Part shown: piece by piece, positions 1 through 64,000 of the stretch
How positions within the stretch are numbered: the stretch's first letter is position 1
Layout of the letters: the number at the start of each line of letters is the position of its first letter
From: Candidatus Gemmiger excrementigallinarum
GTDB lineage: Bacteria; Bacillota; Clostridia; Oscillospirales; Ruminococcaceae
Direction: 5' to 3'
Assembly: GCA_019116445.1 (NCBI GenBank)
Contig: DXBP01000006.1
Location: 1 to 64,000 of the forward strand
DNA length: 64,000 nt
Position numbers and translations under genes: made by a program
Notes under the pieces: generated by a model
What the model saw: only the letters and a program-made list of their open reading frames with translations
Database searches by the model: none
What the model was told of the DNA's origin: nothing

Positions 1-179
1 CGCTTGATATAACGGGTCATGGCAACACGGGCCGCCTCGATCTGGTTGGAGGTGATCCAGGCCGGCTCCAGGGCGACCAGGCCGTACTGGCCCTGGTTGA
101 CCTTGTTGCCGCGCATGGCCTTGCCGGTCATGCGGCCGCGCTGAACGCGGCGGTATTTAACACGCTTCGGCAGTAACAT
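1..179 (-). CDS. rplP: 50S ribosomal protein L16, N-terminal part (cut by window edge)
   Basis: L16 is a large-subunit protein near the A site and peptidyl-transferase centre. The visible start reads [20 protein letters not shown], the typical L16 N terminus. About 59 residues are present before the left edge; full-length L16 is about 140 residues. The ATG overlaps the rpsC stop as TAATG, so translation is probably coupled. It is the last visible cistron of the S10 operon. Identity is secure from sequence and position; the rest of the gene lies outside the window. Confidence 0.97.
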
Positions 180-877
180 TACTGTTTGCCTCCTTCCTTC
201 TTGGCAGCAGGCTTCGCACCCTTCAGGATCTCACCCTTGTAGATCCAGACCTTGACGCCAACCTTGCCGTAGGTGGTGTTGGCCTCGGCAAAGCCGTAGT
301 CGATGTCGGCACGCAGGGTCTGCAGGGGGATGGTGCCCTCGTGATAGCTCTCGGTGCGGGCGATGTCAGCGCCAGCCAGACGGCCGGAGCAGGTGACCTT
401 GATGCCCTTGGCGGGAACGCCGTTGCGGGGCTGCATGGCGTTGCGGATGACCTGCTTCATAGCACGGCGGAACGCGATGCGGCGCTCCAGCTGAGAAGCG
501 ACATCCTCAGCAACCAGCTGAGCATTGGTGGTGACGCCCTTGACCTCGACGATGTTGAGGTTGACGTTCTTGCCGGTCATCTTGGCGAGCTGAGCCTCGA
601 GCTTGGTGCTCTCAGCGCCGCCCTTGCCGATGACGATGCCCGGCTTGGAGCAGAAGACGCTGACCTTGATGCGGGGCGCGCCGGACTGGCTGTCAACGGT
701 ACGCTCGATCTCGATCTTGGGAACGCCGGCAGCGTAGAGCTGCTTCTTCAGGGTCTTGCGGATCTTGTAATCCTCGACCAGGGTGTCGCCGAATTCCTGC
801 TTAGAGGTAAACCAGCGGCTGTCCCAATCTTTGATGACGCCCACGCGCATGCCGTGGGGATTGACTTTCTGGCCCAT
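179..877 (-). CDS. rpsC: 30S ribosomal protein S3
   Basis: S3 sits at the mRNA entry tunnel of the small subunit. The 232-residue product begins [18 protein letters not shown] and carries the KH-domain signature PGIVIGKGG around residues 79-87, followed by the S3 C-terminal domain ([19 protein letters not shown]). An AGGAGGT ribosome site lies just upstream of the ATG. The C terminus is lysine-rich, as usual. It lies between rplV (12-nt gap) and rplP (1-nt overlap) in the canonical S10 operon order. Length and motifs match the family. Confidence 0.98.
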
Positions 878-889
878 TTGTTTACCTCC

Positions 890-1225
890 TTACTCTTTCT
901 CTTTGAGGACGACGGTCATGTGGCTGGTCCTCTTGAGGATACGGAACGCACGGCCCTGTGCGCGGGGCATGATACGCTTGAGCGTGGGGCCGGGGCAGAC
1001 ATAGCACTCTGCCACATACAGGTTGTTGCGATCCATGTTGAAGTTGTTTTCCGCATTCGCGGCAGCAGAATTCACCAGCTTGAGAAGGGGCTCACAGGCG
1101 GCCTTCGGGGTGTACTGCAGGATAGCCAGCGCTTCGTCCAGGGGCTTGTTACGGATGAGATCCATCACGATAGAAACCTTGCGAGGACTGATGCGGGCGT
1201 AACGGAGAATTGCCCGAGCTTCCAT
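890..1225 (-). CDS. rplV: 50S ribosomal protein L22
   Basis: L22 lines the nascent-peptide exit tunnel. The 111-residue product starts [20 protein letters not shown] and ends with the beta-hairpin region ([11 protein letters not shown]-type; here [20 protein letters not shown]) that protrudes into the tunnel and where macrolide-resistance changes occur in other species. Its position between rpsS and rpsC is the conserved operon order. Length is normal and nothing unusual is seen. Confidence 0.98.
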
Positions 1226-1243
1226 TTATAAGTTCCTCCTCTC

Positions 1244-1519
1244 TTACTTACCGGTGGTCTTGCCGCCGGTATGGCCGGTGAACTTGCGGGTGGGAGCAAA
1301 CTCACCGAGCTTGTGACCAACCATATCCTCGGTCACGTACACAGGCACGTGCTTGCGGCCGTCATGCACAGCAAAGGTGTGGCCGACAAAATCGGGGAAG
1401 ATGGTGGAGGAACGGCTCCAGGTCTTGATAACGCTCTTTTTGCCGCTCTCGTTCATAGCTTCGACTTTCTTCAGCAGAGAAGGCAGGACGTAAGGGCCCT
1501 TTTTCGTGCTTCTGGACAT
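1244..1519 (-). CDS. rpsS: 30S ribosomal protein S19
   Basis: S19 forms the head of the small subunit with S13 and contacts the A-site finger. The 91-residue product starts [20 protein letters not shown] and contains the family core [20 protein letters not shown], then [15 protein letters not shown]. It lies 15 nt after rplB and 18 nt before rplV, with a purine-rich ribosome site. Sequence and context agree completely. Confidence 0.98.
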
Positions 1520-1534
1520 ATTTCGTTTCCTCCC

Positions 1535-2365
1535 TTAACCGTTGGCGCGCTTGACGATGAACTTGTCGGAGCGGGCATGATGTTTGCGGGTCTTGAGGCC
1601 CAGAGCCGGCTTGCCCCACGGGGTACGCGGGCTGCTGTGGCCGACAGGTGCGCGGCCCTCGCCGCCGCCGTGCGGGTGATCGCAGGGGTTCATGACGGTG
1701 CCGCGGCTGCCCGGGCGAACGCCCATGTGACGCTTGCGGCCGGCCTTGCCCAGGTTGACGTTCTCATGGTCAACGTTGGAAACGACGCCGATGGTGGCGA
1801 TGCAGTTCAGACGAACGTTGCGCATCTCACCGGAAGGCAGACGAACCAGAGCGTAGCCGTTCTCCTTCGCCATCAGCTGAGCCATGACGCCAGCGGAACG
1901 GACCAGCTGGCCGCCCTTGCCGGGGTAGAGCTCAATGTTGTGGATCATGGTACCAACGGGGATGTTCTCGAAGGGCAGAGCGTTGCCGGGCTTGATGTCC
2001 GCGTTGGGGCCAGCCATAACGGTGTCGCCGACCTTCAGGCCGTCGGGAGCCAGGATGTAGCTCTTGACGCCGTCGGTGTACTCGACCAGAGCGATGAAAG
2101 CAGAACGGTTGGGATCGTACTCCAGGGTCTTGACGGTCGCGGGGACGTCAAACTTGTTGCGCTTGAAGTCGATCACACGGTACTTGGTGCGGTTGCCGCC
2201 GCCGTGATGACGGACGGTGATGCGGCCGGTGTTGTTACGGCCGGAATGCTTCTTCATAGGCTCCAGCAGGCTGCGCTCGGGCTCGACCTTGGACAGCACG
2301 CTGTAATCGGTGACAGTCATGCCACGGCGGCCCGGGGTAGTCGGCTTGTACTTTTTGATAGCCAT
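1535..2365 (-). CDS. rplB: 50S ribosomal protein L2
   Basis: L2 is required for subunit association and peptidyl-transferase assembly. The 276-residue protein starts [20 protein letters not shown] and carries the C-terminal signature [16 protein letters not shown], with the conserved histidine near residue 229. The start has AAAGGAGT 5 nt upstream. The 94-bp gap from rplW is longer than elsewhere in the operon and contains two short inverted repeats (GGGG-ATATGA-CCCC and AACCC-GCCGA-GGGTT on the coding strand) whose role is unknown. Length is typical. Confidence 0.98.
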
Positions 2366-2459
2366 CGTGTTACTCCTTTGTTTATCTTATGAATTATTCT
2401 CGGGGTCATATCCCCATAGGCGAACCCTCGGCGGGTTCTTGACGGAATGCTCAGCAGAA

Positions 2460-2753
2460 TCAGGTCATGCTGGTGAAGAACTCGATCTCCTTGGAGTCGG
2501 GGGTCAGCGTGACGATTGCCTTCTTGCTGGCGGCGGTGTAACCGCCGTGCATTCCCTGACGGCGCCAACGGCCACGAACGTTCATGGTGTTGACCTTGGC
2601 GACCTTAACGCCGAACAGTTCCTCGACCGCCTGAGCGATCTCGACCTTGGTGGCGTCGGTAGCGACCTTGAAGGTGTACTTCTTGTCAGCGATACCGGCC
2701 ATGGAGTTCTCGGTGATGACGGGCGCGAGAACGATATCCTGTGCAAATTTCAT
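2460..2753 (-). CDS. rplW: 50S ribosomal protein L23
   Basis: L23 surrounds the exit-tunnel mouth and docks trigger factor and SRP. The 97-residue product begins MKFAQDIVLAPVITENSM and contains FKVATDATKVEIAQAVEELF and the loop VNTMNVRGRWRRQGM typical of L23. The ATG overlaps the rplD stop as TGATG. It is followed by the 94-bp gap to rplB. It has the usual size and operon position. Confidence 0.97.
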   Translation of the reverse strand: MKFAQDIVLAPVITENSMAGIADKKYTFKVATDATKVEIAQAVEELFGVKVAKVNTMNVRGRWRRQGMHGGYTAASKKAIVTLTPDSKEIEFFTSMT

Positions 2754-3376
2754 CAGCCCAGTACCTCCTCAAGTTTCTTGGCGGCTTCCAGGCTGATGAT
2801 CATCTTGTCGGCGTTGACAACGTCGTAGGTGTTCACGCTGGAAGCGGTGGTGGTTTTTACGCCCGGGATGTTGGCGGCGCTCTTGACGAACTTGGTGTCG
2901 ACAACGTCGTTGACGATCAGGTTCTTCTTGCCGGCGCCGACAGCAGCGAGCATGGCAACAACGGCCTTGGTCTTGTATTCCTCAGAAGCCATCTTGTCGA
3001 CAACGATCATGTTGCCGGAAACAGCCTTGTCGGACAGAGCGGAGAGAACCGCCAGACGCTTGACCTTCTTGTTGATGCGGTAGCTGTAGTCGCGGGGCTT
3101 GGGGCCCAGGGCGACACCGCCGTGCGTCCACTGGGGAGCGCGGATGGAGCCCTGACGAGCGTGGCCGGTGCCCTTCTGGCGCCAAGGCTTTTTGCCGCCG
3201 CCGCGGACTTCCTTGCGGATCTTGGTGTTCTGAGTGCCCTGGCGCTGGTTGGCCAGGAAGTTGACGACTGCCTCGTGGACAGCCTTCTCGTTCGGCGTAA
3301 TGCCGAAGACGGCATCGGAAAGCTCAACGGTGGAAACCTTCTTGCCGTTCATATCGACGACATCAAACTGTGCCAT
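2753..3376 (-). CDS. rplD: 50S ribosomal protein L4
   Basis: L4 reaches into the exit tunnel and, in enterobacteria, also regulates the S10 operon; whether it does so here is unknown. The 207-residue product has the conserved core RQGTQNTKIRKEVRGGGKKP and then WRQKGTGHARQGSIRAPQW, covering the tunnel loop. It sits 14 nt after rplC and overlaps rplW by one base. A ribosome site AGGAGG precedes the ATG. No abnormality is seen. Confidence 0.98.
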   Translation of the reverse strand: MAQFDVVDMNGKKVSTVELSDAVFGITPNEKAVHEAVVNFLANQRQGTQNTKIRKEVRGGGKKPWRQKGTGHARQGSIRAPQWTHGGVALGPKPRDYSYRINKKVKRLAVLSALSDKAVSGNMIVVDKMASEEYKTKAVVAMLAAVGAGKKNLIVNDVVDTKFVKSAANIPGVKTTTASSVNTYDVVNADKMIISLEAAKKLEEVLG

Positions 3377-3390
3377 TGTGTTTTCCTCCT

Positions 3391-4023
<633 letters not shown>

Positions 4024-4186
4024 TGTTTTGTCCTCCTGTAAAGGTTATTGGTTGGTGGTTTCCCATCAACATGACCTCTCCGCTGTTTGTTCACAGCGAG
4101 ATCGGTGTTTTCGATTCTCACATCGGGTGCCGGCGGTTCGCAGATCACGGCTGCGCGTACCGGCTATTATAATGTAAGAGGTTCGA
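4024..4186 (-). other. Long rpsJ-rplC intercistronic region with hairpins
   Basis: This 163-bp spacer inside the S10 operon holds no convincing gene. On the coding strand it shows GCCGG...CCGGC enclosing CGCAG...CTGCG (about 4118-4155) and the hairpin CGCTGT-GAACAA-ACAGCG (about 4083-4100). A TATAAT hexamer is also present just after rpsJ, but without a good -35. This could be an internal promoter or an RNA element tuning L3 and downstream genes; the sequence alone does not decide. Confidence 0.4.
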
Positions 4187-4498
4187 TCACAGCTTGATCT
4201 CGATGTCAACGCCCGCGGGGAGCTGCAGGCTCATGAGAGCCTCGACCGTCTTGTTGGACGGCTTCAGAATGTCGATCAGACGCTTGTGGGTGCGGGTCTC
4301 GAACTGCTCACGGCTGTCCTTGTACTTGTGGACAGCGCGCAGGATCGTGACGACTTCCTTGTCGGTGGGCAGAGGGATCGGGCCGGACACGCGGGCGCCG
4401 GTGCGCTTCGCGGTCTCCACGATCTTCTGTGCTGCAGCATCGATCAGGGATGCATCATAGCTCTTCAAACGAATTCTGATTTTCTCTTTGACTGCCAT
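4187..4498 (-). CDS. rpsJ: 30S ribosomal protein S10 (also NusE)
   Basis: S10 is a head protein of the small subunit and, as NusE, part of antitermination complexes. The 103-residue product begins [20 protein letters not shown] and contains the signature [20 protein letters not shown] near residues 39-58 and [20 protein letters not shown]. It is the first cistron of the operon, with an AGGAGGC ribosome site and a leader of about 340 nt upstream. Full-length and canonical. Confidence 0.98.
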
Positions 4499-4837
4499 TG
4501 CTTTCGCCTCCTAATAAAATTTGTGCCTTAGGCGAGCCGATAAATCACACACGTTTCCGGGCGTTCAACCTTCCCGCATGACAAAATCCGGTGAACCGTA
4601 TTTACACAGTTCTCCCGGAAAGAATCATCACAAAGTCAGCCGAACATTGGTCCGTGCCGCAGAATGCAGCGCCGTACATATCCCTTTGTTTCCGTAATTC
4701 TTTCGCCCGGTTCTAAGATCGGACATACTCCGCGGAAAAACCCGTCTGCCTATTGGCGGACGGCAACCTCCCGCATCAACGCATATCGTGGCTTGCGCAG
4801 AACGCTTGTGACATTCCGCCCAAGCCTTTCGCAGCCG
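4499..4837 (-). promoter_or_regulatory. S10 operon 5' leader
   Basis: About 340 untranslated nucleotides lie between the S10 promoter and rpsJ. On the coding strand there is a hairpin at 4588-4618 (CCGG-GA-GAAC, then GTTC-A-CCGG) followed by ATTTTG, which could act as a pause or weak terminator. A leader of this length usually carries regulation of the ribosomal operon. I could not match it to a known L4-binding or other leader class. Confidence 0.5.
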
Positions 4838-4843
4838 AGAATG

Positions 4844-4872
4844 ATTATAGCACACGTTTCCCGGCGTTGCAA
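4844..4872 (-). promoter_or_regulatory. S10 operon promoter
   Basis: On the minus strand, -35 TTGCAA (4867-4872), a 17-nt spacer and -10 TATAAT (4844-4849) preceded by TG give a strong sigma-A-type promoter. Transcription should start near 4837. Confidence 0.85.
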
Positions 4873-4944
4873 GTGTTTTTTGGGCGATTTTCTAAATTTT
4901 TTTGAAAAAATTCTGCGTTTTGCCGAAAGAAGATGACCCCTGCC

Positions 4945-5913
4945 TTAAAACGGCGTACTCATGGTTTGTACCCGCCAGTCATCCTCCGTTTCTACCAGCA
5001 CAGTGGGCGCATAGTAAAGTCGACCTTCCCCTGCCGGGAGTGGTTCTCCCACCTCATCCGTCACAACAATGCAGATGCCTGCAAATTTCAGGCTGCCATC
5101 AGGCTGTTCTTCCGGTTCGGTATGGGTATAGCCGGATTGCGGAATGATATGGTCAAAAGGATAGCCCTGGATAAGCAGAGTATCCCCTTCCCCCTCTGCG
5201 TAATAGGCTGCGGGAACCTCTCCGCGCCAGGGCAGCGGTTCCATCATCGTCCCGAGGGCTTCTTCTGTAAAGATCGTGGAGAAATACGTTTCTGCTTCAG
5301 AGAAGGTCGCAAAGCGCGCGCCTGACACCACCTGTCGATAGTCGCCTTCCGCGGACGGTTCGCATATAAAGCCCTGCCCTGTGGTTTCTATATTATAATA
5401 GGAAAGCGCCAGTGCTGTGGCGGCACCGCGCGGCAAAGACGCCGGCACCTGATAACTGCGTTCCCGGTACGCTTCCGGCATGGAGTGAACTGTAACCGTA
5501 AGCAGGGCTTCCTGCGTTTGCGGGATGGTATAGGTTTGAGAAAGCAGCAGCTCCGGTGCATCCCCTGACAAGGTCCCGTCCGCCGCTTCTCTCACCTGGG
5601 GATTGAGGGCCCGAAGATCCGACTCAGCAAAGCCTGTTTCCTCCGCCAGGGAAGCCCACGTCTGTCCGTGCCAGTTACCTTTATAATACAACGGCAATGT
5701 TTTTGCAGGAATGGGACTGCCGTCCAGTAAGGAGGCAGTATGCTCCTGTTCAATACCGATATGCTCTATCCACCCGGATGCCTCCTCCGGTGTGGACGGA
5801 GATGACACGACCCCCTCATTGGATTCCACATCCTCCGGGGCCCCGGATTCCGCCGGAGCACAAGCTGTCAACAGCAAAAGAGCCAGAGAAAGAGAACACC
5901 AGGTTTTCCGCAT
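4945..5913 (-). CDS. Lipoprotein with LysM-like segment, function unknown
   Basis: The 322-residue product starts at an ATG preceded by GGGGGGA and has a lipoprotein signal: MRKTWCSLSLALLLLTAC, with LLTAC as lipobox, so it should be anchored outside the membrane. Residues about 80-130 resemble a LysM repeat (HGQTWASLAEETGFAESDLR, then ALNPQV, ending SQTYTIPQ), suggesting peptidoglycan binding. The rest is not recognised. Its DNA looks lower in G+C and uses different codons from the flanking ribosomal and rqcH genes, so it may have been acquired. It stands alone between the S10 promoter and the rqcH terminator. An upstream in-frame extension is possible but lacks a signal peptide. Confidence 0.7.
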   Translation of the reverse strand: MRKTWCSLSLALLLLTACAPAESGAPEDVESNEGVVSSPSTPEEASGWIEHIGIEQEHTASLLDGSPIPAKTLPLYYKGNWHGQTWASLAEETGFAESDLRALNPQVREAADGTLSGDAPELLLSQTYTIPQTQEALLTVTVHSMPEAYRERSYQVPASLPRGAATALALSYYNIETTGQGFICEPSAEGDYRQVVSGARFATFSEAETYFSTIFTEEALGTMMEPLPWRGEVPAAYYAEGEGDTLLIQGYPFDHIIPQSGYTHTEPEEQPDGSLKFAGICIVVTDEVGEPLPAGEGRLYYAPTVLVETEDDWRVQTMSTPF

Positions 5914-6112
5914 AGCAGTCCCCCCGTCGTAATGCAGTTCTTCATTGTGTGCAGATCGTATTTTGTTATACAAGCCACATCTCAACAGGAACATATCCGC
6001 AAGCAAATCTTTTTTTCGGGAAACAGCTCAGCCCCGCCAGATGTGTCCCGCTCCGGTCACAGGCAAAAGCAGCAGTTTTGTTTCAGAGAGAATATTTTCC
6101 TTAGTATAACAC

Positions 6113-6146
6113 AAAAACCACACGCCGCACAGTGGGCGTGTGGTTT
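6113..6146 (-). terminator. rqcH terminator
   Basis: On the minus strand the stem ACCACACGCC / GGCGTGTGGT with a 7-nt loop is followed by TTTTTGTGTT, an intrinsic terminator just after rqcH. Confidence 0.85.
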
Positions 6147-6164
6147 CCTGATAAAATTTATAGA

Positions 6165-7919
6165 TCAGCGCTTTTTCAGCTGTTCTTCCAGACCAGGACG
6201 CGGCGTCACGTAGACCGTGGTGTAGACGGTATAGAGTACCATGCCGGGTTTGGCACCGTTAGCCTTCCAGATGTTTTTCACCTCGGTGGTATCTACCGCT
6301 ACCTTGGCCCCGCCATTCTGGCTGGAATGGAGCACCGCCAGTTCGGCGGCCTCCTGTTTGGTGGTATCGGGAATATCTTCGCCGCGGCTCATGACCACAC
6401 AGTGGCTGCCCGGTGCTTTCTGCACATGGAACCACAGGTCCTTGCCCCGGGCGGTGTGCAGGGTGAGTTTATCGTTCTGCAGGTTGTTGCGGCCCACCAG
6501 AATCTCGAATCCGTCGCTGGACATATACCGCAGGAAATCCGCCGGTTTCTGTTTGCGGTCCCGCTGCTTATAGTATTTGAGGTAACCCTGGCTTTTCAGC
6601 TCGGCCCGGATCTCATTGAGAGCAGCTTCCCCGGGGGCGGACTCCACCTCGTACAGAACCGTGGCCAGATACTCGATCTCGGCCTCCCCTTCCACCAGCA
6701 GCTTCTGCAGCATGGCATGGGCGGTCTGCTTCTTTTTATAATCCCGAAAATACTTCTGGGCATTTTCGTTGGGGCCAAGACGAGGGTCCAGGCGGATGGT
6801 CACATCTTCGCCGGTGTAGTAATTCTGTACCGTTACCTGGCGATCCCCCTTGTGCATAGCCCACAGGTTTGCCTGCAGCAGTTCCCCGTACAGGCGCAGT
6901 GTATCGGCCTTAGCCGACTGAGCCAGTTCCTCTTTGCGGGCAGCCTGTTTACGCACGGCACGTTCGTGCATATTATGTACAGCCTTGTACAGTTCACGGC
7001 TCTTCTGGCGCAGACGTTCGGCGCGATCCTTCGTGGCGTAGTAATCTTCCAGCATCTCGCTGTAAGTGGGATACTGGGTCAGAATGGCTTCAGCCCCGTA
7101 CTGGCGCGGGATAAAGAAACTGAACTCCACCGGTTTGGCTGCACCATCCGGCTGCGGCAGACGCACGGCCGTAGGCGTTCCGCCCGCTCCATGTTCGTCC
7201 TTCAGTTCATCCAGGGCTGCCGCCAGACGGGCACGTTCCTCGTTGCTAAGATCGCAGGCCAAAGCGGGTGTTTCCCCCAAAGCACGGCAGACAGCTTCCC
7301 GCACCACAATGGGCCCCACACCTGCCACCACTTTGCCAAGGGCCGAAGCTACCGGCAGGTCTTTTTCACAGGCGGCTGCTACCAGGGAAGCGGTGCTCAC
7401 CGCCAGAAAATCCGGGCGGTTGGGCTTAGGCGGCAAGGTGTAAGGCAAACCGGGAAGCAACTGCCGGACTTCGCTATCCTCAAAATCCACCCGTTTCAAT
7501 GCATCAATGATACGGCCATCCTGTACCAGTACCAGGTTGGAGTATCGACCCATCAGTTCGGCCGCCAGCGTATTGGTGACCAGGTCCCCCATCTCGTTGG
7601 TGCAGCGGAAATCAAAATAGACGATGCGGTCGCCGGGTTCCCGGCGCAGGTCGATGAGCCGTCCACCCGTCAGATGTTTGCGCAGCAGCATACAAAAGCC
7701 CGGAGGCGTCAGCGGATTCTCAAAAGATTCCTTCGTCAGGCAGACACGAGCCGAACCACTGCGGGCCGACAGCAGCAGCCGGTGGGTATCGGTGCGGGTG
7801 CGCAGCGTTACCAGCACCTCGTCGCGGGTAGGCTCAAAGATCTTGTCGATCTTGGCATCCAACAGCGTCGCCTTCAATTCGTCGGCGACCAGCGCCAGCG
7901 TTGCAGCATCCAAAGACAT
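6165..7919 (-). CDS. rqcH: RqcH/NEMF-type ribosome quality-control factor (NFACT protein)
   Basis: RqcH binds stalled 50S subunits carrying peptidyl-tRNA and directs C-terminal alanine tailing, marking the nascent chain for degradation. The 584-residue product has the NFACT-N domain (start MSLDAATLALVADELKATLL, with ELMGRYSNLVLVQDGRIIDA), a central coiled-coil (about 280-440) and the NFACT-R domain with LTLHTARGKDLWFHVQKAPG and SHCVV. Older annotations call this family fibronectin-binding protein A. It is the last gene of a minus-strand run, 31 nt behind the NIF3 gene. Length and domain order are standard. Confidence 0.93.
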   Translation of the reverse strand: MSLDAATLALVADELKATLLDAKIDKIFEPTRDEVLVTLRTRTDTHRLLLSARSGSARVCLTKESFENPLTPPGFCMLLRKHLTGGRLIDLRREPGDRIVYFDFRCTNEMGDLVTNTLAAELMGRYSNLVLVQDGRIIDALKRVDFEDSEVRQLLPGLPYTLPPKPNRPDFLAVSTASLVAAACEKDLPVASALGKVVAGVGPIVVREAVCRALGETPALACDLSNEERARLAAALDELKDEHGAGGTPTAVRLPQPDGAAKPVEFSFFIPRQYGAEAILTQYPTYSEMLEDYYATKDRAERLRQKSRELYKAVHNMHERAVRKQAARKEELAQSAKADTLRLYGELLQANLWAMHKGDRQVTVQNYYTGEDVTIRLDPRLGPNENAQKYFRDYKKKQTAHAMLQKLLVEGEAEIEYLATVLYEVESAPGEAALNEIRAELKSQGYLKYYKQRDRKQKPADFLRYMSSDGFEILVGRNNLQNDKLTLHTARGKDLWFHVQKAPGSHCVVMSRGEDIPDTTKQEAAELAVLHSSQNGGAKVAVDTTEVKNIWKANGAKPGMVLYTVYTTVYVTPRPGLEEQLKKR

Positions 7920-7950
7920 ACTGTCTCTCCTTCCGGCCCGGTAGCCGGGC

Positions 7951-8709
7951 TCAAACGTTCAGATAAGTATAAGGATCGGTGTCAGCCACGGCATGGCGGA
8001 CTTCCAACTGCGGGAAAGCCGCAAGCAGCCGGGCAGCCAGCACATCGGCAATGCCCTGTTCGGTACCCCAATGACCGGCTACAACAAGCCCGACACCCTT
8101 CTGTTTGGCCAACAGAGCGATATGATGGGCCGCTTCGCCGGTGACCAGGCAATCGGCCCCCTCGTCAATTGCTTCTTGCAGATAGCTTCCACCGCCGCCG
8201 CTGACTTCCGCCAGGCGGGTTACCGGTTTGCCGCTGTCCACAAATTTGACGCCGCTGTGCAGCGTTTCCGCACAGAATTTTGCGATGGCTGCCGTGGTGG
8301 TGGGCTGTACGCTGCCGATACGGCCGCAATTTTCCGCAAAATTACGCCGGTCTTCCCGGGAAATACCCAGCAGATCTGCCAGCGTATCATTGACGCCTCC
8401 CGGCGCCGCATCCAGATTCGTATGCATACAGATGCCCGAAATGCCGTTTTGCAGCAGCACGGCAGGCACATCATCCGCCGCGATCCGCTTCATGGGATCA
8501 AAAATCACCGGATGATGGCTAACGATCAGCTGGCAGCCTGCGGCAGCGGCTTCCCGTACCACATCCGCCGTGATGTCCAGCGCCGTGAGCACTTTATCCA
8601 CCGGGCGGCCCGCATCTACCAGCAGCCCTACATTATCCCAGCTGCAGGCCAGTTCCGGCGGAGCAAAGGCCTTCAATTCCTGCAAGATTTCCTGTACTGT
8701 TACAGACAT
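7951..8709 (-). CDS. NIF3-like dinuclear metal-centre protein
   Basis: The 252-residue product begins MSVTVQEILQELKAFAPPEL and shows the metal ligands of the NIF3/YbgI family: SHHPVIFDPMKRI (about 65-77), HTNLDAAPGGVND (about 97-109) and the C-terminal GHWGTEQ. Members form hexamers with paired metal ions; the biological reaction is unsettled, although databases sometimes call them GTP cyclohydrolase I type 2. The start lies inside the end of trmK (about 10-nt overlap). Pairing of trmK with a NIF3 gene is common in Firmicutes and suggests translational coupling. Confidence 0.93.
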   Translation of the reverse strand: MSVTVQEILQELKAFAPPELACSWDNVGLLVDAGRPVDKVLTALDITADVVREAAAAGCQLIVSHHPVIFDPMKRIAADDVPAVLLQNGISGICMHTNLDAAPGGVNDTLADLLGISREDRRNFAENCGRIGSVQPTTTAAIAKFCAETLHSGVKFVDSGKPVTRLAEVSGGGGSYLQEAIDEGADCLVTGEAAHHIALLAKQKGVGLVVAGHWGTEQGIADVLAARLLAAFPQLEVRHAVADTDPYTYLNV

Positions 8710-9374
8710 GAGCGTTTCTCCAATTCTTGTATCAGGCCATCCACCGCGTCGGCTTCCGCACCGGGCGCCAGACCCAAACGATATTTTTTGAGCTTGATGT
8801 TCTGCTGGGCACAGTAGGCCCCAAAACCAGGTTGGCCTTCGGTTTTGCCGCACAGGCACTCCAGACCCTCCGGCTCGTGTTCGGTACCGGCATACCGCGC
8901 ATTCATGACAGCATACCACCGTCCTGCTGCCTGGCAGAGAGTTTCCCCTACCAGGGCAAAACCGCGGCGCGCCAGCCAGCGGCGCAAAACGCTGTGTTTG
9001 GTGGCCGGCACCAATACCAGATTGTACCGTGGGTCAAATACCCAAGGGGCAGCTTCCAGTATTTCCATAATGGTTTCTGCTCCCATCCCGGCAATGACAA
9101 TGTCATCCACCTCACCGGGCTGTACCACCGAAAGTCCACTGCCCAGACGGCATTGGACCCGTTCTCCATAAGGCGCACAGCGCCGACGGGCTTTATTCAA
9201 CGGATCGGGACGCAGGTCACAAGCCAAAACAAGCGGGCAGCGACCGCTGCCCGCCAGTGCGGCGCTTAATTTGCCGTGGTCGCAGCCGATATCCGCTGCG
9301 GCGTGCCCCGGCCGTACATAGGCAAAGGCAGCCGACAGACGGGCATCCAGCTGCGGCAGATTACTGGTGTGCAA
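8700..9374 (-). CDS. trmK: tRNA (adenine22-N1)-methyltransferase
   Basis: TrmK methylates N1 of adenosine 22 in tRNA using S-adenosylmethionine. Visible motifs are the SAM-binding AAADIGCDHGKLSAALA, the catalytic-loop region DDIVIAGMGAETIMEILEAA and LVPATKHSVLRRWLARRGFA, all aligning with the Bacillus protein. The reading frame has no well-placed ATG: the proposed start is TTG at 9374, inside the last codons of the DUF1858 gene, giving 224 residues. A CTG a few codons on is an alternative. The upstream open frame would give an unlikely N-terminal extension. Function is secure, the start is not. Confidence 0.88.
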   Translation of the reverse strand: MHTSNLPQLDARLSAAFAYVRPGHAAADIGCDHGKLSAALAGSGRCPLVLACDLRPDPLNKARRRCAPYGERVQCRLGSGLSVVQPGEVDDIVIAGMGAETIMEILEAAPWVFDPRYNLVLVPATKHSVLRRWLARRGFALVGETLCQAAGRWYAVMNARYAGTEHEPEGLECLCGKTEGQPGFGAYCAQQNIKLKKYRLGLAPGAEADAVDGLIQELEKRSCL

Positions 9375-9567
9375 AGTAATCGTTGAGCTGTGCCACGAGA
9401 GCGTCGGCATCCACACCGTGGACGGCGCAAGCCTGCTCAACGGTTTCGCCGTGGGCAGCCATGCAGCCCAGGCAATGCATACCGGTAGCCAGGAAGATGG
9501 GCACGCAGCCCTGAGCGGGATCGTTGTTGAGGATTTCAGCAATGATAGTATCTTTCGTAACAGTCAT
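9361..9567 (-). CDS. DUF1858 domain protein (CxxC redox-type)
   Basis: This 68-residue protein starts MTVTKDTIIAEILNNDPAQG and contains the DUF1858 hallmark FLATGMHCLGCMAAHGETVE with a CxxC pair at about residues 32-35. Such domains occur beside hybrid-cluster and redox proteins, and a disulfide or metal role is guessed rather than proven. AAAGGAAC lies upstream of the ATG. Its end overlaps the proposed trmK start, so the two may be co-translated. Confidence 0.85.
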   Translation of the reverse strand: MTVTKDTIIAEILNNDPAQGCVPIFLATGMHCLGCMAAHGETVEQACAVHGVDADALVAQLNDYFAHQ

Positions 9568-9596
9568 GGGAAATGTTCCTTTCTGATTTTGATTTT

Positions 9597-11864
9597 TTAT
9601 GAAACCGGCTGCCAGGACGCATACAGACTGAAGCCCTGGAGCTGGGTCAACAAGGTGAGTACTGCCACTGTCAGCACTGCCCCGTGGGCAGCACTGCGGC
9701 GCAAGGCAACCAGACGGTTGTTGTGAACAAGCAGCAGTGCCAGCGGCAGAACCGGCAGCAGATAGCGGCCCTGCATACCGAACAGGGTCTGATAGTTGAT
9801 GGGGGTCCAGTTGAGTGCCGCCGCAAAAACAGCCAAGACCACGCAAGCCAGGATGCCCACCGTCCCCCACGCGGTACGCCGGGCAAGAAGGGACTTTTGC
9901 TCCTGTATCGGCAGGGCTGCCACCAGCAGTGCCAGCAGTAAGCCGATCCCAAGGAGCCAGCTCACATCAATGCGATAGACGATGGGTTCGCCCAAGGTTG
10001 TGCCCAGCAACCCCTGCAGCCACAACCCGGCCTGTTCCGGCAGGGTGCGCAGCAGCAGTTTGACGGTGGCGGGCAGGTTACGGCAGATATACCCGAAGGA
10101 GAAGGTCCAGATGGAGTCCCCGTTGGGATGTACCTGCAACAGTTGATCCGGTGCCAGGCCGCCGCCCATGTGGGAAAGGGTGTACACGCCCCCCACAGCC
10201 GCCACCAAGATCACGGCAGCTGTGCCACCATAGAACCAGCGCAGGCCATGGGGCGTTTTGCGCAGGCGAAGGTACAGCGCACAGGCCAGTACCAGCAAAA
10301 CAACCACCGCTACGCCGCCGGCCAGCAACAACAGGCGATTCATATCACGGGCCGCATAGGCCAATTCCGACAGGTTGGTGATCGTCCACAGCACAGCAGC
10401 CACAAGCAGAATAGCGATCTGTACCAGGCGCCCGGGGCGAACCGTTGCACCGCGCAAGGAAATCACCGGGGAAATTGCATTGCGGCGCGGGTCCAGATGC
10501 TCGGCCGGTATAGCCAGACAGAGCAGAATGACCGGGAGATAGATTGCTTTGGCGGGGGCAACCGCGGCAGCCAACACTGCCAGCAAAACCAGCTGCCAGC
10601 GGGTTGCCGGGCGGGTACGCAATGCCATGCACAGTGCCGTAAACAGGAATACCGTTCCCAGCACGCCTCCGTCCGGAGACAGGCTGCCCGCCAGCTGCAG
10701 GGACATGGGCAGCAGTGCCACACAGGCAAACAGACCGCGCAATGCGGCAGGAGCCAACGCCACAGCCGCCGTGACCAGGATCAGATAGAGCAGCAGATTG
10801 GCCAGGCGGCCATAAGACAGCATGGTATAGAAGTTTTTCCCCTGCAAACGCGCCAGCCAGATGCCCAATGCCTGGGCCCAATAATTACCACTGCCCTGGC
10901 CGGCGTCCGCTTCACTGACTTCCGTCAGTTCGTTGGGTCCGCCCGCATCATCCTGGGCAGCCTGTACCTGAGCTTTATAGGCAAACACACCGATTTCACC
11001 GGTCTTGGTGGCAAAATACGGGGCATCGCACGCCCGCACCAGCAGCTTTCCATTTTCATCAGTGGTCTGCTGGCCGCTCCATACCCCGGCCAGTTCATAA
11101 GCCGCCGCCAGATGCGTATATTCATCCGGCGCAACAAGGGCAGGAGTAACCCGGGTAAAGCTGAATCCCAGTGCCAGACCAACCACGGCCACCAGCAAAG
11201 CCAGCGGCACATGCAACAGTGCCAGCAGCACCGCTGCAAAGGCCGCAACAGCCAATGGCAGCGCCAGGCGCTGCGCCAACACCGTCGGCCATTGGCCGGA
11301 GTAATTCGCTACCAATTGTACCGCCAGCGTAGCATCCAGCGGCGTGTTCTCGCCTTTGCCGCTGTACAGCGGCATACCGTCCACTTCGCCTTCGCTGGCC
11401 CAAAGGCCCAGCGGGCCGTCCCAGGGAACCGCGTTGTACAAGTGGATCGTCAGCGTTTCGTCCTGTTCCGGAATATAGGGTGTTTCCACCGTAAAGGCCG
11501 TGAAAGTATCATCAAAAATGTTCAGGAAATTGCCGGCTGTCTGGGCGATCTGCGTGCCGTCCTCGGCAAAAACGTCCACCATGATCATTCCGGACTTATA
11601 CAGTTGTCCGTGTGTGCTGAAATTGAGGCGCACACCATAAAATGCCTGTCCGGCCCGCAGTGGAATTTCCTGGGTCAGGCCTTCTTCCGGCAGGTCGATG
11701 ATCTGACTGTAGTCATCGTTCAGGATCTCGTAAACCGGTTGATTGCCCAGACGTTCCTGCAGATCATAGCCAACCCACCGGCACAGCATCCACACGGCAG
11801 CCGCCGCCAGCAACGCAGCCAACAGGGCGACAAGACCCCGGCGCAAGGGATGAGAATTCGGCAT
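9597..11864 (-). CDS. DUF2142-type multi-pass membrane protein
   Basis: The 755-residue product starts MPNSHPLRRGLVALLAALLA (start chosen for GAAAGGCGG upstream). It has one N-terminal membrane helix, a roughly 200-residue extracytoplasmic domain, then many helices. VALVAPDEYTHLAAAYELAG and the late FGMQGRYLLPVLPLALLLV match the DUF2142 family, which resembles GT-C glycosyltransferases acting on lipid-linked sugars. The substrate is unknown. It lies 77 nt after another GT-C-like protein and 29 nt before the DUF1858 gene, so the six genes from 13384 to 6165 may form one transcript. Confidence 0.78.
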   Translation of the reverse strand: MPNSHPLRRGLVALLAALLAAAAVWMLCRWVGYDLQERLGNQPVYEILNDDYSQIIDLPEEGLTQEIPLRAGQAFYGVRLNFSTHGQLYKSGMIMVDVFAEDGTQIAQTAGNFLNIFDDTFTAFTVETPYIPEQDETLTIHLYNAVPWDGPLGLWASEGEVDGMPLYSGKGENTPLDATLAVQLVANYSGQWPTVLAQRLALPLAVAAFAAVLLALLHVPLALLVAVVGLALGFSFTRVTPALVAPDEYTHLAAAYELAGVWSGQQTTDENGKLLVRACDAPYFATKTGEIGVFAYKAQVQAAQDDAGGPNELTEVSEADAGQGSGNYWAQALGIWLARLQGKNFYTMLSYGRLANLLLYLILVTAAVALAPAALRGLFACVALLPMSLQLAGSLSPDGGVLGTVFLFTALCMALRTRPATRWQLVLLAVLAAAVAPAKAIYLPVILLCLAIPAEHLDPRRNAISPVISLRGATVRPGRLVQIAILLVAAVLWTITNLSELAYAARDMNRLLLLAGGVAVVVLLVLACALYLRLRKTPHGLRWFYGGTAAVILVAAVGGVYTLSHMGGGLAPDQLLQVHPNGDSIWTFSFGYICRNLPATVKLLLRTLPEQAGLWLQGLLGTTLGEPIVYRIDVSWLLGIGLLLALLVAALPIQEQKSLLARRTAWGTVGILACVVLAVFAAALNWTPINYQTLFGMQGRYLLPVLPLALLLVHNNRLVALRRSAAHGAVLTVAVLTLLTQLQGFSLYASWQPVS

Positions 11865-11941
11865 CAGGATCGCCGCCTTTCTTACAGGATTTACAGGGAC
11901 CGCTGCTATTATACCGCAACCGCGCCAAAAGCGCAAATGGC

Positions 11942-13384
11942 TTATTGCCGTTGGTAGAGATACCAGGTGACCGTGCCTTCTCCCCCATCGTAGCTGCACT
12001 GGTCAATGCAGCGGTAGTGCGGGAACCGCTCGGCCAGATCATCCACCAGCGCTACCACGTACGTCACCGCACCCTGTTCCAGCAAGCCGTTCTGTTCTGT
12101 CCACTGCTCTTCCAGCGGCATATTACTTATATAAAAGTAGCGTCCACGCGGCAGCAGACCGGTGGCTGTATAAAATCCACCGTCCAGTGTGCCGTAGTTG
12201 AGCAGGCTTGCCTGCGGGTCTGCCGTGATTGTCCGGGCAAAGCGCAGTTGAGGCAATGTGTCCGGGTCACGTCCCCGCAGATTTTTGTTGGGGCTCAGGC
12301 ACCAGCAAGAAAGGAAAGCTGCCCCAAGGCCCAGCCAGGGTGCCGCCTTGGCGAGGGGGCGCGACTGCAGGCGTACCGCAATCTGCGCCAGCAGTGCAAG
12401 GCCCAACGGTGCGAACACTGAAAAAATCAACCCGTAATACTGATAGTAGCCCCCTGCAAGACTGGTACAGGCCAGCCCGGCTCCCAGCACCAGCACCGCA
12501 CCGGCTTCAGCATAGCGTCGTCCGATCAGGCACCACACAAGGAACAGGGCGGCCAGCACCGCTACCGGTGCCGCATCCCGCGCAGCCCACCACAGGTGTT
12601 GTATCAAAGTCAGGGGCCCGCCGCCGTTGCCGGAGTACAGAAAGAGATTATCATAAAAATAGCAGATGAACCAGTCATCCAGGGCAGCGTGTATACCAAA
12701 GTACACCACCCAGGGCAGCGTAGCCAGTGCCATGCCTGCCAGATACGCCCCGCAGCTCTGCGCCAGTTCCCGGTACATTCTGCGTTTCAAATACAGCACG
12801 GTAAGCACCAGCACCCAGCCAAGGTAGAATCCCAGCACCGTATATTTGAGCCAAAGCGCACAACCTGCCAGAAATCCCTGGAGCAAAACAGAAGGCAGGC
12901 TCATGGGGTGTTTCTTACACAGCGTTTTCAGCAGTCCATACAGCGCCGCCGCCAACAACGGAAGCATGAATTCCTCCGCGCTGCCACCGTGGGAAAAAGC
13001 CCTGCTGGCCGCAATGCCCGCTGCCGGAACCACAACCCAGGCCGGGTGCAGCGATCGCCCGGCAAGCAGGGAGGCCGTACGCAGTCCCAGAGCCAGAACT
13101 ACCGCCAAGGCTGCAATTTCCAGCAAAAAGATGCCGGTAAAACCCGTATGGTCCAGAAGAAATCCGATCCCATAGATCAAATGCAGCACCGGACCTTTGT
13201 GGTCAAACACGTCCCGGTACAGGACTTTACCGCTGAACAGGGATTTGCCCATGGTGAAAAAGGCGTTGGCATCCATCCAGTCATTGAATACAAACAAAGG
13301 GGACGATTTGCTGCAAAGCAACAGTACAACGGCGGCAATGCCCACACACCACAATACCGTTTTCCATTTGGCCCCACGAGCCAT
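11942..13384 (-). CDS. GT-C-like integral membrane protein (PMT/ArnT type)
   Basis: The 480-residue protein starts MARGAKWKTVLWCVGIAAVV (ATG 7 nt after GGGAGG). After the first helix comes WMDANAFFTMGKSLFSGKVL followed by YRDVFDHKGP: an acidic first-loop motif like that of polyprenol-phosphate-sugar dependent GT-C transferases. About ten membrane segments follow and the C terminus is a soluble domain. It probably adds a sugar to a cell-surface acceptor, but donor and acceptor cannot be read from sequence. It pairs with the DUF2142 protein downstream. Confidence 0.7.
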   Translation of the reverse strand: MARGAKWKTVLWCVGIAAVVLLLCSKSSPLFVFNDWMDANAFFTMGKSLFSGKVLYRDVFDHKGPVLHLIYGIGFLLDHTGFTGIFLLEIAALAVVLALGLRTASLLAGRSLHPAWVVVPAAGIAASRAFSHGGSAEEFMLPLLAAALYGLLKTLCKKHPMSLPSVLLQGFLAGCALWLKYTVLGFYLGWVLVLTVLYLKRRMYRELAQSCGAYLAGMALATLPWVVYFGIHAALDDWFICYFYDNLFLYSGNGGGPLTLIQHLWWAARDAAPVAVLAALFLVWCLIGRRYAEAGAVLVLGAGLACTSLAGGYYQYYGLIFSVFAPLGLALLAQIAVRLQSRPLAKAAPWLGLGAAFLSCWCLSPNKNLRGRDPDTLPQLRFARTITADPQASLLNYGTLDGGFYTATGLLPRGRYFYISNMPLEEQWTEQNGLLEQGAVTYVVALVDDLAERFPHYRCIDQCSYDGGEGTVTWYLYQRQ

Positions 13385-13406
13385 AGGCGTACCTCCCAAA
13401 AACAAA

Positions 13407-13438
13407 CCGCGCCCCAGTCGGAAGCGACCGGGGCGCGG
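13407..13438 (-). terminator. Terminator after the zinc-ribbon gene
   Basis: Stem CCGCGCCCC / GGGGCGCGG on the minus strand, followed by TTTGTTTTT, ends transcription of the 13481-13759 gene just before the GT-C gene. The GT-C operon then depends on read-through or an unseen promoter. Confidence 0.75.
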
Positions 13439-13480
13439 AGTGGAAATTCAAACTCGTGTTACACGTTTACACGCGCAAAA

Positions 13481-13759
13481 TCAGCCGTTCTCTTTCATCT
13501 TCGCAAAGCACTCGCTGCAGTAGACCGGGCGGTCCTCACGCGGCTGGAAGGGAACTTTGCAGGCCTTGCCGCAGCTGGCGCAAACGGCATCAAACATCTG
13601 GCGCTCACCGCGGGTAGCGTTCTTGCGGGCATCGCGGCAGGGCTTGCAGCGCTGGGGCTGGTTTTCAAAACCACGGCTGGCATAGAACTCCTGCTCGCCG
13701 GCGGTCCAGACGAACTCCTTGCCGCATTCCTTGCATACCAAAGTCTTGTCTTCGAACAT
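13481..13759 (-). CDS. Zinc-ribbon protein
   Basis: The 92-residue product starts MFEDKTLVCKECGKEFVWTA and has four Cys pairs: CKEC, CKPC, CASC and CSEC (with CGKACKVPF between), typical of the probable zinc-ribbon family seen in many Firmicutes. The region FYASRGFENQPQRCKPCRDA is diagnostic of that family. It probably binds zinc; its partner is unknown. An upstream ATG in the same frame would add 18 residues but has poor ribosome-site support. Confidence 0.85.
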   Translation of the reverse strand: MFEDKTLVCKECGKEFVWTAGEQEFYASRGFENQPQRCKPCRDARKNATRGERQMFDAVCASCGKACKVPFQPREDRPVYCSECFAKMKENG

Positions 13760-13900
13760 AATGGGTATCTCCTCTGTTTGTATTTGCCCGCGGAAGAATC
13801 TAAACCAACACATATGGAATGGACCAACGAACTGATTTTAGGCGCTACTGGGGGCAGGTTTAATATATGACCAGGCAAGATGCCTGAATCCAAATGAGGC

Positions 13901-14446
13901 TCATCCGCCGCGGAGTTTGCGGCGGGCGCGGGCCAGTGCATTGGCCACTGCTTTGGGGGTGGTGCCCAGGTGCTGCGCGGTCTGGGCAACCGGCTGCCCA
14001 TGCAGGGTTGCTACCAGTGCGCGGCGTTCCAGCACCGAAAGTTCGGTCTGCATACGCTGCAGGGTGTCCGCATACCGTTCCCCGGCGATGGCCAGCTCCT
14101 CCGGCCCCGGCTGGGGAATGTTCTCAGCATCCGGCAAAGGCACGCTGAAATTCAGCGGCGCATGCTTTTTGCGCAGAGCCGCACGCTGCGCATCCTGCTG
14201 GGCATGATGGATACAGGCGGCTGCATAGGAGGCAAAAGGCGTGCCGGCGGCGGGTTTGTACCCCCGCACTGCCTGAAACAGGCCAATCAAACCTTCCTGT
14301 ACGGAGTCCTCGAAGTCCAGGCCGGGCGCCCGGTATTGGGCAGCCCCTTTGCGAATTGCCGGCATCATCCGGGCAATCAACGCGGCCAGTGCCGTTTCAT
14401 CCCCCTGCTGTGCTCTTGCAAGCAGGTCATCGTCCATTTTTTGCAT
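13901..14446 (-). CDS. Sigma-70 family RNA polymerase sigma factor
   Basis: This 181-residue protein has sigma region 2 (DFEDSVQEGLIGLFQAVRGY, residues about 44-63, then GTPFASYAAACIHHA) and region 4 (LSVLERRALVATLHGQPVAQ, then a helix-turn-helix ending ANALARARRKLR). No region 3 or anti-sigma domain is seen. It resembles SigH-like or sporulation-type small sigma factors but the class is uncertain. GGAG lies 8 nt before the ATG. No anti-sigma gene is adjacent. Confidence 0.87.
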   Translation of the reverse strand: MQKMDDDLLARAQQGDETALAALIARMMPAIRKGAAQYRAPGLDFEDSVQEGLIGLFQAVRGYKPAAGTPFASYAAACIHHAQQDAQRAALRKKHAPLNFSVPLPDAENIPQPGPEELAIAGERYADTLQRMQTELSVLERRALVATLHGQPVAQTAQHLGTTPKAVANALARARRKLRGG

Positions 14447-14481
14447 GAAAAATTCTCCGTCGGGCCGATGCGAACACCTTT

Positions 14482-14510
14482 ATAATACCCGTAATGGTAG
14501 CATTTGTCAA
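14482..14510 (-). promoter_or_regulatory. Sigma-factor gene promoter
   Basis: Minus-strand TTGACA (14505-14510), 17-nt spacer, TATTAT (14482-14487), about 30 nt upstream of the ATG at 14446. Housekeeping-type promoter. Confidence 0.75.
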
Positions 14511-14566
14511 CATTTTTTATGCAGCTTGCCGAAACCCTCCCTTCTTGTTTTGTGCAATCCGGGGGC

Positions 14567-14595
14567 TTGTAATTCCAAGGGCAAACTGCTATACT
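14567..14595 (+). promoter_or_regulatory. Promoter of the riboswitch-oadB transcript
   Basis: TTGTAA (14567-14572), 17-nt spacer, TATACT (14590-14595) with TGC before it; start expected near 14602, just before the riboswitch P1 stem. Confidence 0.8.
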
Positions 14596-14601
14596 GAAAA
14601 A

Positions 14602-14749
14602 TACAGGTAAAAGGGAGTAAGCGGCACGTTCTGTTACTTACAGACCGTGCGTTTGGCCTCGTCATCACGGGCGCGTGGGGCGCTCCGGGGTCCTACCCAA
14701 GCACTGAGACTTTTGCCGCAGTCGGAATGCTGCGGCAAAGGTCTTTTTT
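14602..14749 (+). ncRNA. yybP-ykoY (Mn2+-sensing) riboswitch candidate with terminator
   Basis: The leader matches the yybP-ykoY layout. GGTAAAAG (14606-14613) can pair with CTTTTGCC (14710-14717) as P1. AGGGAGTAAG follows as the L1 motif. A P2 hairpin (GCACG...CGTGC) comes next, then CTCGTCATCACGG, and CCTACCCAAGCACTGAGAC as the second leg. The P1 3' strand is also the 5' arm of a terminator (GACTTTTGCCGCAG / CTGCGGCAAAGGTC plus T7, 14708-14749), so ligand binding should favour read-through. This class senses manganese and usually controls Mn exporters or TerC/UPF0016 proteins. Here it precedes an OadB-type gene. Identification is by recalled consensus and was not computed. Confidence 0.72.
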
Positions 14750-14786
14750 ATTGCTCCCTGCCAAAAACAAAGGAGGAATTCCCCGT

Positions 14787-15920
14787 ATGAACGTTCTGGA
14801 AACCTTCGCCGGACTGTTTGCCAACTTCGGCAATCTAACCTGGCAGATGGTGGTCATGTGGGCCATCGGTGGTCTGCTGATCTATCTGGGCATTGCCAAA
14901 AAAATGGAGCCCAGTCTGCTCCTGCCCATGGGCTTCGGCGCCATTCTCGTGAACCTGCCCCTTTCCGGTGCCATCACCCAGGGCGACACCGAAGGCCCCA
15001 TCACTGCCCTGTTTGAAGCGGGTATGTCCAATGAGTTGTTCCCGCTGCTGCTCTTCATCGGCATCGGGGCTATGATCGACTTCGGCCCGCTGCTGGAAAA
15101 GCCCTGGCTGATGCTCTTCGGCGCTGCGGCTCAGTTCGGCATTTTCTTCACGCTGGCAGTCGCAGGTCTGTTCTTCGATCTGCCCGATGCCGCTTCCATC
15201 GCAATAATCGGCGCCGCCGACGGCCCCACCGCGATTTTTGTTGCCAATACACTGGGCAGTAAATACCTGGGTGCCATCATGGTAGCCGCCTACAGCTACA
15301 TGGCCCTGGTGCCCATTGTGCAGCCGCCGGTCATCCGCCTGTGCACCACCAAAAAGGAACGCCTGATCCGGATACCTTACCAAAAAGGCAGCGTGACCAA
15401 GACGACCAAGATTCTCTTCCCCATTGTAGTTACCGTGCTGGCCGGTCTGGTGGCCCCCGCCAGTGTGGCGCTGGTGGGTTTCCTGATGTTCGGCAACCTG
15501 ATCCGCGAGTGCGGTGTGCTGAATTCGCTGTCCGAAACCGCCCAGAATGTGCTGGCCAACCTGATCACCATTGTGCTGGGCCTGACCGTTGCCGGCCAGA
15601 TGACTGCCGACAAGTTTGTGAAGCCTGACACCCTGCTGATCCTGGCACTGGGCCTGGTTGCCTTCATCTTTGACACCGCAGGCGGTGTGATGTTTGCCAA
15701 GTTCCTGAATCTTTTCCTGCCGGAAGGCAAGAAGATCAACCCGATGATCGGCGCCGCCGGTATTTCGGCCTTCCCCATGAGCGGACGTGTGGTCAACCAG
15801 ATGGGACTGGCTGAAGACAACCAGAACTTCTTGCTGATGTACTCCATCAGCGTCAACGTTTCGGGCCAGATCGCGTCGGTTATCGCCGGCGGTTTGATCC
15901 TGACCCTGATGGGTATGTAA
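14787..15920 (+). CDS. Na+-translocating decarboxylase beta-subunit family protein (OadB/GcdB type)
   Basis: The 377-residue, nine-to-ten-helix membrane protein starts MNVLETFAGLFANFGNLTWQ with GGAGG upstream. It has the family signatures FIGIGAMIDFGPLLEKPWLM, IGAADGPTAIFVANTLGSKY and AAGISAFPMSGRVVNQMG, including the Asp that takes part in Na+ transport. In oxaloacetate, methylmalonyl-CoA and glutaconyl-CoA decarboxylases this subunit couples decarboxylation of carboxybiotin to Na+ export. No alpha subunit or biotin carrier lies nearby, so it is either the pump for an enzyme encoded elsewhere or has another role. Control by a manganese-type riboswitch makes the latter worth testing. Confidence 0.88.
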   Translation: MNVLETFAGLFANFGNLTWQMVVMWAIGGLLIYLGIAKKMEPSLLLPMGFGAILVNLPLSGAITQGDTEGPITALFEAGMSNELFPLLLFIGIGAMIDFGPLLEKPWLMLFGAAAQFGIFFTLAVAGLFFDLPDAASIAIIGAADGPTAIFVANTLGSKYLGAIMVAAYSYMALVPIVQPPVIRLCTTKKERLIRIPYQKGSVTKTTKILFPIVVTVLAGLVAPASVALVGFLMFGNLIRECGVLNSLSETAQNVLANLITIVLGLTVAGQMTADKFVKPDTLLILALGLVAFIFDTAGGVMFAKFLNLFLPEGKKINPMIGAAGISAFPMSGRVVNQMGLAEDNQNFLLMYSISVNVSGQIASVIAGGLILTLMGM

Positions 15921-15933
15921 GGAGGAAATCCGT

Positions 15934-16068
15934 ATGAATTTTGCATCGCTTGCCACCACCCTGCCGATGCTGCTGGTGGGGATGCTGGGCATCTTTCTTG
16001 TGATCGGTGTGATCATTCTGGCCGTTTACCTTTTAAATAAGGTCACCCGCCACAGCGACAAAACCTGA
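15934..16068 (+). CDS. Small OadG-like membrane subunit
   Basis: A 44-residue ORF follows the beta subunit after 13 nt with its own AAGGAGGA site. MLLVGMLGIFLVIGVIILAV forms one helix and NKVTRHSDKT a basic tail, resembling the OadG/gamma family that holds the decarboxylase alpha and beta subunits together. It is shorter than typical gamma subunits (about 80 or more residues) and lacks their C-terminal zinc-binding or linker segment. Small size makes homology uncertain, but position and helix motif support the call. Confidence 0.7.
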   Translation: MNFASLATTLPMLLVGMLGIFLVIGVIILAVYLLNKVTRHSDKT

Positions 16069-16081
16069 AACACAGCATAAA

Positions 16082-16116
16082 AGAGCCCTGCGGCGTATAC
16101 CGCAGGGCTCTTTTTG
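16082..16116. terminator. Bidirectional terminator between oadG-like gene and degV gene
   Basis: Perfect stem AGAGCCCTGCGG / CCGCAGGGCTCT with TTTTT on the plus side and A/T runs on the other side, serving the plus-strand oadB-oadG pair and probably the minus-strand DegV gene. Confidence 0.88.
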
Positions 16117-16128
16117 TAGATCAGAAAA

Positions 16129-16977
16129 TCAGACTGTTTCTTTGGCAACAAAGACGATGCCGGCGGCACGAGGGCCTACGTGGGTACCGATGGTAGCGCC
16201 GATCTGGCAGGTACGCACACCTTCCAGCTTGAGGTTTTGGGTCAGATAGTGGTGCACCGGGCTGGCCACCGCTTTGTCATCGCTGTAAAGCACAACGCAA
16301 GGATAATCCGTATCCACGCCGCCCAGTTCATCGAGCTGCTTGAACAGGGCCACCAGGGCACCGGGACGGCCACGGCCTTTGCCCGCCAGCTTGACGGCAC
16401 TTTCATACAGGGAAATTACCGGCTTGATGCCCAGGGCACCGCCGACCAGGGCGACAGCCGCCGAAACGCGGCCGCCTTTCTGCAGGTGCTTGAGGCTGTC
16501 CACCACGGCCACGATGCGCACCCGCTTTTTGAAGCGTTCCAGCACATCGACGATCTGCTGAGCGGAAAGTCCCATCGCCCGCAGACGCAGCGCCTCACGC
16601 AGAATCATGGCCTCGCCCTGGGTGGCCGTTTCGGAATCCACCACATACACCGGTGTATCCACCTCGCCGGAAGCCATCACGGCACACTGGTACGTGCCGG
16701 AAAGTTTCTGGCCGACGGTGATGACAATGGCTTCGTCCCCGGCCAGTTCCGCATCGGCAAAGGCTTCGATAAAAGCCGCCGGGCTGGGCTGGCTGGTACG
16801 CGGCAGCTTACTGTCGGTGGCCAGGCGCTGGAAAAATTCATCCTTGGTCATCCGGCCGTCATCTTCCACAGAGGAGCCATCCTCAAAAGTAATGGACATC
16901 GGCACAACGTATACGCCGGGCTGCGCCAGGTCCTGGGCAGTCAGATCGGCGGCGGAATCGGTAATGATACGGATCAT
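16129..16977 (-). CDS. DegV family fatty-acid-binding protein
   Basis: The 282-residue product starts MIRIITDSAADLTAQDLAQP and has the DegV motifs LPRTSQPSPAAFIEAF (about 58-73) and SGTYQCAVMASG, with VYVVDSETATQGEAMILREA after them. DegV-fold proteins bind a fatty acid and some (FakB) hand it to the kinase FakA for phosphorylation and phospholipid synthesis. No fakA is in the window. It probably shares a transcript with rmuC upstream (50-nt gap). Confidence 0.92.
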   Translation of the reverse strand: MIRIITDSAADLTAQDLAQPGVYVVPMSITFEDGSSVEDDGRMTKDEFFQRLATDSKLPRTSQPSPAAFIEAFADAELAGDEAIVITVGQKLSGTYQCAVMASGEVDTPVYVVDSETATQGEAMILREALRLRAMGLSAQQIVDVLERFKKRVRIVAVVDSLKHLQKGGRVSAAVALVGGALGIKPVISLYESAVKLAGKGRGRPGALVALFKQLDELGGVDTDYPCVVLYSDDKAVASPVHHYLTQNLKLEGVRTCQIGATIGTHVGPRAAGIVFVAKETV

Positions 16978-17027
16978 AGTTGTTCCCTCACTTTATATCG
17001 TTGAGATAAAGCGGCGCGGGGCCGCTT

Positions 17028-18392
17028 TTACGGCGTGGAATCTTCCTGGATACCCAGCAGACCGGCGGCGGTTTCGGGGTCCAGCTGCTGCACGGCTTCC
17101 AGCTTACGGGTGATGGCACGACTGCGCGGGCCGATAAGTTCTTCCAGATCGGAACCGGTCTGATTCAGGTGACGCTGCATCTGCTGCAATCCGGCACCGA
17201 ACTTTTCAAATTCCGTTTTCACTGCGCCCAGGACCGTCCACACTTCACCGGACCGTTTCTGGATCGCCAGCGTGCGGAAGCCCATCTGCAGGGCGTTGAG
17301 CAGCGCTGCCATGGTGGAGGGACCGGCTACCGTGATCTGGTAATCCCGCTGCAGTGTTTCGGTCACACCGCTGGAAACCACCTCGGCGTACAATCCCTCA
17401 AAGGGCAAAAACAGAATACCGAAGCTCGTGGTGTACGGCACTTCGATGTATTTGTCGTGAATATCCTTGGCTTCCTGCCGCAGCACACTGTACAGCGCTT
17501 TGCGCATGGCGTTGGTGGCGGCTGCATCCCCCCGCTGCTGGGCCGCCTGCAGGTGAGCGTAAGTATCGCCAGGGAATTTGGCGTCGATGGGAAGCCAGAC
17601 GGTGCCGCTCTGCCCCGGCAGCTTGACCGCAAATTCCACGCGGTTGTTGCTGCCCGGTACCGTGACCACGTTGGTTTCATACTGTCCGGGTGCCAGAATC
17701 TGTTCCAGAATGGCGCCCAGCTGGACTTCGCCCAGAATACCACGGGTCTTGACGCCCGAAAGCACCTGTTTAAGGCTGCCCACATCGGCCGCCAGGTTCT
17801 GCATCTCGCCCAAGCCCTTATAGACCTGTTCCAGCTGCGCGCTGACGGTGCGGAAAGAATCGTTGATACGCTTTTGCAGCGTATCCTGCAGTTTTTCCTC
17901 CACCGTGCCGCGGATCTCGTCCAGTTTTTTATTGTTGTCGGCCCGGATGACGTTGAGCCCCTGCACCAGTGCCCCACGTACCCCGTCCAGGCGGGTAGCG
18001 TTGGAGTCCTCCAGGTTTTTCAGGCGGTTTTCCAGCATCGTAAGCTGGGCCAGCAGTGCATCGTTGGCCGCCTTCTGGCGGGCAGCCCCGGCCCGGTCGA
18101 TGGACTCCAGCCGGGCCGTACTGGCGGAAGCATTCTGCCGCTGATTTTCTGCCAGCACCGCCGAGAAATCCCGCAAGCTGGCCGTAGTCGTACGGGCGGT
18201 TTCGCCCTGCATGGCGCGCAGCTGTTCGGCCAGCAGGTCAGTTTCCCCTTGCAGAACCGGCGTCATGGCGCGCACAAAATCATCCGCTGTGTCCCCTCGC
18301 GGTGCCTTGCGGCTGCTGCGTACCAGCAGCACCGCCAGCAGTACATCTCCGATCAGGGCAAGCACCAGCAGCACATACAAAATCCATTCCAT
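17028..18392 (-). CDS. rmuC: RmuC family DNA-recombination protein
   Basis: The 454-residue protein has an N-terminal membrane helix (YVLLVLALIGDVLLAVLLV), a long coiled coil (about 40-190) and a C-terminal nuclease-like domain with GILGEVQLGAILEQILAPGQ, VWLPIDAKFPGDTYAHLQAA and YAEVVSSGVTETLQRDYQIT. RmuC limits recombination at inverted repeats in Escherichia coli and its domain resembles restriction endonuclease folds; the Asp/Lys pair in PIDAKFP fits. The stop lies within a hairpin AAAGCGGC/GCCGCTTT at 17008-17029. Full length and clear. Confidence 0.93.
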   Translation of the reverse strand: MEWILYVLLVLALIGDVLLAVLLVRSSRKAPRGDTADDFVRAMTPVLQGETDLLAEQLRAMQGETARTTTASLRDFSAVLAENQRQNASASTARLESIDRAGAARQKAANDALLAQLTMLENRLKNLEDSNATRLDGVRGALVQGLNVIRADNNKKLDEIRGTVEEKLQDTLQKRINDSFRTVSAQLEQVYKGLGEMQNLAADVGSLKQVLSGVKTRGILGEVQLGAILEQILAPGQYETNVVTVPGSNNRVEFAVKLPGQSGTVWLPIDAKFPGDTYAHLQAAQQRGDAAATNAMRKALYSVLRQEAKDIHDKYIEVPYTTSFGILFLPFEGLYAEVVSSGVTETLQRDYQITVAGPSTMAALLNALQMGFRTLAIQKRSGEVWTVLGAVKTEFEKFGAGLQQMQRHLNQTGSDLEELIGPRSRAITRKLEAVQQLDPETAAGLLGIQEDSTP

Positions 18393-18424
18393 TCCTGTTA
18401 GATCCTTCCGGCTGCCTTGCGCTC

Positions 18425-18454
18425 AGTATACCACATCCGGCAACCATATTCCAA
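18425..18454 (-). promoter_or_regulatory. rmuC promoter
   Basis: Minus-strand TTGGAA (18449-18454), 18-nt spacer, TATACT (18425-18430), about 35 nt before the rmuC ATG. Confidence 0.65.
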
Positions 18455-18505
18455 GTACATGTGTTCAATCTTTTGGTCGTTCACGCGCGCATTTTCGCCG
18501 CCCAA

Positions 18506-18892
18506 TCAGTGAATCAGCAGCAACGCCACACCGACCGCCGCCATAGCGACTGCGAGCAGTTCCGTTCCAAGGCTTTTGCGTTCCAGCACCGGACGTTCCG
18601 GGTTGTACCAGACCAGCACCGTTTTCCCTTTCTGTGTATCGTGGTCGAACCAGAAGGAATCATTGGTTTCCAGTTCCAGACGCTGCCCGTTGGCATAAAT
18701 CTCCACCAGATACCGGTACCCGCCTGCTCCCGCCCGCGGATTGGTGCGGGCAGCCTTGCGGCATTCCAGAATCCGGCCGGGCAGCAGCGAAGCCCCCCGC
18801 ACCGTGCGGTACTTTTCCCACAGGGCCGCCCCTGCCAGCACCAGCAGCAACACACCCAGCACACGGTAAAAGATCATCAGTTGTATCGGCAT
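18506..18892 (-). CDS. DUF3592-like membrane protein
   Basis: The 128-residue protein starts MPIQLMIFYRVLGVLLLVLA, a signal-anchor helix; a second helix lies at the C terminus (GTELLAVAMAAVGVALLLIH). Between them is a beta-rich segment with YRYLVEIYANGQRLELETND and GKTVLVWYNPERP, the usual look of DUF3592 proteins. Function unknown. The start was chosen for AAAGGAAA upstream. It stands alone, with a promoter at 18931-18959, and resembles in design the DUF2500-type protein at 53824. Confidence 0.72.
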   Translation of the reverse strand: MPIQLMIFYRVLGVLLLVLAGAALWEKYRTVRGASLLPGRILECRKAARTNPRAGAGGYRYLVEIYANGQRLELETNDSFWFDHDTQKGKTVLVWYNPERPVLERKSLGTELLAVAMAAVGVALLLIH

Positions 18893-18930
18893 GATCTGTG
18901 TTTCCTTTCCCACGTGAATATATGGTATAT

Positions 18931-18959
18931 ATCATACCCTGCTTTGGCAAAAGGTGCAA
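18931..18959 (-). promoter_or_regulatory. Promoter of the DUF3592-like gene
   Basis: Minus-strand TTGCAC (18954-18959), 17-nt spacer, TATGAT (18931-18936). Confidence 0.6.
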
Positions 18960-19032
18960 GGGGGGTCAGCGGTGAATATCCCATAGAGCGGACTTTCAAA
19001 AACGCAAGGGGGTGCTTTTCCCGTTTAAAGTA

Positions 19033-19061
19033 TTGACTAAGTTGGGCACATTTGCTAGAAT
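19033..19061 (+). promoter_or_regulatory. yerC-galM promoter
   Basis: TTGACT (19033-19038), 17-nt spacer, TAGAAT (19056-19061) with TG before it. Two AACTTAA copies follow immediately in the presumed start region and might be a regulator site. Confidence 0.75.
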
Positions 19062-19119
19062 GAACTTAACAACAGCCCAAACTTAAAACAAATGTAACAA
19101 AAAACAAAAGGAGGCGCCT

Positions 19120-19437
19120 ATGCGCCCGCAAACTCCACAGCAAAATGAACGCAGCACCGCCCTGTATGAGGCAATTCTGCGACTGAACGATCTGGATGAA
19201 TGCATCCGCTTTTTTGACGATCTGTGCGCCGTGACCGAGCTGCGCACCCTGGAACAGCGATACGCCGTAGCCGGGTGCCTGCTGCAGGGCAAGGTGTACA
19301 GCGAGATCCGGCGGGAGACCGGCGCTTCCAGCGCCACCGTCAGCCGGGTGAATCGTATGCTCAACTACGGCACCGGCAGCGTTGCGGCCAGTGTTCGTGA
19401 GGACCTGGCCCGGCAGAAGCCGGACGATGAAGCCTAA
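19120..19437 (+). CDS. yerC: YerC/YecD family TrpR-like DNA-binding protein
   Basis: The 105-residue product contains CIRFFDDLCAVTELRTLEQR and the helix-turn-helix VYSEIRRETGASSATVSRVN, the hallmarks of the TrpR-related YerC family widespread in Firmicutes. Targets are generally unknown; there is no evidence it binds tryptophan. An AAAGGAGG site precedes the ATG. It is followed after 12 nt by galM, so it may be co-transcribed with or regulate that gene. Family assignment is firm, function open. Confidence 0.9.
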   Translation: MRPQTPQQNERSTALYEAILRLNDLDECIRFFDDLCAVTELRTLEQRYAVAGCLLQGKVYSEIRRETGASSATVSRVNRMLNYGTGSVAASVREDLARQKPDDEA

Positions 19438-19449
19438 GGAGGAAGTGCC

Positions 19450-20499
19450 ATGTCCGTTTCCATCACCGCTTTCGGTAAAACGACGAGCGGCGTTCCCGTA
19501 CAGCTTGCCGTGCTGAAGAACGACCAGCTGGAAGTCCATCTGCTGACCTACGCCGCACTGATCCATAAGATCATCGTGCCCGACCGCAAAGGCAATCCCG
19601 TGGATGTCGTGCTGGGCTACCCCACCGTGACCGACTATGAGCTGAACACCGACAGCATGGGGGCTGCCGTGGGCCGCTTTGCCAACCGCATTGGCGGCGC
19701 GCAGTTCCCGCTGTACGAGGAGATCGTTCACGTGACCCCCAATGAAAACGGGAACTGCCTGCACAGCGGTCTGCACGGGTTCAACCACACCGTTTTTGAT
19801 GTGGAGCCCACTCCCGGTGAGAGCGACAGCGTCACCATGACGGCCCGCAGCCCCGACGGTACCGATGGATTCCCCGGCAATCTGGAGCTGGAGATTCAGT
19901 ACAAACTGGTCCGGAGCGGCCTGATGATCCGCTATAGTGCTTCCACGGACGCTCCCACCGTCTGCAATCTGACCAACCACAGCTACTTCAACCTCAACGG
20001 TCATGCCAGCGGCACGGCACTGGGGCATCGCATCAGCGTGGACGCCGACGCCTATCTGGAAACAGATGACACCAGCGTTCCCACCGGGCGCAAAATCCCG
20101 GTAGCCGGTACGCCGATGAACTTCACCGAAGAAAAGACGCTGGGCCTGGACATCGAGGCCGATTACCCCACCCTGAAACAGGCCCTTGGGTACGATCACT
20201 GCTACATCATCCGGGATACCGGCCTGCGCCATGCTGCCTGGGCCACCGGTCCGCTGACCGGCATCCGGATGGAGGTGCTCACCACCCTGCCCGGCATGCA
20301 CCTGTATTCCGCCAATTACCTGGAGCCGCTGACCGACTGCAAGGACGGTGCCCATTACCAGAAGCGGGATGCCATCTGCTTTGAAACGGAGGAGTTTCCG
20401 GACGCTCCCAACCATCCGGAATTCCCGGATACCACGGTGCTGCCCAACACGCCTTACAGTTCCACAACGATTTACCGTTTTGACCTGGCGCCCCAATAA
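19450..20499 (+). CDS. galM: Aldose 1-epimerase (mutarotase)
   Basis: GalM interconverts alpha and beta anomers of galactose or glucose. The 349-residue enzyme carries the substrate-binding/catalytic motifs NRIGGAQFPLYEEIVHVTPN, NCLHSGLHGFNHTVFDVEPT, TNHSYFNLNGHASGT with the catalytic His, and GYDHCYIIRD; a late Glu-containing segment (YSANYLEPL) follows. No other Leloir genes are adjacent. Linked to yerC by a 12-nt gap; terminator at 20511. Confidence 0.95.
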   Translation: MSVSITAFGKTTSGVPVQLAVLKNDQLEVHLLTYAALIHKIIVPDRKGNPVDVVLGYPTVTDYELNTDSMGAAVGRFANRIGGAQFPLYEEIVHVTPNENGNCLHSGLHGFNHTVFDVEPTPGESDSVTMTARSPDGTDGFPGNLELEIQYKLVRSGLMIRYSASTDAPTVCNLTNHSYFNLNGHASGTALGHRISVDADAYLETDDTSVPTGRKIPVAGTPMNFTEEKTLGLDIEADYPTLKQALGYDHCYIIRDTGLRHAAWATGPLTGIRMEVLTTLPGMHLYSANYLEPLTDCKDGAHYQKRDAICFETEEFPDAPNHPEFPDTTVLPNTPYSSTTIYRFDLAPQ

Positions 20500-20510
20500 A
20501 AACAGCAAAC

Positions 20511-20540
20511 GCCTGCCCGATTTCGGGCAGGCGATTTTTT
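20511..20540 (+). terminator. galM terminator
   Basis: Stem GCCTGCCCGA / TCGGGCAGGC followed by GATTTTTT. It also lies just past the glgB stop on the other strand and may serve both. Confidence 0.88.
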
Positions 20541-20541
20541 C

Positions 20542-22323
20542 TTATTCAGCCGGTTCCAGGCGGTAGAGTTTGCCGCTGTAGGGCGGCATCGTGACGCAGA
20601 ACGGCTTTTCCTTTTTGATCGTCACCGAAGATCGGCGATGCGGTTTCTCCGTTGTGCCGCCCCAGCACTGCCAGTCGGTGTCCAGCAGCAAGGTCAGCTT
20701 GCCCGCAGGCAGATCCAGGGTATACTTCTGGCGTGCTTCATCGCCAAAATTGAACACCGCCAGCACCATACTCTCCCGGCCTTCCCGCAGGATGGCACAG
20801 ACGTTCCATTCGCCATGGTCGCAGTCAGCCCAGCGGAACGCCGCCGGGTCATACTCCCGTGACCAGAAGGCTTCGTTTTGCAGATAGGCTTCGTTCAGTG
20901 CTGCGCGGAAATGCCGGAACGCATCGTGGTTGGGATAACTCAGGATCATCCAGTCCTGTTCCCGGCCTTCGTCCCATTCCCGCAGCTGGGCAAACTCATT
21001 GCCCATGAAATCCAACTTTTTGCCGGGATGGATGGCCATATACAGATACAGTGCCCGGGCCTGGGGGAACTTGCCCTCATAGTCGCCGTACATCTTTTGT
21101 GCAATGGTGGCTTTGCCGTGGACATTCTCGTCATGGCTGAACGGCAGGATATAATGCTCGTTCCAGGCATACATCATCGAGAACGTCAGTTTTCCCAGAT
21201 TTTCCTTGCGCTCCTCACTGGTCTTTTTGAAATAGTCCAGCGTATCGTTCATCCAGCCCAGGTCCCATTTGTAGTCAAATCCCAGACCGCCGTACTCCAC
21301 CGGGGCGGTCACCTTGGGATAGTTGCTGGAATCCTCGGTAATGAGCACCGCCGTGGGATGCCGCTGCTGCAGGCCCTGGTTCATGTTTTTGAGGAATTCC
21401 AGCGTGGAACCATTGACCCCGCGGGCAGGTTCTCCCTGCCAGTAAATCAGACGGGAAACGGCATCCATCCGCAGACCGTCGGCGTGGAACACCCGAAGCC
21501 AATAGTCGGCGCAAGATTGCAGGAAGCAACGGATCTCCCCCCGGGAATGCATAAAGTTACAGCTGCCCCACTCGCTCTGCCCTACCGCGGCTGCCGGATA
21601 TTCATACAGCGGGGTTCCGTCAAACTCCCGCAGACCATAGTCATCCACCGCAAAGTGGACCGGCACAAAGTCCAGAATCACGCCGATGCCCTGCAAGTGG
21701 CAGGCATTGATGAACTGCACCAGTTCCGCCGGCGTGCCGTAACGGCTGGTGGGGGCATAGAAACCGGTGACCTGGTAGCCCCAGCTGCCGTCGAAGGGAT
21801 GCTCGGCCAGGGGCATAAGTTCAATGTGGGTGAAGCCGTTTTCCTTGCAGTAGGCAGGCAGCAGTTCGGCCAGTTCCGCGTAGGAATACCAGCTGCCATC
21901 CGGCTTGCGCTGCCAGCTGCCGGCGTGTACTTCATAGATGTTCAGCGGCCGATCAAAACATTTGCTGCGGGTGTTCATCCAGGCGTCGTCGGTAAAACCG
22001 CCGGGCTGCTTGGTAATGATACTACGGCCATCGGGGCGCAGCGTCATGGCAAAACCGTAAGGATCACAGTGGGCTACCGTCCAGCCCTGGGCTCCGGTAA
22101 CCAGGTACTGATAGGCCATGCCCGGCTCCGCGCCGGGGACGTCGACCTCCCAGACGGCGGACCGGGTCTGGACAAGGTCCGCGGAACCGAAGGGGCCCTC
22201 CACCTGTACGCGGCGGGCTGCCGGAGCCCACACCGCAAACCGGGTGCCGCCTACATAAGGGTGCGCCCCGAAAAACGTGTAGGCGTCAAAAGCACGCCCG
22301 GTGTAAAAATCCTGCAGCTCCAT
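20542..22323 (-). CDS. glgB: 1,4-alpha-glucan branching enzyme
   Basis: GlgB makes alpha-1,6 branches in glycogen. The 593-residue enzyme has an N-terminal CBM48 domain (FDAYTFFGAHPYVGGTRFAV), then the GH13 barrel: VILDFVPVHFAVDDYGLREF, GLRMDAVSRLIYW (nucleophile Asp), VLITEDSSNYP (acid/base Glu) and LPFSHDENVHGKATI (third Asp). The C-terminal beta domain ends LPPYSGKLYRLEP-like. AGGAGG precedes the ATG. Its promoter is embedded in a perfect palindrome. With glgP and the GH13 enzyme at 38886 it forms a glycogen-handling set, though those lie 18 kb away and no glgA or glgC is visible. Confidence 0.96.
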   Translation of the reverse strand: MELQDFYTGRAFDAYTFFGAHPYVGGTRFAVWAPAARRVQVEGPFGSADLVQTRSAVWEVDVPGAEPGMAYQYLVTGAQGWTVAHCDPYGFAMTLRPDGRSIITKQPGGFTDDAWMNTRSKCFDRPLNIYEVHAGSWQRKPDGSWYSYAELAELLPAYCKENGFTHIELMPLAEHPFDGSWGYQVTGFYAPTSRYGTPAELVQFINACHLQGIGVILDFVPVHFAVDDYGLREFDGTPLYEYPAAAVGQSEWGSCNFMHSRGEIRCFLQSCADYWLRVFHADGLRMDAVSRLIYWQGEPARGVNGSTLEFLKNMNQGLQQRHPTAVLITEDSSNYPKVTAPVEYGGLGFDYKWDLGWMNDTLDYFKKTSEERKENLGKLTFSMMYAWNEHYILPFSHDENVHGKATIAQKMYGDYEGKFPQARALYLYMAIHPGKKLDFMGNEFAQLREWDEGREQDWMILSYPNHDAFRHFRAALNEAYLQNEAFWSREYDPAAFRWADCDHGEWNVCAILREGRESMVLAVFNFGDEARQKYTLDLPAGKLTLLLDTDWQCWGGTTEKPHRRSSVTIKKEKPFCVTMPPYSGKLYRLEPAE

Positions 22324-22375
22324 GCAGAAACCTCCTGTTGCGTTGTCTTGTAAATGCCGATGTTACATATAAAAA

Positions 22376-22403
22376 TTGTACCATACCCCGGGGTATGGTA
22401 CAA
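22376..22403. repeat. Perfect 28-bp palindrome spanning the glgB promoter
   Basis: TTGTACCATACCCC is followed directly by its reverse complement. On the minus strand this holds -35 TTGTAC, a 17-nt spacer and -10 TACAAT exactly at the two ends, then TTTTTAT, about 50 nt before glgB. It may be an operator covering the whole promoter. The alternative reading is a loop-CCGG terminator for mgtE. A second inverted repeat, TTGAACAC-C-GTGTTCAA, is at 22412-22428. Confidence 0.7.
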
Positions 22404-22433
22404 GCACAAATTTGAACACCGTGTTCAAGATTT

Positions 22434-23795
22434 TCAGATTTTCAGGATCAGCTTGGCGACATTGAAATAGACCAGCAGCGTGGTGGTATCCACGATGGTA
22501 GTAATGAGGGGCGACGCCATGACCGCCGGGTCGATCTTGATTTTTTCCGCCAGAACCGGCAGAAGACCGCCGATCAGCTGGGACAACAGCACCGTGCAGA
22601 CCAGCGTCAGGCAGACTACCAGCGCCACCGGAGGCGACACCTGATCAAACAGAAGCAGCTTGGCGAAGTTGCACACCGCCAGCGTCAGGCCGCACAGCAG
22701 CGCCACGCGGCATTCCCGCCAGAGGATACGCGGCAGATCATGGGGTTCGATGTCCCCTACCGCCATACCGCGGATGATGGTGGAGGTACTCTGGCTGCCG
22801 GCATTACCACCGGTGTCGGTCAGCATGGGGATGTAAGCCGTCAGCACCGTGACGGCGGCCAGGGCGCTCTCGTACCCGCGGATGACCAGGCTGGAGAAGG
22901 TGGCACTGATCATCAGGAACACCAGCCAGGGGGCACGGCTCTTGTAGAGGTCCCACATGGACTGTTTGAAGTAGGGCTTGTCGGAGGGGCCGATGGCGTT
23001 CATCTTGGCGAAGTCTTCGCTGGCCTCATCCTGCAAAATCGAGATGGCATCGTCGATGGTTACGATGCCTACCAGGCGCTTTTCGGCGTCCACCACGGGA
23101 ATGGCCAGGAAACCGTACTTTTCGAACAGCTGGGAAACATCCTCCTGGTCGGTGGTGGTGGATACGCTTACCACGTTGGCATCCATCATATCCCGGATGG
23201 GACGGGCGGGTTCTTTTTCCAGCACCAGGGCACGCAGAGAAACCACACCGATCAGCGTACGGTCCTTGTCGGTAACATAGCAGTTGTTGACGGTTTCCTT
23301 GTCGATGCCGTTGGCGCGGATGGAGTCCATTGCCTGCGTGACCGTCATATCGGGACGCAGTTCCATAAACTCGGTAGTCATCACGCCGCCGGCAGAATCC
23401 TCGGGATATTTGAGCAGTTCGTTGATCATGCGGCGGGTCGCGGGGTCGGCCTGGGCCAGAATACGCTTGACGACGCTGGCGGGCATTTCCTCGACCAGAT
23501 CCGTCGCATCGTCGACGAACAATTCATCCACCACAGCCTTGAGTTCCTTATCGGTCAGGCCGTCGATCAGATTCTGCTGGGTCTCGGGGGTAAGTTCGGC
23601 AAAAATTTCCGCAGCCAGATCCTTGGGGCACAGACGGAACAGCACCGGCAACTTCTCCGGCGGCAGGTCCTCAAACACAGCAGCAAGGTCGGGGGCGGGC
23701 AGGGTTTCCATAACGTCGCGCAGGCTCTGGTACTTTTTCGCATCGTCCAGATTGGCCAGCATCGTTTTCAAGGTCATGATTGCAGTATCAGACAT
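22434..23795 (-). CDS. mgtE: Magnesium transporter MgtE
   Basis: MgtE is a dimeric Mg2+-gated Mg2+ channel. The 453-residue product starts MSDTAIMTLKTMLANLDDAK and has the N-terminal superhelical domain (about 20-130), two CBS domains (about 135-255; YPEDSAGGVMTTEFMELRPD begins the first), and a five-helix membrane domain with the pore signature TDTGGNAGSQSTSTIIRGMA and MASPLITTIVDTTTLLVYFN at the end. The start was chosen because GGAGG lies just upstream. A long leader with an upstream ORF and a terminator that includes this ribosome site implies regulated expression. Confidence 0.96.
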   Translation of the reverse strand: MSDTAIMTLKTMLANLDDAKKYQSLRDVMETLPAPDLAAVFEDLPPEKLPVLFRLCPKDLAAEIFAELTPETQQNLIDGLTDKELKAVVDELFVDDATDLVEEMPASVVKRILAQADPATRRMINELLKYPEDSAGGVMTTEFMELRPDMTVTQAMDSIRANGIDKETVNNCYVTDKDRTLIGVVSLRALVLEKEPARPIRDMMDANVVSVSTTTDQEDVSQLFEKYGFLAIPVVDAEKRLVGIVTIDDAISILQDEASEDFAKMNAIGPSDKPYFKQSMWDLYKSRAPWLVFLMISATFSSLVIRGYESALAAVTVLTAYIPMLTDTGGNAGSQSTSTIIRGMAVGDIEPHDLPRILWRECRVALLCGLTLAVCNFAKLLLFDQVSPPVALVVCLTLVCTVLLSQLIGGLLPVLAEKIKIDPAVMASPLITTIVDTTTLLVYFNVAKLILKI

Positions 23796-23823
23796 AAAAA
23801 AACTGCCTCCTTTTCGGCGGCAG
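23796..23823 (-). terminator. Attenuator hairpin overlapping the mgtE ribosome site
   Basis: Coding-strand stem CTGCCGCC-GAAAA-GGAGGCAG (one G-A mismatch) followed by seven T directly before the mgtE ATG. The GGAGG ribosome site is in the 3' arm, so the hairpin can both terminate transcription and hide the site. An upstream segment, GGCAGCCAC (in 23916-23925), can pair with GTGCTGCC (23819-23826) and would disrupt it. Confidence 0.75.
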
Positions 23824-23875
23824 CACATTCCACTTTATTCAGGGCAATGCAAAGCACAGCCCAACCCTGCGGGAT

Positions 23876-23971
23876 TTACCACGCACGGCAAGGCTTGCCC
23901 CAATACAACAACGGAGTGGCTGCCATATTGATACATCGGTACACAGGACTGGGACTACTGGGCGTATCCAT
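23876..23971 (-). CDS. Upstream ORF (31 aa) in the mgtE leader, candidate leader peptide
   Basis: An ATG preceded by GAGAGGTGG opens a 31-codon frame starting Met-Asp-Thr-Pro-Ser-Ser-Pro-Ser-Pro-Val and ending ...Gly-Lys-Pro-Cys-Arg-Ala-Trp. The early Asp/Pro-rich stretch resembles in character the Salmonella MgtL peptide, where such residues destabilise ribosomes at low Mg2+; there is no sequence homology to claim. A TATAAC hexamer at 23991-23996 may be its -10, but the -35 is poor. Coding status is inferred from ribosome site, frame and context only. Confidence 0.55.
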   Translation of the reverse strand: MDTPSSPSPVYRCINMAATPLLYWGKPCRAW

Positions 23972-24077
23972 GACAACCACCTCTCTTTTTGTTATATTCT
24001 CATAGGGCTTTCTGACCCGACTTTACTTTACCACCCCTTCCCCCGTTTCGTCAACCCCAACCATCACAATTTTGTAC

Positions 24078-24110
24078 AAAAAATTACCCGCGCCGGTTTT
24101 CGGCACGGGC
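24078..24110 (-). terminator. Terminator after the 24153 gene
   Basis: Minus-strand stem CCCGTGCCG / CGGCGCGGG (one G-T pair, AAAA loop) followed by TAATTTTTTG. The remaining stretch to 24000 shows no gene. Confidence 0.75.
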
Positions 24111-24152
24111 AATTGTGATTTTTTGCTTTTACCAACGCTGCTGCGCAACATT

Positions 24153-24734
24153 TTACATGACCAGTTCCCGGAAGCAGGTGGTATTCACGCTCTTGTCCTG
24201 CTCAGCCAGTTTAGCAATGCAGCCATCCAGCGTGTGGGCCACGTCATCCAGGCTGCGCCATGCAGAAGCCTGGGGTTTGACTTCCCCTTCCAGCCAGGGG
24301 CCGATTTCGGTATGGGAGCAGGCGCCTTCTATCAGGTAGGCCCCGGCGCGGGCGGGCTGAGTCTGGGGAACATACTGTTCGGCACTGCCCAGGGTGGTGA
24401 GGACAAACTGCCCTTTGCGGTTGCGGCCGCCTACCAGCAACCGCACCCCTACCGGCTGTACGCGCACCGACGGCGCCTTCTGGCAAAGAATCTTGACGAT
24501 TTTTTCCAGGGTAAGGTATTGGGTATTGTATTCATCCAGAGCATTGATGATCTGTACAGCGGCCAGGGCATCCCCCGCAAAACCAACCAGTACATTACGG
24601 TTGACTTTGCGGACCTTGGGCACATCCTCACTGATGACTTTGGGCTGCTGACCGGAGATGGGTTCTTCCACCATACGGCCGTCACTGACCATGGCGCAGA
24701 AAGCCTCGCCGCAGACGGCTAAAATCGCACTCAT
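24153..24734 (-). CDS. Hypothetical protein, weakly Ntn-hydrolase-like
   Basis: The 193-residue soluble product starts MSAILAVCGEAFCAMVSDGR and includes VRKVNRNVLVGFAGDALAAV and VQPVGVRLLVGGRNRKGQFV. The alternating strands with SDGR and GFAGD segments are loosely reminiscent of proteasome-like Ntn hydrolases (HslV-type), but the family's processed N-terminal Thr is not evident, so no enzymatic role is claimed. It is monocistronic, with a possible minus-strand promoter at about 24788-24817 (TTGCGG, 18 nt, TACAAT) lying inside the EIIA terminator. I do not recognise it with confidence. Confidence 0.55.
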   Translation of the reverse strand: MSAILAVCGEAFCAMVSDGRMVEEPISGQQPKVISEDVPKVRKVNRNVLVGFAGDALAAVQIINALDEYNTQYLTLEKIVKILCQKAPSVRVQPVGVRLLVGGRNRKGQFVLTTLGSAEQYVPQTQPARAGAYLIEGACSHTEIGPWLEGEVKPQASAWRSLDDVAHTLDGCIAKLAEQDKSVNTTCFRELVM

Positions 24735-24797
24735 AAGGCAACTTCCTTTACTTGAGGTTTGGCGCGGCTGCTGCCCCGCCGTCTGGTATTGTACCAC

Positions 24798-24828
24798 AAA
24801 AACAGGACGCACCGCAAGGTGCGCCCTG
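24798..24828 (-). terminator. EIIA gene terminator
   Basis: Minus-strand stem AGGGCGCACC / GGTGCGTCCT with TTGC loop, followed by GTTTTTG. Confidence 0.8.
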
Positions 24829-24840
24829 AAAGACACGGAT

Positions 24841-25353
24841 TTACTTGCTGATCTTGAGCAGATCGGCACCTGCTTCCACGGAACCGGAAGCCACCAACTC
24901 CACATCCTTGAAGTCGTCGGTGTTGGTGATGACGGTGATGACCACTGCCGGATGGTTGGCCGCAGCGATCTTATCAAGATCCATCTCCAGCAGCAGCTGG
25001 CCCTTCTTGATCTTGTCGCCTTCCTTGACCTTGGGGCTGAAGCCGTCGCCCTTCATCTCGACGGTATCCACGCCTACATGGATCAGCACTTCCACGCCGC
25101 CTTCGCCCTGGATGCCCAGCGCATGGCCGCTGTCAGGTGCCTGGGTGATGGTGCCGTCCACCGGCGCAAAAACCTTGCCCTCGGTGGGGTCAATGCCGCA
25201 GCACTTGCCCAGAATGCCCTGTGCAAACACTTCGTCGGGGATCTGCTCCATCGGAACCACGGTGCCTTTGGCATCCGCCGCCAGCGTCATCGGAAAGGCA
25301 GGGGCTGCCGGAGCCTCTTCCGGCTTCTTTTTCAGAAAATCAAAAAATCCCAT
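24841..25353 (-). CDS. PTS glucose-type EIIA protein (stand-alone)
   Basis: The 170-residue protein starts MGFFDFLKKKPEEAPAAPAF and carries the EIIA-Glc fold motifs VFAPVDGTITQAPDSGHALG and GGVEVLIHVGVDTVEMKGDG, where the His of LIHVGVDT accepts phosphate from HPr; a second His is in SGHALG. Stand-alone EIIA can serve several EIIC/EIIB permeases and regulate transport. No other PTS gene is in the window. AAAGGAGAAG precedes the ATG and it has its own promoter and terminator. Confidence 0.93.
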   Translation of the reverse strand: MGFFDFLKKKPEEAPAAPAFPMTLAADAKGTVVPMEQIPDEVFAQGILGKCCGIDPTEGKVFAPVDGTITQAPDSGHALGIQGEGGVEVLIHVGVDTVEMKGDGFSPKVKEGDKIKKGQLLLEMDLDKIAAANHPAVVITVITNTDDFKDVELVASGSVEAGADLLKISK

Positions 25354-25405
25354 GATGTATCTTCTCCTTTGTCTGACCCGCGGCGCGGGCAAATGATATG
25401 TGCTT

Positions 25406-25434
25406 ATTATAGCGCACACCGGCGCAGAAAGCAA
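25406..25434 (-). promoter_or_regulatory. EIIA gene promoter
   Basis: Minus-strand TTGCTT (25429-25434), 17-nt spacer, TATAAT (25406-25411) with TGCGC before it. Confidence 0.8.
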
Positions 25435-25449
25435 CGAAAATTTGCTGCA

Positions 25450-26016
25450 TTACAACAGTTCTTTCACCACGCGGATCGCCTGCCAGGTCACAGCCGCCAT
25501 CTCGGCCGGCGGGGGCTGATAGCCTGCGGTCTGCCAGGCAGCAATGCTGCCGAAGCAACCGTTGATGGCGAAAGCCAGCAAATACTGCTGACGAGGCGTT
25601 CCCCCATCGGGCGTAAGCTGCCCCAGGCAGCGCTTGGCAATCATTTCCTTGGCGCTGCGGGTAAATTCCGACTCCCAGCTTTTGCCGTACAAAGCCCGGC
25701 ATACGTCCGGGTTGTCGTTCAGGTAGCTGAACAGTGCCACCAGGGCCGGCGGCACGTCATCCTGGGAAATGTTGGGCACCAAAGCGTCCATCAATTCACA
25801 CAGATGATCCAGCTGCGCGGCCTCCATCTGCTCCATCAGAGCATAAATATCGGCATAATGGAAATAGAACGTTCCGCGGCTGATCCCGGCCAGTTCGGTC
25901 AACTCCCGAACCGTGATCTCCCGCAAATCCTTTTTCTGCAGCAAGTTGATGAGTGCCTGATACAACCGCTGTTTGGTCATGCGCACACTGCGATTTGCAT
26001 CGCCTTTGGCGTTCAT
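25450..26016 (-). CDS. TetR family transcriptional regulator
   Basis: The 188-residue product has the TetR DNA-binding domain at its N terminus: MTKQRLYQALINLLQKKDLR, ITVRELTELAGISRGTFYFH and YADIYALMEQME. The C-terminal domain resembles DhaS/TetR_C_8-type regulators with an all-helical ligand pocket. The ATG was chosen 8 nt after AAAGGTGG. A perfect inverted repeat in its own promoter suggests autoregulation. The ligand is unknown. It is divergent from the HD-domain gene. Confidence 0.9.
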   Translation of the reverse strand: MNAKGDANRSVRMTKQRLYQALINLLQKKDLREITVRELTELAGISRGTFYFHYADIYALMEQMEAAQLDHLCELMDALVPNISQDDVPPALVALFSYLNDNPDVCRALYGKSWESEFTRSAKEMIAKRCLGQLTPDGGTPRQQYLLAFAINGCFGSIAAWQTAGYQPPPAEMAAVTWQAIRVVKELL

Positions 26017-26067
26017 CGCATGCACCACCTTTCAAGGGAACTTCCGGGGCAGGTTATTTATACATAA

Positions 26068-26096
26068 AGCATAGCGTTTTTTGACAAAAATGTCAA
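26068..26096 (-). promoter_or_regulatory. tetR-family promoter with overlapping inverted repeat
   Basis: Minus-strand TTGACA (26091-26096), 17-nt spacer, TATGCT (26068-26073). The -35 is one half of the palindrome TTGACA-TTTT-TGTCAA (26081-26096), a likely operator for the adjacent regulator. Confidence 0.75.
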
Positions 26097-26239
26097 GTTT
26101 TTTCATCAAATTGCTTGATTTATGTGCATTTTGTCGGATGTTGGGTGTATGTTTTGCAGTTTTGAAAATTCGTGGTACAATGACAAAAAAGATCGGTTGT
26201 TCCTGATACGGTTTTTCCCTGAAAAAGGAGGTTTCGGTC

Positions 26240-27013
26240 ATGTTTCTGGACCGTTCCCGCGCCCTGCGGGCTTTTGCCGGCTACGCTGCCGGGTATAATG
26301 CTGCCGACCCCAAGGTCAAGCTGAAGATCGACCACACCTACCGCGTGGCGGCGCTGTGCGAACGCATTGCCGTGAGCCTTGCATTGCCAAAAACAGAAGT
26401 GGATCTGGCCTGGCTGTGCGGTTTGCTCCACGATGTAGGCCGCTTTGAGCAGCTGCGGCAGTACGGCACCTTCAACGACGCCCAATCCATCGACCATGCC
26501 GCCATGAGCGCCCGGGTCCTCTTTGAGGAAGGGCACATCCGGGAATATCTGGACGATTACAGCCAGGACGAATTGCTGCGCACGGCGGTAGCCTGGCACA
26601 GCGCTTACCGGCTGCCCGACGACCTGGATGAGCGCACACTGCAATTCTGCCAGATCCTGCGCGACGCGGACAAAATCGACATTTTGCGGGTCAACGTGGA
26701 GGTCCCCATGGAGGAGATCTACAACGTCACCACCGAAGCGCTGCGGCAAAGCCCCGTCAGCCCGGCAGTACTGCAATCCTTTTACGAGCACCATTGTGTG
26801 CTGCGTAGCCTGAAGCAGTTCCCTGCCGATAACGCCGTAGGGCACGCCTCGCTGGTATATGAACTGTGCTACCCCGAAAGCCTGCGTGCCGTGGCAGAAC
26901 AGGGGTGGCTGTGGAAGCTGCTGAACTTCCCCTCCGACAATGCCGACACGGCAGCCGCTTTTGCTGCCATGCGGCAGGAGATGCACCACTGGCTGGAACA
27001 GAAACTGGCCTGA
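26240..27013 (+). CDS. HD-domain phosphohydrolase
   Basis: The 257-residue protein shows HTYRVAALCERIAVSLAL, CGLLHDVGRFEQ with the HD pair, QSIDHAAMSARVLFEE and ILRDADKIDILRVNV, giving the H...HD...D metal-binding set of the HD superfamily. Members hydrolyse nucleotides or other phosphoesters; substrate unknown. AAGGAGG lies upstream, and a possible promoter TTTGCA-16-TACAAT is at 26154-26181. It is divergent from the TetR regulator, which might control it. Confidence 0.87.
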   Translation: MFLDRSRALRAFAGYAAGYNAADPKVKLKIDHTYRVAALCERIAVSLALPKTEVDLAWLCGLLHDVGRFEQLRQYGTFNDAQSIDHAAMSARVLFEEGHIREYLDDYSQDELLRTAVAWHSAYRLPDDLDERTLQFCQILRDADKIDILRVNVEVPMEEIYNVTTEALRQSPVSPAVLQSFYEHHCVLRSLKQFPADNAVGHASLVYELCYPESLRAVAEQGWLWKLLNFPSDNADTAAAFAAMRQEMHHWLEQKLA

Positions 27014-27035
27014 GATTTTTCCCTTATACAAAGAA

Positions 27036-27066
27036 AAAAGCAGTCGCCCGCAGGCGGCTGCTTTTG
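27036..27066. terminator. Bidirectional terminator, HD gene / NSS transporter
   Basis: Stem AAAAGCAG-t-CGCC / GGCG-g-CTGCTTTT, with T-rich flanks both ways, between convergent genes. Confidence 0.82.
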
Positions 27067-27075
27067 TTTTGCGGT

Positions 27076-28452
27076 TCAGATCAGTCCCTGAACCAGGATC
27101 ACAACGATCAGAATGGGCAGTACAAACTGGAAGTAGGGTTTGAAGATCCGGGGCATCTTCAGGCCCTTGCCGGTGTTGCACTCCTCCATGTACTTGTCGT
27201 AGCCCCAGCCCCAGCGGCTGACGCAGAACAACAGGTAAACCAGGCTGCCGATGGGCAACAGCAGGTTGGAAACAATGAAGTCCTCGATATCGAGAATCTG
27301 GCCGCCTGCGGGAGCATTGGGCAGCGGCAGAGAGAAATACCACTGGTTATACCCCAGCACGCAGGGCAGGCTGGCCACCAGGATGAACAGGCAGCAGACC
27401 ACGGTAGCCTTCTTGCGGGTCCAGCCAAAGCAGTCGATGCAGCTGGCCATGATGTTCTCAAAAACCGCCAGGACAGTGGTGAAGCTGGCAAAGGTCATGA
27501 ACAGGAAGAACAGCGCACCCCAGATCCGACCGCCTACCATGTTGACAAAGACGCGGGGCAGGGTCATAAAAATCAGAGAGGGACCGGCGTCGGGCTGCAC
27601 ACCGAAAGCGAAGCAGGCCGGGAAAATGATCAAGCCGGACATCAAAGCCACAAACGTGTCCAGCGCACAGATGCGAACGGCTTCGCCGGGGAGCGTGTGT
27701 TCCTTGGTCATGTAGCTGCCGAAGATCTCCATAGCCGCAATGCCGAGGCTCAGGGTAAAGAAGGCCTGGTTCATGGCCGCCGTAATCACGTTGCCCAGAC
27801 CCACTTCGGAAGCACGCTCGATGTCAGGCAGCAGGTAGAAGGCAAGGCCCTCTTTGCTGCCCTCCAGCATAACGCTGTTGACAGCCAGCACCACGATCAG
27901 AAGCAGCAGCGCCAGCATCATCCACTTGGAGATGCGTTCCAGGCCCTTCTGCAGTCCGAAGGAGCAGACCAGGAAGCCGCCCAGGGTAATGATGGCCATA
28001 AAAATGGTCATCTCCCCGGGGTTGGCCAGCATAGCACTGAAAACCCCATCCACGGCACTGTTTTCAATGCCTTCAAAGGTGCCGGTGGCGAACTTGTAGA
28101 AGTAATCCAGCATCCAGCCGGCCACCGTGGTGTAGTACATCATCAGCAGGCAGCAGCCGATAATGCAGAACCAGCCGTGGATATGCCACTTGCTGGCCTT
28201 GGGTTCCAGTGCCTTATAGGCCCCCACCGCACTCTGGAGGCTGGCACGGCCCACCGCAAGTTCCATCGTCAGTACCGGTACACCCATAATGACCAGAAAC
28301 AGCAGATAGAACAGAACAAAGATGCCGCCGCCGTTGGCACCGGCCATCCAGGGAAATTTCCAGACGTTGCCGATGCCGATGGCACAGCCGGCGCTGACCA
28401 GAATAAATCCGAGGCGGGAGGCAAAGCGCTCCCGTGGTTTTTGGGAATCCAT
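27076..28452 (-). CDS. Na+-dependent amino-acid transporter, NSS (SNF) family
   Basis: The 458-residue product starts MDSQKPRERFASRLGFILVS; AGCAIGIGNVWKFPWMAGAN is the helix-1 Na+/substrate signature of LeuT-type transporters, and GVPVLTMELAVGRASL follows in helix 2. About eleven membrane segments are visible, typical of bacterial NSS proteins. Substrate is unknown, but the neighbour divergently transcribed is a PLP-dependent amino-acid lyase, suggesting amino-acid uptake. AAGGAAGG precedes the ATG. Confidence 0.92.
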   Translation of the reverse strand: MDSQKPRERFASRLGFILVSAGCAIGIGNVWKFPWMAGANGGGIFVLFYLLFLVIMGVPVLTMELAVGRASLQSAVGAYKALEPKASKWHIHGWFCIIGCCLLMMYYTTVAGWMLDYFYKFATGTFEGIENSAVDGVFSAMLANPGEMTIFMAIITLGGFLVCSFGLQKGLERISKWMMLALLLLIVVLAVNSVMLEGSKEGLAFYLLPDIERASEVGLGNVITAAMNQAFFTLSLGIAAMEIFGSYMTKEHTLPGEAVRICALDTFVALMSGLIIFPACFAFGVQPDAGPSLIFMTLPRVFVNMVGGRIWGALFFLFMTFASFTTVLAVFENIMASCIDCFGWTRKKATVVCCLFILVASLPCVLGYNQWYFSLPLPNAPAGGQILDIEDFIVSNLLLPIGSLVYLLFCVSRWGWGYDKYMEECNTGKGLKMPRIFKPYFQFVLPILIVVILVQGLI

Positions 28453-28485
28453 AAACTTCCTTCCTTTCTCACACAAGTATGAAAC

Positions 28486-28514
28486 ATTATAGCTTATTTC
28501 GACTGTCATTGCAA
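28486..28514 (-). promoter_or_regulatory. NSS transporter promoter (shares -35 with divergent gene)
   Basis: Minus-strand -35 TTGCAA (28509-28514), 17-nt spacer, TATAAT (28486-28491). The -35 is its own reverse complement and serves the plus-strand promoter too. Confidence 0.82.
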
Positions 28515-28537
28515 GCTTCGCAGCCCCGTGCTATAAT
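28509..28537 (+). promoter_or_regulatory. Lyase gene promoter (shares -35 with divergent gene)
   Basis: TTGCAA (28509-28514), 17-nt spacer, TATAAT (28532-28537) with TG before the last spacer base; symmetric to the divergent NSS promoter. Confidence 0.82.
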
Positions 28538-28570
28538 AAATAACATGCAAAAAAGAAGGAGATGCCAACG

Positions 28571-29623
28571 ATGCTTCGCTTTGAATGTGACTACGGCGAG
28601 GGCGCAGCCCAACCCGTATTGGACCTGCTGCAAAAAACCAATCTGGAACAGACCCCCGGCTACGGTGAGGATGACTATTGTGCCGCGGCCGCCGATAAGA
28701 TCCGCGCGCTGTGTGATGCCCCTGATGCTGCCGTGCATTTCTTTGTCGGCGCCACCCAGGCCAATTTGACCGTCATTGATGCCGCCCTGAAGCCCTGGCA
28801 GGGGGTGCTTTGTGCCGATACCGGCCACATTCATGTCCATGAAACCGGTTCTGTGGAAGCCACCGGCCACAAGTGCCTGGCCCTGCCCGCCACCGCCGGC
28901 AAGATCACCGCCGAGCAAATTCGCGCCGCTGTGGAGGAGCACCGCGCCAATCCCAGCCATGAACACGAAGTACAGCCGGGCATGGTGTATCTTTCCAATC
29001 CCACCGAGGTGGGCACCCTCTATTCCAAGGAAGAACTGACCGACATTTCCGCCACCTGCTATGAACTGGGCCTGTATCTGTTTGTGGACGGTGCCCGCAT
29101 GGCTTACGGCCTGATGAGCCCTGCCAACGACCTGAACCTGCAGGACTACGCAGCGCTGTGCGACGTGTTCTACCTGGGCGGCACCAAATGCGGTGCCCTG
29201 TTCGGGGAAGCTGTGGTGATCACCAATGATGACCTGAAGGAAGACTTCCGGTACGCCATCAAACAGCACGGCGGTATGCTGGCCAAGGGCCGCCTGCTGG
29301 GGCTTCAGTTCCTGGCACTGCTGGACGGCGAGGATGGCAGCGGCTGCAGCCCCTACTTCACCATGGCTGCCGAAGCAGACCGGCAGGCGCTGGAGATTCG
29401 GGACGCCTTTAGTGCCAAGGGCATTGCACTGCTGCACGACTCCCCCACAAACCAGCAGTTCTTTGTACTGCCCGATGCCTGGTATGAAGCCTTGGCCAAA
29501 GAATATGCCATGAGCGGTATGGGAAAACCCGATGCCGACCACACCGCTGTGCGCATCTGCACCAGCTGGGCCACCCGTCCCGAGGCGGTAGCGCAGCTGA
29601 TTGCCGACGTGCAAAAGCTGTAA
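28571..29623 (+). CDS. Threonine aldolase family PLP enzyme
   Basis: The 350-residue enzyme matches the beta-eliminating lyase/low-specificity L-threonine aldolase family: GYGEDDYCAAAADKIRALCD near the start, VYLSNPTEVGTLYSKEEL, LYLFVDGARMAYGL with the PLP-contacting Asp, and DVFYLGGTKCGALFGEAVVI where the Lys binds PLP. Likely reaction: cleavage of L-threonine/allo-threonine to glycine and acetaldehyde. ATG at 28571 is 9 nt after GGAG. It may act with the divergent amino-acid transporter. Confidence 0.88.
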   Translation: MLRFECDYGEGAAQPVLDLLQKTNLEQTPGYGEDDYCAAAADKIRALCDAPDAAVHFFVGATQANLTVIDAALKPWQGVLCADTGHIHVHETGSVEATGHKCLALPATAGKITAEQIRAAVEEHRANPSHEHEVQPGMVYLSNPTEVGTLYSKEELTDISATCYELGLYLFVDGARMAYGLMSPANDLNLQDYAALCDVFYLGGTKCGALFGEAVVITNDDLKEDFRYAIKQHGGMLAKGRLLGLQFLALLDGEDGSGCSPYFTMAAEADRQALEIRDAFSAKGIALLHDSPTNQQFFVLPDAWYEALAKEYAMSGMGKPDADHTAVRICTSWATRPEAVAQLIADVQKL

Positions 29624-29644
29624 CCGTTCCATAAAAAGCAAAAC

Positions 29645-29681
29645 GCACCTCAGCAGGAAATCCTGCCGGGGTGCTTTTTTT
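29645..29681 (+). terminator. Lyase gene terminator
   Basis: Stem GCACC-tc-AGCAGG / CCTGCC-gg-GGTGC followed by TTTTTTT. Confidence 0.85.
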
Positions 29682-29881
29682 GCATCTATTCAAATGGCGT
29701 GGGGCGCCTTGTTTGTTGTCTGCGCCGGACCGAGGCCATTGCCTCTCGCATGGTCCGACGACAGTGGATGGGTCTTTGGTTGCTTACCTTGACTTCGTTT
29801 ATAGTATACGCCCCGATTGTGTCCGAGTTGTCACACCATTTTGAACCTTTTATGAACTCGCAAAATTCCGGAACCGATATT
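29682..29881. other. Intergenic region with one stable hairpin
   Basis: No gene is supported in this 200-bp stretch between the lyase terminator and the metI stop. It holds an inverted repeat CGGACC-GAGGC-CATT-GCCTC-...-GGTCCG (29726-29757) without a T run, perhaps ending or stabilising the met transcript. A frame opening with GTG at 29699 lacks a ribosome site and runs into metI antisense. Confidence 0.5.
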
Positions 29882-30580
29882 TCAGCGCTGGACCCGTTTG
29901 TCGCAGCGGATGGCCAGACGGGTGCCCACGGTCTGCAGAATCTGTACCAGAATGACTAGCAGCGCGGTGGCGAAGAGTTCCAATACACCATTAAAGCGGT
30001 AGTAGCCATAGTTGATGGCTATTTTGCCCAGACCGCCGCCGCCGATGATGCCCGCCATGGCACCGTAGCCCATAATGGTGGTGGTGGCGATGGTCACATT
30101 GGAGATCAGGCTGGGCATGCTCTCGGGAATCATAACCTTGGTGATGATCTGCAGCGGCGTGGCCCCCATACTCTGGGCAGCCTCAATGACGCCGGCATCC
30201 ACTTCCCGGATGCTGGTTTCCACCAGACGGGAAACAAAGGGGAAGGACGCAATGACCAGCGGCACGATAGAGGCCGGCGTACCGATGGAAGTGCCGACAA
30301 TCAGCCGAGACAACGGGATGACAATGATCATCAGGATCAGGAACGGTACACTGCGCAGCAGGTTGATAAAGGCGTTGAGCACACGCATGAGCCAGCGCGG
30401 CAGCGGGCGGATACCGCCCTGCTCACCGGTGACCAGGCAGACGCCCAGAGGCAGGCCGATCACCAGCGACAACAGCGTGGCAACGGCCGTGGACCAGATG
30501 GTTTCCCAGGTTTCAAAGGGGATGGTGGGCAACACCTGCAAAAAGGTAGTCCATTCTTTGCTTGCCAGAAATTCTGCCAT
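29882..30580 (-). CDS. metI: Methionine ABC transporter permease
   Basis: MetI is the membrane subunit of the MetNIQ importer for L-/D-methionine. The 232-residue protein has about five helices and the EAA loop GVIEAAQSMGATPLQIITKV that docks the ATPase; STAVATLLSLVIGLPLGVCL is typical of the N-terminal part. It overlaps metN by one base (TGATG). Third cistron of metQ-metN-metI, all minus strand. Confidence 0.94.
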   Translation of the reverse strand: MAEFLASKEWTTFLQVLPTIPFETWETIWSTAVATLLSLVIGLPLGVCLVTGEQGGIRPLPRWLMRVLNAFINLLRSVPFLILMIIVIPLSRLIVGTSIGTPASIVPLVIASFPFVSRLVETSIREVDAGVIEAAQSMGATPLQIITKVMIPESMPSLISNVTIATTTIMGYGAMAGIIGGGGLGKIAINYGYYRFNGVLELFATALLVILVQILQTVGTRLAIRCDKRVQR

Positions 30581-31578
30581 CAGCCCTTCACCTCCTCATA
30601 CGTGATTCCGGGATAGTTCTTGATATAGTCGATGGCCTTGGCGGCATTCTCGTCGTCAGGCAGAGCCAGCAGCATACTGCCCAGGGTCTGGCCGTTGACA
30701 ATACGGGTATCCGCCGCCAGAATGGACACCAACGCGCCGCACTGGATCGCCAGGCTTGCCACCAGCGGTTTATCGGTGGTTTGGGTACCGTTGAAGGCTA
30801 CGCGCACCAGTTTGTGACCGGGTAACGCCTCCGCTTTGGGGGCACCCGCCGGATAAACCAGACGCCGGGCAGCCGCCGAGGTGGGATGGCTGAAAATCGC
30901 CTGTACCTCCCCTTCCTCCACCACGGTGCCTTCATCCAGAATGGCGACCCGGTTGCAGACTTCCTCCACAACGCTCATCTGGTGGGTGATGATCACCACC
31001 GTGATGCCCAGTTCCCGGTTGATCTTCTGGATCAGCTGCAGGATAGCATGGGTGGTGTTGGGATCCAGGGCGCTGGTAGCTTCGTCGCACAGCAGAACCT
31101 TGGGATCGGTCGCCAGGGCACGGGCAATGGCGATGCGCTGCTTCTGCCCGCCGGAAAGCTGAGCCGGGTAGGCGTCCGCCTTGTCAGGCAGACCTACCAG
31201 TTCCAGCAGTTCCCGGGCGCGGGCCTCGGCTTTGTCCCGGGGGACTTTGGCCAGTTCCATCGGGAACATGATATTGCGTAGACAGGTGCGCTGCATCAGC
31301 AGATTGAACTGCTGAAAGATCATGGTAATATCCCGCCGGGCTTCCCGCAGTTCGGCGGCGCTGAGTGCTTCCATCTGGCGGCCTTCCACCACCACGTTGC
31401 CCTCGTCGGGACGTTCCAGCATATTGATGCAGCGTACCAGCGTGGACTTGCCGGCGCCGGACATACCGATGATGCCGTAAATATCCCCGTCCCGGATGGT
31501 CAGGTTGATGTCGTTGAGCGCGACCACCGTGCCGCCCTTGGTGGCAAAGCGCTTGGTCAGGTGTTGCAATTGGATCAT
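30580..31578 (-). CDS. metN: Methionine ABC transporter ATP-binding protein
   Basis: The 332-residue ATPase shows Walker A GMSGAGKSTLVRCINMLE, the ABC signature LSGGQKQRIAIARALATDPK and Walker B VLLCDEATSALDP, with the switch His in VVIITHQM. A C-terminal NIL (ACT-like) domain of about 80 residues (VRVAFNGTQTTDKPLVASLA) is present, which in homologues binds methionine and inhibits transport when methionine is abundant. It is separated from metQ by a 103-bp gap with a very stable hairpin. Confidence 0.95.
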   Translation of the reverse strand: MIQLQHLTKRFATKGGTVVALNDINLTIRDGDIYGIIGMSGAGKSTLVRCINMLERPDEGNVVVEGRQMEALSAAELREARRDITMIFQQFNLLMQRTCLRNIMFPMELAKVPRDKAEARARELLELVGLPDKADAYPAQLSGGQKQRIAIARALATDPKVLLCDEATSALDPNTTHAILQLIQKINRELGITVVIITHQMSVVEEVCNRVAILDEGTVVEEGEVQAIFSHPTSAAARRLVYPAGAPKAEALPGHKLVRVAFNGTQTTDKPLVASLAIQCGALVSILAADTRIVNGQTLGSMLLALPDDENAAKAIDYIKNYPGITYEEVKG

Positions 31579-31599
31579 GGGTTTTCCCCCTCATTCTAC

Positions 31600-31632
31600 A
31601 ATAGGGAACGGGTTGCGCGCCCGTTCCCTATT
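31600..31632 (-). repeat. Stable intercistronic hairpin between metQ and metN
   Basis: A perfect 13-bp stem, AATAGGGAACGGG / CCCGTTCCCTATT with a 7-nt loop, without a proper T run. It probably protects the metQ mRNA end or partly terminates, giving more binding protein than transporter core. Confidence 0.7.
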
Positions 31633-31681
31633 GATTGTACCTTACCCACCGTGCGGTTGCAAGGTATTTTGCTGTTTTTTA

Positions 31682-32560
31682 TCAGAAAAGAGCTACCACG
31701 GCACCGTCATAGGTTTCGCTGATGTAGTCCTTGACTTCCTGACTCTGCAGCGCCTTCAGCAGGGCCTGGATGGCAGGGTCATTCTCGCGGCCTTCTTTGA
31801 CCACCAGCACGTTGGCGTAGGTCTGGGCAGCCTCAGAGTCTGCATCCTCGGTAGCCAGGGCATCGTTGCCCACCGAGAAACCGGCCTCCAGCGCGTAGTT
31901 GCCGTTCATGACCGCGTAGTCTACATCGGCCAGGGTACGGGGCAGCTGTGCCGCTTCCAGTTCTTCCACCTGGACGTTGTGGGGGTTCTCGGTGATGTCG
32001 TTGACGGTAGCCGTCAGACCGGCATCCTCCCGGATGGTGATGATGCCCTGAGAGGCCAGCAGCTGCAGGGCGCGGGCCTCATTGGTGGTATCGTTGGGCA
32101 CCGCGATGACGGCACCGTCCGGAATTTCCTCCAGGCTCTGGCTCTTGCCCGGGTAGATGCCCAGGGGCTCGTAATGGATGGTGCCCACGCTCACCAGGCT
32201 GGTGCCGTTCTCCTCATTGAAAGAATCCAGATACGGCTGATGCTGGAAATAGTTGGCGTCGACCTCGCCGCTTTCGGTCACCATGTTGGGCTGCACATAG
32301 TCGCTGAATTCCACGATGTCCAGCGTGATTCCCTGCTCGGCCAGCAGGTCTTTGGCCACATTGAGGATTTCGGCATGGGGCGTGGGAGATGCGGCCACCT
32401 TGATGGTGGTGCCGGCCAGGTCACTGCCGGTTTCGGCGGTGGAGGCGGCCTCAGAGGAAGCCGAAGCAGCGGCAGATTCGGAAACGGAAGCGGTAGAACC
32501 GCAGGCGGCCAGGCTCAGGGCCAGGGCGCCGGCCAGAGCAGCAGAAATCAACTTTTTCAT
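31682..32560 (-). CDS. metQ: Methionine-binding lipoprotein (NlpA family)
   Basis: MetQ captures methionine outside the cell and delivers it to MetNI. The 292-residue precursor starts MKKLISAALAGALALSLAAC, a lipoprotein signal with LAAC lipobox, then a serine-rich linker. The mature part has the NlpA features IKVAASPTPHAEILNVAKDL, VDANYFQHQPYLDSFNEENG and GAVIAVPNDTTNEARALQLL. AAAGGAGA precedes the ATG. It is the first structural gene of the operon, behind a long attenuator-type leader. Confidence 0.95.
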   Translation of the reverse strand: MKKLISAALAGALALSLAACGSTASVSESAAASASSEAASTAETGSDLAGTTIKVAASPTPHAEILNVAKDLLAEQGITLDIVEFSDYVQPNMVTESGEVDANYFQHQPYLDSFNEENGTSLVSVGTIHYEPLGIYPGKSQSLEEIPDGAVIAVPNDTTNEARALQLLASQGIITIREDAGLTATVNDITENPHNVQVEELEAAQLPRTLADVDYAVMNGNYALEAGFSVGNDALATEDADSEAAQTYANVLVVKEGRENDPAIQALLKALQSQEVKDYISETYDGAVVALF

Positions 32561-32609
32561 ACAGAAAATCTCCTTTGTTTGTGTTTGGTTGGTGGTGTGT
32601 TTTCGTACG

Positions 32610-32629
32610 GGCAGGTCCCTCAACCTGCC
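32610..32629 (-). repeat. Hairpin in the metQ untranslated region
   Basis: GGCAGGT-TGAGGG-ACCTGCC on the coding strand, about 50 nt before metQ and just after the second short ORF. No T run follows; it could modulate metQ translation or stability. Confidence 0.45.
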
Positions 32630-32630
32630 G

Positions 32631-32675
32631 TCACATTCGTACACCGGGCTGTTTGTACACCGGACCACGTTCCAT
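32631..32675 (-). CDS. Second short ORF (14 aa) in the metQ leader
   Basis: A 14-codon frame (MERGPVYKQPGVRM) has an excellent AAGGAGG site and follows the attenuator terminator. Its last sense codon is Met, directly before the stop. It contains the 9-nt sequence CCGGTGTAC twice. It may be translated and act in cis, or be a chance frame behind a ribosome-site-like sequence. Evidence is limited to ribosome site and position. Confidence 0.4.
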   Translation of the reverse strand: MERGPVYKQPGVRM

Positions 32676-32704
32676 GACAAATTTCCTCCTTATCGGTTGG
32701 AAGC

Positions 32705-32745
32705 CAAAAGAAAAGCGGGGCGTCGAACTGCTTCGACACCCCGCT
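32705..32745 (-). terminator. Attenuator terminator of the metQNI operon
   Basis: Coding-strand stem AGCGGGGTGTCGAA / TTCGACGCCCCGCT (one G-T pair, 4-nt loop) followed by TTTTCTTTT, lying between the leader peptide and metQ. Its 5' arm is complementary to leader-peptide codons at 32790-32804, which can form a competing antiterminator. Confidence 0.85.
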
Positions 32746-32756
32746 GTGTTTCTTTC

Positions 32757-32852
32757 TTACGCGTCCAGATTTGCGCATGAGAAAGCAGGCACAGGCTGCC
32801 GAAGCAAACTGCACATGCACATCATCATGCCAAAGCGGCTGCTGCGGTTCAT
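32757..32852 (-). CDS. Met/Cys-rich leader peptide (31 aa) of the metQNI attenuator
   Basis: A 31-codon ORF with GAAAGGGG upstream begins MNRSSRFG. Codons 9-14 read Met-Met-Met-Cys-Met-Cys, followed by SLLRQPVPAFSC and a stop shortly before the terminator. Four Met among six codons, plus a further Cys later, fits a ribosome-stalling sensor of charged tRNA-Met (and perhaps tRNA-Cys). Coding nucleotides 32790-32804 (CTTCGGCAGCCTGTG), directly after the run, can pair with CACAGCGGGGTGTCGAAG of the terminator. No S-box or T-box motif is visible in this leader. Not verified experimentally. Confidence 0.75.
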   Translation of the reverse strand: MNRSSRFGMMMCMCSLLRQPVPAFSCANLDA

Positions 32853-32908
32853 AGTCGTGTACCCCTTTCTTTGGAAATCGGACAAGCCCAGCGGCTTCTC
32901 TGGCTATG

Positions 32909-32937
32909 AGTATAGCCCCCTCGAACCCGTATGTCAA
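32909..32937 (-). promoter_or_regulatory. metQNI operon promoter
   Basis: Minus-strand TTGACA (32932-32937), 17-nt spacer, TATACT (32909-32914); start near 32902, 50 nt before the leader peptide ATG. Confidence 0.88.
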
Positions 32938-33005
32938 CACTTTTTGCATAAAAAGCCACATTTTTCAGAATTTTATACAAACAAGGGCAAAAATTCGCAA
33001 AGGGG

Positions 33006-33034
33006 TTGCCAATTTCCTACAAATATGGTATGTT
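33006..33034 (+). promoter_or_regulatory. Rrf2-family gene promoter
   Basis: TTGCCA (33006-33011), 17-nt spacer, TATGTT (33029-33034), about 35 nt upstream of the ATG. Confidence 0.65.
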
Positions 33035-33069
33035 AATAGCAAGATATTGTACAGAAAGAGGAACGCCGC

Positions 33070-33486
33070 ATGAAATTTTCGACCCGCGATCGCTATGCTC
33101 TGCGCCTGATGGTAGAGCTGGCCAACCACGGGGACGCTCTGGTCCCCTTGAAGGAGATCAGTGACACCCAGCAGATCAGCCTGAAATATCTGGAACAGAT
33201 CATCACACCGCTGGCCAAAGCCGGACTGGTGCTCAGTGTGCGCGGTGCCCAGGGCGGATATCGCCTGGCGCGCCCCGAAACAGAGATCACGGCCGGAGAG
33301 ATCCTGCGTGCCGTGGAGGGGGAACTGACTGCCATCCCCTGCTTGGGGGCCAACATGGAGTGTCCCCGCCGCAACCAGTGCCAGACGCTGGATTTCTGGT
33401 GCGGGCTCAATGACCTGATCAATCAATATGTGGACAGCATTACGCTGGCACAACTGCGCGTGAAAAACGAACCGGCCAACGGCTGA
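33070..33486 (+). CDS. Rrf2 family transcriptional regulator with three cysteines
   Basis: The 138-residue protein has the Rrf2 winged helix (MKFSTRDRYALRLMVELANH, then LKYLEQIITPLAKAGLVLSV and RGAQGGYRLARPETEI). Three Cys in PCLGANMECPRRNQC (about residues 95-108), spaced C-x6-C-x5-C, suggest an Fe-S cluster as in IscR; CymR-type cysteine regulators lack such a set. It is divergent from the methionine operon, so control of sulfur or Fe-S metabolism is plausible but only inferred. Confidence 0.88.
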   Translation: MKFSTRDRYALRLMVELANHGDALVPLKEISDTQQISLKYLEQIITPLAKAGLVLSVRGAQGGYRLARPETEITAGEILRAVEGELTAIPCLGANMECPRRNQCQTLDFWCGLNDLINQYVDSITLAQLRVKNEPANG

Positions 33487-33511
33487 GTTTTGCCGCCGTT
33501 TTTCCCTGCAA

Positions 33512-33563
33512 AAAAGCCCCCTGCCTGCAGGCTCTTTTACAAGCCGAGGCATGGGGGCTTTGC
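33512..33563 (-). terminator. SGNH hydrolase terminator
   Basis: Minus-strand structure AAAGCCCCCATGCCT ... AGGCAGGGGGCTTTTTT, an imperfect long stem ending in a T run; on the plus strand it may also end the Rrf2 transcript. Confidence 0.7.
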
Positions 33564-33580
33564 ATGTATGTAGGGGCCGA

Positions 33581-34870
33581 TCAGGCGGTTGCGCCGTCAT
33601 TCCCAGTTGTCTGGGCGGTACCTGCATCTTGTGCCGGTGTTTCCTGAGGCTGCTCTGTGGCAGCCGGGGCCTGGGTGGCTGTGGGCTCCGGAACCGGGGT
33701 AGGCGTTGCCGGGACCGGGGTAGCAGGGGCGGGGGTTGGGGTAGCCGGGCTCGGCTCCTGGGTCGGCTGTTCTGTCGGAACCGGCGTGGCCGGTTCAGGC
33801 GTGGGTTCCGGGGTTGGCGCTTGTGTCGGGGCTTGCGTGGGCGCCACTGTGGGAACCGGAGTTTCCACTACCTCCTCCTGAGAAGTGGATTCCGAGGAAG
33901 TGGAACTGGCCGACGAAGTGTTTGTAACATTGGACGCAGTGGAAACCGAAACGTCCTTATCCCCGATATGCTTGGCAACATTTTTCACGGTGGGACGATC
34001 ATCCTCCGTGATATAGCTATGGGTGCGCACATACTCAAACAGGGCTTCCATAGCCGCCTTGGTCAGATGGATACCGTCGCTGGATTCCACATAACCGCTC
34101 TTGGCATAGCCCGTGGAAGAATCCTTGAGAACCTCCGCGCTGTTGAGGAACTTCCAGTCGTTTTCCTTGCACATTTCGACAAGGGCCTTATTGTATTCAT
34201 CCACCTGGGTCTGTGTCAGGTTCTGGTTGGAATGTACCTGCCCCAACGGCGGAATGGCGTTGACGATGATATCTACGCTGGGATAGGCTTCTACAATGGT
34301 TTTGATGCCTTCCTCATAGTTTTCTACAAAACTGTCTGCTGAGTAGCTGGGGCTCAGATCGTTGGTACCAAAGGTCAGGATCACGCGCTGGGGCTGCATC
34401 AGGAAAACCGCTTTGGCCATGGTGACGTAGTTGGAATACCCTTGCAGCTGCACACACGCATAAGTCGCCAACGACCGGGCGCTCATGCCCACCGAACCGA
34501 TGGCATTATCATAGCTGCAGTAGTCAAACATACGGTACATACGGGCCGTGTTGCTGTCCCCCAGGAACAGCGTTTCATCCACGTAATCCTGTCCGGCGTC
34601 CTCGCTTTCCTCCAGAATTGTGGAGGAATACTGCGACTGGTCAATGGTATTCTGATCTTTGTCGTAACCACTCTCTGTAACCAGGGAATCGCTCTCCGCA
34701 GAAGAGTCGCCCTCGGCGCTGCCGCTCAGAAGATCACCGCCGCCCACCAGAACAAAGGATATGATCACACTGATCAGCAGCATCAAACTGCACAATCCCA
34801 TCACAAGATACATCTTGCTGCGTATATCCAATGGCTTTTTCGCCGTTGTATTCTTTCTTTTGCCTGCCAT
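33581..34870 (-). CDS. Membrane-anchored SGNH/GDSL hydrolase with Pro/Thr/Glu-rich tail
   Basis: The 429-residue protein has a cytoplasmic Lys-rich start, one helix (YLVMGLCSLMLLISVIISFV), then an extracytoplasmic SGNH domain: TLFLGDSNTARM (catalytic Ser), VILTFGTNDLSP (Asn) and SSDGIHLTKAAM (Asp/His). The last 130 residues are a low-complexity PTPEPTP/ATPVP-type tail that may span the wall. Such enzymes remove acyl groups from surface glycans or lipids; substrate unknown. The DNA for the tail is repetitive (about 33620-33850). Confidence 0.85.
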   Translation of the reverse strand: MAGKRKNTTAKKPLDIRSKMYLVMGLCSLMLLISVIISFVLVGGGDLLSGSAEGDSSAESDSLVTESGYDKDQNTIDQSQYSSTILEESEDAGQDYVDETLFLGDSNTARMYRMFDYCSYDNAIGSVGMSARSLATYACVQLQGYSNYVTMAKAVFLMQPQRVILTFGTNDLSPSYSADSFVENYEEGIKTIVEAYPSVDIIVNAIPPLGQVHSNQNLTQTQVDEYNKALVEMCKENDWKFLNSAEVLKDSSTGYAKSGYVESSDGIHLTKAAMEALFEYVRTHSYITEDDRPTVKNVAKHIGDKDVSVSTASNVTNTSSASSTSSESTSQEEVVETPVPTVAPTQAPTQAPTPEPTPEPATPVPTEQPTQEPSPATPTPAPATPVPATPTPVPEPTATQAPAATEQPQETPAQDAGTAQTTGNDGATA

Positions 34871-34992
34871 TGCGTTTCCTTTCGCGCAAAAAGTTCTGTC
34901 CTACCCAATATTTCTATGCATACAGCAGTTATTGTACACTATTTTTTGTCTGAGCGCCAGTGTTTTCTCAATTTTTACATATTTTAGGCTCA

Positions 34993-35031
34993 AAAAAGCA
35001 GTTTCCCGTCAGGACAGGAAACTGCTTTTTC
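34993..35031 (-). terminator. ECF S-component gene terminator
   Basis: Minus-strand stem AAAAAGCAGTTTCC / GGAAACTGCTTTTT followed by TG, directly after the 35034 stop. Confidence 0.85.
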
Positions 35032-35033
35032 GT

Positions 35034-35681
35034 TTATTCCTTGGGCAGAAGGTGCGCACGCCGCAGCGCCGGTTCCAGCGCCAGATAGAGTGCCACCGCG
35101 CATACTGTGGAGAGCAGCGAATTCACCAGCGTGACACCGCCGGCAATTTTGATGAACACCGAAGCCACTTCCACCGGTTGGCCGAAAATGTAGCGGTCCC
35201 GGAAATACCCGACCAGCGGATCGGTAAAGACATTTACCAACAGACCGCTGAAGGCGCTGGCGGCGACCAGTGCCAGATACCGCGCTTTACCATCGTTTTT
35301 GTGGCGGCGCAGATGCAGAATCCGGTGGGCTGTAACGCCGCAAACCACGCCGATGATAAACTTCAGGATAAACGTTGTAAAGGCGTAGCCCGGATCCCCG
35401 GCGATCACATCGGCCAATGCCAGACCGATGGCACCTGCCAGACCGCCCGAAACGCCGTCCAGCAGCATAGCGGTCAATGCCGTAAAGGTATTGCCGAGGT
35501 GAAACGAAGACCCGCCCGCGAAGGGGATGCGGAAAAATTCATAGGCCACAAAGCTGAGCGCCGCCATGACACCAACAATGCTGATGCGCTGCACCGTAAA
35601 CTCGGTTTTGGTCAGCGCCGCAATAAGCAGCGCCAGCGCTACAGCTCCGAACAGCAACAGCCACATGGTTGCCGTATCCAT
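35034..35681 (-). CDS. ECF transporter S component
   Basis: The 215-residue, six-helix protein contains YEFFRIPFAGGSSFHLGNTF, TALTAMLLDGVSGGLAGAIG and LALADVIAGDPGYAFTTFIL, typical of substrate-binding S components of energy-coupling-factor vitamin transporters. The vitamin cannot be read out; the shared EcfA/A'/T module is not in the window. AAAGGAG precedes the ATG. The roughly 75-nt leader contains a hairpin CAACCG...CGGTTG (about 35709-35735) that I could not match to a known riboswitch. Confidence 0.82.
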   Translation of the reverse strand: MDTATMWLLLFGAVALALLIAALTKTEFTVQRISIVGVMAALSFVAYEFFRIPFAGGSSFHLGNTFTALTAMLLDGVSGGLAGAIGLALADVIAGDPGYAFTTFILKFIIGVVCGVTAHRILHLRRHKNDGKARYLALVAASAFSGLLVNVFTDPLVGYFRDRYIFGQPVEVASVFIKIAGGVTLVNSLLSTVCAVALYLALEPALRRAHLLPKE

Positions 35682-35732
35682 AATGAAACCACTCCTTTAT
35701 GTCTTTTGCAACCGTCCTTGTACCAATGGCGG

Positions 35733-35761
35733 TTGACAAATTCTTTCCTGCAGGGTATGCT
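35733..35761 (+). promoter_or_regulatory. mocR-type gene promoter
   Basis: TTGACA (35733-35738), 17-nt spacer, TATGCT (35756-35761). The ECF gene's own minus-strand TATAAT (35764-35769 area) overlaps this region, so the divergent promoters interleave. Confidence 0.72.
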
Positions 35762-35839
35762 CCTATTATAGCGTTTTCTGGCTCCGGATAAATGCCCAGT
35801 TTTTGATTTTTTTATGGTGCCAGTTTGGAGGGCTTCTTC

Positions 35840-37234
35840 ATGATCGAATTGAAAAACGACGAAAAAGCACCCTTGTACGAGCAGCTTTACACGGCCCTGG
35901 CGGACGAGATCCGAAGCGGTCAGCGAGCCCCCGGAACCGCACTGCCGGGGCGGCGGACGATGGCTGCCCAGTTGGGAGTCAGCATCAACACCGTGGATGC
36001 CGCCTACCAGATGCTGGCTGCCGAGGGTCTGGCCGAAGCACGGCCGCGCAGCGGCTTCTATGTGCAAAAAACCTATGGTATGCTGCACAGCCGCACCGCC
36101 CGGCCCGACGACACGCCTGCAGCCGCCCAAGCCCCGGTCCCTGAGGGAGCACGGTTTGATCTTTCCACCGGCAGCGTGGACACCGCCCTCTTCCCTGCCC
36201 GCAGCTGGGGACGCATCCAACGGGAGCTGCTCTACCAGCGGCCGGAACTGTTACAACGCGGCGAGATGCAGGGCGACGATGCACTGCGAATCCAGATTGC
36301 CCGGTATCTTTCGGCGTATCGCGGCGTAGACTGTACCCCCGAACAGATCGTTGTGGGGGCAGGCAGCGAATATCTGCTGGGCTGCCTGGCCCATCTGTTT
36401 GCCGGCGGGACGGCTGCCGTGGAAAATCCAGGCTATTCCCGTACGCGGGCAGTTTTGCAAAACAACGCCCTGTCCTGCACACTGGTGGACATCGATCAGG
36501 ATGGCCTGTCGGCGGAAGCGTTGGAAAAAAGTGGTGCCAACTTGTGCTATCTGACGCCAAGCCACCACTTCCCCACCGGCGTAACCATGCCTGCCCCGCG
36601 CCGGGCCCAGATTCTGGCCTGGGCAGCCGCCAGGCCCGGGCGCTATATTCTGGAGGATGACTACGACTCGGAATTTCGCTTTGACACCCGCCCTCTGCCC
36701 AGTTTACAGGGCATGGCCGGTCCCGACGGTCCGGTGGTGTATCTGACCACCTTTTCCAAAAGTCTGGCGCCCGGCATCCGCATCGCCTGTATGGTCCTGC
36801 CCCGCCGTCTGCTGGCACAATACCAAAGGGATTTTGCGGTCTATGCCAATACCGTAGGACGGTTTGAGCAGCAGACGTTGGCTGCCTTTATGGCCGGTGG
36901 CTACTTTACAAGGCACCTGGCCCGGATGCGCCTGGTTTACAAGCGGCGTATGGAAGCCTTTGCCACAGCTCTGCGCCGGGAACTGCCCGGCGTTACGCTG
37001 GGCAGCGTACACAGCGGCCTGCATTTTTTACTGACACTGCCCGGTGCCGGCGGCGAAGCAGCCATGGTAGAGGCTGCCGCCCGGGAAGGGGTACGGCTGC
37101 GCGGTCTGCGCGAATACTATCTGGCACGGCCGGAGCTCTGCCCGCCCGATACCGTTGTGGCGGGCTATTCAGCACTGAAAGAGGAGGATATTCCGGCAGT
37201 GGCGGCCGCCCTGGCACGGGCCTGGATCCGCTGA
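35840..37234 (+). CDS. MocR/PdxR family regulator (GntR domain fused to aminotransferase domain)
   Basis: The 464-residue protein starts MIELKNDEKAPLYEQLYTAL and has a GntR winged helix at residues 1-75 (GTALPGRRTMAAQLGVSINT), then a fold-type I aminotransferase domain with YILEDDYDSEFRF and VYLTTFSKSLAPGIRIACMV, where the Lys binds PLP. Such proteins usually sense PLP and control vitamin B6 or amino-acid genes. The divergent ECF S component could be its target, for instance a B6 precursor transporter; this is inference from position only. GGAGGG lies 9 nt before the ATG. Confidence 0.9.
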   Translation: MIELKNDEKAPLYEQLYTALADEIRSGQRAPGTALPGRRTMAAQLGVSINTVDAAYQMLAAEGLAEARPRSGFYVQKTYGMLHSRTARPDDTPAAAQAPVPEGARFDLSTGSVDTALFPARSWGRIQRELLYQRPELLQRGEMQGDDALRIQIARYLSAYRGVDCTPEQIVVGAGSEYLLGCLAHLFAGGTAAVENPGYSRTRAVLQNNALSCTLVDIDQDGLSAEALEKSGANLCYLTPSHHFPTGVTMPAPRRAQILAWAAARPGRYILEDDYDSEFRFDTRPLPSLQGMAGPDGPVVYLTTFSKSLAPGIRIACMVLPRRLLAQYQRDFAVYANTVGRFEQQTLAAFMAGGYFTRHLARMRLVYKRRMEAFATALRRELPGVTLGSVHSGLHFLLTLPGAGGEAAMVEAAAREGVRLRGLREYYLARPELCPPDTVVAGYSALKEEDIPAVAAALARAWIR

Positions 37235-37242
37235 CAGAAGAA

Positions 37243-37273
37243 AAAGAGGGACGACTCTCGTCGTCCCTCTTTG
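37243..37273. terminator. Bidirectional terminator, mocR-type gene / SPFH gene
   Basis: Stem AAAGAGGGACGA / TCGTCCCTCTTT with a 6-nt loop between convergent genes. Confidence 0.8.
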
Positions 37274-37289
37274 CTGTTGCGGGGAATGT

Positions 37290-38189
37290 TTACTTGGCAG
37301 CGGCTCCACCGGAGATTTCCTGGATGGCAGCCACCGTTGCGGCCAGGTTCTGCATATCGCTGGGCACAATGAGTTTGGTTGCCTTGCCGTCGGCCACCTT
37401 TTCCATGGCTTCCATACTGCGCAGGGCCAGGAAATTGTGGTTGGGGTTGGCTTCATTGATCAGACGGATGGCATCGGCCTGGGCTTTCTGCACCGTAAGC
37501 AGCGCCTGGGCTTCACCTTCGGCCTCCCGGATGCGCTGCTGCTTGACGGCTTCTGCGCGCAGGATGGCCGATTCTTTTTCGCCTTCGGCGCGGGTGATGG
37601 CGGCCTGCTTCTCACCTTCTGCCAACAGAATGGAAGCCCGCTTTTCGCGGTCCGCCTTCATCTGTTTTTCCATAGCCTGGCGGATTTCCAGCGGCGGTTC
37701 GATGTTTTTCAGCTCCACGCGGTTCACCTTGATACCCCAGCGGTCGGTGGATTCGTCCAGGCTGGCGGTGATGCGGGTGTTGATGGCATCCCGGCTGGTC
37801 AGGGTTTCGTCCAGGGTCATGGAACCGATGATATCACGCAGGGTCGTGGCAGACAGGTTCTCGATGGCCTGAATGGGGCGATTGACGCCGTAAGCGTACA
37901 GCTTGGCATCAAACACCTGGAAAAACACCACCGTGTCGATCATCATAGTGACGTTATCGCGGGTGATGACCGGCTGAGGCGGGAAATCGGCAGCTTCCTC
38001 CTTGAGGGAAACCTTGCGGGCCACACGCTCCACGAAGGGGGTGCGGATGTGCAGGCCTGCACCCCAGGTGTCTTTGTACACGCCAAGCCACTCAGTCACA
38101 TAGGCATTGGACTGGGGCACAATGACGATGCAGCGCACCAGAATAATCAGGACTACCACCAGAAGAATTGCAAAAATCAGCAGCGGCAT
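37290..38189 (-). CDS. SPFH/band-7 membrane protein (stomatin-like)
   Basis: The 299-residue protein has an N-terminal helix (LLIFAILLVVVLIILVRCIV), the SPFH domain (IVIVPQSNAYVTEWLGVYKD ... PVITRDNVTMMIDTVVFFQV) and an alanine/glutamate-rich coiled coil (ILLAEGEKQAAITRAEGEKE). Such proteins oligomerise into ring cages at membranes and associate with NfeD partners. It lies 28 nt after the nfeD-type gene, the classical pairing. AAAGGAGG precedes the ATG. Confidence 0.92.
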   Translation of the reverse strand: MPLLIFAILLVVVLIILVRCIVIVPQSNAYVTEWLGVYKDTWGAGLHIRTPFVERVARKVSLKEEAADFPPQPVITRDNVTMMIDTVVFFQVFDAKLYAYGVNRPIQAIENLSATTLRDIIGSMTLDETLTSRDAINTRITASLDESTDRWGIKVNRVELKNIEPPLEIRQAMEKQMKADREKRASILLAEGEKQAAITRAEGEKESAILRAEAVKQQRIREAEGEAQALLTVQKAQADAIRLINEANPNHNFLALRSMEAMEKVADGKATKLIVPSDMQNLAATVAAIQEISGGAAAK

Positions 38190-38217
38190 AGGGACCTCCT
38201 TTTCTCTTTTCCAACAA

Positions 38218-38667
38218 TCAGGCGGTGGCTGTTTCCACAGTCACCGGGGATACAATCAGAATCGCACCGTCCACATCCAGTACCCGGCAAGGTGTGCCTT
38301 TGGGCATCGCTGCATCCGCGCGGGCCTGCCAGTCCAGACCATCTACACGTACGCGCCCCAGGTAACCGGGGTTGATATCCACAAGCACGACCCCTTGCTT
38401 GCCGATCGTCAACGGCGAACCGTTGGTGACCGGAGCCTTGCGCTCTTTACGGCGCTTGGCCAGTGTAGGGACCATGAGGATGAGCGCCACCGCCGAAACA
38501 ACGGCAAAAACCGCCGCTTCCACCGACAGGGATTGGGTGAAGAAACTGACGATCAGTGCTGCCGCAGCACCGACGGCAAACCAGATGGAAACCAGCGCTG
38601 TGGTGGATGCTTCCAGCACCACGAACGCGATCACCGCGATAAGCCAGAATAAAGTATCAGGCGACAT
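38218..38667 (-). CDS. NfeD family membrane protein
   Basis: The 149-residue protein has three to four membrane segments (TLFWLIAVIAFVVLEASTTA; WFAVGAAAALIVSFFTQSL; AAVFAVVSAVALILMVPTL) and a C-terminal OB-fold (GKQGVVLVDINPGYLGRVRV). NfeD proteins accompany SPFH proteins in membrane microdomains. It is the first gene of the pair, with a promoter at 38707-38735. Confidence 0.92.
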   Translation of the reverse strand: MSPDTLFWLIAVIAFVVLEASTTALVSIWFAVGAAAALIVSFFTQSLSVEAAVFAVVSAVALILMVPTLAKRRKERKAPVTNGSPLTIGKQGVVLVDINPGYLGRVRVDGLDWQARADAAMPKGTPCRVLDVDGAILIVSPVTVETATA

Positions 38668-38706
38668 AAGACGGAACCTCCTTCCGTGTGTACCATCTTT
38701 GTCAAC

Positions 38707-38735
38707 ACTTTAACATGAGAACCCTGCACTGTCAA
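38707..38735 (-). promoter_or_regulatory. nfeD-SPFH promoter
   Basis: Minus-strand TTGACA (38730-38735), 17-nt spacer, TAAAGT (38707-38712). The rest of 38736-38840 shows no gene. Confidence 0.75.
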
Positions 38736-38840
38736 GATTATGTGATGTAAAATCTGCAAATCACGCGTCAAATTCTGTATAATTTGCACGCATTCTACCA
38801 GATTCGAGAGCGGAACGCCCGATAGCTTACAAATACAAAA

Positions 38841-38873
38841 GGCCTCCGCTGCCAAATTTGGCAGCGAAGGCCG
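38841..38873 (-). terminator. GH13 glycosidase terminator
   Basis: Minus-strand stem GGCCTtCGCTGCC-AAATTT-GGCAGCGgAGGCC followed by TTTTGTATTT. Confidence 0.82.
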
Positions 38874-38885
38874 GAATGTGATCCA

Positions 38886-40736
38886 TCAATAAATTGAAAA
38901 ATACCCTACATGTTCGGGGACGTTATCTTCCACCAAAACCGTAAAGCCACCGGGATTGACTTCCGTAGATTTGCCGAAAGCCGTTTCCGCCAGCAGATGC
39001 GGTCCGCGGTTGAGGATAATCTCCGCCGTCTGGGTCTTGCCCACCCGGCGATAATGCAGCACATCCCCTTCGGCACGCACGATTTCCAGGCGGCCGCCGT
39101 CAAAAGCATCACAGGTCTTGCGCAGCCGGGCCAGATTCCTCATAGGCCCGCGCAGCCGTTCCTCGGTAGAGTTCCAGTCAAAGAAGGCGCGGTTGAAGGG
39201 GTCCCGATACCCCTGCATACCGATTTCGTCGCCATAATACACACAGGGCACACCGGGCAGCGTGAAAATCATTGCATAGCCCAGCAGCAGTTTACGCAGG
39301 CCTTCCTCCACCTTGTTGGGCGAAATACGGCGCCCGCTCTGCCAGAAGCGATCCCGACCGTTGGCCGGTTCCCCGGCAATTGCCGTCAAGGCACGCTCGG
39401 TGTCATGGGTGGAGAGGAAGTTCATCAGGCAGTGCAGCGCCGGCGGCGGATAGTTTTCACAGATGGTCAGGATCTGTTCACTGACCGCCGATACGTCAGC
39501 GCCACGGATATAATCCAGTACCGCGTTGCGGAAGGGATAGTTCATCACCGCATCCAGCCCTTTGCCCCGCAGATAGGTACGGCGCTCGCCAAAAGCCTCT
39601 TTGGTGGTCGCATCCTCCCACACTTCCCCGATCAGGAGCTTGTCCTCCCCGTGGGATTTCACGGCCTGACGAATTTTTTCGATGAAGGAATCCGGCAGTT
39701 CATCAGCCACATCCAACCGGAAGCCGGAAGCCCCCAGGTTCAGCCAGGTGTCGATGACGCCGCCTTTGCCACAGACAAATTCCTCATAGGAGGGCGAATC
39801 CTCCTGGACTTCGGGCAATGTTTCAAAGCCCCACCAGCAGCGGTAGCCGCTGGGATAGCCGGAATCGAAATCATACCAGCTGCGGTAAGGGGAATGGCGG
39901 TCACGGTAAGCACCGCCGGGGCCGTAGCGTCCCTCCCGGTTGAAGTAGACGGAATCCGAGCCGGTATGGCTGAACACACCGTCCAGAATGATGCGGATAC
40001 CTTCCTTTTTGGCAGCGGCACACAGAGCGGCAAAATCCTCGTTGGTACCCAGCAGCGGGTCGGCTTTGAGATAGTCGGCCGTGTTGTAGCGGTGGTTGGC
40101 GTGGGCTTCAAAAATCGGATTCAGATAGATGCAGGTCACACCCAGATCGCGCAGGTACGGCAGTTTTTTCTGGATGCCTGCAAAGTCACCGCCGTAATAG
40201 TCCATGTTGAGGTAGCCGTCATCCTGATCCGTAGGCCAGAAGTAGGGTTCCCCCGTTTTATCTGCCCGGTAGATGCGATCGGCAAAGGGCATGGGCTTGT
40301 TGGGCACGCCTTCGCAGAAGCGATCCGGGAAAATCTGGTACATCGTACCGTTACGGAACCACTCCGGCGTTTTGAAGCCTTTTTCATAAACGGTCAGCTG
40401 CCAGCTGGCGCCGCCGGTCCAGCTGAGCACCCCTTCCCCGCCGTTGCCGCGGTAGATTTTGCGGAAGTCGGTGTACAGGTCAAAATAGTAGAAGTACAGT
40501 CCCGGCGTGGTGGGCGCGATAGAAAAGGTAAAATGATTGACCTGCGGTGTCTGGCCGTCAAAGTTCATCCGGTAATGGACGGGGTCCTCCTTGTCCTTGG
40601 TCAGGACCAGGTGCGGGTCCACATACCCCAGATGTTCCGGCACGGTCAGATGAAAGGTCACTTCCTGCCCGGCTTCGATTGCACCGAACGGTGCCTTGCA
40701 GGCAGGGTCAAAACTGTTGTAGTAGGTATGCACCAT
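38886..40736 (-). CDS. GH13 alpha-glycosidase (neopullulanase/cyclomaltodextrinase type)
   Basis: The 616-residue cytoplasmic enzyme (no signal peptide) has an N-terminal CBM34-like domain (MVHTYYNSFDPACKAPFGAI), then GH13 motifs: GIRIILDGVFSHTGSDSVYF, ASGFRLDVADELPDSF (nucleophile Asp), KLLIGEVWEDA (Glu) and NFLSTHDTERALTA (Asp). Such enzymes open cyclodextrins or trim pullulan and branched maltodextrins. It follows glgP (72-nt gap with a terminator-like hairpin), so it probably degrades phosphorylase limit products. Start: the ATG with GGGGG upstream. Confidence 0.92.
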   Translation of the reverse strand: MVHTYYNSFDPACKAPFGAIEAGQEVTFHLTVPEHLGYVDPHLVLTKDKEDPVHYRMNFDGQTPQVNHFTFSIAPTTPGLYFYYFDLYTDFRKIYRGNGGEGVLSWTGGASWQLTVYEKGFKTPEWFRNGTMYQIFPDRFCEGVPNKPMPFADRIYRADKTGEPYFWPTDQDDGYLNMDYYGGDFAGIQKKLPYLRDLGVTCIYLNPIFEAHANHRYNTADYLKADPLLGTNEDFAALCAAAKKEGIRIILDGVFSHTGSDSVYFNREGRYGPGGAYRDRHSPYRSWYDFDSGYPSGYRCWWGFETLPEVQEDSPSYEEFVCGKGGVIDTWLNLGASGFRLDVADELPDSFIEKIRQAVKSHGEDKLLIGEVWEDATTKEAFGERRTYLRGKGLDAVMNYPFRNAVLDYIRGADVSAVSEQILTICENYPPPALHCLMNFLSTHDTERALTAIAGEPANGRDRFWQSGRRISPNKVEEGLRKLLLGYAMIFTLPGVPCVYYGDEIGMQGYRDPFNRAFFDWNSTEERLRGPMRNLARLRKTCDAFDGGRLEIVRAEGDVLHYRRVGKTQTAEIILNRGPHLLAETAFGKSTEVNPGGFTVLVEDNVPEHVGYFSIY

Positions 40737-40759
40737 ACAAAGCCCCCAGTGTTCAGAGT

Positions 40760-40790
40760 AAAAACTGCCGCGGTCAGACGGCCGCGGCAG
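40760..40790 (-). terminator. Terminator-like hairpin between glgP and GH13 gene
   Basis: Minus-strand stem CTGCCGCGG / CCGCGGCAG (8-nt loop) followed by TTTTTAC. Partial read-through would lower GH13 expression relative to glgP. Confidence 0.78.
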
Positions 40791-40808
40791 CAAAATCACA
40801 CAGGGAAA

Positions 40809-43211
40809 TTATTTGACCGGCGCAGCGCCCCAGATGTCGCGCGCGTAGTCCATGATGGAACGGTCGGCGCTGAAGATGCCCGCATTGGCAATGTTCATCA
40901 GGCTCATGTGGTTCCACTTCTTCTTGTCCTTGTACAGCTGCTGGACAGTCTGCTGGGCACGGCGGTAATCCTTGAAGTCCGCCATAACCATATACGGATC
41001 AGAGTTGCGCAGGTTGTTGGTCACTTCGCTGAAGTTCTCGCCGTTCCAGCCCTTTTCCAGCAGATCCAGCACCGCCATGGCGGTGTTATCGCCGGAGATG
41101 AAGGCGTTGGGATGGTAGCCCATACCCTTGAGGGCATTGACCTCGGGCGTGAGCATACCGAAGATAATCTCATTGTCATGACCGGCCGCATCGGCGATCT
41201 CCACGTTAGCGCCGTCCAGCGTGCCCAGGGTGATGGCACCATTGAGCATGAACTTCATGTTGCCGGTGCCGGAAGCCTCGGTGCCGGCCAGAGAGATCTG
41301 CTCGGACACTTCGGAGGCGGGCATCAGGCGCTCGGACAGGGTGACGCAGTAATCCTCCAGGTACACCACGCGCAGCTTCTCACGCACGGCGGGATCTTCG
41401 TCGATCATCTTGCCCAGCTTGCAGATCATGCGGATCATCTGCTTGGCCATATAGTAACCGGGGGCCGCCTTGGCACCGAAGATATAGGTCTTGGGCGTGA
41501 ATTCGGCGTTGGGGTTGTTCTTCAGGTACAGGTACTCGGCCGCGATGTTCAGCGCGTTCAGGTGCTGGCGCTTGTACTCGTGCATACGCTTGACCTGGCA
41601 GTCAAAGATGGAGTTGGGATCAATGACCTGGCCGGTGGCTTTCTGCAGATAGTTGGCAAACAGGACCTTGTTCTCGTGCTTGACCTGGGCCAGTTTTTCC
41701 AACACGGCAGCATCGTCGGCGTACTTTTCGAACTTCTTCAGTTCGGAGGCGTCGGTCTTGAAGCCGTCGCCGATGGTTTCTTCCAGCAGGTTGGTCAGGC
41801 CCGGGTTGGACGCCAGCAGCCAGCGGCGGTAAGCGATGCCGTTGGTGACGTTCTTGAACGCCTTGGGCTTGAACAGATAGTAGTCGTGGAAGACGCTGTC
41901 CTTGATGATCTCACTGTGCAGCTTGGACACGCCGTTGATGGCATGGCAGACATAGGCACAGATGTTGGCGGTGCGGACCTGGTTATCGCCCAGGATCGCC
42001 ATATAGTTGATCTTGCCGTAATCGCCGGGGAAGGCCTTCTCCAGCTCAATGCGGCAGCGGCGGTCCAGCTCGCAGACGATCTGCCAGATACGGGGCAGCG
42101 TGCTGCGGAAGATATCGGCATTCCACTTCTCCAGCGCCTCACTCATGACGGTGTGGTTGGTGTAGGCAAAGACCTTGCGGCAGATGTCGAAGGCGGTATC
42201 CCAGTCGTAGCTGCACTCGTCCAGCAGAATACGCATCATTTCGGGGATGGCCACCGTGGGGTGGGTATCATTCAGCTGGATGGCCACCTTATCGGGCAGG
42301 TTATCCAGAGTGCCGTACTGGTTCAGATGGTTCTGCAAAATATCGGCGATGGAAGCAGCCGAGAAGAAGTACTGCTGACGCAGACGCAGGATCTTGCCCT
42401 CGGTATGGTTATCGTTGGGGTAGAGGATCTTGGAGATCAGCTCAGCAGAAGCAGACTGGCTGATGGCCGTGTTGTAGTTGCCGGCGTTGAAGCTGCTCAT
42501 GTCAAAGCTGGGTGCCTTGGCCTGCCACAGACGCAGCTTGGAAACACCCTGGCTGCCATAACCGGCCACATACATATCGTTGGGCACAGCAATGACGGAG
42601 TTGTAGTTCTCGTACTTGACGTGGTGGAAGCCGCCCTCCCAGGTTTCGATGGCCTGGCCGTCAAAGCGGATCTCCTGGGCCTGGTCGGGGTGGGACTTGA
42701 TCCACACCTGACCGCCGGGCAGCCAGTTGTCAGCGGTTTCCTGCTGCCAGCCGTCCACGATCTTCTGTTTGAAGATGCCGTACTCATACAGGATGGAGTA
42801 ACCGGTGCCGGGGATGCAGTCGGTAGCCATGCCATCCAGGTAGCAGGCAGCCAGACGGCCCAGACCGCCGTTGCCCAGACCGGCATCCGGCTCACGGTCA
42901 TAGATGGTGTCGATCTTGATATCGGCATCGGCCAGCACGCTCTCCGCGACTTCATTCAGGCCGAGGTTGAACAGGCTCGTGCGCAGGCTGCGGCCCATCA
43001 GGAATTCCATGCAGAGGTAGTACACCTGCTTTTTGCCCTCGCCCAGGACCTTGGACTGGAACCGCTTCTGGCGGTCGGACATGATCTGGCGGGTGATGGA
43101 AGCCAGGCAGCGGTAGATCTGATCGGCAGAGGCAGTGTCCAGAGTGACATTGCATTCGCTCATCAGAGTATCTTTGAGCATCTTCTCAAACTCACGCTTG
43201 GTGTATTTCAA
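40809..43211 (-). CDS. glgP: Glycogen/starch/alpha-glucan phosphorylase
   Basis: GlgP releases glucose-1-phosphate from alpha-1,4 glucans. The product has PDAGLGNGGLGRLAACYLDG, NDTHPTVAIPEMMRILLDEC and the PLP site EASGTGNMKFMLNGAITLGT, with the Lys carrying PLP. TTG at 43211, about 7 nt after AAGGAGAG, is the best start and gives 800 residues, normal for bacterial GlgP; the frame continues to a GTG at 43274 without a ribosome site. It heads a two-gene unit with the GH13 enzyme. Confidence 0.95.
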   Translation of the reverse strand: MKYTKREFEKMLKDTLMSECNVTLDTASADQIYRCLASITRQIMSDRQKRFQSKVLGEGKKQVYYLCMEFLMGRSLRTSLFNLGLNEVAESVLADADIKIDTIYDREPDAGLGNGGLGRLAACYLDGMATDCIPGTGYSILYEYGIFKQKIVDGWQQETADNWLPGGQVWIKSHPDQAQEIRFDGQAIETWEGGFHHVKYENYNSVIAVPNDMYVAGYGSQGVSKLRLWQAKAPSFDMSSFNAGNYNTAISQSASAELISKILYPNDNHTEGKILRLRQQYFFSAASIADILQNHLNQYGTLDNLPDKVAIQLNDTHPTVAIPEMMRILLDECSYDWDTAFDICRKVFAYTNHTVMSEALEKWNADIFRSTLPRIWQIVCELDRRCRIELEKAFPGDYGKINYMAILGDNQVRTANICAYVCHAINGVSKLHSEIIKDSVFHDYYLFKPKAFKNVTNGIAYRRWLLASNPGLTNLLEETIGDGFKTDASELKKFEKYADDAAVLEKLAQVKHENKVLFANYLQKATGQVIDPNSIFDCQVKRMHEYKRQHLNALNIAAEYLYLKNNPNAEFTPKTYIFGAKAAPGYYMAKQMIRMICKLGKMIDEDPAVREKLRVVYLEDYCVTLSERLMPASEVSEQISLAGTEASGTGNMKFMLNGAITLGTLDGANVEIADAAGHDNEIIFGMLTPEVNALKGMGYHPNAFISGDNTAMAVLDLLEKGWNGENFSEVTNNLRNSDPYMVMADFKDYRRAQQTVQQLYKDKKKWNHMSLMNIANAGIFSADRSIMDYARDIWGAAPVK

Positions 43212-43294
43212 AATCGTTCTCTCCTTACTGTTTTGTTTTGGGATCACTGATTTTTCTGTAAAGTTTAACGGCACCTAAAATTGCCATATTATTG

Positions 43295-43323
43295 ATTATA
43301 GCCAAATTTGTACGATTGCGCAA
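43295..43323 (-). promoter_or_regulatory. glgP promoter
   Basis: Minus-strand TTGCGC (43318-43323), 17-nt spacer, TATAAT (43295-43300). Confidence 0.82.
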
Positions 43324-43375
43324 GAGAATTTTGCCTCTTTGACAGGTTTTTTACACTTTTCCACAAAAAGGGCTT

Positions 43376-43402
43376 TTGCTGATTGCCGTTTTGTATTATA
43401 AT
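43376..43402 (+). promoter_or_regulatory. Probable zapA promoter
   Basis: TTGCTG (43376-43381), 15-nt spacer, TATAAT (43397-43402); spacing is short, so the -35 is tentative, but the -10 is perfect. Confidence 0.55.
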
Positions 43403-43479
43403 ATTGGTAAGATTTTTCACACCTGTGCTTTGCGGCAGGGTTAAATTTTGAACATACAGCAGGAAGGAGCACAATTTTT

Positions 43480-43857
43480 ATGGGAATGGCTACCTCAAAA
43501 GTGCGGCTGAACATCTGCGGGTCCAGCTACGTGGTCAATACCAGTGAGAGCGAAGACTATATGCAGAATCTGGCCGACCGGCTGAATCTGGATATGAACG
43601 AACTGATGGCCTCCTCCAATTCCGTTTCCATCACCACCGCCGCCGTCATGACGGCCCTGAACTATCGCGATGAACTGGAAAAGGCCAGCGGCAGCGCCGA
43701 CAATATGCGCCGCCAGATCAAGGACTACCTCGAAGACGCCGCCAGCGCCAAGATGGCTGCCGAGGAAGTACGCCGGGAAAACGCCGCGCTGAAGCGCCGC
43801 ATTGATGAGCTGGAGCGCCGTCTGCGCCGCTCCCAGAGCAGTCAGGAGTCCCTGTGA
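43480..43857 (+). CDS. zapA: Cell-division protein ZapA
   Basis: ZapA bundles FtsZ protofilaments. The 125-residue protein has the ZapA N-terminal fold (KVRLNICGSSYVVNTSESED, YMQNLADRLNLDMNELMASS) and a C-terminal coiled coil (AAEEVRRENAALKRRIDELE). AGGAAGGAG precedes the ATG. Its stop overlaps the GTG start of the U32 peptidase gene (GTGA), a coupled pair. Confidence 0.88.
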   Translation: MGMATSKVRLNICGSSYVVNTSESEDYMQNLADRLNLDMNELMASSNSVSITTAAVMTALNYRDELEKASGSADNMRRQIKDYLEDAASAKMAAEEVRRENAALKRRIDELERRLRRSQSSQESL

Positions 43858-45932
43858 GCCGCCCGCTGGAGATTCTGGCCCCCGCGGGCAACCGTGAAAT
43901 GCTTGGCGCCGCTGTGTTCAGCGGCGCTGATGCTGTTTATCTGGGGCTTACCGGCTTCAACGCCCGCCGCACGGCGGGCAACTTTACGCCCGATGAGCTG
44001 CGGGAGGCGGTTTCTTTCTGCCACGCCCGGGGCGTGCGGGTACACGTCACGCTGAACACCCTGGTGTATGCCCGGGAACTGGACGGTCTGGCTGACGCCG
44101 TGCGCGCCGTAGCCGAGGCCGGTGCCGATGCCGTCATCGCCGACGATCTGGCGACAGCGCAGCTGGTCAAGCAGATCGCACCCACACTACATCTGCACGG
44201 TTCCACCCAGATGAGCGTGCACACTGCCGCCGGTGCCAAAGAGCTGGCGGCCCTGGGGTACGACCGGGTCATTCTGGCGCGGGAGCTCTCGCTGGAAGAG
44301 ATCCGGGCCATCTGCGCCGCCAGTCCCATCGAGTGCGAGGTATTCATCCACGGTGCCCTCTGCATGAGTGTCAGCGGTCAGTGCATGATGAGCGCTTTCC
44401 TGGGCGGACGCAGCGGCAACCGCGGCGCCTGTGCCGGTCCCTGCCGTCTGCCCTTTGACGCCTCTGCCGGCCTGGCCCCGGGTAAACCGGGCAAGGCCTG
44501 CCACCTGAGCCTGAAAGACATGGACCATATTCCCCACCTGCGGGAACTGATGGACGCCGGCGTGGCCAGCGTCAAGATCGAAGGCCGCCTTCGTACGCCG
44601 GAGTATGCCGCCGCCAGTGTGGCTGCCTGCCGCGCTGTGCGGGAGGGGCAACCCTATGACGAAGGGCTGGTGCGGGATATTTTCTCCCGTTCCGGTTTTA
44701 CGGATGGCTACCTGACCGGGCGCAACGACGGCACCATGTTCGGCGTGCGCACCGAGGCTGATGCTGCCGCCACCCGGGCCGCCACCCCCAAAGCCCGGGA
44801 ACTGTTCCGCCGGGAACTGCAGCGTATTCCGGTACATTTTGCCGTGGACTTTGACCCCGAGGGCATCAAGCTGACCGTGACCGACGAGGACGGCCACAAA
44901 GCCATCGTCTACAGCGAGGAAGCGCCGCAGCCCGCCCAGAAGGACCAGACCCCTGCTATTGAACGGGCACTGGGCAAAACCGGCGGCACACCGTTTTTCT
45001 GTGCCGGTGTTGCGATCACCGGCGTACCGGGCTTTCTGCCCGGCAGTGTCTGGAATGAACTGCGCCGGGAAGCACTGGAAACGCTGCTGGAAAAGCGTTC
45101 CATTGTAACGTCCCACACCGTGCAGCCCTATCTGCCGCCCCGTTTTGCTGTCCACACGGTGGGCAGCGTGCCCGCACTGGCCGCCCGGTTTTCTTCCGTG
45201 GAGCAGTGCCCTGCCGAATTTGTAGAAAAGCTGCAATGGCTGGTTTTCCCCATCGCCGAAGCCGATAAGGTTCCCGCCAACTGGCGCGGCAAGACCCTGC
45301 TGGAACTGCCCCGGGTCACGTTCGGCAAGCTGGAAGCCCACACTGCCGAGCGCCTGCACGCTTTGCAGGGTAGCGGTTTTGCCGGGGCGGTGGCAAACAA
45401 CGCCGCCCATCTGCTGCTGGCCAAAGACTGGCCCCTGTACGGCGGGCTGGGATTGAACATCACCAACCCCATGTCCGCCGCCCGCTATGCGGAACTGGGA
45501 TTGCAGGGTATGCTGATTCATCCCGAAACCGCCGTGAATGCCATGCAGGCCATTGCTCCCCTGCGGGACGGCAAGGCGCTGCCTACCGCGGCCCTGTGCT
45601 ACGGGCACATTCCGCTGATGCTGACCCGTGCCTGTCCGCTGCGCAACGTGCACAGCTGTGCCCAGTGCAACGGCGACGGCACACTGCGGGACCGCAAGGG
45701 CCGGGATTTTACCGTGACCTGCTCTGCCCCCGGCGGAGCGGGCATCCGCACGGTGTTCAACCCCGTGCCGCTGTATATGGGTGACCGGATGACCGAGCTG
45801 CCGGTGGATGTGGCGGTGGCCGCCTTCACTACCGAATCCCCTGCCCGTGTTGCCCAGATTTTGGATGGGCTGGTGGCTGGCAAGCCGTTTGACAGCGAGT
45901 TCACCCGTGGGCTATACTATACCAACAACTGA
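43854..45932 (+). CDS. U32 family peptidase-like protein with DUF3656
   Basis: The 692-residue protein begins (GTG start) MSRPLEILAPAGNREMLGAA and has SGADAVYLGLTGFNARRTAG, the U32 signature ECEVFIHGALCMSVSGQCMM and GGRSGNRGACAGPCRLPF, whose Cys resemble those binding an Fe-S cluster in RlhA/TrhP-type tRNA and rRNA hydroxylation enzymes. The C-terminal half (about 330 onward) is the DUF3656-type extension, with late CPLRNVHSCAQCNGDG adding more Cys. Likely an RNA-modification enzyme rather than a protease; this is inference from characterised relatives. Confidence 0.87.
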   Translation: MSRPLEILAPAGNREMLGAAVFSGADAVYLGLTGFNARRTAGNFTPDELREAVSFCHARGVRVHVTLNTLVYARELDGLADAVRAVAEAGADAVIADDLATAQLVKQIAPTLHLHGSTQMSVHTAAGAKELAALGYDRVILARELSLEEIRAICAASPIECEVFIHGALCMSVSGQCMMSAFLGGRSGNRGACAGPCRLPFDASAGLAPGKPGKACHLSLKDMDHIPHLRELMDAGVASVKIEGRLRTPEYAAASVAACRAVREGQPYDEGLVRDIFSRSGFTDGYLTGRNDGTMFGVRTEADAAATRAATPKARELFRRELQRIPVHFAVDFDPEGIKLTVTDEDGHKAIVYSEEAPQPAQKDQTPAIERALGKTGGTPFFCAGVAITGVPGFLPGSVWNELRREALETLLEKRSIVTSHTVQPYLPPRFAVHTVGSVPALAARFSSVEQCPAEFVEKLQWLVFPIAEADKVPANWRGKTLLELPRVTFGKLEAHTAERLHALQGSGFAGAVANNAAHLLLAKDWPLYGGLGLNITNPMSAARYAELGLQGMLIHPETAVNAMQAIAPLRDGKALPTAALCYGHIPLMLTRACPLRNVHSCAQCNGDGTLRDRKGRDFTVTCSAPGGAGIRTVFNPVPLYMGDRMTELPVDVAVAAFTTESPARVAQILDGLVAGKPFDSEFTRGLYYTNN

Positions 45933-45947
45933 GAGGTTTTTACTTTT

Positions 45948-46394
45948 ATGCAAATGACCGTTTCCTGCAAAAAGCTGGACCCCCGGGCCAAGCTGCCCGC
46001 TTACGCCACCCCCGGCGCTGCCGCTGCCGATCTGTGCGCGCTGCTGGACGAGCCGATGACCGTTGCCCCCATGCAGCGGGTGCTGGTGCCTACCGGGCTG
46101 GCGATCGAACTGCCCAACGCCGAATGTGTGGCGCTGGTCTATGCCCGCAGCGGGCTTTCCATCAAACATGGCCTGTGCATGGCCAACGGCGTGGGCGTCA
46201 TCGACAGCGACTACCGCGGCGAACTGCGGGCGCCCATGATCAACCTGGGCACCGAAGCCTACACCATTCAACCCGGGGAGCGGGTGGCTCAGCTGTGCAT
46301 TGCCCCGGTGTGGCAGGCCGCCTTTGTGCAGGCGGAAGCCCTGAGCGATACCGACCGCGGCACGGGCGGCTTTGGTTCCACGGGAACGGTGTGA
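45948..46394 (+). CDS. dut: dUTP diphosphatase
   Basis: Dut hydrolyses dUTP to dUMP, keeping uracil out of DNA. The 148-residue trimer-type enzyme shows the five motifs, including YATPGAAAADLCALLDEP, ALVYARSGLSIKHGLCMANG, VGVIDSDYRGELRAPMIN and the C-terminal RGTGGFGSTG. GAGAGG lies 11 nt upstream of the ATG; a second ATG two codons on is possible. It follows the U32 gene by 15 nt. Confidence 0.96.
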   Translation: MQMTVSCKKLDPRAKLPAYATPGAAAADLCALLDEPMTVAPMQRVLVPTGLAIELPNAECVALVYARSGLSIKHGLCMANGVGVIDSDYRGELRAPMINLGTEAYTIQPGERVAQLCIAPVWQAAFVQAEALSDTDRGTGGFGSTGTV

Positions 46395-46488
46395 GGACAA
46401 GCATTTTCCAAAATTTTCCAGGCTCGTGCCGGTGCGGCAGATTTCGACGCCGGTACCCCACTATAATCGAACACGAAAGGACTTCGCT

Positions 46489-47043
46489 ATGGCTTTGATC
46501 CTGGCCTCCGGCAGCCCGCGGCGCCGCGAGCTGATGGCACTCATCACCCCGGACTACACCGTTATCACCAGCGATGTGGACGAAAGCAAAATCGCAGCCG
46601 ACACCCCTGCCCACCTGGCAAAGGCTCTGGCCACGGCCAAAGCCCGTGCCGTCGCAGCCTCTCACCCGGAGGACATCGTCTGCGGGTTTGACACGGTGGT
46701 GGACTGTGGCGGTGAGGTATTCGGCAAACCCCGGGACGAAGCCGATGCCTTGCGGATGCTGCGCGCGCTTTCCGGCTGCAGCCACAAGGTACATACCGGC
46801 GTGTGCATCTGCCGGGGAGCCCGGGCCGCTGCGACGGTGGAAACCACGCTGGTCACCTTTTCCCCCATTGAGGAGGAAGACCTGCTGGCCTACGTGCGCA
46901 CGCCGGAACCCTACGACAAAGCCGGAGCCTACGCCATCCAGGGCCATGCGGCGCTGTGGTGCGCGGGCATTGCGGGGTGCTACTACAATATCATGGGGCT
47001 GCCGGTACACCGGGCGGCGCAGCTGCTGCGCCAGTTCCGGTAA
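46489..47043 (+). CDS. maf: Maf/YhdE family nucleotide pyrophosphatase
   Basis: The 184-residue protein starts MALILASGSPRRRELMALIT, the Maf phosphate-binding motif, and has CGFDTVVDCGGEVFGKPRDE and YDKAGAYAIQGHAALWCAGI. Maf proteins hydrolyse (modified) nucleoside triphosphates, the YhdE subgroup preferring dTTP/UTP. The start has GAAAGGA upstream. A TATAAT at about 46460 may be an extra promoter. It sits directly before mreB, a common arrangement in bacteria. Confidence 0.94.
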   Translation: MALILASGSPRRRELMALITPDYTVITSDVDESKIAADTPAHLAKALATAKARAVAASHPEDIVCGFDTVVDCGGEVFGKPRDEADALRMLRALSGCSHKVHTGVCICRGARAAATVETTLVTFSPIEEEDLLAYVRTPEPYDKAGAYAIQGHAALWCAGIAGCYYNIMGLPVHRAAQLLRQFR

Positions 47044-47082
47044 AATATTGCTGTGCGCAGCCCCCAAGTGAGGGAGCTGTGC

Positions 47083-48153
47083 ATGAGCTGGATCGGTAAT
47101 TTTTTCAAAGGTTTTTTCGGGAGAATACGCGCTATGTTTACCAAGGACATTGGCATTGATTTGGGCACCGCGAACACGCTGGTGTATATGAAAGGCCGCG
47201 GCATCATCATGCGGGAACCCAGCGTGGTAGCTGTGGACCCGCGCAGCGATGAGCTGCGGGTGCGCAGCGTAGGGCACGAGGCCAAGGCCGTCATCGGCCG
47301 TGCACCGGGGTCCATCGTGGCGGTGCGGCCGCTGAAAGACGGTGTCATTGCCGATTTTGACATCACCGCCGCCATGCTGCAGAGTTTCATCCGCCAGGCG
47401 TGCGGCAACAGCCTTTTTGCCCGGCCGCGGGTGGTCATCTGTGTGCCTTCCGGTGTGACCGAGGTGGAACGCCGCGCCGTGCGGCAGGCCGCCGCCAAGG
47501 CGGGAGCCCGCCAGGTCACCGTCATTGAGGAACCCATGGCCGCCGCCATCGGCGCCGGGCTGCCCACCACCGATGCTGTGGGCAGCATGATCGTGGACAT
47601 CGGCGGCGGTACGGCGGAAGTGGCGGTCATCAGCCTGTCGGGCATCGTGGCCAGCCACAGCGTCCGCTGCGCCGGGGATACCCTGGACCAGAGCATCATC
47701 GCGTTCATCAAGCGCAAATACAATCTGCTGGTGGGCGAGCGGACCGCCGAGCAGATCAAGATTGAAATCGGTTCCGCCTGCCCCCAGGACCCTGAAACCA
47801 GCATGGAGATCAAGGGCCGCAACCTGGTGGATGGTCTGCCCAAGGATATCCTGATCCGTTCCGAGGAAGTGCGGGAGGCCATGAGCGAGAGCCTGCTGCG
47901 CATCGTGGATGCCATCAAGGATACCCTGGAGCGCACCCCGCCGGAGCTTTCCAGCGACATTATCGACCGCGGCATCATGCTGTCGGGCGGCGGTGCGCTG
48001 CTGCGGGGACTGGACACCCTGATCCAGAACGAAACCGGCATCACCGTGCATGTAGCAGAAAGTCCGCTGGACTGCGTGGCCCTGGGCGCGGGCGCCGTGC
48101 TGGATAACCCCGAGCTGGTGGGCAAACGCAAGGAAGAACTCAGTTACCTGTAA
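47083..48153 (+). CDS. mreB: Rod-shape determining actin-like protein MreB (or Mbl)
   Basis: MreB filaments direct lateral wall synthesis. The product shows KDIGIDLGTANTLVYMKGRG (phosphate 1), SMIVDIGGGTAEVAVISLSG (phosphate 2) and IMLSGGGALLRGLDTLI (adenosine motif). The chosen ATG (47083, GGGAG upstream, 356 residues) adds an amphipathic stretch MSWIGNFFKGFFGRIRAMF, which could be a membrane-binding helix; the ATG at 47134 also has a ribosome site. The mreC and mreD genes are not adjacent. Which MreB paralogue this is cannot be settled here. Confidence 0.93.
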   Translation: MSWIGNFFKGFFGRIRAMFTKDIGIDLGTANTLVYMKGRGIIMREPSVVAVDPRSDELRVRSVGHEAKAVIGRAPGSIVAVRPLKDGVIADFDITAAMLQSFIRQACGNSLFARPRVVICVPSGVTEVERRAVRQAAAKAGARQVTVIEEPMAAAIGAGLPTTDAVGSMIVDIGGGTAEVAVISLSGIVASHSVRCAGDTLDQSIIAFIKRKYNLLVGERTAEQIKIEIGSACPQDPETSMEIKGRNLVDGLPKDILIRSEEVREAMSESLLRIVDAIKDTLERTPPELSSDIIDRGIMLSGGGALLRGLDTLIQNETGITVHVAESPLDCVALGAGAVLDNPELVGKRKEELSYL

Positions 48154-48166
48154 TGTATAGCAAAGC

Positions 48167-48199
48167 AAGGACGCAGCCTGCACGGCTGCGTCCTTTTTT
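48167..48199 (+). terminator. mreB terminator
   Basis: Stem AAGGACGCAG / CTGCGTCCTT with a 9-nt loop and TTTTTT. Confidence 0.9.
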
Positions 48200-48229
48200 G
48201 GCTTTCCGGACGAAAAATCGGCTTTTCTC

Positions 48230-48258
48230 TTGCCGTTAGGGGGCAAACGCAGTATAAT
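48230..48258 (+). promoter_or_regulatory. Nonulosonic acid cluster promoter
   Basis: TTGCCG (48230-48235), 17-nt spacer, TATAAT (48253-48258), about 65 nt before the first gene. Confidence 0.82.
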
Positions 48259-48324
48259 AACAATGTATATTTGTAAGTATAGGCCGTTTTAAGGCGGTAA
48301 CTATATAAAATGGAGGCAGTCTGT

Positions 48325-49488
48325 ATGTCTGAGTTTATCCCCCTTTCGGTCCCGAATTTCGGCCCGCGTGAAGCGGAACTGGCCAGCGAGGCCATCACCT
48401 CCGGCTGGGTTTCCACCAGCGGCGGCAAAGTCACCGAATTTGAAGAGGCCCTGGCCCGTTACGTGGGCATGGACCGCGCCGTGGCCTGCAACGCCGGTTC
48501 CAGTGCCCTGCACCTGGCCGCTATGGCCGCCGGCATCACCCGTGGGGATGAAGTCATTGTGCCCACCCTCACCTTTATTGCCGCCGTCAACCCGCTGACC
48601 CGTTATCTGGGGGCCGAGCCCATCTTCATCGGCTGCGACGATTCCCTGTGCATCGACCCTGATGCCGTGGAGCAATTCTGCTGTACCCGCTGCGAACTGC
48701 GGGACGGCAAACTCTATAACAAGACCACCGGCGCCCATGTGAAAGCCCTGGAAGCCGTGCACGTGTTCGGCAACATGGCTGACATGGTCCGCCTGACTGA
48801 GATTGCCCGCCGGTACGGACTGATTTTGATTGAGGATGCCACCGAGGCCCTGGGCACCCGTTACACCGCCGGACCTTTCGCCGGCAAGTTTGCCGGCACC
48901 ATCGGCGATATCGGCTGCTACAGCTTCAACGGCAACAAGATCATCACCACCGGTGCCGGCGGTGCCGTGGTGTCCAACCACGCCGACTGGCTGGAGCACG
49001 CCAAGCATATCTCCACCCAGGCCAAAGCGGATCTGCTGCAGTTCCTGCACGATGAAGTGGGCTACAACTACCGCATGACCAACGTGCAGGCCTGTCTGGG
49101 CCTGGCCCAGCTGGAACGGCTGGAAGGATTCATTACCCACAAAAAGGAACTGTACGATCACTATGTGGAAAAACTGGATGGCGTCAAGGGACTGCGGATT
49201 CTGCCTTTCCGCACCGAGGACGTGCGCTCCAACCACTGGTTCTTCAGCCTGTATCTGAAAGATTCCGGCCTGGACCGCGATACCGTTATTGAAAAGCTGC
49301 AGGCCCAGAAGATTCAGACCCGCCCTGTCTGGGCGTTGATTCACGAGCAGGCGGACTATCCCCGCAACGAGGCCTACGGCCTGGACAAAGCGTTGGACTA
49401 CCGCAAGTACATCGTCAACCTGCCCTGCTCCACCAACCTGTCGCTGGAAGATTGCGAGCGCGTCTGCCAGGCGGTCCTGAGCCTGTAA
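48325..49488 (+). CDS. DegT/DnrJ/EryC1 family PLP aminotransferase (LegC-like)
   Basis: The 387-residue enzyme has CNAGSSALHLAAMAAGITRG, LILIEDATEALGTRYTAGPF and the PLP lysine in CYSFNGNKIITTGAGGAVVS. In legionaminic acid pathways LegC puts an amino group on C4 of a 4-keto-6-deoxy sugar nucleotide. GGAGG precedes the ATG. It heads a run with nucleotidyltransferase, NeuB-, NeuC- and NeuA-type enzymes. The 4,6-dehydratase that would supply its substrate is not in the window, so the exact sugar is uncertain. Confidence 0.87.
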   Translation: MSEFIPLSVPNFGPREAELASEAITSGWVSTSGGKVTEFEEALARYVGMDRAVACNAGSSALHLAAMAAGITRGDEVIVPTLTFIAAVNPLTRYLGAEPIFIGCDDSLCIDPDAVEQFCCTRCELRDGKLYNKTTGAHVKALEAVHVFGNMADMVRLTEIARRYGLILIEDATEALGTRYTAGPFAGKFAGTIGDIGCYSFNGNKIITTGAGGAVVSNHADWLEHAKHISTQAKADLLQFLHDEVGYNYRMTNVQACLGLAQLERLEGFITHKKELYDHYVEKLDGVKGLRILPFRTEDVRSNHWFFSLYLKDSGLDRDTVIEKLQAQKIQTRPVWALIHEQADYPRNEAYGLDKALDYRKYIVNLPCSTNLSLEDCERVCQAVLSL

Positions 49489-49518
49489 CCCACCACCGAC
49501 CGAGAGGGGGATCATCGT

Positions 49519-50568
49519 TTGATCCAAGTAGAAGAATTGTTCCTGCCGGCAGACGCCACCGTGCTGGAAGCACTGCGCAAGCTGGATGAAACCGGCCAGC
49601 GAATCCTGTTCATTGCCCCCCAGGGCAAGCTGGAAGCCGCTCTGACCGACGGGGATATCCGCAAGTTTTTCCTGCGCGGGGGCACCCCGGACCAGGCCGC
49701 CAGTCTGGCCGCCAACTACCATCCGCTGAGTCTGCCTATTGCTGAACGCGGCCGCGCCCGGGAAGTTCTGCAGAAAAACCGCATCGACGCCCTGCCTATT
49801 CTGGATAAGCGCGGCGTCATCACCGATATTGTGTTTGCCCACGGTCTGAATGTGGACAACCGCAAGCACACCGACATTCCTGTGGTCATGATGGCCGGCG
49901 GACTGGGCACACGGCTGTACCCTTATACCAAAATTCTGCCCAAGCCGCTGATCCCGGTGGGCGAACAGCCCATTGCCGAACTGATCATGGACCGGTTCCG
50001 GGATTTCGGCTGCCGGGAATTCACCATGATCGTGAACTACAAGCGCGGGATGATCAAGTCCTATTTCAACGAACTGGAAAAGGACTACACCGTAGACTTT
50101 GCCGACGAGGATGTGTTCATGGGCACCGGCGGCGGGCTCTGCCTGCTGAAAGGCAAGGTGCATTCACCGTTTTTCTTCACCAACTGTGACACGCTGCTGG
50201 ATGTGGATTTCGGTGATGTATACGAGTACCACAAAAAGAACGGCAATCTGGTGACCATGATCTGCGCGTTCAAGCATTACACTGTGCCCTACGGTGTGGT
50301 GGAGCTTGGTCCCGATGGCGGTATTGCCGCCATGCGGGAAAAGCCGGAGCTGGATTTTCTGACCAACACCGGCGTTTATGTGGTGGAGCCCCGGGTGGTG
50401 GAGGAGATGAAAGACGGCGAAGTCATCGGGTTCCCCGATGTGATCGACCGTTACCGCGCCGCCGGTGAGAAGGTCGGCGTCTATCCCATTGCCGAGAGCA
50501 GCTGGATGGATATGGGCCAGATGGAAGAACTGGAGAAAATGCGCCGCAAACTGGAAAGCCAGCCCTGA
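49519..50568 (+). CDS. CBS-domain sugar nucleotidyltransferase (PtmE-like)
   Basis: The 349-residue product combines two CBS repeats (about 1-115; LRKLDETGQRILFIAPQGKL, DALPILDKRGVITDIVF) with a nucleotidyltransferase domain: VVMMAGGLGTRLYPYTKILP, KPLIPVGEQPIAELIMDRF and MGTGGGLCLLKG. This architecture matches Campylobacter PtmE, a glucosamine-1-phosphate guanylyltransferase that starts the GDP-linked legionaminic pathway. Start is TTG with AGGGGG upstream. It suggests that the sugar is built on GDP here. Confidence 0.85.
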   Translation: MIQVEELFLPADATVLEALRKLDETGQRILFIAPQGKLEAALTDGDIRKFFLRGGTPDQAASLAANYHPLSLPIAERGRAREVLQKNRIDALPILDKRGVITDIVFAHGLNVDNRKHTDIPVVMMAGGLGTRLYPYTKILPKPLIPVGEQPIAELIMDRFRDFGCREFTMIVNYKRGMIKSYFNELEKDYTVDFADEDVFMGTGGGLCLLKGKVHSPFFFTNCDTLLDVDFGDVYEYHKKNGNLVTMICAFKHYTVPYGVVELGPDGGIAAMREKPELDFLTNTGVYVVEPRVVEEMKDGEVIGFPDVIDRYRAAGEKVGVYPIAESSWMDMGQMEELEKMRRKLESQP

Positions 50569-50590
50569 CGCACAAATAAAGGAGAGAATT

Positions 50591-51586
50591 ATGCCCGTTA
50601 CGATTATTGCCGAAGCCGGGGTCAACCACAACGGTGACCTGGAAATGGCCAAGCGCATGGCGCTGGTGGCCAAGGAATGCGGTGCCGATATTGTGAAATA
50701 TCAGACCGCCGTGCCCGAGCTGGTCGTAAGCAAATTTGCCGAGAAGGCAGCCTACCAGAAAGAAACCACCGATGCCGCCGAAAGCCAGCTGGAGATGATC
50801 CGCAAGCTGCACTTTTCCTTTGAGGGGCATCGGGAGCTGAAAGAGTACTGCGATTCCATCGGCATCCAGTATCTGTCGGCACCTTTTGATATTCCCAGTG
50901 TGCAGTTCCTCGGCACGCTGGACCTGCCGCTGATCAAGATTCCCTCGGGGGAAATCACCAATCTGCCCTATTTGGAGGAAGTGGCCAAGCTGCACACGCC
51001 GGTACTGCTTTCCACCGGCATGAGCAACCTCAACGAGATCACCGACGCCCTGGGCATTCTGGACGACGGCGGCTGCCCCGAAGCCACCGTACTGCACTGC
51101 AACACCCAGTACCCCACCCCCTATTCCGACGCCAACCTGACGGCTATGCTGGAACTGTTTGAACAGTTCGGCCTGCCGGTGGGACTTTCGGACCATACGC
51201 CGGGCTGGGAATGTGATGTGGCCGCTGCGGTGCTGGGGGCCGCCGTCATTGAGAAGCATTTCACGCTGGACAAGACCCTGCCGGGGCCCGACCAGCAGGC
51301 CAGCCTGGACCCCACCGAATTCAAGGCCATGGTACAGGCCGTGCGCAACGTGGAAGCCGCGCTGGGCGACGGCCACAAACACCTGACCGCCAGCGAGGCC
51401 CCCAACAAGGCCGTGGCCCGCAAGAGCATCGTGGCAGCGCGGCCCATCAAGGCCGGCGAAGTGTTCACCGCCGACAACCTGACCACCAAGCGTCCCGGCG
51501 ACGGCATCAGCCCCATGCGCTGGTATGATGTGCTGGGCAAGACCGCCTCGCGGGATTTTGAAGAGGACGAAAAAATCGAACTGTAA
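50591..51586 (+). CDS. NeuB family nonulosonic acid synthase
   Basis: The 331-residue enzyme condenses phosphoenolpyruvate with a six-carbon amino sugar to give a nine-carbon acid. MPVTIIAEAGVNHNGDLEMA, ADIVKYQTAVPELVVSKFAE, LPLIKIPSGEITNLPYLEEV and VGLSDHTPGWECDVAAAVLG are the barrel motifs, and a C-terminal antifreeze-like SAF domain (KSIVAARPIKAGEVFTADNL) is present. By context it is LegI-like; NeuB (sialic acid) specificity cannot be excluded. GGAGAG precedes the ATG. Confidence 0.93.
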   Translation: MPVTIIAEAGVNHNGDLEMAKRMALVAKECGADIVKYQTAVPELVVSKFAEKAAYQKETTDAAESQLEMIRKLHFSFEGHRELKEYCDSIGIQYLSAPFDIPSVQFLGTLDLPLIKIPSGEITNLPYLEEVAKLHTPVLLSTGMSNLNEITDALGILDDGGCPEATVLHCNTQYPTPYSDANLTAMLELFEQFGLPVGLSDHTPGWECDVAAAVLGAAVIEKHFTLDKTLPGPDQQASLDPTEFKAMVQAVRNVEAALGDGHKHLTASEAPNKAVARKSIVAARPIKAGEVFTADNLTTKRPGDGISPMRWYDVLGKTASRDFEEDEKIEL

Positions 51587-51638
51587 CGCAGCCGCGGCGG
51601 CAAATTTTTGCCGCCGCGCTGTGCGGAAAGGACCTTGT

Positions 51639-52817
51639 ATGCGTACCATCTGCGTCGTGACCGCCACCCGGGCGGAATACGGCCTGCTGCGTCCGGTCGT
51701 GCAGAAACTGGCGGCGGACACGGAACTGCAATTGCAGCTTGTGGTGACCGGCGCTCATCTGTGCACCCGGCTGGGGGAAACCGTGCGGGAGATCGAAGCG
51801 GACGGTTTTCCCATCGCCGCACGGCTGCCGATTTTCAGTGAGCAGGAGGAGCCGGTGGCCCGAACCATTGCCCGGACGCTGACGGTATTTGACGAGTACT
51901 TTGCCGCCCACCGCCCCGATGCTGTGCTGCTGCTGGGGGACCGGTTCGAGATTTTTGCCGTGGCAACAGCCGCCGCAGCCCGTCACATTCCCATCGCCCA
52001 CATTTCCGGCGGTGATGTGACCCTGGGCGCAGCCGACGAATACTACCGCCACTGCATCAGCAAGATGGCAGCACTGCATTTCCCCTCCTGCACCGACAGT
52101 GCCGCACGCCTGGTGCGCATGGGGGAAGAACCGGGCCGCGTGTTCTGTGTGGGCGGTCTGGGGGATGAAAACATCCGCACCCTGCCTAAAATGACACGGG
52201 AAGAATTGTGCAATTCCACAGGATTCCCGCTGATGCAGCCCTTTGCGCTGGTGACCTATCACCCGGAAACCAGCGCCGATGCCCCCGATCCCGCCGACCA
52301 GGTGGACGCCCTGTGCGTTGCCATGAAAGCAGTGCCGGGCGTATTCTGGCTCATCACCGGTTCCAACGCCGATGCAGGCGGGCAGATCTGCACCCAAAAG
52401 ATGCAGGCTTTTGCCGCGGCTCACCCCGACCGCGCCGGATTCATCCAGAGTCTGGGGCTGCGGCGATACCTTTCCGCAATGCAGTACGCGTCGCTGGTAG
52501 CGGGCAATTCCTCCTCGGGTGTGGTGGAAACGCCGACCTTCGGCGTGCCCACCGTGAACATCGGGCAGCGCCAGGCCGGACGGCTGATCTGTGCCAATGT
52601 GCTGTGCTGCCCGGCAGAAAAGGCAGCCATCGAAACTGCACTGCAAAAGGCACTTTCCCCGGCTTTTGCCGCCACCGCCCGTACGGCCCGAAGCCCCTAC
52701 AACGGCGGCGATACCAGCGGCAAAATCTGCGAAGTGCTGTGCCGTTTCGATTTTACCCCTGTCAAGACGTTTTATGACGGCCCCGTGCCGGAATTTGATC
52801 CGCAAAGGAGCGTTTGA
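51639..52817 (+). CDS. Hydrolysing sugar-nucleotide 2-epimerase (NeuC/LegG type)
   Basis: The 392-residue enzyme starts MRTICVVTATRAEYGLLRPV and contains AVLLLGDRFEIFAVATAAAA, IPIAHISGGDVTLGAADEYY, HCISKMAALHFPSCTDSAAR and VAGNSSSGVVETPTFGVPTV, signatures of hydrolysing UDP/GDP-sugar 2-epimerases. It would release the manno-configured sugar that NeuB/LegI uses. GGAAAGGA is upstream. Its stop overlaps the spacer region of the next gene, implying one transcript. Confidence 0.92.
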   Translation: MRTICVVTATRAEYGLLRPVVQKLAADTELQLQLVVTGAHLCTRLGETVREIEADGFPIAARLPIFSEQEEPVARTIARTLTVFDEYFAAHRPDAVLLLGDRFEIFAVATAAAARHIPIAHISGGDVTLGAADEYYRHCISKMAALHFPSCTDSAARLVRMGEEPGRVFCVGGLGDENIRTLPKMTREELCNSTGFPLMQPFALVTYHPETSADAPDPADQVDALCVAMKAVPGVFWLITGSNADAGGQICTQKMQAFAAAHPDRAGFIQSLGLRRYLSAMQYASLVAGNSSSGVVETPTFGVPTVNIGQRQAGRLICANVLCCPAEKAAIETALQKALSPAFAATARTARSPYNGGDTSGKICEVLCRFDFTPVKTFYDGPVPEFDPQRSV

Positions 52818-52819
52818 AT

Positions 52820-53797
52820 ATGAAACTTCTCATCGTAGGTCTGGGCAGCATGGGCAAGCGCCGTGCCCGGCTGGCCAAAGGCATGGATGCCACGGTGGAA
52901 ATCGTGGGCGTGGACAGCGCTGACGCCCGCCGCGCCGAAGCCAAAGAACTGGGCCTTGTGACCGATGCCTGGGCTTCCATCGGCGAGGCGGTGGCGGCCG
53001 CCCATCCCGATGCTGCCCTGGTCTGCACCGCGCCGCTGTCCCATGCGGGTATCATCAGCGAGCTGCTGGACCATGATCTGCCGGTTTTCACCGAGCTGAA
53101 CCTGGTGCGGGACGGCTATGCTGAGAACATGGCCAAGGCGGCCGAGAAACATCTGCCGCTGTTTTTGTCTTCCACCATGCTCTACCGCCGGGAAACCCAG
53201 TACATCAAAAAAGCCGTGCAGGATTTTGGCAAACCGGTCCATTACATCTATCATATCGGGCAGTATCTGCCCGACTGGCATCCCTGGGAAAATTACAAGA
53301 ACTTCTTTGTGGGCAATGCCCGCACTGGCGGCGTGCGGGAAATTTTCGGCATCGACCTGCCCTGGCTGCTGGATGCCTTCGGCGATGTGGAGAATATGAC
53401 AGTACAGACCGATTCCATCAGCGACCTGGGTCTGCCCTACCCCGACTGCGCCACCCTGCTGCTGCGCCACAAGAGCGGCGCCCAGGGCGTGTTGGCAGCG
53501 GATGTGGTTTCCCGCAAAGCCGTGCGCAACTTTGAATGTTTCGGTGACGGGCTGCACCTGTTCTGGGAGGGCAATCCCAAAGCCCTGTACGAGTTCCGGG
53601 ACGGCGACAAGCAGTTTGTGGACACCTACAAGAGCTTTGAGCACGACAGCCGCTACAGCGACAACATCGTGGAGAACGCCTACGTGGACGAGCTGGCTAA
53701 CTTCTTCGGCGTGCTGAAGGGCACCGAAACGCCCTGCTGGAGTTTTGAGAAAGACCTGGCAGCCATCGACCTAATGGATGCCGTGGAACAAGCCTGA
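52820..53797 (+). CDS. Gfo/Idh/MocA family oxidoreductase (first of two)
   Basis: The 325-residue enzyme has an N-terminal Rossmann motif MKLLIVGLGSMGKRRARLAK and a cofactor region DAALVCTAPLSHAGIISELL with FTELNLVRDGYAENMAKAAE. It probably reduces or oxidises a sugar intermediate with NAD(P). A comparable oxidoreductase is found in Campylobacter legionaminic clusters, but its step is not firmly assigned to my knowledge. The start is 2 nt after the epimerase stop, with AAAGGAG. Confidence 0.82.
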   Translation: MKLLIVGLGSMGKRRARLAKGMDATVEIVGVDSADARRAEAKELGLVTDAWASIGEAVAAAHPDAALVCTAPLSHAGIISELLDHDLPVFTELNLVRDGYAENMAKAAEKHLPLFLSSTMLYRRETQYIKKAVQDFGKPVHYIYHIGQYLPDWHPWENYKNFFVGNARTGGVREIFGIDLPWLLDAFGDVENMTVQTDSISDLGLPYPDCATLLLRHKSGAQGVLAADVVSRKAVRNFECFGDGLHLFWEGNPKALYEFRDGDKQFVDTYKSFEHDSRYSDNIVENAYVDELANFFGVLKGTETPCWSFEKDLAAIDLMDAVEQA

Positions 53798-53823
53798 CCT
53801 ATTATAAAAAGGAGGACCCGGCC

Positions 53824-54171
53824 ATGTTTTTTGACCCGTTTTCCTTCATGTTTTCTATCTTTCCGCTGATCGTCATCGTGCTGTTCGTGGTCGTTCTGGT
53901 GCGCGGGTTGCGAGAATGGTCCCGCAACAACGCGGCTCCCCGGCTGAGCGTGCCTGCCACCGTGGTGACCAAACGGCGGGCCACCCATCCCATCGCCGGC
54001 ACACATACCGTCAGCACCACCTACTACGCCACTTTCCAGTTTGGGAGCGGCGACCGGCTGGAACTGCGTCTGCCCTGGCATGACGCCGGTATGATCGCCG
54101 AAGGGGATCATGGCACGCTGCACTTCCAGGGGACCCGTTACCTGGGCTTTGACCGTGACCAAACTACCTGA
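53824..54171 (+). CDS. DUF2500-like membrane protein
   Basis: The 115-residue protein has one helix (FSIFPLIVIVLFVVVLVRGL) and a small beta domain (SVPATVVTKRRATHPIAGTH, TYYATFQFGSGDRLELRLPW) as in the DUF2500 family. Function unknown. It is placed between two oxidoreductase genes of the sugar cluster with tight spacing (26 and 15 nt) and its own AAGGAGG, so it is co-transcribed though not obviously a sugar enzyme. Confidence 0.75.
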   Translation: MFFDPFSFMFSIFPLIVIVLFVVVLVRGLREWSRNNAAPRLSVPATVVTKRRATHPIAGTHTVSTTYYATFQFGSGDRLELRLPWHDAGMIAEGDHGTLHFQGTRYLGFDRDQTT

Positions 54172-54186
54172 CAGGGAGGATTTCCC

Positions 54187-55134
54187 ATGCAGACTTTGAC
54201 CGCGCTGTTCGTGGGGCTGGGCTCCATCGGAACGCGCCACCTGAACAACCTTGCAACGCTGTGCGCCGACCGTGGCTGGACGCTGCAGGCCGATGCGCTG
54301 CGCAGCGACCTGACCCGCCCACTGCGCCCCGGTGTGGCGGAGAAACTCCGCGCCCAATATGCCGAGGCCGCCCAGCTGCCCGCCCGCTATGACCTGATTT
54401 TTATTACCAACCCCACCAGCCTGCACGCCGAGGCCCTGCGCACCGTGTACGGCCGGGGCGGGGCGCTGTTCATTGAAAAGCCGATTTTCTCAGCCGAGCA
54501 GACCGGGCTGAAACTGGCAGATTATCTGCCGGCAGGGCAAAAAGCCTATGTAGCTGCCCCCATGCGGTGGTGCGGCACCATGCTGGCACTGAAAGCTCTG
54601 CTGCCCACCCTGCGCCCCTACTGTGCCCGGGTCATCTGTTCCAGCTATCTGCCGGACTGGCGCCCCGGTGTGGACTACCGCACGGTGTACAGCGCCCACA
54701 AGGCGCTGGGCGGCGGTGTGACCATTGACCTGATCCATGAATGGGACTATCTGGTGGATCTGTTCGGTGTGCCGGAGGAACTGCACAATTTCAAGGGCAC
54801 CTACTCTGACCTGGAAATTGACTCCGATGACCTGTCGGTCTACATTGCCCGGTACCCTTCCCTGCTGGCGGAGGTGCATCTCGACTACTTCGGCCGGGGC
54901 TACCGCCGTTCCATTGAACTGTTCTGCCACGATGGCAGCGTGGTGGCGGACTTTGGTGCCGGTACGCTGACCCTGCCCGACGGCACTGTGCAGCATTACG
55001 AGGAGGACATCAACCGCCGCTACCAGCGGGAGATGGAATATTTTGTGGACTACGCGCTGGGGAACACCCCGGCCAGCTGCAATTCGCCGGAACTGGCCTT
55101 GCAGGTATTACAACTGACGTTGGGAGAGAAATGA
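54187..55134 (+). CDS. Gfo/Idh/MocA family oxidoreductase (second)
   Basis: The 315-residue product starts MQTLTALFVGLGSIGTRHLN (Rossmann fold) with RYDLIFITNPTSLHAEALRT and GGALFIEKPIFSAEQTGLKL, the family's Glu-Lys-Pro motif; GGVTIDLIHEWDYLVDLFGV lies in the substrate domain. It is a diverged relative of the enzyme at 52820 and may act on another oxidation step or form a heteromer with it. The stop is one base from the cytidylyltransferase ATG. Confidence 0.84.
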   Translation: MQTLTALFVGLGSIGTRHLNNLATLCADRGWTLQADALRSDLTRPLRPGVAEKLRAQYAEAAQLPARYDLIFITNPTSLHAEALRTVYGRGGALFIEKPIFSAEQTGLKLADYLPAGQKAYVAAPMRWCGTMLALKALLPTLRPYCARVICSSYLPDWRPGVDYRTVYSAHKALGGGVTIDLIHEWDYLVDLFGVPEELHNFKGTYSDLEIDSDDLSVYIARYPSLLAEVHLDYFGRGYRRSIELFCHDGSVVADFGAGTLTLPDGTVQHYEEDINRRYQREMEYFVDYALGNTPASCNSPELALQVLQLTLGEK

Positions 55135-55135
55135 C

Positions 55136-55900
55136 ATGAATCGTCTGCTCATCACCATTTGCGGCCGTGCCGGCAGCAAGGGATTCAAGAACAAGAACCT
55201 GAAAGTTTTTTGCGGCAAGCCGCTGGTTTACTACTCTTTGAGCGCGGCGGAGCTGTTCTGCCGCAACCACCCGGAACTGCAGGTGGACATTGCCCTAAAC
55301 ACCGACAGCCAGGAACTGGCCGATCTGGTGGCGGCCCAATACCCGGAGGTCGTCTATCTGCCCCGGGGCGAGGAACTGGGCGGTGACAAGGTGCCCAAAA
55401 TGGCAGTCTACCAGGACAGCCTGCGCCGTATGGAGGAGCGCACCGGCGCGGCCTACGACTGGCACATGGACCTGGACATTACCAGTCCCCTGCGCACCGC
55501 TGCCGATATTGAAAATGCCTTTGCCCTCAAGCAGGCCCGGGAGGACCTGGACCTGGTATTCAGTGTCTGTGAAGCCCGCCGCAACCCCTGGTTCAACATG
55601 GTCAAGACCGTGGACGACCATGTGGAGCAGGTCATCCACAGCGAGTTCACCGGCCGCCAGCAGGCGCCCGATGTCTACGACGTGAACGCCTCCATCTATG
55701 TGTTCCGCCGGGATTTTCTGGCCAGCAACACCGACGGTATGCTATGGCGGGGCAAGATCGGCGTCAGCGTCATGATGGATACCGGCATCATTGACATTGA
55801 TTCAGAGCACGATTATCTGCTGATGGAAGCAATCGCTCAGCATCTGTATGCCCATTACCCCGAATTCAACGCGGTACGGGAGAACATCCGTGGCGAGTAA
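55136..55900 (+). CDS. CMP-nonulosonic acid synthetase (NeuA/LegF/PtmB type)
   Basis: The 254-residue enzyme activates a nine-carbon acid with CTP. MNRLLITICGRAGSKGFKNK is the nucleotide-binding P-loop-like motif of acylneuraminate cytidylyltransferases; WHMDLDITSPLRTAADIENA and VNASIYVFRRDFL are further signatures, and GVSVMMDTGIIDIDSEHDYL near the end carries the metal/substrate Asp residues. It closes the sugar cluster. The following ThrE gene starts 11 nt inside its end. Confidence 0.92.
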   Translation: MNRLLITICGRAGSKGFKNKNLKVFCGKPLVYYSLSAAELFCRNHPELQVDIALNTDSQELADLVAAQYPEVVYLPRGEELGGDKVPKMAVYQDSLRRMEERTGAAYDWHMDLDITSPLRTAADIENAFALKQAREDLDLVFSVCEARRNPWFNMVKTVDDHVEQVIHSEFTGRQQAPDVYDVNASIYVFRRDFLASNTDGMLWRGKIGVSVMMDTGIIDIDSEHDYLLMEAIAQHLYAHYPEFNAVRENIRGE

Positions 55901-56666
55901 AACATTTGAGCAGACCCTTGACCTGATCCTGGATGCAGGCCAGACCATGCTGGAAAACGGCGGCGAAGTGTTCCGCGCCCAGCAAACCATGGAGATCATG
56001 GCCCGCAGTCTGCAGCTGCAGGAGTTCCACGTCTATGTACTCACCAACGGCATCTTTGCTTCGGCCCGGCCTGACGGCGGCGAAAGCCTGAGCATGGTAC
56101 GCCATGTGCCGACGATTTCCATTCATCTGGGCCGCGTGGAGGCCGTAAACGAGTTATCCCGGGAATTGGCGGAGGGACAGCTGGATCTGTGCGGGGCACG
56201 GCAACGGCTGAACGAAGCCCAGTCCATCGGCTCCATCCCGCCCCGCGCCGAACGCCTGGCCTGTGTGGTAGGCAGCGCTTGTTTCGCCTACCTGTTCGGC
56301 GGTGCGCTGGCAGAAATGCTGGTTGCCGCCGTCGCCGGGCTGATGGAATCCGCTATCTGCCAGCAGTTCGGCAAACGGCGTATTAACCGGATTTTCACGG
56401 ATATCATTGCGGCGGGGCTGTGCACCCTGTGGGCACTGGGCGTCAGCATTTTTGTGCCAACGCTGGATGTGAACACCGCTACCATCGGCGCCCTGATGGT
56501 GCTGACGCCCGGCGTTGCCCTGACCATGGGCATCCGGGATATTATCAACGCCGACTATCTTTCGGGCGCGATCCGCTTGCTGGACGCCGTGCTCATCGCC
56601 GGCAGCCTGGCCTGCGGCGTGGTACTGGCCTGGCTGATCGGACGTGGATTGGGGGCGATGCTGTAA
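55890..56666 (+). CDS. Threonine/serine exporter, N-terminal-type subunit (ThrE/DUF1212)
   Basis: The 258-residue protein (GTG start, GGGAG 7 nt upstream) begins MASKTFEQTLDLILDAGQTM and has LENGGEVFRAQQTMEIMARS and FHVYVLTNGIFASARPDGGE, the cytosolic DUF1212 part, followed by five helices. The split ThrE system is assumed to export small amino acids or peptides. It overlaps both neighbours, so is translated with them; a link to the sugar cluster may be only transcriptional. Confidence 0.9.
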   Translation: MASKTFEQTLDLILDAGQTMLENGGEVFRAQQTMEIMARSLQLQEFHVYVLTNGIFASARPDGGESLSMVRHVPTISIHLGRVEAVNELSRELAEGQLDLCGARQRLNEAQSIGSIPPRAERLACVVGSACFAYLFGGALAEMLVAAVAGLMESAICQQFGKRRINRIFTDIIAAGLCTLWALGVSIFVPTLDVNTATIGALMVLTPGVALTMGIRDIINADYLSGAIRLLDAVLIAGSLACGVVLAWLIGRGLGAML

Positions 56667-57106
56667 TGACGTTGTGGATGAATTATCTGATGCAGTTTCT
56701 GGTAGCCGTGGTCGCCACCATCAGCTTCGGTGTAACCTTCCGTGTTTCGCCGCGGCATTACCTTGCCTGCGGCATCACCGGCGCGGTGGGGTGGCTTGTC
56801 TATGTGCTTTGCACCGGACTGTTGAGCACCAGCGCCCCCGTTGCCACACTGGTAGCCGCTCTGCCGCTGACGGCCTGCGCGCGGCTGTTTGCCATCCGGC
56901 ACAAGGCCCCCATCACCATTTTTTTGCTGTGCGGCATCTTCCCGCTGGTGCCCGGTGCCGGCATCTACTACACCGCCTATTACTTCCTGCGCGATGACCG
57001 TTCCCTGTTTGCCAACAAGGGCGTCGAAACGCTGAAAATTGCGGTAGCGCTGGCCTTGGGTATTGCCCTTGTGTGCAGTATCCCCCTCAAGCGCCATAAA
57101 TCCTGA
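56666..57106 (+). CDS. Threonine/serine exporter, C-terminal-type subunit (DUF3815)
   Basis: The 146-residue protein has four to five helices, with MNYLMQFLVAVVATISFGVT, FRVSPRHYLACGITGAVGWL and ITIFLLCGIFPLVPGAGIYY, the signature of ThrE_2/DUF3815. The start overlaps the partner stop as TAATG. Together the two subunits match one full ThrE protein. A terminator follows. Confidence 0.9.
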   Translation: MTLWMNYLMQFLVAVVATISFGVTFRVSPRHYLACGITGAVGWLVYVLCTGLLSTSAPVATLVAALPLTACARLFAIRHKAPITIFLLCGIFPLVPGAGIYYTAYYFLRDDRSLFANKGVETLKIAVALALGIALVCSIPLKRHKS

Positions 57107-57114
57107 ATCAAAAC

Positions 57115-57151
57115 GCCGGAAGCTCCCGCGGGAGCTTCCGGCATCTTTTTG
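57115..57151 (+). terminator. thrE pair terminator
   Basis: Stem GCCGGAAGCTCCC / GGGAGCTTCCGGC with a 2-nt centre, then ATCTTTTTG. Confidence 0.85.
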
Positions 57152-57163
57152 TTCGGGAACCCA

Positions 57164-57721
57164 TCATTCGGTGGGATATTCGATCTCAGTTTCCGCTGCG
57201 GCGGCCTGGGTTTCCTCCTGCTGGGCAGCAGCGGCGGATTCGGCACTGGCTTTAGCCGCCGTGACCAGACCCGTCACCTCACCCGACGGCTTTTGCAACA
57301 GATAGGCGCCGATGGCCTTGGCTTTATATACCAGCAGCACACAATAGGTGTCCTGGTCCCCGGTGGAAAGCTCCGGGCACAACAACGTCCACTTTTCCAC
57401 CGTCTTGCCTTTGTAGTCCGCAAGGTCCAGGTCACTTTCCTGCACCACCTGGTTGAAAGCCGTGAAACTGTCGTCCCACTTCTTGGGAATCTTCACCTTA
57501 TCCACCGCCGCTGAAGAAAGGTCCGTTTCAAAACCGTATCCCGTAAAGTAGGTGCCGATGTCCTGGGTGGTTTCAATGCCCGGCGCCGCATCGGCAGCCG
57601 CCGTCACCGCATCGCCGGAAAAATGCACGGCTGCGGCAACCGTGCCGCACAGACACACTGCACACAGGGCAAGCGCGCCCGCCTGCCGCAGTCCGGGTTT
57701 CGTCACTGTAAATAAAAACAT
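57164..57721 (-). CDS. DUF4830-type exported protein
   Basis: The 185-residue protein has a signal-anchor (GALALCAVCLCGTVAAAVHF) and a small domain with GYGFETDLSSAAVDKVKIPK, FNQVVQESDLDLADYKGKTV and LLVYKAKAIGAYLLQKPSGE, matching DUF4830 proteins common in Clostridia. The tail is rich in Ala/Gln/Glu. Function unknown. It lies 60 nt after the GDPD gene with AAGGGGGC upstream, probably the same transcript. Confidence 0.78.
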   Translation of the reverse strand: MFLFTVTKPGLRQAGALALCAVCLCGTVAAAVHFSGDAVTAAADAAPGIETTQDIGTYFTGYGFETDLSSAAVDKVKIPKKWDDSFTAFNQVVQESDLDLADYKGKTVEKWTLLCPELSTGDQDTYCVLLVYKAKAIGAYLLQKPSGEVTGLVTAAKASAESAAAAQQEETQAAAAETEIEYPTE

Positions 57722-57781
57722 AAGCGCAGCCCCCTTGTTCTCATTCCATCGAATGATATGCGCGGGCTGCGCCTGGTATGC

Positions 57782-58642
57782 TTATTTGTATTTGGGTTCC
57801 GGCTCGTACCATTGGAAGATAACGGCGTCATTTTCCTGTTCCAGCCGGGCAATGTCGTGGTCCGGCAGTGCCGTCCACATGACCGTCATGGCTCCCAGCG
57901 CCGCACACAAGCGGATGGCCCAATTGCGTTTGTCGGGGCACCAGGCGATGAAATCCGGCCGGGCGATGAGATTTCCGAAACAGTGGGAAAGCAGGTATGC
58001 CGCCACCCGGGGCGTACCGATTTTCCGATGGTTGCGGTAACTGTCCGCCAGCTGTCCGCGGACTACCCCCGGCGCCAGAATCCGCACCAGCCGCACCACG
58101 CGGGGGTCAAAACTTTCGATGCAATAGGGACCGGGATAGTTTTTGAGTGCCGACAATACCGCGCGGCACAGTTCCAGCAGGTACCGGCCGCGGTACTCGT
58201 ACCGACTTTTGATCTCCACGATCAGGGGCGTGGAGGGGTTGGCGGCCGCCACCGTGCGCAAAACTTCTGTAAAAAGCGGTGCGTGTTCCCCGCTGCCGGC
58301 CAGCGGCAATGCCGATACCACCGGCCACGGGGTATTACCGACGCCGCCCTTGACCGGGGTCATGCGGTCCAGGGTGTCATCATGGAACACCACCAGCTGG
58401 CGGTCCTCGGTAAACTGAACGTCCAGTTCAATGCCATACCCATTGCGGGCCGCTGCGGCAAAAGCCGGCAGGCTGTTTTCCGGCGGGCGCTGCTGGGCAC
58501 CGAACAGGCCGCGGTGGGCATAGCTGCGCCCGAAAAACGGCTGCCGCAGCCTTTTGCGCGGGGCACCGGGCCACACCAGAAACAGCACCAGAACCACAAA
58601 CAAAACCGGAACTGCCGCCAACAGCAGCAACAACCACAACAT
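57782..58642 (-). CDS. Glycerophosphodiester phosphodiesterase
   Basis: GDPD hydrolyses glycerophosphodiesters to glycerol-3-phosphate and an alcohol. The 286-residue enzyme has an N-terminal membrane anchor (WLLLLLAAVPVLFVVLVLFL) and the TIM-barrel motifs SYAHRGLFGAQQRPPENSLP, GYGIELDVQFTEDRQLVVFH and DDTLDRMTPVKG, giving the HR...E.D...H active site. GAGGTG precedes the ATG and a promoter lies at 58664-58692. Orientation of the catalytic domain relative to the membrane is uncertain. Confidence 0.92.
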   Translation of the reverse strand: MLWLLLLLAAVPVLFVVLVLFLVWPGAPRKRLRQPFFGRSYAHRGLFGAQQRPPENSLPAFAAAARNGYGIELDVQFTEDRQLVVFHDDTLDRMTPVKGGVGNTPWPVVSALPLAGSGEHAPLFTEVLRTVAAANPSTPLIVEIKSRYEYRGRYLLELCRAVLSALKNYPGPYCIESFDPRVVRLVRILAPGVVRGQLADSYRNHRKIGTPRVAAYLLSHCFGNLIARPDFIAWCPDKRNWAIRLCAALGAMTVMWTALPDHDIARLEQENDAVIFQWYEPEPKYK

Positions 58643-58663
58643 AGCATCACCTCTTTATTATTA

Positions 58664-58692
58664 ATTGTATCGCACCGCCGCCAAAAATGCAA
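58664..58692 (-). promoter_or_regulatory. GDPD gene promoter
   Basis: Minus-strand TTGCAT (58687-58692), 17-nt spacer, TACAAT (58664-58669). Confidence 0.72.
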
Positions 58693-58819
58693 TTGTTCCC
58701 CGGGAACACAACCTGTCCGACCGGGAAATTTTATAGTTTTTTTCAAAAGTTTTCACAATTTCGCCACGCCCAAAGGATATTGTGGTACAATAGAAAGTGT
58801 GATAAAGGAGGCCGACTTT

Positions 58820-59503
58820 ATGGCAAAAATTTTGGTCGTGGACGATGAGCCGCGGATCCGGGATCTGATCCGCGAACATTTGCAATATGCCGGTTACACC
58901 TGTGAGGAGGCCGGGGACGGTGCCGCTGCCCTGAGCGCTTTGACGCAGGGCGGGATCGATCTGGTGATTCTGGACATCATGATGCCGTTCATGGACGGCA
59001 TGACCTGCCTGCGGGAGATGCGCACCCGCAAAATTATGACGCCGGTGATCATGCTGACCGCCCGCAGCGAGGAATACGACAAGCTGGCCGGGCTGGAAGG
59101 CGGCGCCGACGATTATGTGGTAAAGCCTTTCTCGCCCCGGGAACTGGTGGCCCGCGTAAAGGCCGTGCTGGCCCGCACGATGCCCCGTACCGACGACAGC
59201 CAGAGCAGCTACGTCTTCGGTGACCTGAGCATTGATACCGCCAGCCACACCGTCAAGGTGGCCGGCCAGGAAGCCCCCCTTACCCCTAAGGAATTTGACC
59301 TGCTGGTGTTCCTTGTAAGTAACAAAGGCATTGCCTTGAGCCGCGAGAAAATTCTGCAGAAGGTCTGGAACTACGACTATTACGGCGAGGACCGCACCGT
59401 GGATACGCACATCAAGATGCTGCGCGGCCACCTGGGCCCCTGCCGCAACTACATTGTAACGGTGTGGGGCATCGGCTACAAGTTCGACCCCGACACCCTG
59501 TAA
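58820..59503 (+). CDS. OmpR/PhoB family response regulator
   Basis: The 227-residue protein starts MAKILVVDDEPRIRDLIREH (AAAGGAGG upstream). The receiver domain has DLVILDIMMPFMDGM with the phosphoacceptor at about Asp52, VIMLTARSEEYDKLAGLEGG and the switch Lys in DDYVVKPFSPRELVARV. A C-terminal winged helix follows (LTPKEFDLLVFLVSNKGIAL, RTVDTHIKMLRGHLG). It forms a pair with the kinase 17 nt downstream. Confidence 0.96.
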   Translation: MAKILVVDDEPRIRDLIREHLQYAGYTCEEAGDGAAALSALTQGGIDLVILDIMMPFMDGMTCLREMRTRKIMTPVIMLTARSEEYDKLAGLEGGADDYVVKPFSPRELVARVKAVLARTMPRTDDSQSSYVFGDLSIDTASHTVKVAGQEAPLTPKEFDLLVFLVSNKGIALSREKILQKVWNYDYYGEDRTVDTHIKMLRGHLGPCRNYIVTVWGIGYKFDPDTL

Positions 59504-59520
59504 AAAGGAGTGCAGGCGTT

Positions 59521-61041
59521 TTGAAACAACACGCCCCCAAAACGCAGCGCAAATTCGTGATGAGCATTCGCTGGCAGCTGATGCTGTTCATTACCGGCAT
59601 GACGCTGCTGACGCTGGCGCTGGTGTGGGGAGTCATTACCTACGCACTGGTGCCGCAGTACAACCGCACCATCCGCAACAAGCTGGAAAGCAAGGCCGCC
59701 GCCATTGTGGCCATGATCGACCAGAGCGAGCTGCCCATCTCCAACCGGGATTTTGGCGTGCTGGTACTCAACAGCGATTTCTGGAAACAGGTCAGTGATA
59801 CCTTCATCAACAAAACCATCAATGTGGATGGCTGCTGCGTGGATTTCAGCGATACCACCCTGCGCTGCCTGAAAGCCTACGAGAGTATGTACCCCTGCCT
59901 TTTGCATGAGAGTACCGGTGCTTTCGGCGGGGAATTTGTCACCAACGTGAACACGGCGCTGGTGATCCAGATGCGGCAGAAACTGTTCAGCCAGGGTTCT
60001 CTGTACGAGATCGTCCGCTCCAGTTCCAGCCAGCAGATGCTGGTGGGGCATCTTTCGGCGGACGGCCAGTATGGCGTCATCGTTTCGGCCAGCCTGGCCC
60101 AGATTTCCACCGCCGCAGAGGTACTGCGTTCCATTCTGGTCCCCCTGGCGCTGATTCTGCTGGTATTGGATCTGCTCTTCGCCATGCTGTTCAGCCGCTG
60201 GTTCACCCGCCCCATTGAACGGCTTTCGGCCGGTGCCCAGGAGATTGCCTCCGGCAACTACGATGTACAGATCTCGGTGGTGCACCGGGATGAGATCGGG
60301 CGTCTGGCGGAGGATTTCAACCACATGGCTTCCGAAGTCAAACGCAGTGCCCAGCTGGAAAAAGACATTCTGGCCAATGTAAGCCACGATCTGCGCACAC
60401 CGTTGACCCTGATCAAAGGCTATGCCGAAACCGTGCGGGACCTGACCGGTACCGATGATGCCAAACGCACCGAACAGTGCAACATCATCGTGGATGAAAC
60501 CGACCGTCTGTCGGCCCTGGTCAACAGTGTGATGGAGCTGAGCAAGGTTCAGAACGGCTCCGAAAAGCCCAACCCCATTGATTTTGACATGAGCGAACTC
60601 TGCTTTGAAGTAGCCGGACGCTATGACGCCCTGTGCGACCAGAACCACTGGACGCTGCGCCTGGAAGCCGACCATGCCGCTCCCGTCAACGCTGACCCTG
60701 CCATGATGGAACGGGTGCTGCACAACCTGCTGGGCAACGCCTTCCATCATATCGGGGAGGACGGCGTTGTGATATTGCGGGTGATCCCGCAGGATCAGGG
60801 CTGCCGTGTGGAAGTGGTGGACCACGGCCCCGGTATTCCGCCGGAGGATCTGCCCCACCTGTTTGACCGCTACTATCGCGCCCGCCAGGATGCCGGCAAG
60901 ACTGGCACCGGGCTGGGACTTTCCATCACAAAGGCGATCCTGCAGCAGCACGGATTCGCCTTCGGGGTGGACAGCGCGGTGGGCCAGGGTTCTACCTTCT
61001 GGTTCACCATGTGCGATACCCGTACCCAACCGAATCCCTGA
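59521..61041 (+). CDS. Membrane sensor histidine kinase
   Basis: The 506-residue kinase starts at a TTG 10 nt after AAGGAG (ATG at 59560 is an alternative). Two helices (LMLFITGMTLLTLALVWGVI; ILVPLALILLVLDLLFAMLF) bracket an extracytoplasmic domain of about 170 residues with four Cys (GCCVDF, LRCLKAYESMYPC). HAMP, then HisKA (LANVSHDLRTPLTLIKGYAE) and HATPase (NLLGNAFHH, DHGPGIPP, GTGLGLSI) follow. The clustered Cys in the sensor region could bind metal or form disulfides. Signal unknown. Confidence 0.94.
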   Translation: MKQHAPKTQRKFVMSIRWQLMLFITGMTLLTLALVWGVITYALVPQYNRTIRNKLESKAAAIVAMIDQSELPISNRDFGVLVLNSDFWKQVSDTFINKTINVDGCCVDFSDTTLRCLKAYESMYPCLLHESTGAFGGEFVTNVNTALVIQMRQKLFSQGSLYEIVRSSSSQQMLVGHLSADGQYGVIVSASLAQISTAAEVLRSILVPLALILLVLDLLFAMLFSRWFTRPIERLSAGAQEIASGNYDVQISVVHRDEIGRLAEDFNHMASEVKRSAQLEKDILANVSHDLRTPLTLIKGYAETVRDLTGTDDAKRTEQCNIIVDETDRLSALVNSVMELSKVQNGSEKPNPIDFDMSELCFEVAGRYDALCDQNHWTLRLEADHAAPVNADPAMMERVLHNLLGNAFHHIGEDGVVILRVIPQDQGCRVEVVDHGPGIPPEDLPHLFDRYYRARQDAGKTGTGLGLSITKAILQQHGFAFGVDSAVGQGSTFWFTMCDTRTQPNP

Positions 61042-61060
61042 ACTGTTGGAGGAGACCGCG

Positions 61061-61597
61061 ATGGATAAACTCAACCGCGAAATGGATGAACAACTGGAAC
61101 AGCGGGTGGCCGACCTGACCGCCCACAACGACGAAACCGGTGACGGAAAGCTGGATGCTGCCGACCTGAAGGCCCAGCTCAACCGCATTGAAGCTCAGCT
61201 GGAACTGCAGGACCAGCAGAACCGCCGCATTATGCGCAACCAGCGTCTGCGCATGATGCTGAGCGTTGCGATGACCGCCGTATTGCTGATTGCTCTGGGC
61301 GTCTTCTTTTACTATGCCCGCATCGCCTACGGCCAGGTCATGCAGTCCACCGCCCAGGTCAATGAACTGGCTGTGACGCTGCAGAACAGCCTGAGTACCG
61401 TGGACCCCGAAGCCCTGGATTCCATGATGCAGGATCTGCCGGAGATCACTGAACAGCTGAAGCGCATTGACGTGGATGCCCTGAACCAGGTGCTGGACGG
61501 TCTGCCCCCCTTGATGGACAGCGTCAACCAGCTGCAGGAACAGGTAGCATCGATCAGCAATCTGTTCGGCGGGTTGGGGTCGGTATTGCGTTCCTGA
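61061..61597 (+). CDS. Coiled membrane protein, third gene of the two-component operon
   Basis: The 178-residue protein has a hydrophilic N-terminal coil (LDAADLKAQLNRIEAQLELQ), one helix (MMLSVAMTAVLLIALGVFFY) and a C-terminal coil (VDALNQVLDGLPPLMDSVNQ). Family not recognised. It lies 19 nt after the kinase with TTGGAGGAG upstream, so is co-transcribed; an accessory role in signalling or envelope structure is only a guess. A large hairpin (61617-61665) follows. Confidence 0.78.
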   Translation: MDKLNREMDEQLEQRVADLTAHNDETGDGKLDAADLKAQLNRIEAQLELQDQQNRRIMRNQRLRMMLSVAMTAVLLIALGVFFYYARIAYGQVMQSTAQVNELAVTLQNSLSTVDPEALDSMMQDLPEITEQLKRIDVDALNQVLDGLPPLMDSVNQLQEQVASISNLFGGLGSVLRS

Positions 61598-61616
61598 CTG
61601 CCGCATCTTATTCTGA

Positions 61617-61665
61617 CACAGCAAACCGGGCCGCAGGAGGTTCCTGCGGCCCGGTTTGCGCTGTG
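61617..61665. terminator. Long hairpin between convergent genes
   Basis: CACAGC-AAACCGGGCCGCAGGA, 3-nt loop, then TCCTGCGGCCCGGTTT-gc-GCTGTG: about 22 bp of stem between the two-component operon and the DUF1540 gene. No clear T run, but it is probably the transcription end for both. Confidence 0.65.
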
Positions 61666-61678
61666 TTCGCTTTGTTGC

Positions 61679-61837
61679 TCAGCGCTGACGGTAGCTCTGG
61701 CAATAATGCGGGTTGTCGACGCCCTGCACGGCGCTGTCGGCCTGCTCGGTGATCTTGATCGCATCCAGGTTGCAGGTGCAGCCGTTCTGGTTGTACGCGC
61801 AGGAGCAGACATCACAGGTAACATTGGTGTTTTCCAT
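61679..61837 (-). CDS. DUF1540 small cysteine-rich protein
   Basis: A 52-residue ORF with AAGGAGGTG upstream begins MENTNVTCDVCSCAYNQNGC and continues with TCNLDAIKI...NPHYCQSY. The Cys pattern (C-x2-C-x-C, C-x-C, late C) is that of DUF1540, a short zinc- or metal-binding family often linked to sporulation or stress in Firmicutes. Function unknown. It is divergent from the Cys-rich membrane peptide gene. Confidence 0.85.
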   Translation of the reverse strand: MENTNVTCDVCSCAYNQNGCTCNLDAIKITEQADSAVQGVDNPHYCQSYRQR

Positions 61838-61867
61838 TTTTGCTCACCTCCTTATCCGCTAGTATGG

Positions 61868-61881
61868 ACCACCTTGGTGGT
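61868..61881. repeat. 14-bp palindrome in the divergent promoter region
   Basis: ACCACCTTGGTGGT, a perfect inverted repeat between the two divergent Cys-rich small genes, near a CATACT hexamer that could be the DUF1540 -10. Possible operator. Confidence 0.45.
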
Positions 61882-61897
61882 TTTTATGCGCTCCGCC

Positions 61898-61927
61898 TTG
61901 CACTGGCCCGCGCCCCTGTGGTATACT
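61898..61927 (+). promoter_or_regulatory. Promoter of the Cys-rich membrane peptide gene
   Basis: TTGCAC (61898-61903), 18-nt spacer, TATACT (61922-61927). Confidence 0.72.
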
Positions 61928-61967
61928 GCCTGTATGGGACGCAGAACGTCCCGCGGAGGTACCCCTT

Positions 61968-62135
61968 ATGAATCTGGCTAGCATTGTGGTTCTGGTCGTG
62001 ATTTTTGTGCTGCTGGCACTGGCGATTCTCTTTATCAGCCAAAACGGCGGCTGGCAGGGCGGCTGTGGTGGAAACTGCGCCAGCTGCCACAACAAATGCG
62101 CCACGCCCAAATCCAAAGACGAACCCAAATCCTGA
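61968..62135 (+). CDS. Small Cys-rich single-pass membrane protein (FeoB-associated type)
   Basis: A 55-residue ORF with GCGGAGGT upstream: one helix (ASIVVLVVIFVLLALAILFI) then GGCGGNCASCHNKC and a Lys/Pro tail. This design matches the FeoB-associated Cys-rich membrane peptides, which may bind iron. No feo genes are in the window, so the link to iron is from family resemblance only. Confidence 0.75.
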   Translation: MNLASIVVLVVIFVLLALAILFISQNGGWQGGCGGNCASCHNKCATPKSKDEPKS

Positions 62136-62140
62136 CCGTT

Positions 62141-62169
62141 GCCCTCCCCTGACGGGGAGGGCTTTTTTA
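62141..62169 (+). terminator. Terminator after the Cys-rich membrane peptide
   Basis: Stem GCCCTCCCC / GGGGAGGGC, TGAC loop, TTTTTT. Confidence 0.9.
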
Positions 62170-62178
62170 TGCCTTGTC

Positions 62179-62207
62179 TTGCACAATTGCTCAAAAAAGG
62201 GTATACT
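62179..62207 (+). promoter_or_regulatory. ppk2-type gene promoter
   Basis: TTGCAC (62179-62184), 17-nt spacer, TATACT (62202-62207). Confidence 0.82.
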
Positions 62208-62244
62208 GATTTTATATATATCTTAAAGCCGGGGAGGGTCTTTC

Positions 62245-63117
62245 ATGAAAGCTGACCGATATCGTTTTGACGGCACGCACCCGTGTGATCTGCGTGCGTT
62301 GCCCTGCGACGGAAAGCGCGACGATCTGAACAAAGAGGAGATCATCGCCAAGACCGCCCGCAATCTGCAGGAAATGGCAGCCCTGCAGGATGCCCTGTAT
62401 GCCGACGGCCGGGAAGGGCTGATTTTTGTGCTGCAAGCCCTGGATGCCGCCGGCAAGGACAGCACCGTCAAACACGTGATGGGCGGGCTGAACCCCCAGG
62501 GCGTACAGGTGACCAGCTTCAAGCAGCCCAACAGCGAGGAGCTCAGCCACGATTATCTGTGGCGCATCCACAAGGCGCTGCCCCCCCGCGGGTTCATTGC
62601 CATCTTCAACCGGAGCTACTATGAGGATGTACTGGTGGTTCAGGTCCACGACCTGCAAAAGACTTACAAGATGCCGCCCCGCACCCTGGAGGACGGCAAG
62701 AAATCCTTCTTCAAAAAGCGATACCGCCAGATCCGCCACTACGAAGAGTATTTGTATGACAACGGCTACCGCGTCATCAAGATTTTCCTGCACGTATCCA
62801 AGGACGAGCAGCGCAAACGGTTTCTGGAGCGGATCGACAACCCGGCCAAAAACTGGAAGTTCTCCCTCAGCGATGTGAAAGAGCGCGCCCATTTTGATGA
62901 ATACATGGATGTGTTCGAGGACGTGATCAACGCCACCGCTACCAAGGAAAGCCCCTGGTATGCCATTCCGGCTGACCAGAAGTGGTACACGCGGTATCTG
63001 GTGAGTGAAATCGTGGTGGATGCGCTGCGCCGGTGCTGCCACGACTATCCCGAACTGCACGCCGACGCCAAGGCGGAACTGAAAGACTGCCGTGTCCGGC
63101 TGGAAGCGGAGGAATAA
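62245..63117 (+). CDS. Polyphosphate kinase 2 family protein
   Basis: PPK2 enzymes move phosphate between polyphosphate and nucleotides. The 290-residue, single-domain protein has Walker A VLQALDAAGKDSTVKHVMGG, the segment GVQVTSFKQPNSEELSHDYL with the lid-side RIHKALPPRG, and Walker B region GFIAIFNRSYYEDVLVVQVH. One-domain PPK2 proteins often phosphorylate ADP, GDP or AMP using polyphosphate; the class is not determined here. GGGGAGGG lies upstream. It is followed within 4 nt by a glycosyltransferase gene. Confidence 0.93.
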   Translation: MKADRYRFDGTHPCDLRALPCDGKRDDLNKEEIIAKTARNLQEMAALQDALYADGREGLIFVLQALDAAGKDSTVKHVMGGLNPQGVQVTSFKQPNSEELSHDYLWRIHKALPPRGFIAIFNRSYYEDVLVVQVHDLQKTYKMPPRTLEDGKKSFFKKRYRQIRHYEEYLYDNGYRVIKIFLHVSKDEQRKRFLERIDNPAKNWKFSLSDVKERAHFDEYMDVFEDVINATATKESPWYAIPADQKWYTRYLVSEIVVDALRRCCHDYPELHADAKAELKDCRVRLEAEE

Positions 63118-63121
63118 CAAC

Positions 63122-64000
63122 ATGGCTCCTATTCGTGTACTGCAGGTCATGCCCGCCATGGATGCCGGCGGTATGGAAACCTTCGTGATGAATGTCTACC
63201 GTACCATCGACCGTGAACAGGTTCAGTTTGATTTTTTGTACCACTATAACAAAGCCTGCTTTTTTGATGACGAGATCCAGGCGCTGGGCGGGCAGATTTA
63301 CAAGCTGACCGTCCGGCAGGACAACAACCTGCCCCGGTATCTGCGGGAACTGCGGGAGCTGTTCGCCCAACATCCCGAGTGGCGCATCCTGCACGGGCAT
63401 TACAGCGGATTCGGTATGTTTTACAACACGGTGGCCCGGCGGGCCGGTATTCCGGTCCGGGTCGGGCACAGCCACAACACCGCCTATGAGCGCAACCTGG
63501 TGGGCACCCTGGACCGGCTGATGAGCCTGCGATTTTCCGCCGGGCTGACCGATCGGTTTGCCTGCAGCCAGCAGGCCGGGGAAATGCTGTTCGGCAAAGA
63601 TCCCTTTACCGTGTTGCCTAATGGCATCGACACAGCATTGTTTGCCGCCCGGGACCCCCAGCGCCGCGCTTTGCTGCGGGGGGATCTGGGCGTGGCCGAC
63701 AATGAGATTCTGTTCGGCCATGTAGGCCGCTTTTCTGCCCAGAAAAACCACGCCGGTCTGCTGCGCATCTTTGCGGCGGTCCGTCAGCGTCTGCCCAAAG
63801 CACGCCTGGTCCTGCTGGGGGGCGGCCCTGCTGCTTACATAGAACAAATGCAGGCCCTGGCCCGGGAATTGCACCTGGGTGACAGCGTGATTTTCGCCGG
63901 TGTGCGCAGCAACATCCAGGGCTTTTACGATGCCATGGATGCTTTCCTGCTGCCCAGCCTGTTCGAGGGCCTGCCCGTGGTGCTGGTGGAAGCCCAGACA
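63122..64000 (+). CDS. GT4-type glycosyltransferase (cut by window edge)
   Basis: At least 293 residues are present, starting MAPIRVLQVMPAMDAGGMET, the N-terminal GT-B glycine motif, with VRVGHSHNTAYERNLVG, VLPNGIDTALFAA, EILFGHVGRFSAQKNHAGLL and, near the edge, LPSLFEGLPVVLVEAQ, the donor-nucleotide E-x7-E motif of GT4 enzymes. It probably transfers a sugar from a nucleotide donor to a surface glycan precursor. GGAGG at the end of the PPK2 gene serves as ribosome site. The 3' end is outside the window. Confidence 0.92.
   Translation, partial: MAPIRVLQVMPAMDAGGMETFVMNVYRTIDREQVQFDFLYHYNKACFFDDEIQALGGQIYKLTVRQDNNLPRYLRELRELFAQHPEWRILHGHYSGFGMFYNTVARRAGIPVRVGHSHNTAYERNLVGTLDRLMSLRFSAGLTDRFACSQQAGEMLFGKDPFTVLPNGIDTALFAARDPQRRALLRGDLGVADNEILFGHVGRFSAQKNHAGLLRIFAAVRQRLPKARLVLLGGGPAAYIEQMQALARELHLGDSVIFAGVRSNIQGFYDAMDAFLLPSLFEGLPVVLVEAQT

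Follow-up and report, generated by a model that had tools for sequence, protein, structure and literature searches.

A probable methionine-codon transcription attenuator in front of metQNI in Gemmiger, with copies before metG and a second conserved leader reading frame

In Firmicutes, control of methionine genes is generally attributed to S-boxes, T-boxes or DNA-binding proteins. The S-box (SAM) and T-box RNAs of Firmicutes have the same kinds of target as the leader described here, L1, and work by transcription attenuation, as is proposed for L1; the sensor in L1 would instead be a translated open reading frame (ORF), without an Rfam match. The attenuators of the trp and his operons, touched on in the accessible portions of PMC2965389 and PMC1262725, share with L1 a leader ORF, a run of regulatory codons and an intrinsic terminator, and their alternative 1:2, 2:3 and 3:4 pairings are predicted for L1 as well. 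L1 differs from them in its codon, which is Met, in its targets, a methionine importer and methionyl-tRNA synthetase (MetRS), and in a conserved upstream ORF (uORF), L2, located 3' of the terminator. For bacilli, the accessible text of PMC2965389 describes histidine leader peptides upstream of hisS/hisZ; there too, as proposed for the L1 copies before metG, a Firmicute leader peptide attenuates the gene of an aminoacyl-tRNA synthetase, but the codon is His and not Met.

For methionine, the portion of PMC8079986 that is accessible predicts a leader, metL (...CMCRRMCAF), upstream of metNIQ in Streptomyces lividans, for which no typical intrinsic terminator is reported. As in L1, a short Met/Cys leader (CMCRRMC) precedes methionine importer genes; unlike L1, the metL transcript is leaderless and its Met codons are placed near the stop, and by eye no likeness was seen beyond Met/Cys. 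A first, sequence-only reading of the DNA studied here had known of no described example of such control for metNIQ, which proves too strong in view of the metL prediction in print. According to the accessible part of PMC1262725, no methionine leader was found in Actinobacteria. Among the literature matches listed, in a search of incomplete coverage that was mostly without subscription journals, none described a Met leader of the metQ or metG genes of Firmicutes. What is new in the L1 system is the proposed sensing of Met, the occurrence of the cassette at metG too and the second uORF in tandem, trp/his-type attenuation itself being known.

The window, that is, the whole stretch of 64,000 nucleotides from Candidatus Gemmiger excrementigallinarum that was analyzed, contains metQNI with the leader region in front of it (Table 1). 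The assignment of a methionine substrate to this transporter is based on family, operon and the NIL domain, the NCBIfam scores being under the curated cut-offs. All of the elements reported by the sequence-only reading (the promoter, a 31-codon ORF with a ribosome site, the MMMCMC run at codons 9–14 and the terminator) were found, on the minus strand. The extent given to the putative control region was too small, as the conserved L2 ORF 3' of the terminator had been missed.

Table 1. Features of the leader region and neighboring genes, in window coordinates.
Feature	Coordinates	Strand	Details and basis
Promoter of the metQNI operon, sigma-70-type, TTGACA-17-TATACT	32909..32937	-	TTGACA 32937-32932, TATACT 32914-32909; sequence
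Leader ORF L1, 31 codons, MNRSSRFGMMMCMCSLLRQPVPAFSCANLDA, then stop	32757..32852	-	SD-like AAAGGGG 5' of start; sequence
Regulatory run Met-Met-Met-Cys-Met-Cys, L1 codons 9-14, region 1 of the 1:2 hairpin	32811..32828	-	
Region 2, GCTTCGGCAGCCTGTGCCTGCTTTCTC; predicted partner region 1 (protector) or region 3 (antiterminator)	32779..32805	-	Near-invariant DNA
Region 3, GAAAGAAACACAGCGGGGTGTCGAAG; terminator 5' arm plus stretch extending the antiterminator	32731..32756	-	
Intrinsic terminator, hairpin 32744-32715 then T-rich tract	32706..32744	-	Sequence and covariation
Second leader ORF L2, MERGPVYKQPGVRM, then stop	32631..32675	-	SD AAGGAGG 32691-32685; CGA immediately 5' of the last Met codon
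Hairpin with UGAGGG loop directly 3' of L2	32608..32630	-	Sequence; in a subset of species
metQ, NlpA/MetQ-family lipoprotein	31682..32560	-	Pfam PF03180 E 6e-92; NCBIfam MetQ/NlpA models E ~1e-55, under their cut-offs
metN, ATPase with NIL domain	30580..31578	-	Best NCBIfam match MetN, under its cut-off
metI, permease	29882..30580	-	Best NCBIfam match MetI, under its cut-off
Divergent Rrf2-family regulator	33070..33486	+	Rrf2 E 1e-36; under IscR and CymR cut-offs

Among the 105 ORFs of 10–60 codons in the window that start with ATG and are preceded by a Shine-Dalgarno (SD) sequence, L1 was the only one with at least four Met in five codons, and 0 of 4,656 ORFs from 20 Markov shuffles reached this value. 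The fold of the 201-nt leader had a z of -3.5, and none of 200 shuffles was as good. The observation of L1 is real and not due to chance.

The conservation of L1 was surveyed in 35 genomes of the same genus (Gemmiger, by named matches). A DNA search detected similar DNA in 33 of them. When the loci were read, the ORF, whose presence upstream of metQ in relatives had been put forward as a check, was present at the metQ place in 32 genomes, with metQ as the next gene in 31; in the remaining one (L008) the contig ends first. Genome G017 had the metG copy of L1 only, and no L1 match was obtained in the DNA search for G028 and G029, which are 86–87% complete. The set of leaders used in the comparisons below comprised 38, 31 before metQ and 7 before metG, with L008 excluded by its contig end. 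The start codon was ATG in 37 of these and TTG in one, and an SD-like sequence was present in those inspected for it. The promoter hexamers and the spacer length were identical in all 38 leaders, which suits a control exerted after initiation.

Within the Met run, indels were of 3 or 6 nt and in frame in all six leaders having them. Just past the last Met, a one-base frame shift was observed in two leaders (L017/L046 and L126), the DNA of region 2 being largely kept. Furthermore, the Pro codons at aligned columns 65–67 were CCT in 31 and CCC in 2 of 33 rows, once the two frame-shifted rows and the gapped or non-Pro rows were set aside, while in six genes of the window used as a control CCT accounted for 10 of 92 Pro codons; the constraint on region 2 exceeds the coding need. 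In-frame indels, frame shifts after the run and the CCT bias thus show, as far as sequence comparison goes, that L1 is coding up to the Met run, which is constrained as codons, and that the next segment is constrained at the RNA level.

Beyond the genus, 126 genera of the family were sampled with the exact patterns of L1 and L2 (247 genomes for each pattern), and neither pattern was matched in the other 125, a search that diverged relatives would escape. In a collection of 84,980 species, the L1 pattern was found in 18 stretches, 17 of them titled Gemmiger, Subdoligranulum or Faecalibacterium. The 18th, positions 2300–2700 of an 'Acutalibacter' MAG contig (L083), carried a Gemmiger-type metG leader, like that of L038, together with a MetG N-terminus, and this contig is probably chimeric. 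No peptide similar to L1 was found in plasmids. Six ERRDG-like matches among 22 with one mismatch (L199–L201, L203, L205 and L206) were discarded by eye as chance, lying in or beside ordinary coding sequence, and the match in L042 was also attributed to chance.

The RNA structures of the leader were then compared across the 38 homologues, 37 of which are distinct. The terminator helix was paired in 98.5% of the cells of the alignment and presented 31 two-sided changes against 9.4 in shuffles, with 0 of 500 shuffles as high, which is strong covariation evidence for a conserved intrinsic terminator. The segment 32804–32790 is able to pair with 32748–32731, and an antiterminator of this type, the pairing between leader and terminator arm already noticed in the sequence-only reading, was possible in all 38 leaders, with duplex energies of -17.8 to -33.7 kcal/mol. 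With a ribosome placed at the first Met, all 38 folded with 13–27 region 2:3 pairs reaching the end of region 3. The test for covariation between antiterminator and terminator arms, which that reading had proposed as a check, came out negative. The antiterminator helix was paired in 79.5% of cells and was equalled or exceeded by 497 of 500 shuffles; in a swap test, only 17 of 38 leaders had a cognate energy better than the mean of the non-cognate pairings; and the double-centred residual was 0.09, with 11,550 of 20,000 permutations as low for the 37 distinct leaders. These co-evolution tests are low-powered because region 2 is near-invariant, and they do not support the antiterminator any further than its being possible. 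Compared with mononucleotide shuffles, the region 2 duplex had z values of -3.1 to +0.8, often unremarkable because region 3 is GC-rich.

The full leader of the window folded as the 1:2 hairpin plus the 3:4 terminator. The 1:2 protector hairpin was predicted with 13–17 pairs in the clade of the window and with just 4 pairs in 6 of the 38 leaders, and it was weak as a consensus of all of them. An RNA that carried no ribosome and ended at region 3 also folded as the antiterminator (median of 18 pairs), and the off state would therefore need the 1:2 hairpin and the terminator to win together. The trp/his-type layout originally recognized in the window is conserved across the 38 leaders, with in-frame indels in the run and a covarying terminator.

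At the metQ locus of the window, the one Gemmiger metQ locus scanned for known RNA families, no family of the whole Rfam library was found at gathering score, which agrees with the initial impression that no S-box or T-box was visible; T-box RF00230 and the SAM riboswitch families had no match there, and a lax search gave four weak matches to unrelated families, far under the cut-offs. No cis-regulatory family was detected at 19 Gemmiger metG loci, where the only match was a tRNA gene, and no T-box or other cis-regulatory family at 20 metG and 20 metQ loci of other genera. T-box matches at E <= 0.001 occurred elsewhere in all 35 genomes, and in 30 of these genomes the family cut-off was exceeded. 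The sole match of the window at gathering score was the S10-Clostridia ribosomal protein leader (RF03136) at 4703–4787.

An L1-type leader with its terminator was also found before metG, the MetRS gene, in 7 of the 35 genomes (G005, G015, G017, G022, G031, G032 and G033), examples being MQFERRDGMYMCSLLRQPAHAFPCL and MKFERRDGMRMRGRLRQPAPAFPCPQRA, each ending in a stop; L1 is thus common to the metQ importer locus and to metG. Of 31 Gemmiger metG starts that were read, 7 had L1, 7 had L2 and 17 had neither in the 330 bases read, the metG of the window's own genome (L110) being among those with neither leader in that length. The metG starts of G004, G008 and G024 could not be judged and are outside this count. 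All 38 runs contained at least two Met codons, the number being 3–6 in the 31 metQ leaders and 2–3 in the 7 metG leaders. The same cassette at importer and MetRS, with Met as the sole constant, favours tRNA-Met as the probable signal of L1.

The reading that competes best with this one is that the metQ leader senses cysteine, or Met and Cys jointly, through the Cys codons of the run, and it is unlikely without being negligible. Cys was present inside the run in all 31 metQ leaders and in 2 of the 7 metG leaders, with three more metG leaders having it right after the run, so that 5 of the 7 have it in one place or the other. A sulphur signal would also fit the Rrf2 gene (CymR/IscR-like) that lies divergently beside the leader in 29 of the 32 loci, L043 and L044 included and L017/L046 not. 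Nevertheless, Met outnumbers Cys in each metQ run, the inner Cys is replaced by Arg in L044, the second Cys is Tyr in six metQ leaders, and two metG leaders (L045 and L126) have no Cys in the run or next to it, while all seven keep their Met codons. The conservation of the Met/Cys run, likewise proposed as a check, held for Met throughout and for Cys inside the metQ runs, and broke down for Cys in most of the metG runs. As every metQ run has Cys, this residue may still play some role at the metQ leaders.

The second ORF, L2, lies between the terminator and metQ, has a good SD and elsewhere mostly follows the consensus M(K/E)..P.CKQPG(V/I/F)RM(C). It was present at 27 of the 32 metQ loci; it was not found in L015, L017, L018 and L022, and the contig of L008 ends before it. 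Additionally, L2 was located before metG in eight genomes (seven loci read and G016 by position), and its exact pattern occurred in 27 of the 35 genomes. In the copies examined before metG, the start of L2 overlapped or adjoined the end of the upstream gene. The L2 ORF of L026–L028 reached the metQ start with an ATGA overlap, which suggests translational coupling in these loci. That L2 is coding is shown by the synonymous substitutions in its Gln, Pro, Gly and Val codons.

The Arg codon of L2 was CGA in all 32 distinct copies, the collecting pattern itself having fixed CGA, and a search allowing one mismatch revealed no other Arg codon at the L2 copies of metQ or metG. The 51 matches of this search corresponded to 27 metQ copies, 8 metG copies, 13 in the RNA polymerase beta gene and 3 unread (G001:C56, G002:C167 and G016:C5). 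The 13 QPGVRM matches, located neither at metQ nor at metG but at a third place, were rejected as L2 since they belong to the RNA polymerase beta gene by sequence and, in two cases, by Pfam RNA_pol_Rpb2_6; as a codon-use control, Arg in this same peptide was encoded there by CGT, CGC or CGG, never by CGA. Otherwise CGA is almost unused: it was the codon for 1 of the 879 Arg residues in the metG genes compared (29 from Gemmiger) and for none of the 66 in six genes of the window. The Met codon next to CGA is near or at the end of the ORF. The speed of Arg codons has been addressed in a bacterial his-leader assay, the organism reportedly being Salmonella. In the accessible text of PMC4046918, CGA is among the slow Arg codons in that assay. 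We infer that CGA-ATG in L2 may be a slow, Met-sensitive site.

The gap between L2 and metQ tended to have more C than G in most copies, the excess being modest and absent at 4 of 7 metG copies, and a C-rich gap 3' of L2 would weakly fit Rho. A uORF of the TnaC type acting with Rho, as mentioned in the accessible part of PMC1262725, is a possible model for L2, which is a uORF with no intrinsic terminator and, in most copies, a C-rich gap. A role of CsrA at L2 is conceivable too. A UGAGGG motif was observed near L2 in 8 of 34 L2 loci (the window, L002, L003, L007, L011, L012, L014 and L019), and by eye the stems of the hairpins with this loop seem to vary with pairing kept.

Attenuation by L1 is the likeliest mechanism, with Met as the favoured signal. 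Probably, though with real room for doubt, L1 is a ribosome-mediated transcription attenuator of metQNI that reads the charging of elongator tRNA-Met, with the cassette also placed before metG and L2 as a further check. The stalling, the switch, its signal and the mode of action of L2 are what we infer, as follows. With ample charged tRNA-Met, the ribosome would pass the Met run, regions 1 and 2 would pair, the 3:4 terminator would form and transcription would not reach metQ. Under a shortage of charged tRNA-Met, the ribosome would stall at codons 9–13, covering region 1 and freeing region 2; free region 2 would then pair with region 3, preventing the terminator, and metQNI would be transcribed and methionine imported. 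In some species the same L1 cassette would serve before metG. L2, 3' of the terminator, would add a second check, in which Met is probably again the residue that is read: the very rare CGA in the P site would slow the next Met codon, making it sensitive to Met-tRNA. A difficulty for this model, by reasoning, is that methionine shortage would also cut fMet-tRNA and initiation on L1, favouring termination.

A broader version of this model is possible, though rather doubtful. Methionine supply would be controlled by two interchangeable uORF modules, used in tandem before metQNI and singly before metG, where L1 would be the attenuator and L2 a new kind of sensor that needs no intrinsic terminator, the poor decoding of CGA in the P site making the single Met codon after it a sharp detector of tRNA-Met charging.

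Three other explanations were considered for the leader. One is nascent-peptide arrest, in which the cofactor would be methionine, SAM or some other ligand and the cause would not be a mere lack of charged tRNA. In many leaders that do not belong to the clade of the window, the DNA encoding the N-terminal ERRDG is conserved, and the L2 peptide is strongly conserved, both of which would fit. The explanation is nonetheless improbable: the N-termini of L1 differ by clade (NRSSRFG, YRRDG, NAAYSG), and in L017 and L126 the peptide past the run is in another frame. Repeated Met codons, as in L1, are typical of hungry-codon sensing. Equally little credit can be given to the idea that regulation is really due to the divergent Rrf2 protein, with the leader setting no more than a constant level. 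The gene is conserved and has the Rrf2 score given in Table 1, but the identity of the promoter hexamers extends to the metG copies elsewhere in the genome, and a constant terminator would need no Met run. Lastly, a structured RNA or protein-binding element in which the L1 ORF is incidental would agree with the good fold of the leader and with the constraint on region 2 beyond coding, yet it is very improbable given the SD, the start codon, the open frame with in-frame indels up to the last Met and the absence from the locus of any Rfam family at gathering score. The tRNA-Met attenuator formed by L1 remains the preferred reading.

Moreover, a related design was looked for in other genera by scanning 28 non-Gemmiger metQ loci for small ORFs that follow an SD and contain a stretch of 6 codons with 3 Met or more. 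Met-rich ORFs were obtained at four of the 28, and only that of L158, from another genus of the family, was on the metQ strand. There, on the reverse strand at about 1147–1300, a Met-rich leader (MSAIFAATENKAMMMCGVSAMGMMRVFSRAKNNPL, then stop) with a promoter and a perfect terminator precedes metQ; the antiterminator was not convincing on folding.

A different element was observed before metG in other genera. In 10 of 26 readable metG starts, some genera being represented twice, a hairpin with a 7-nt UYCAUUY loop lies just 5' of the metG SD (L132, L133, L134, L135, L136, L138, L140, L141, L146 and L152); it is absent at the metG of the window's genome. The CAU of this loop sits where the anticodon of tRNA-Met would be. 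The stem covaries, with 14 two-sided changes against 4.6 and 0 of 500 shuffles as high, in 11 rows made up of these ten and the poorly fitting L139. Autoregulation of MetRS by anticodon mimicry is a possible interpretation of this hairpin.

If the proposed mechanism is true, a Met leader attenuator common to the importer and MetRS would represent the replacement of a sensor in the control of methionine genes. It would also raise a puzzle, as a cell starved of methionine should be unable to initiate translation of that very leader. In turn, L2 would be a naturally occurring example in which a rare codon is fixed beside a possibly sensed codon, and may bear on how codon context tunes ribosome stalling.
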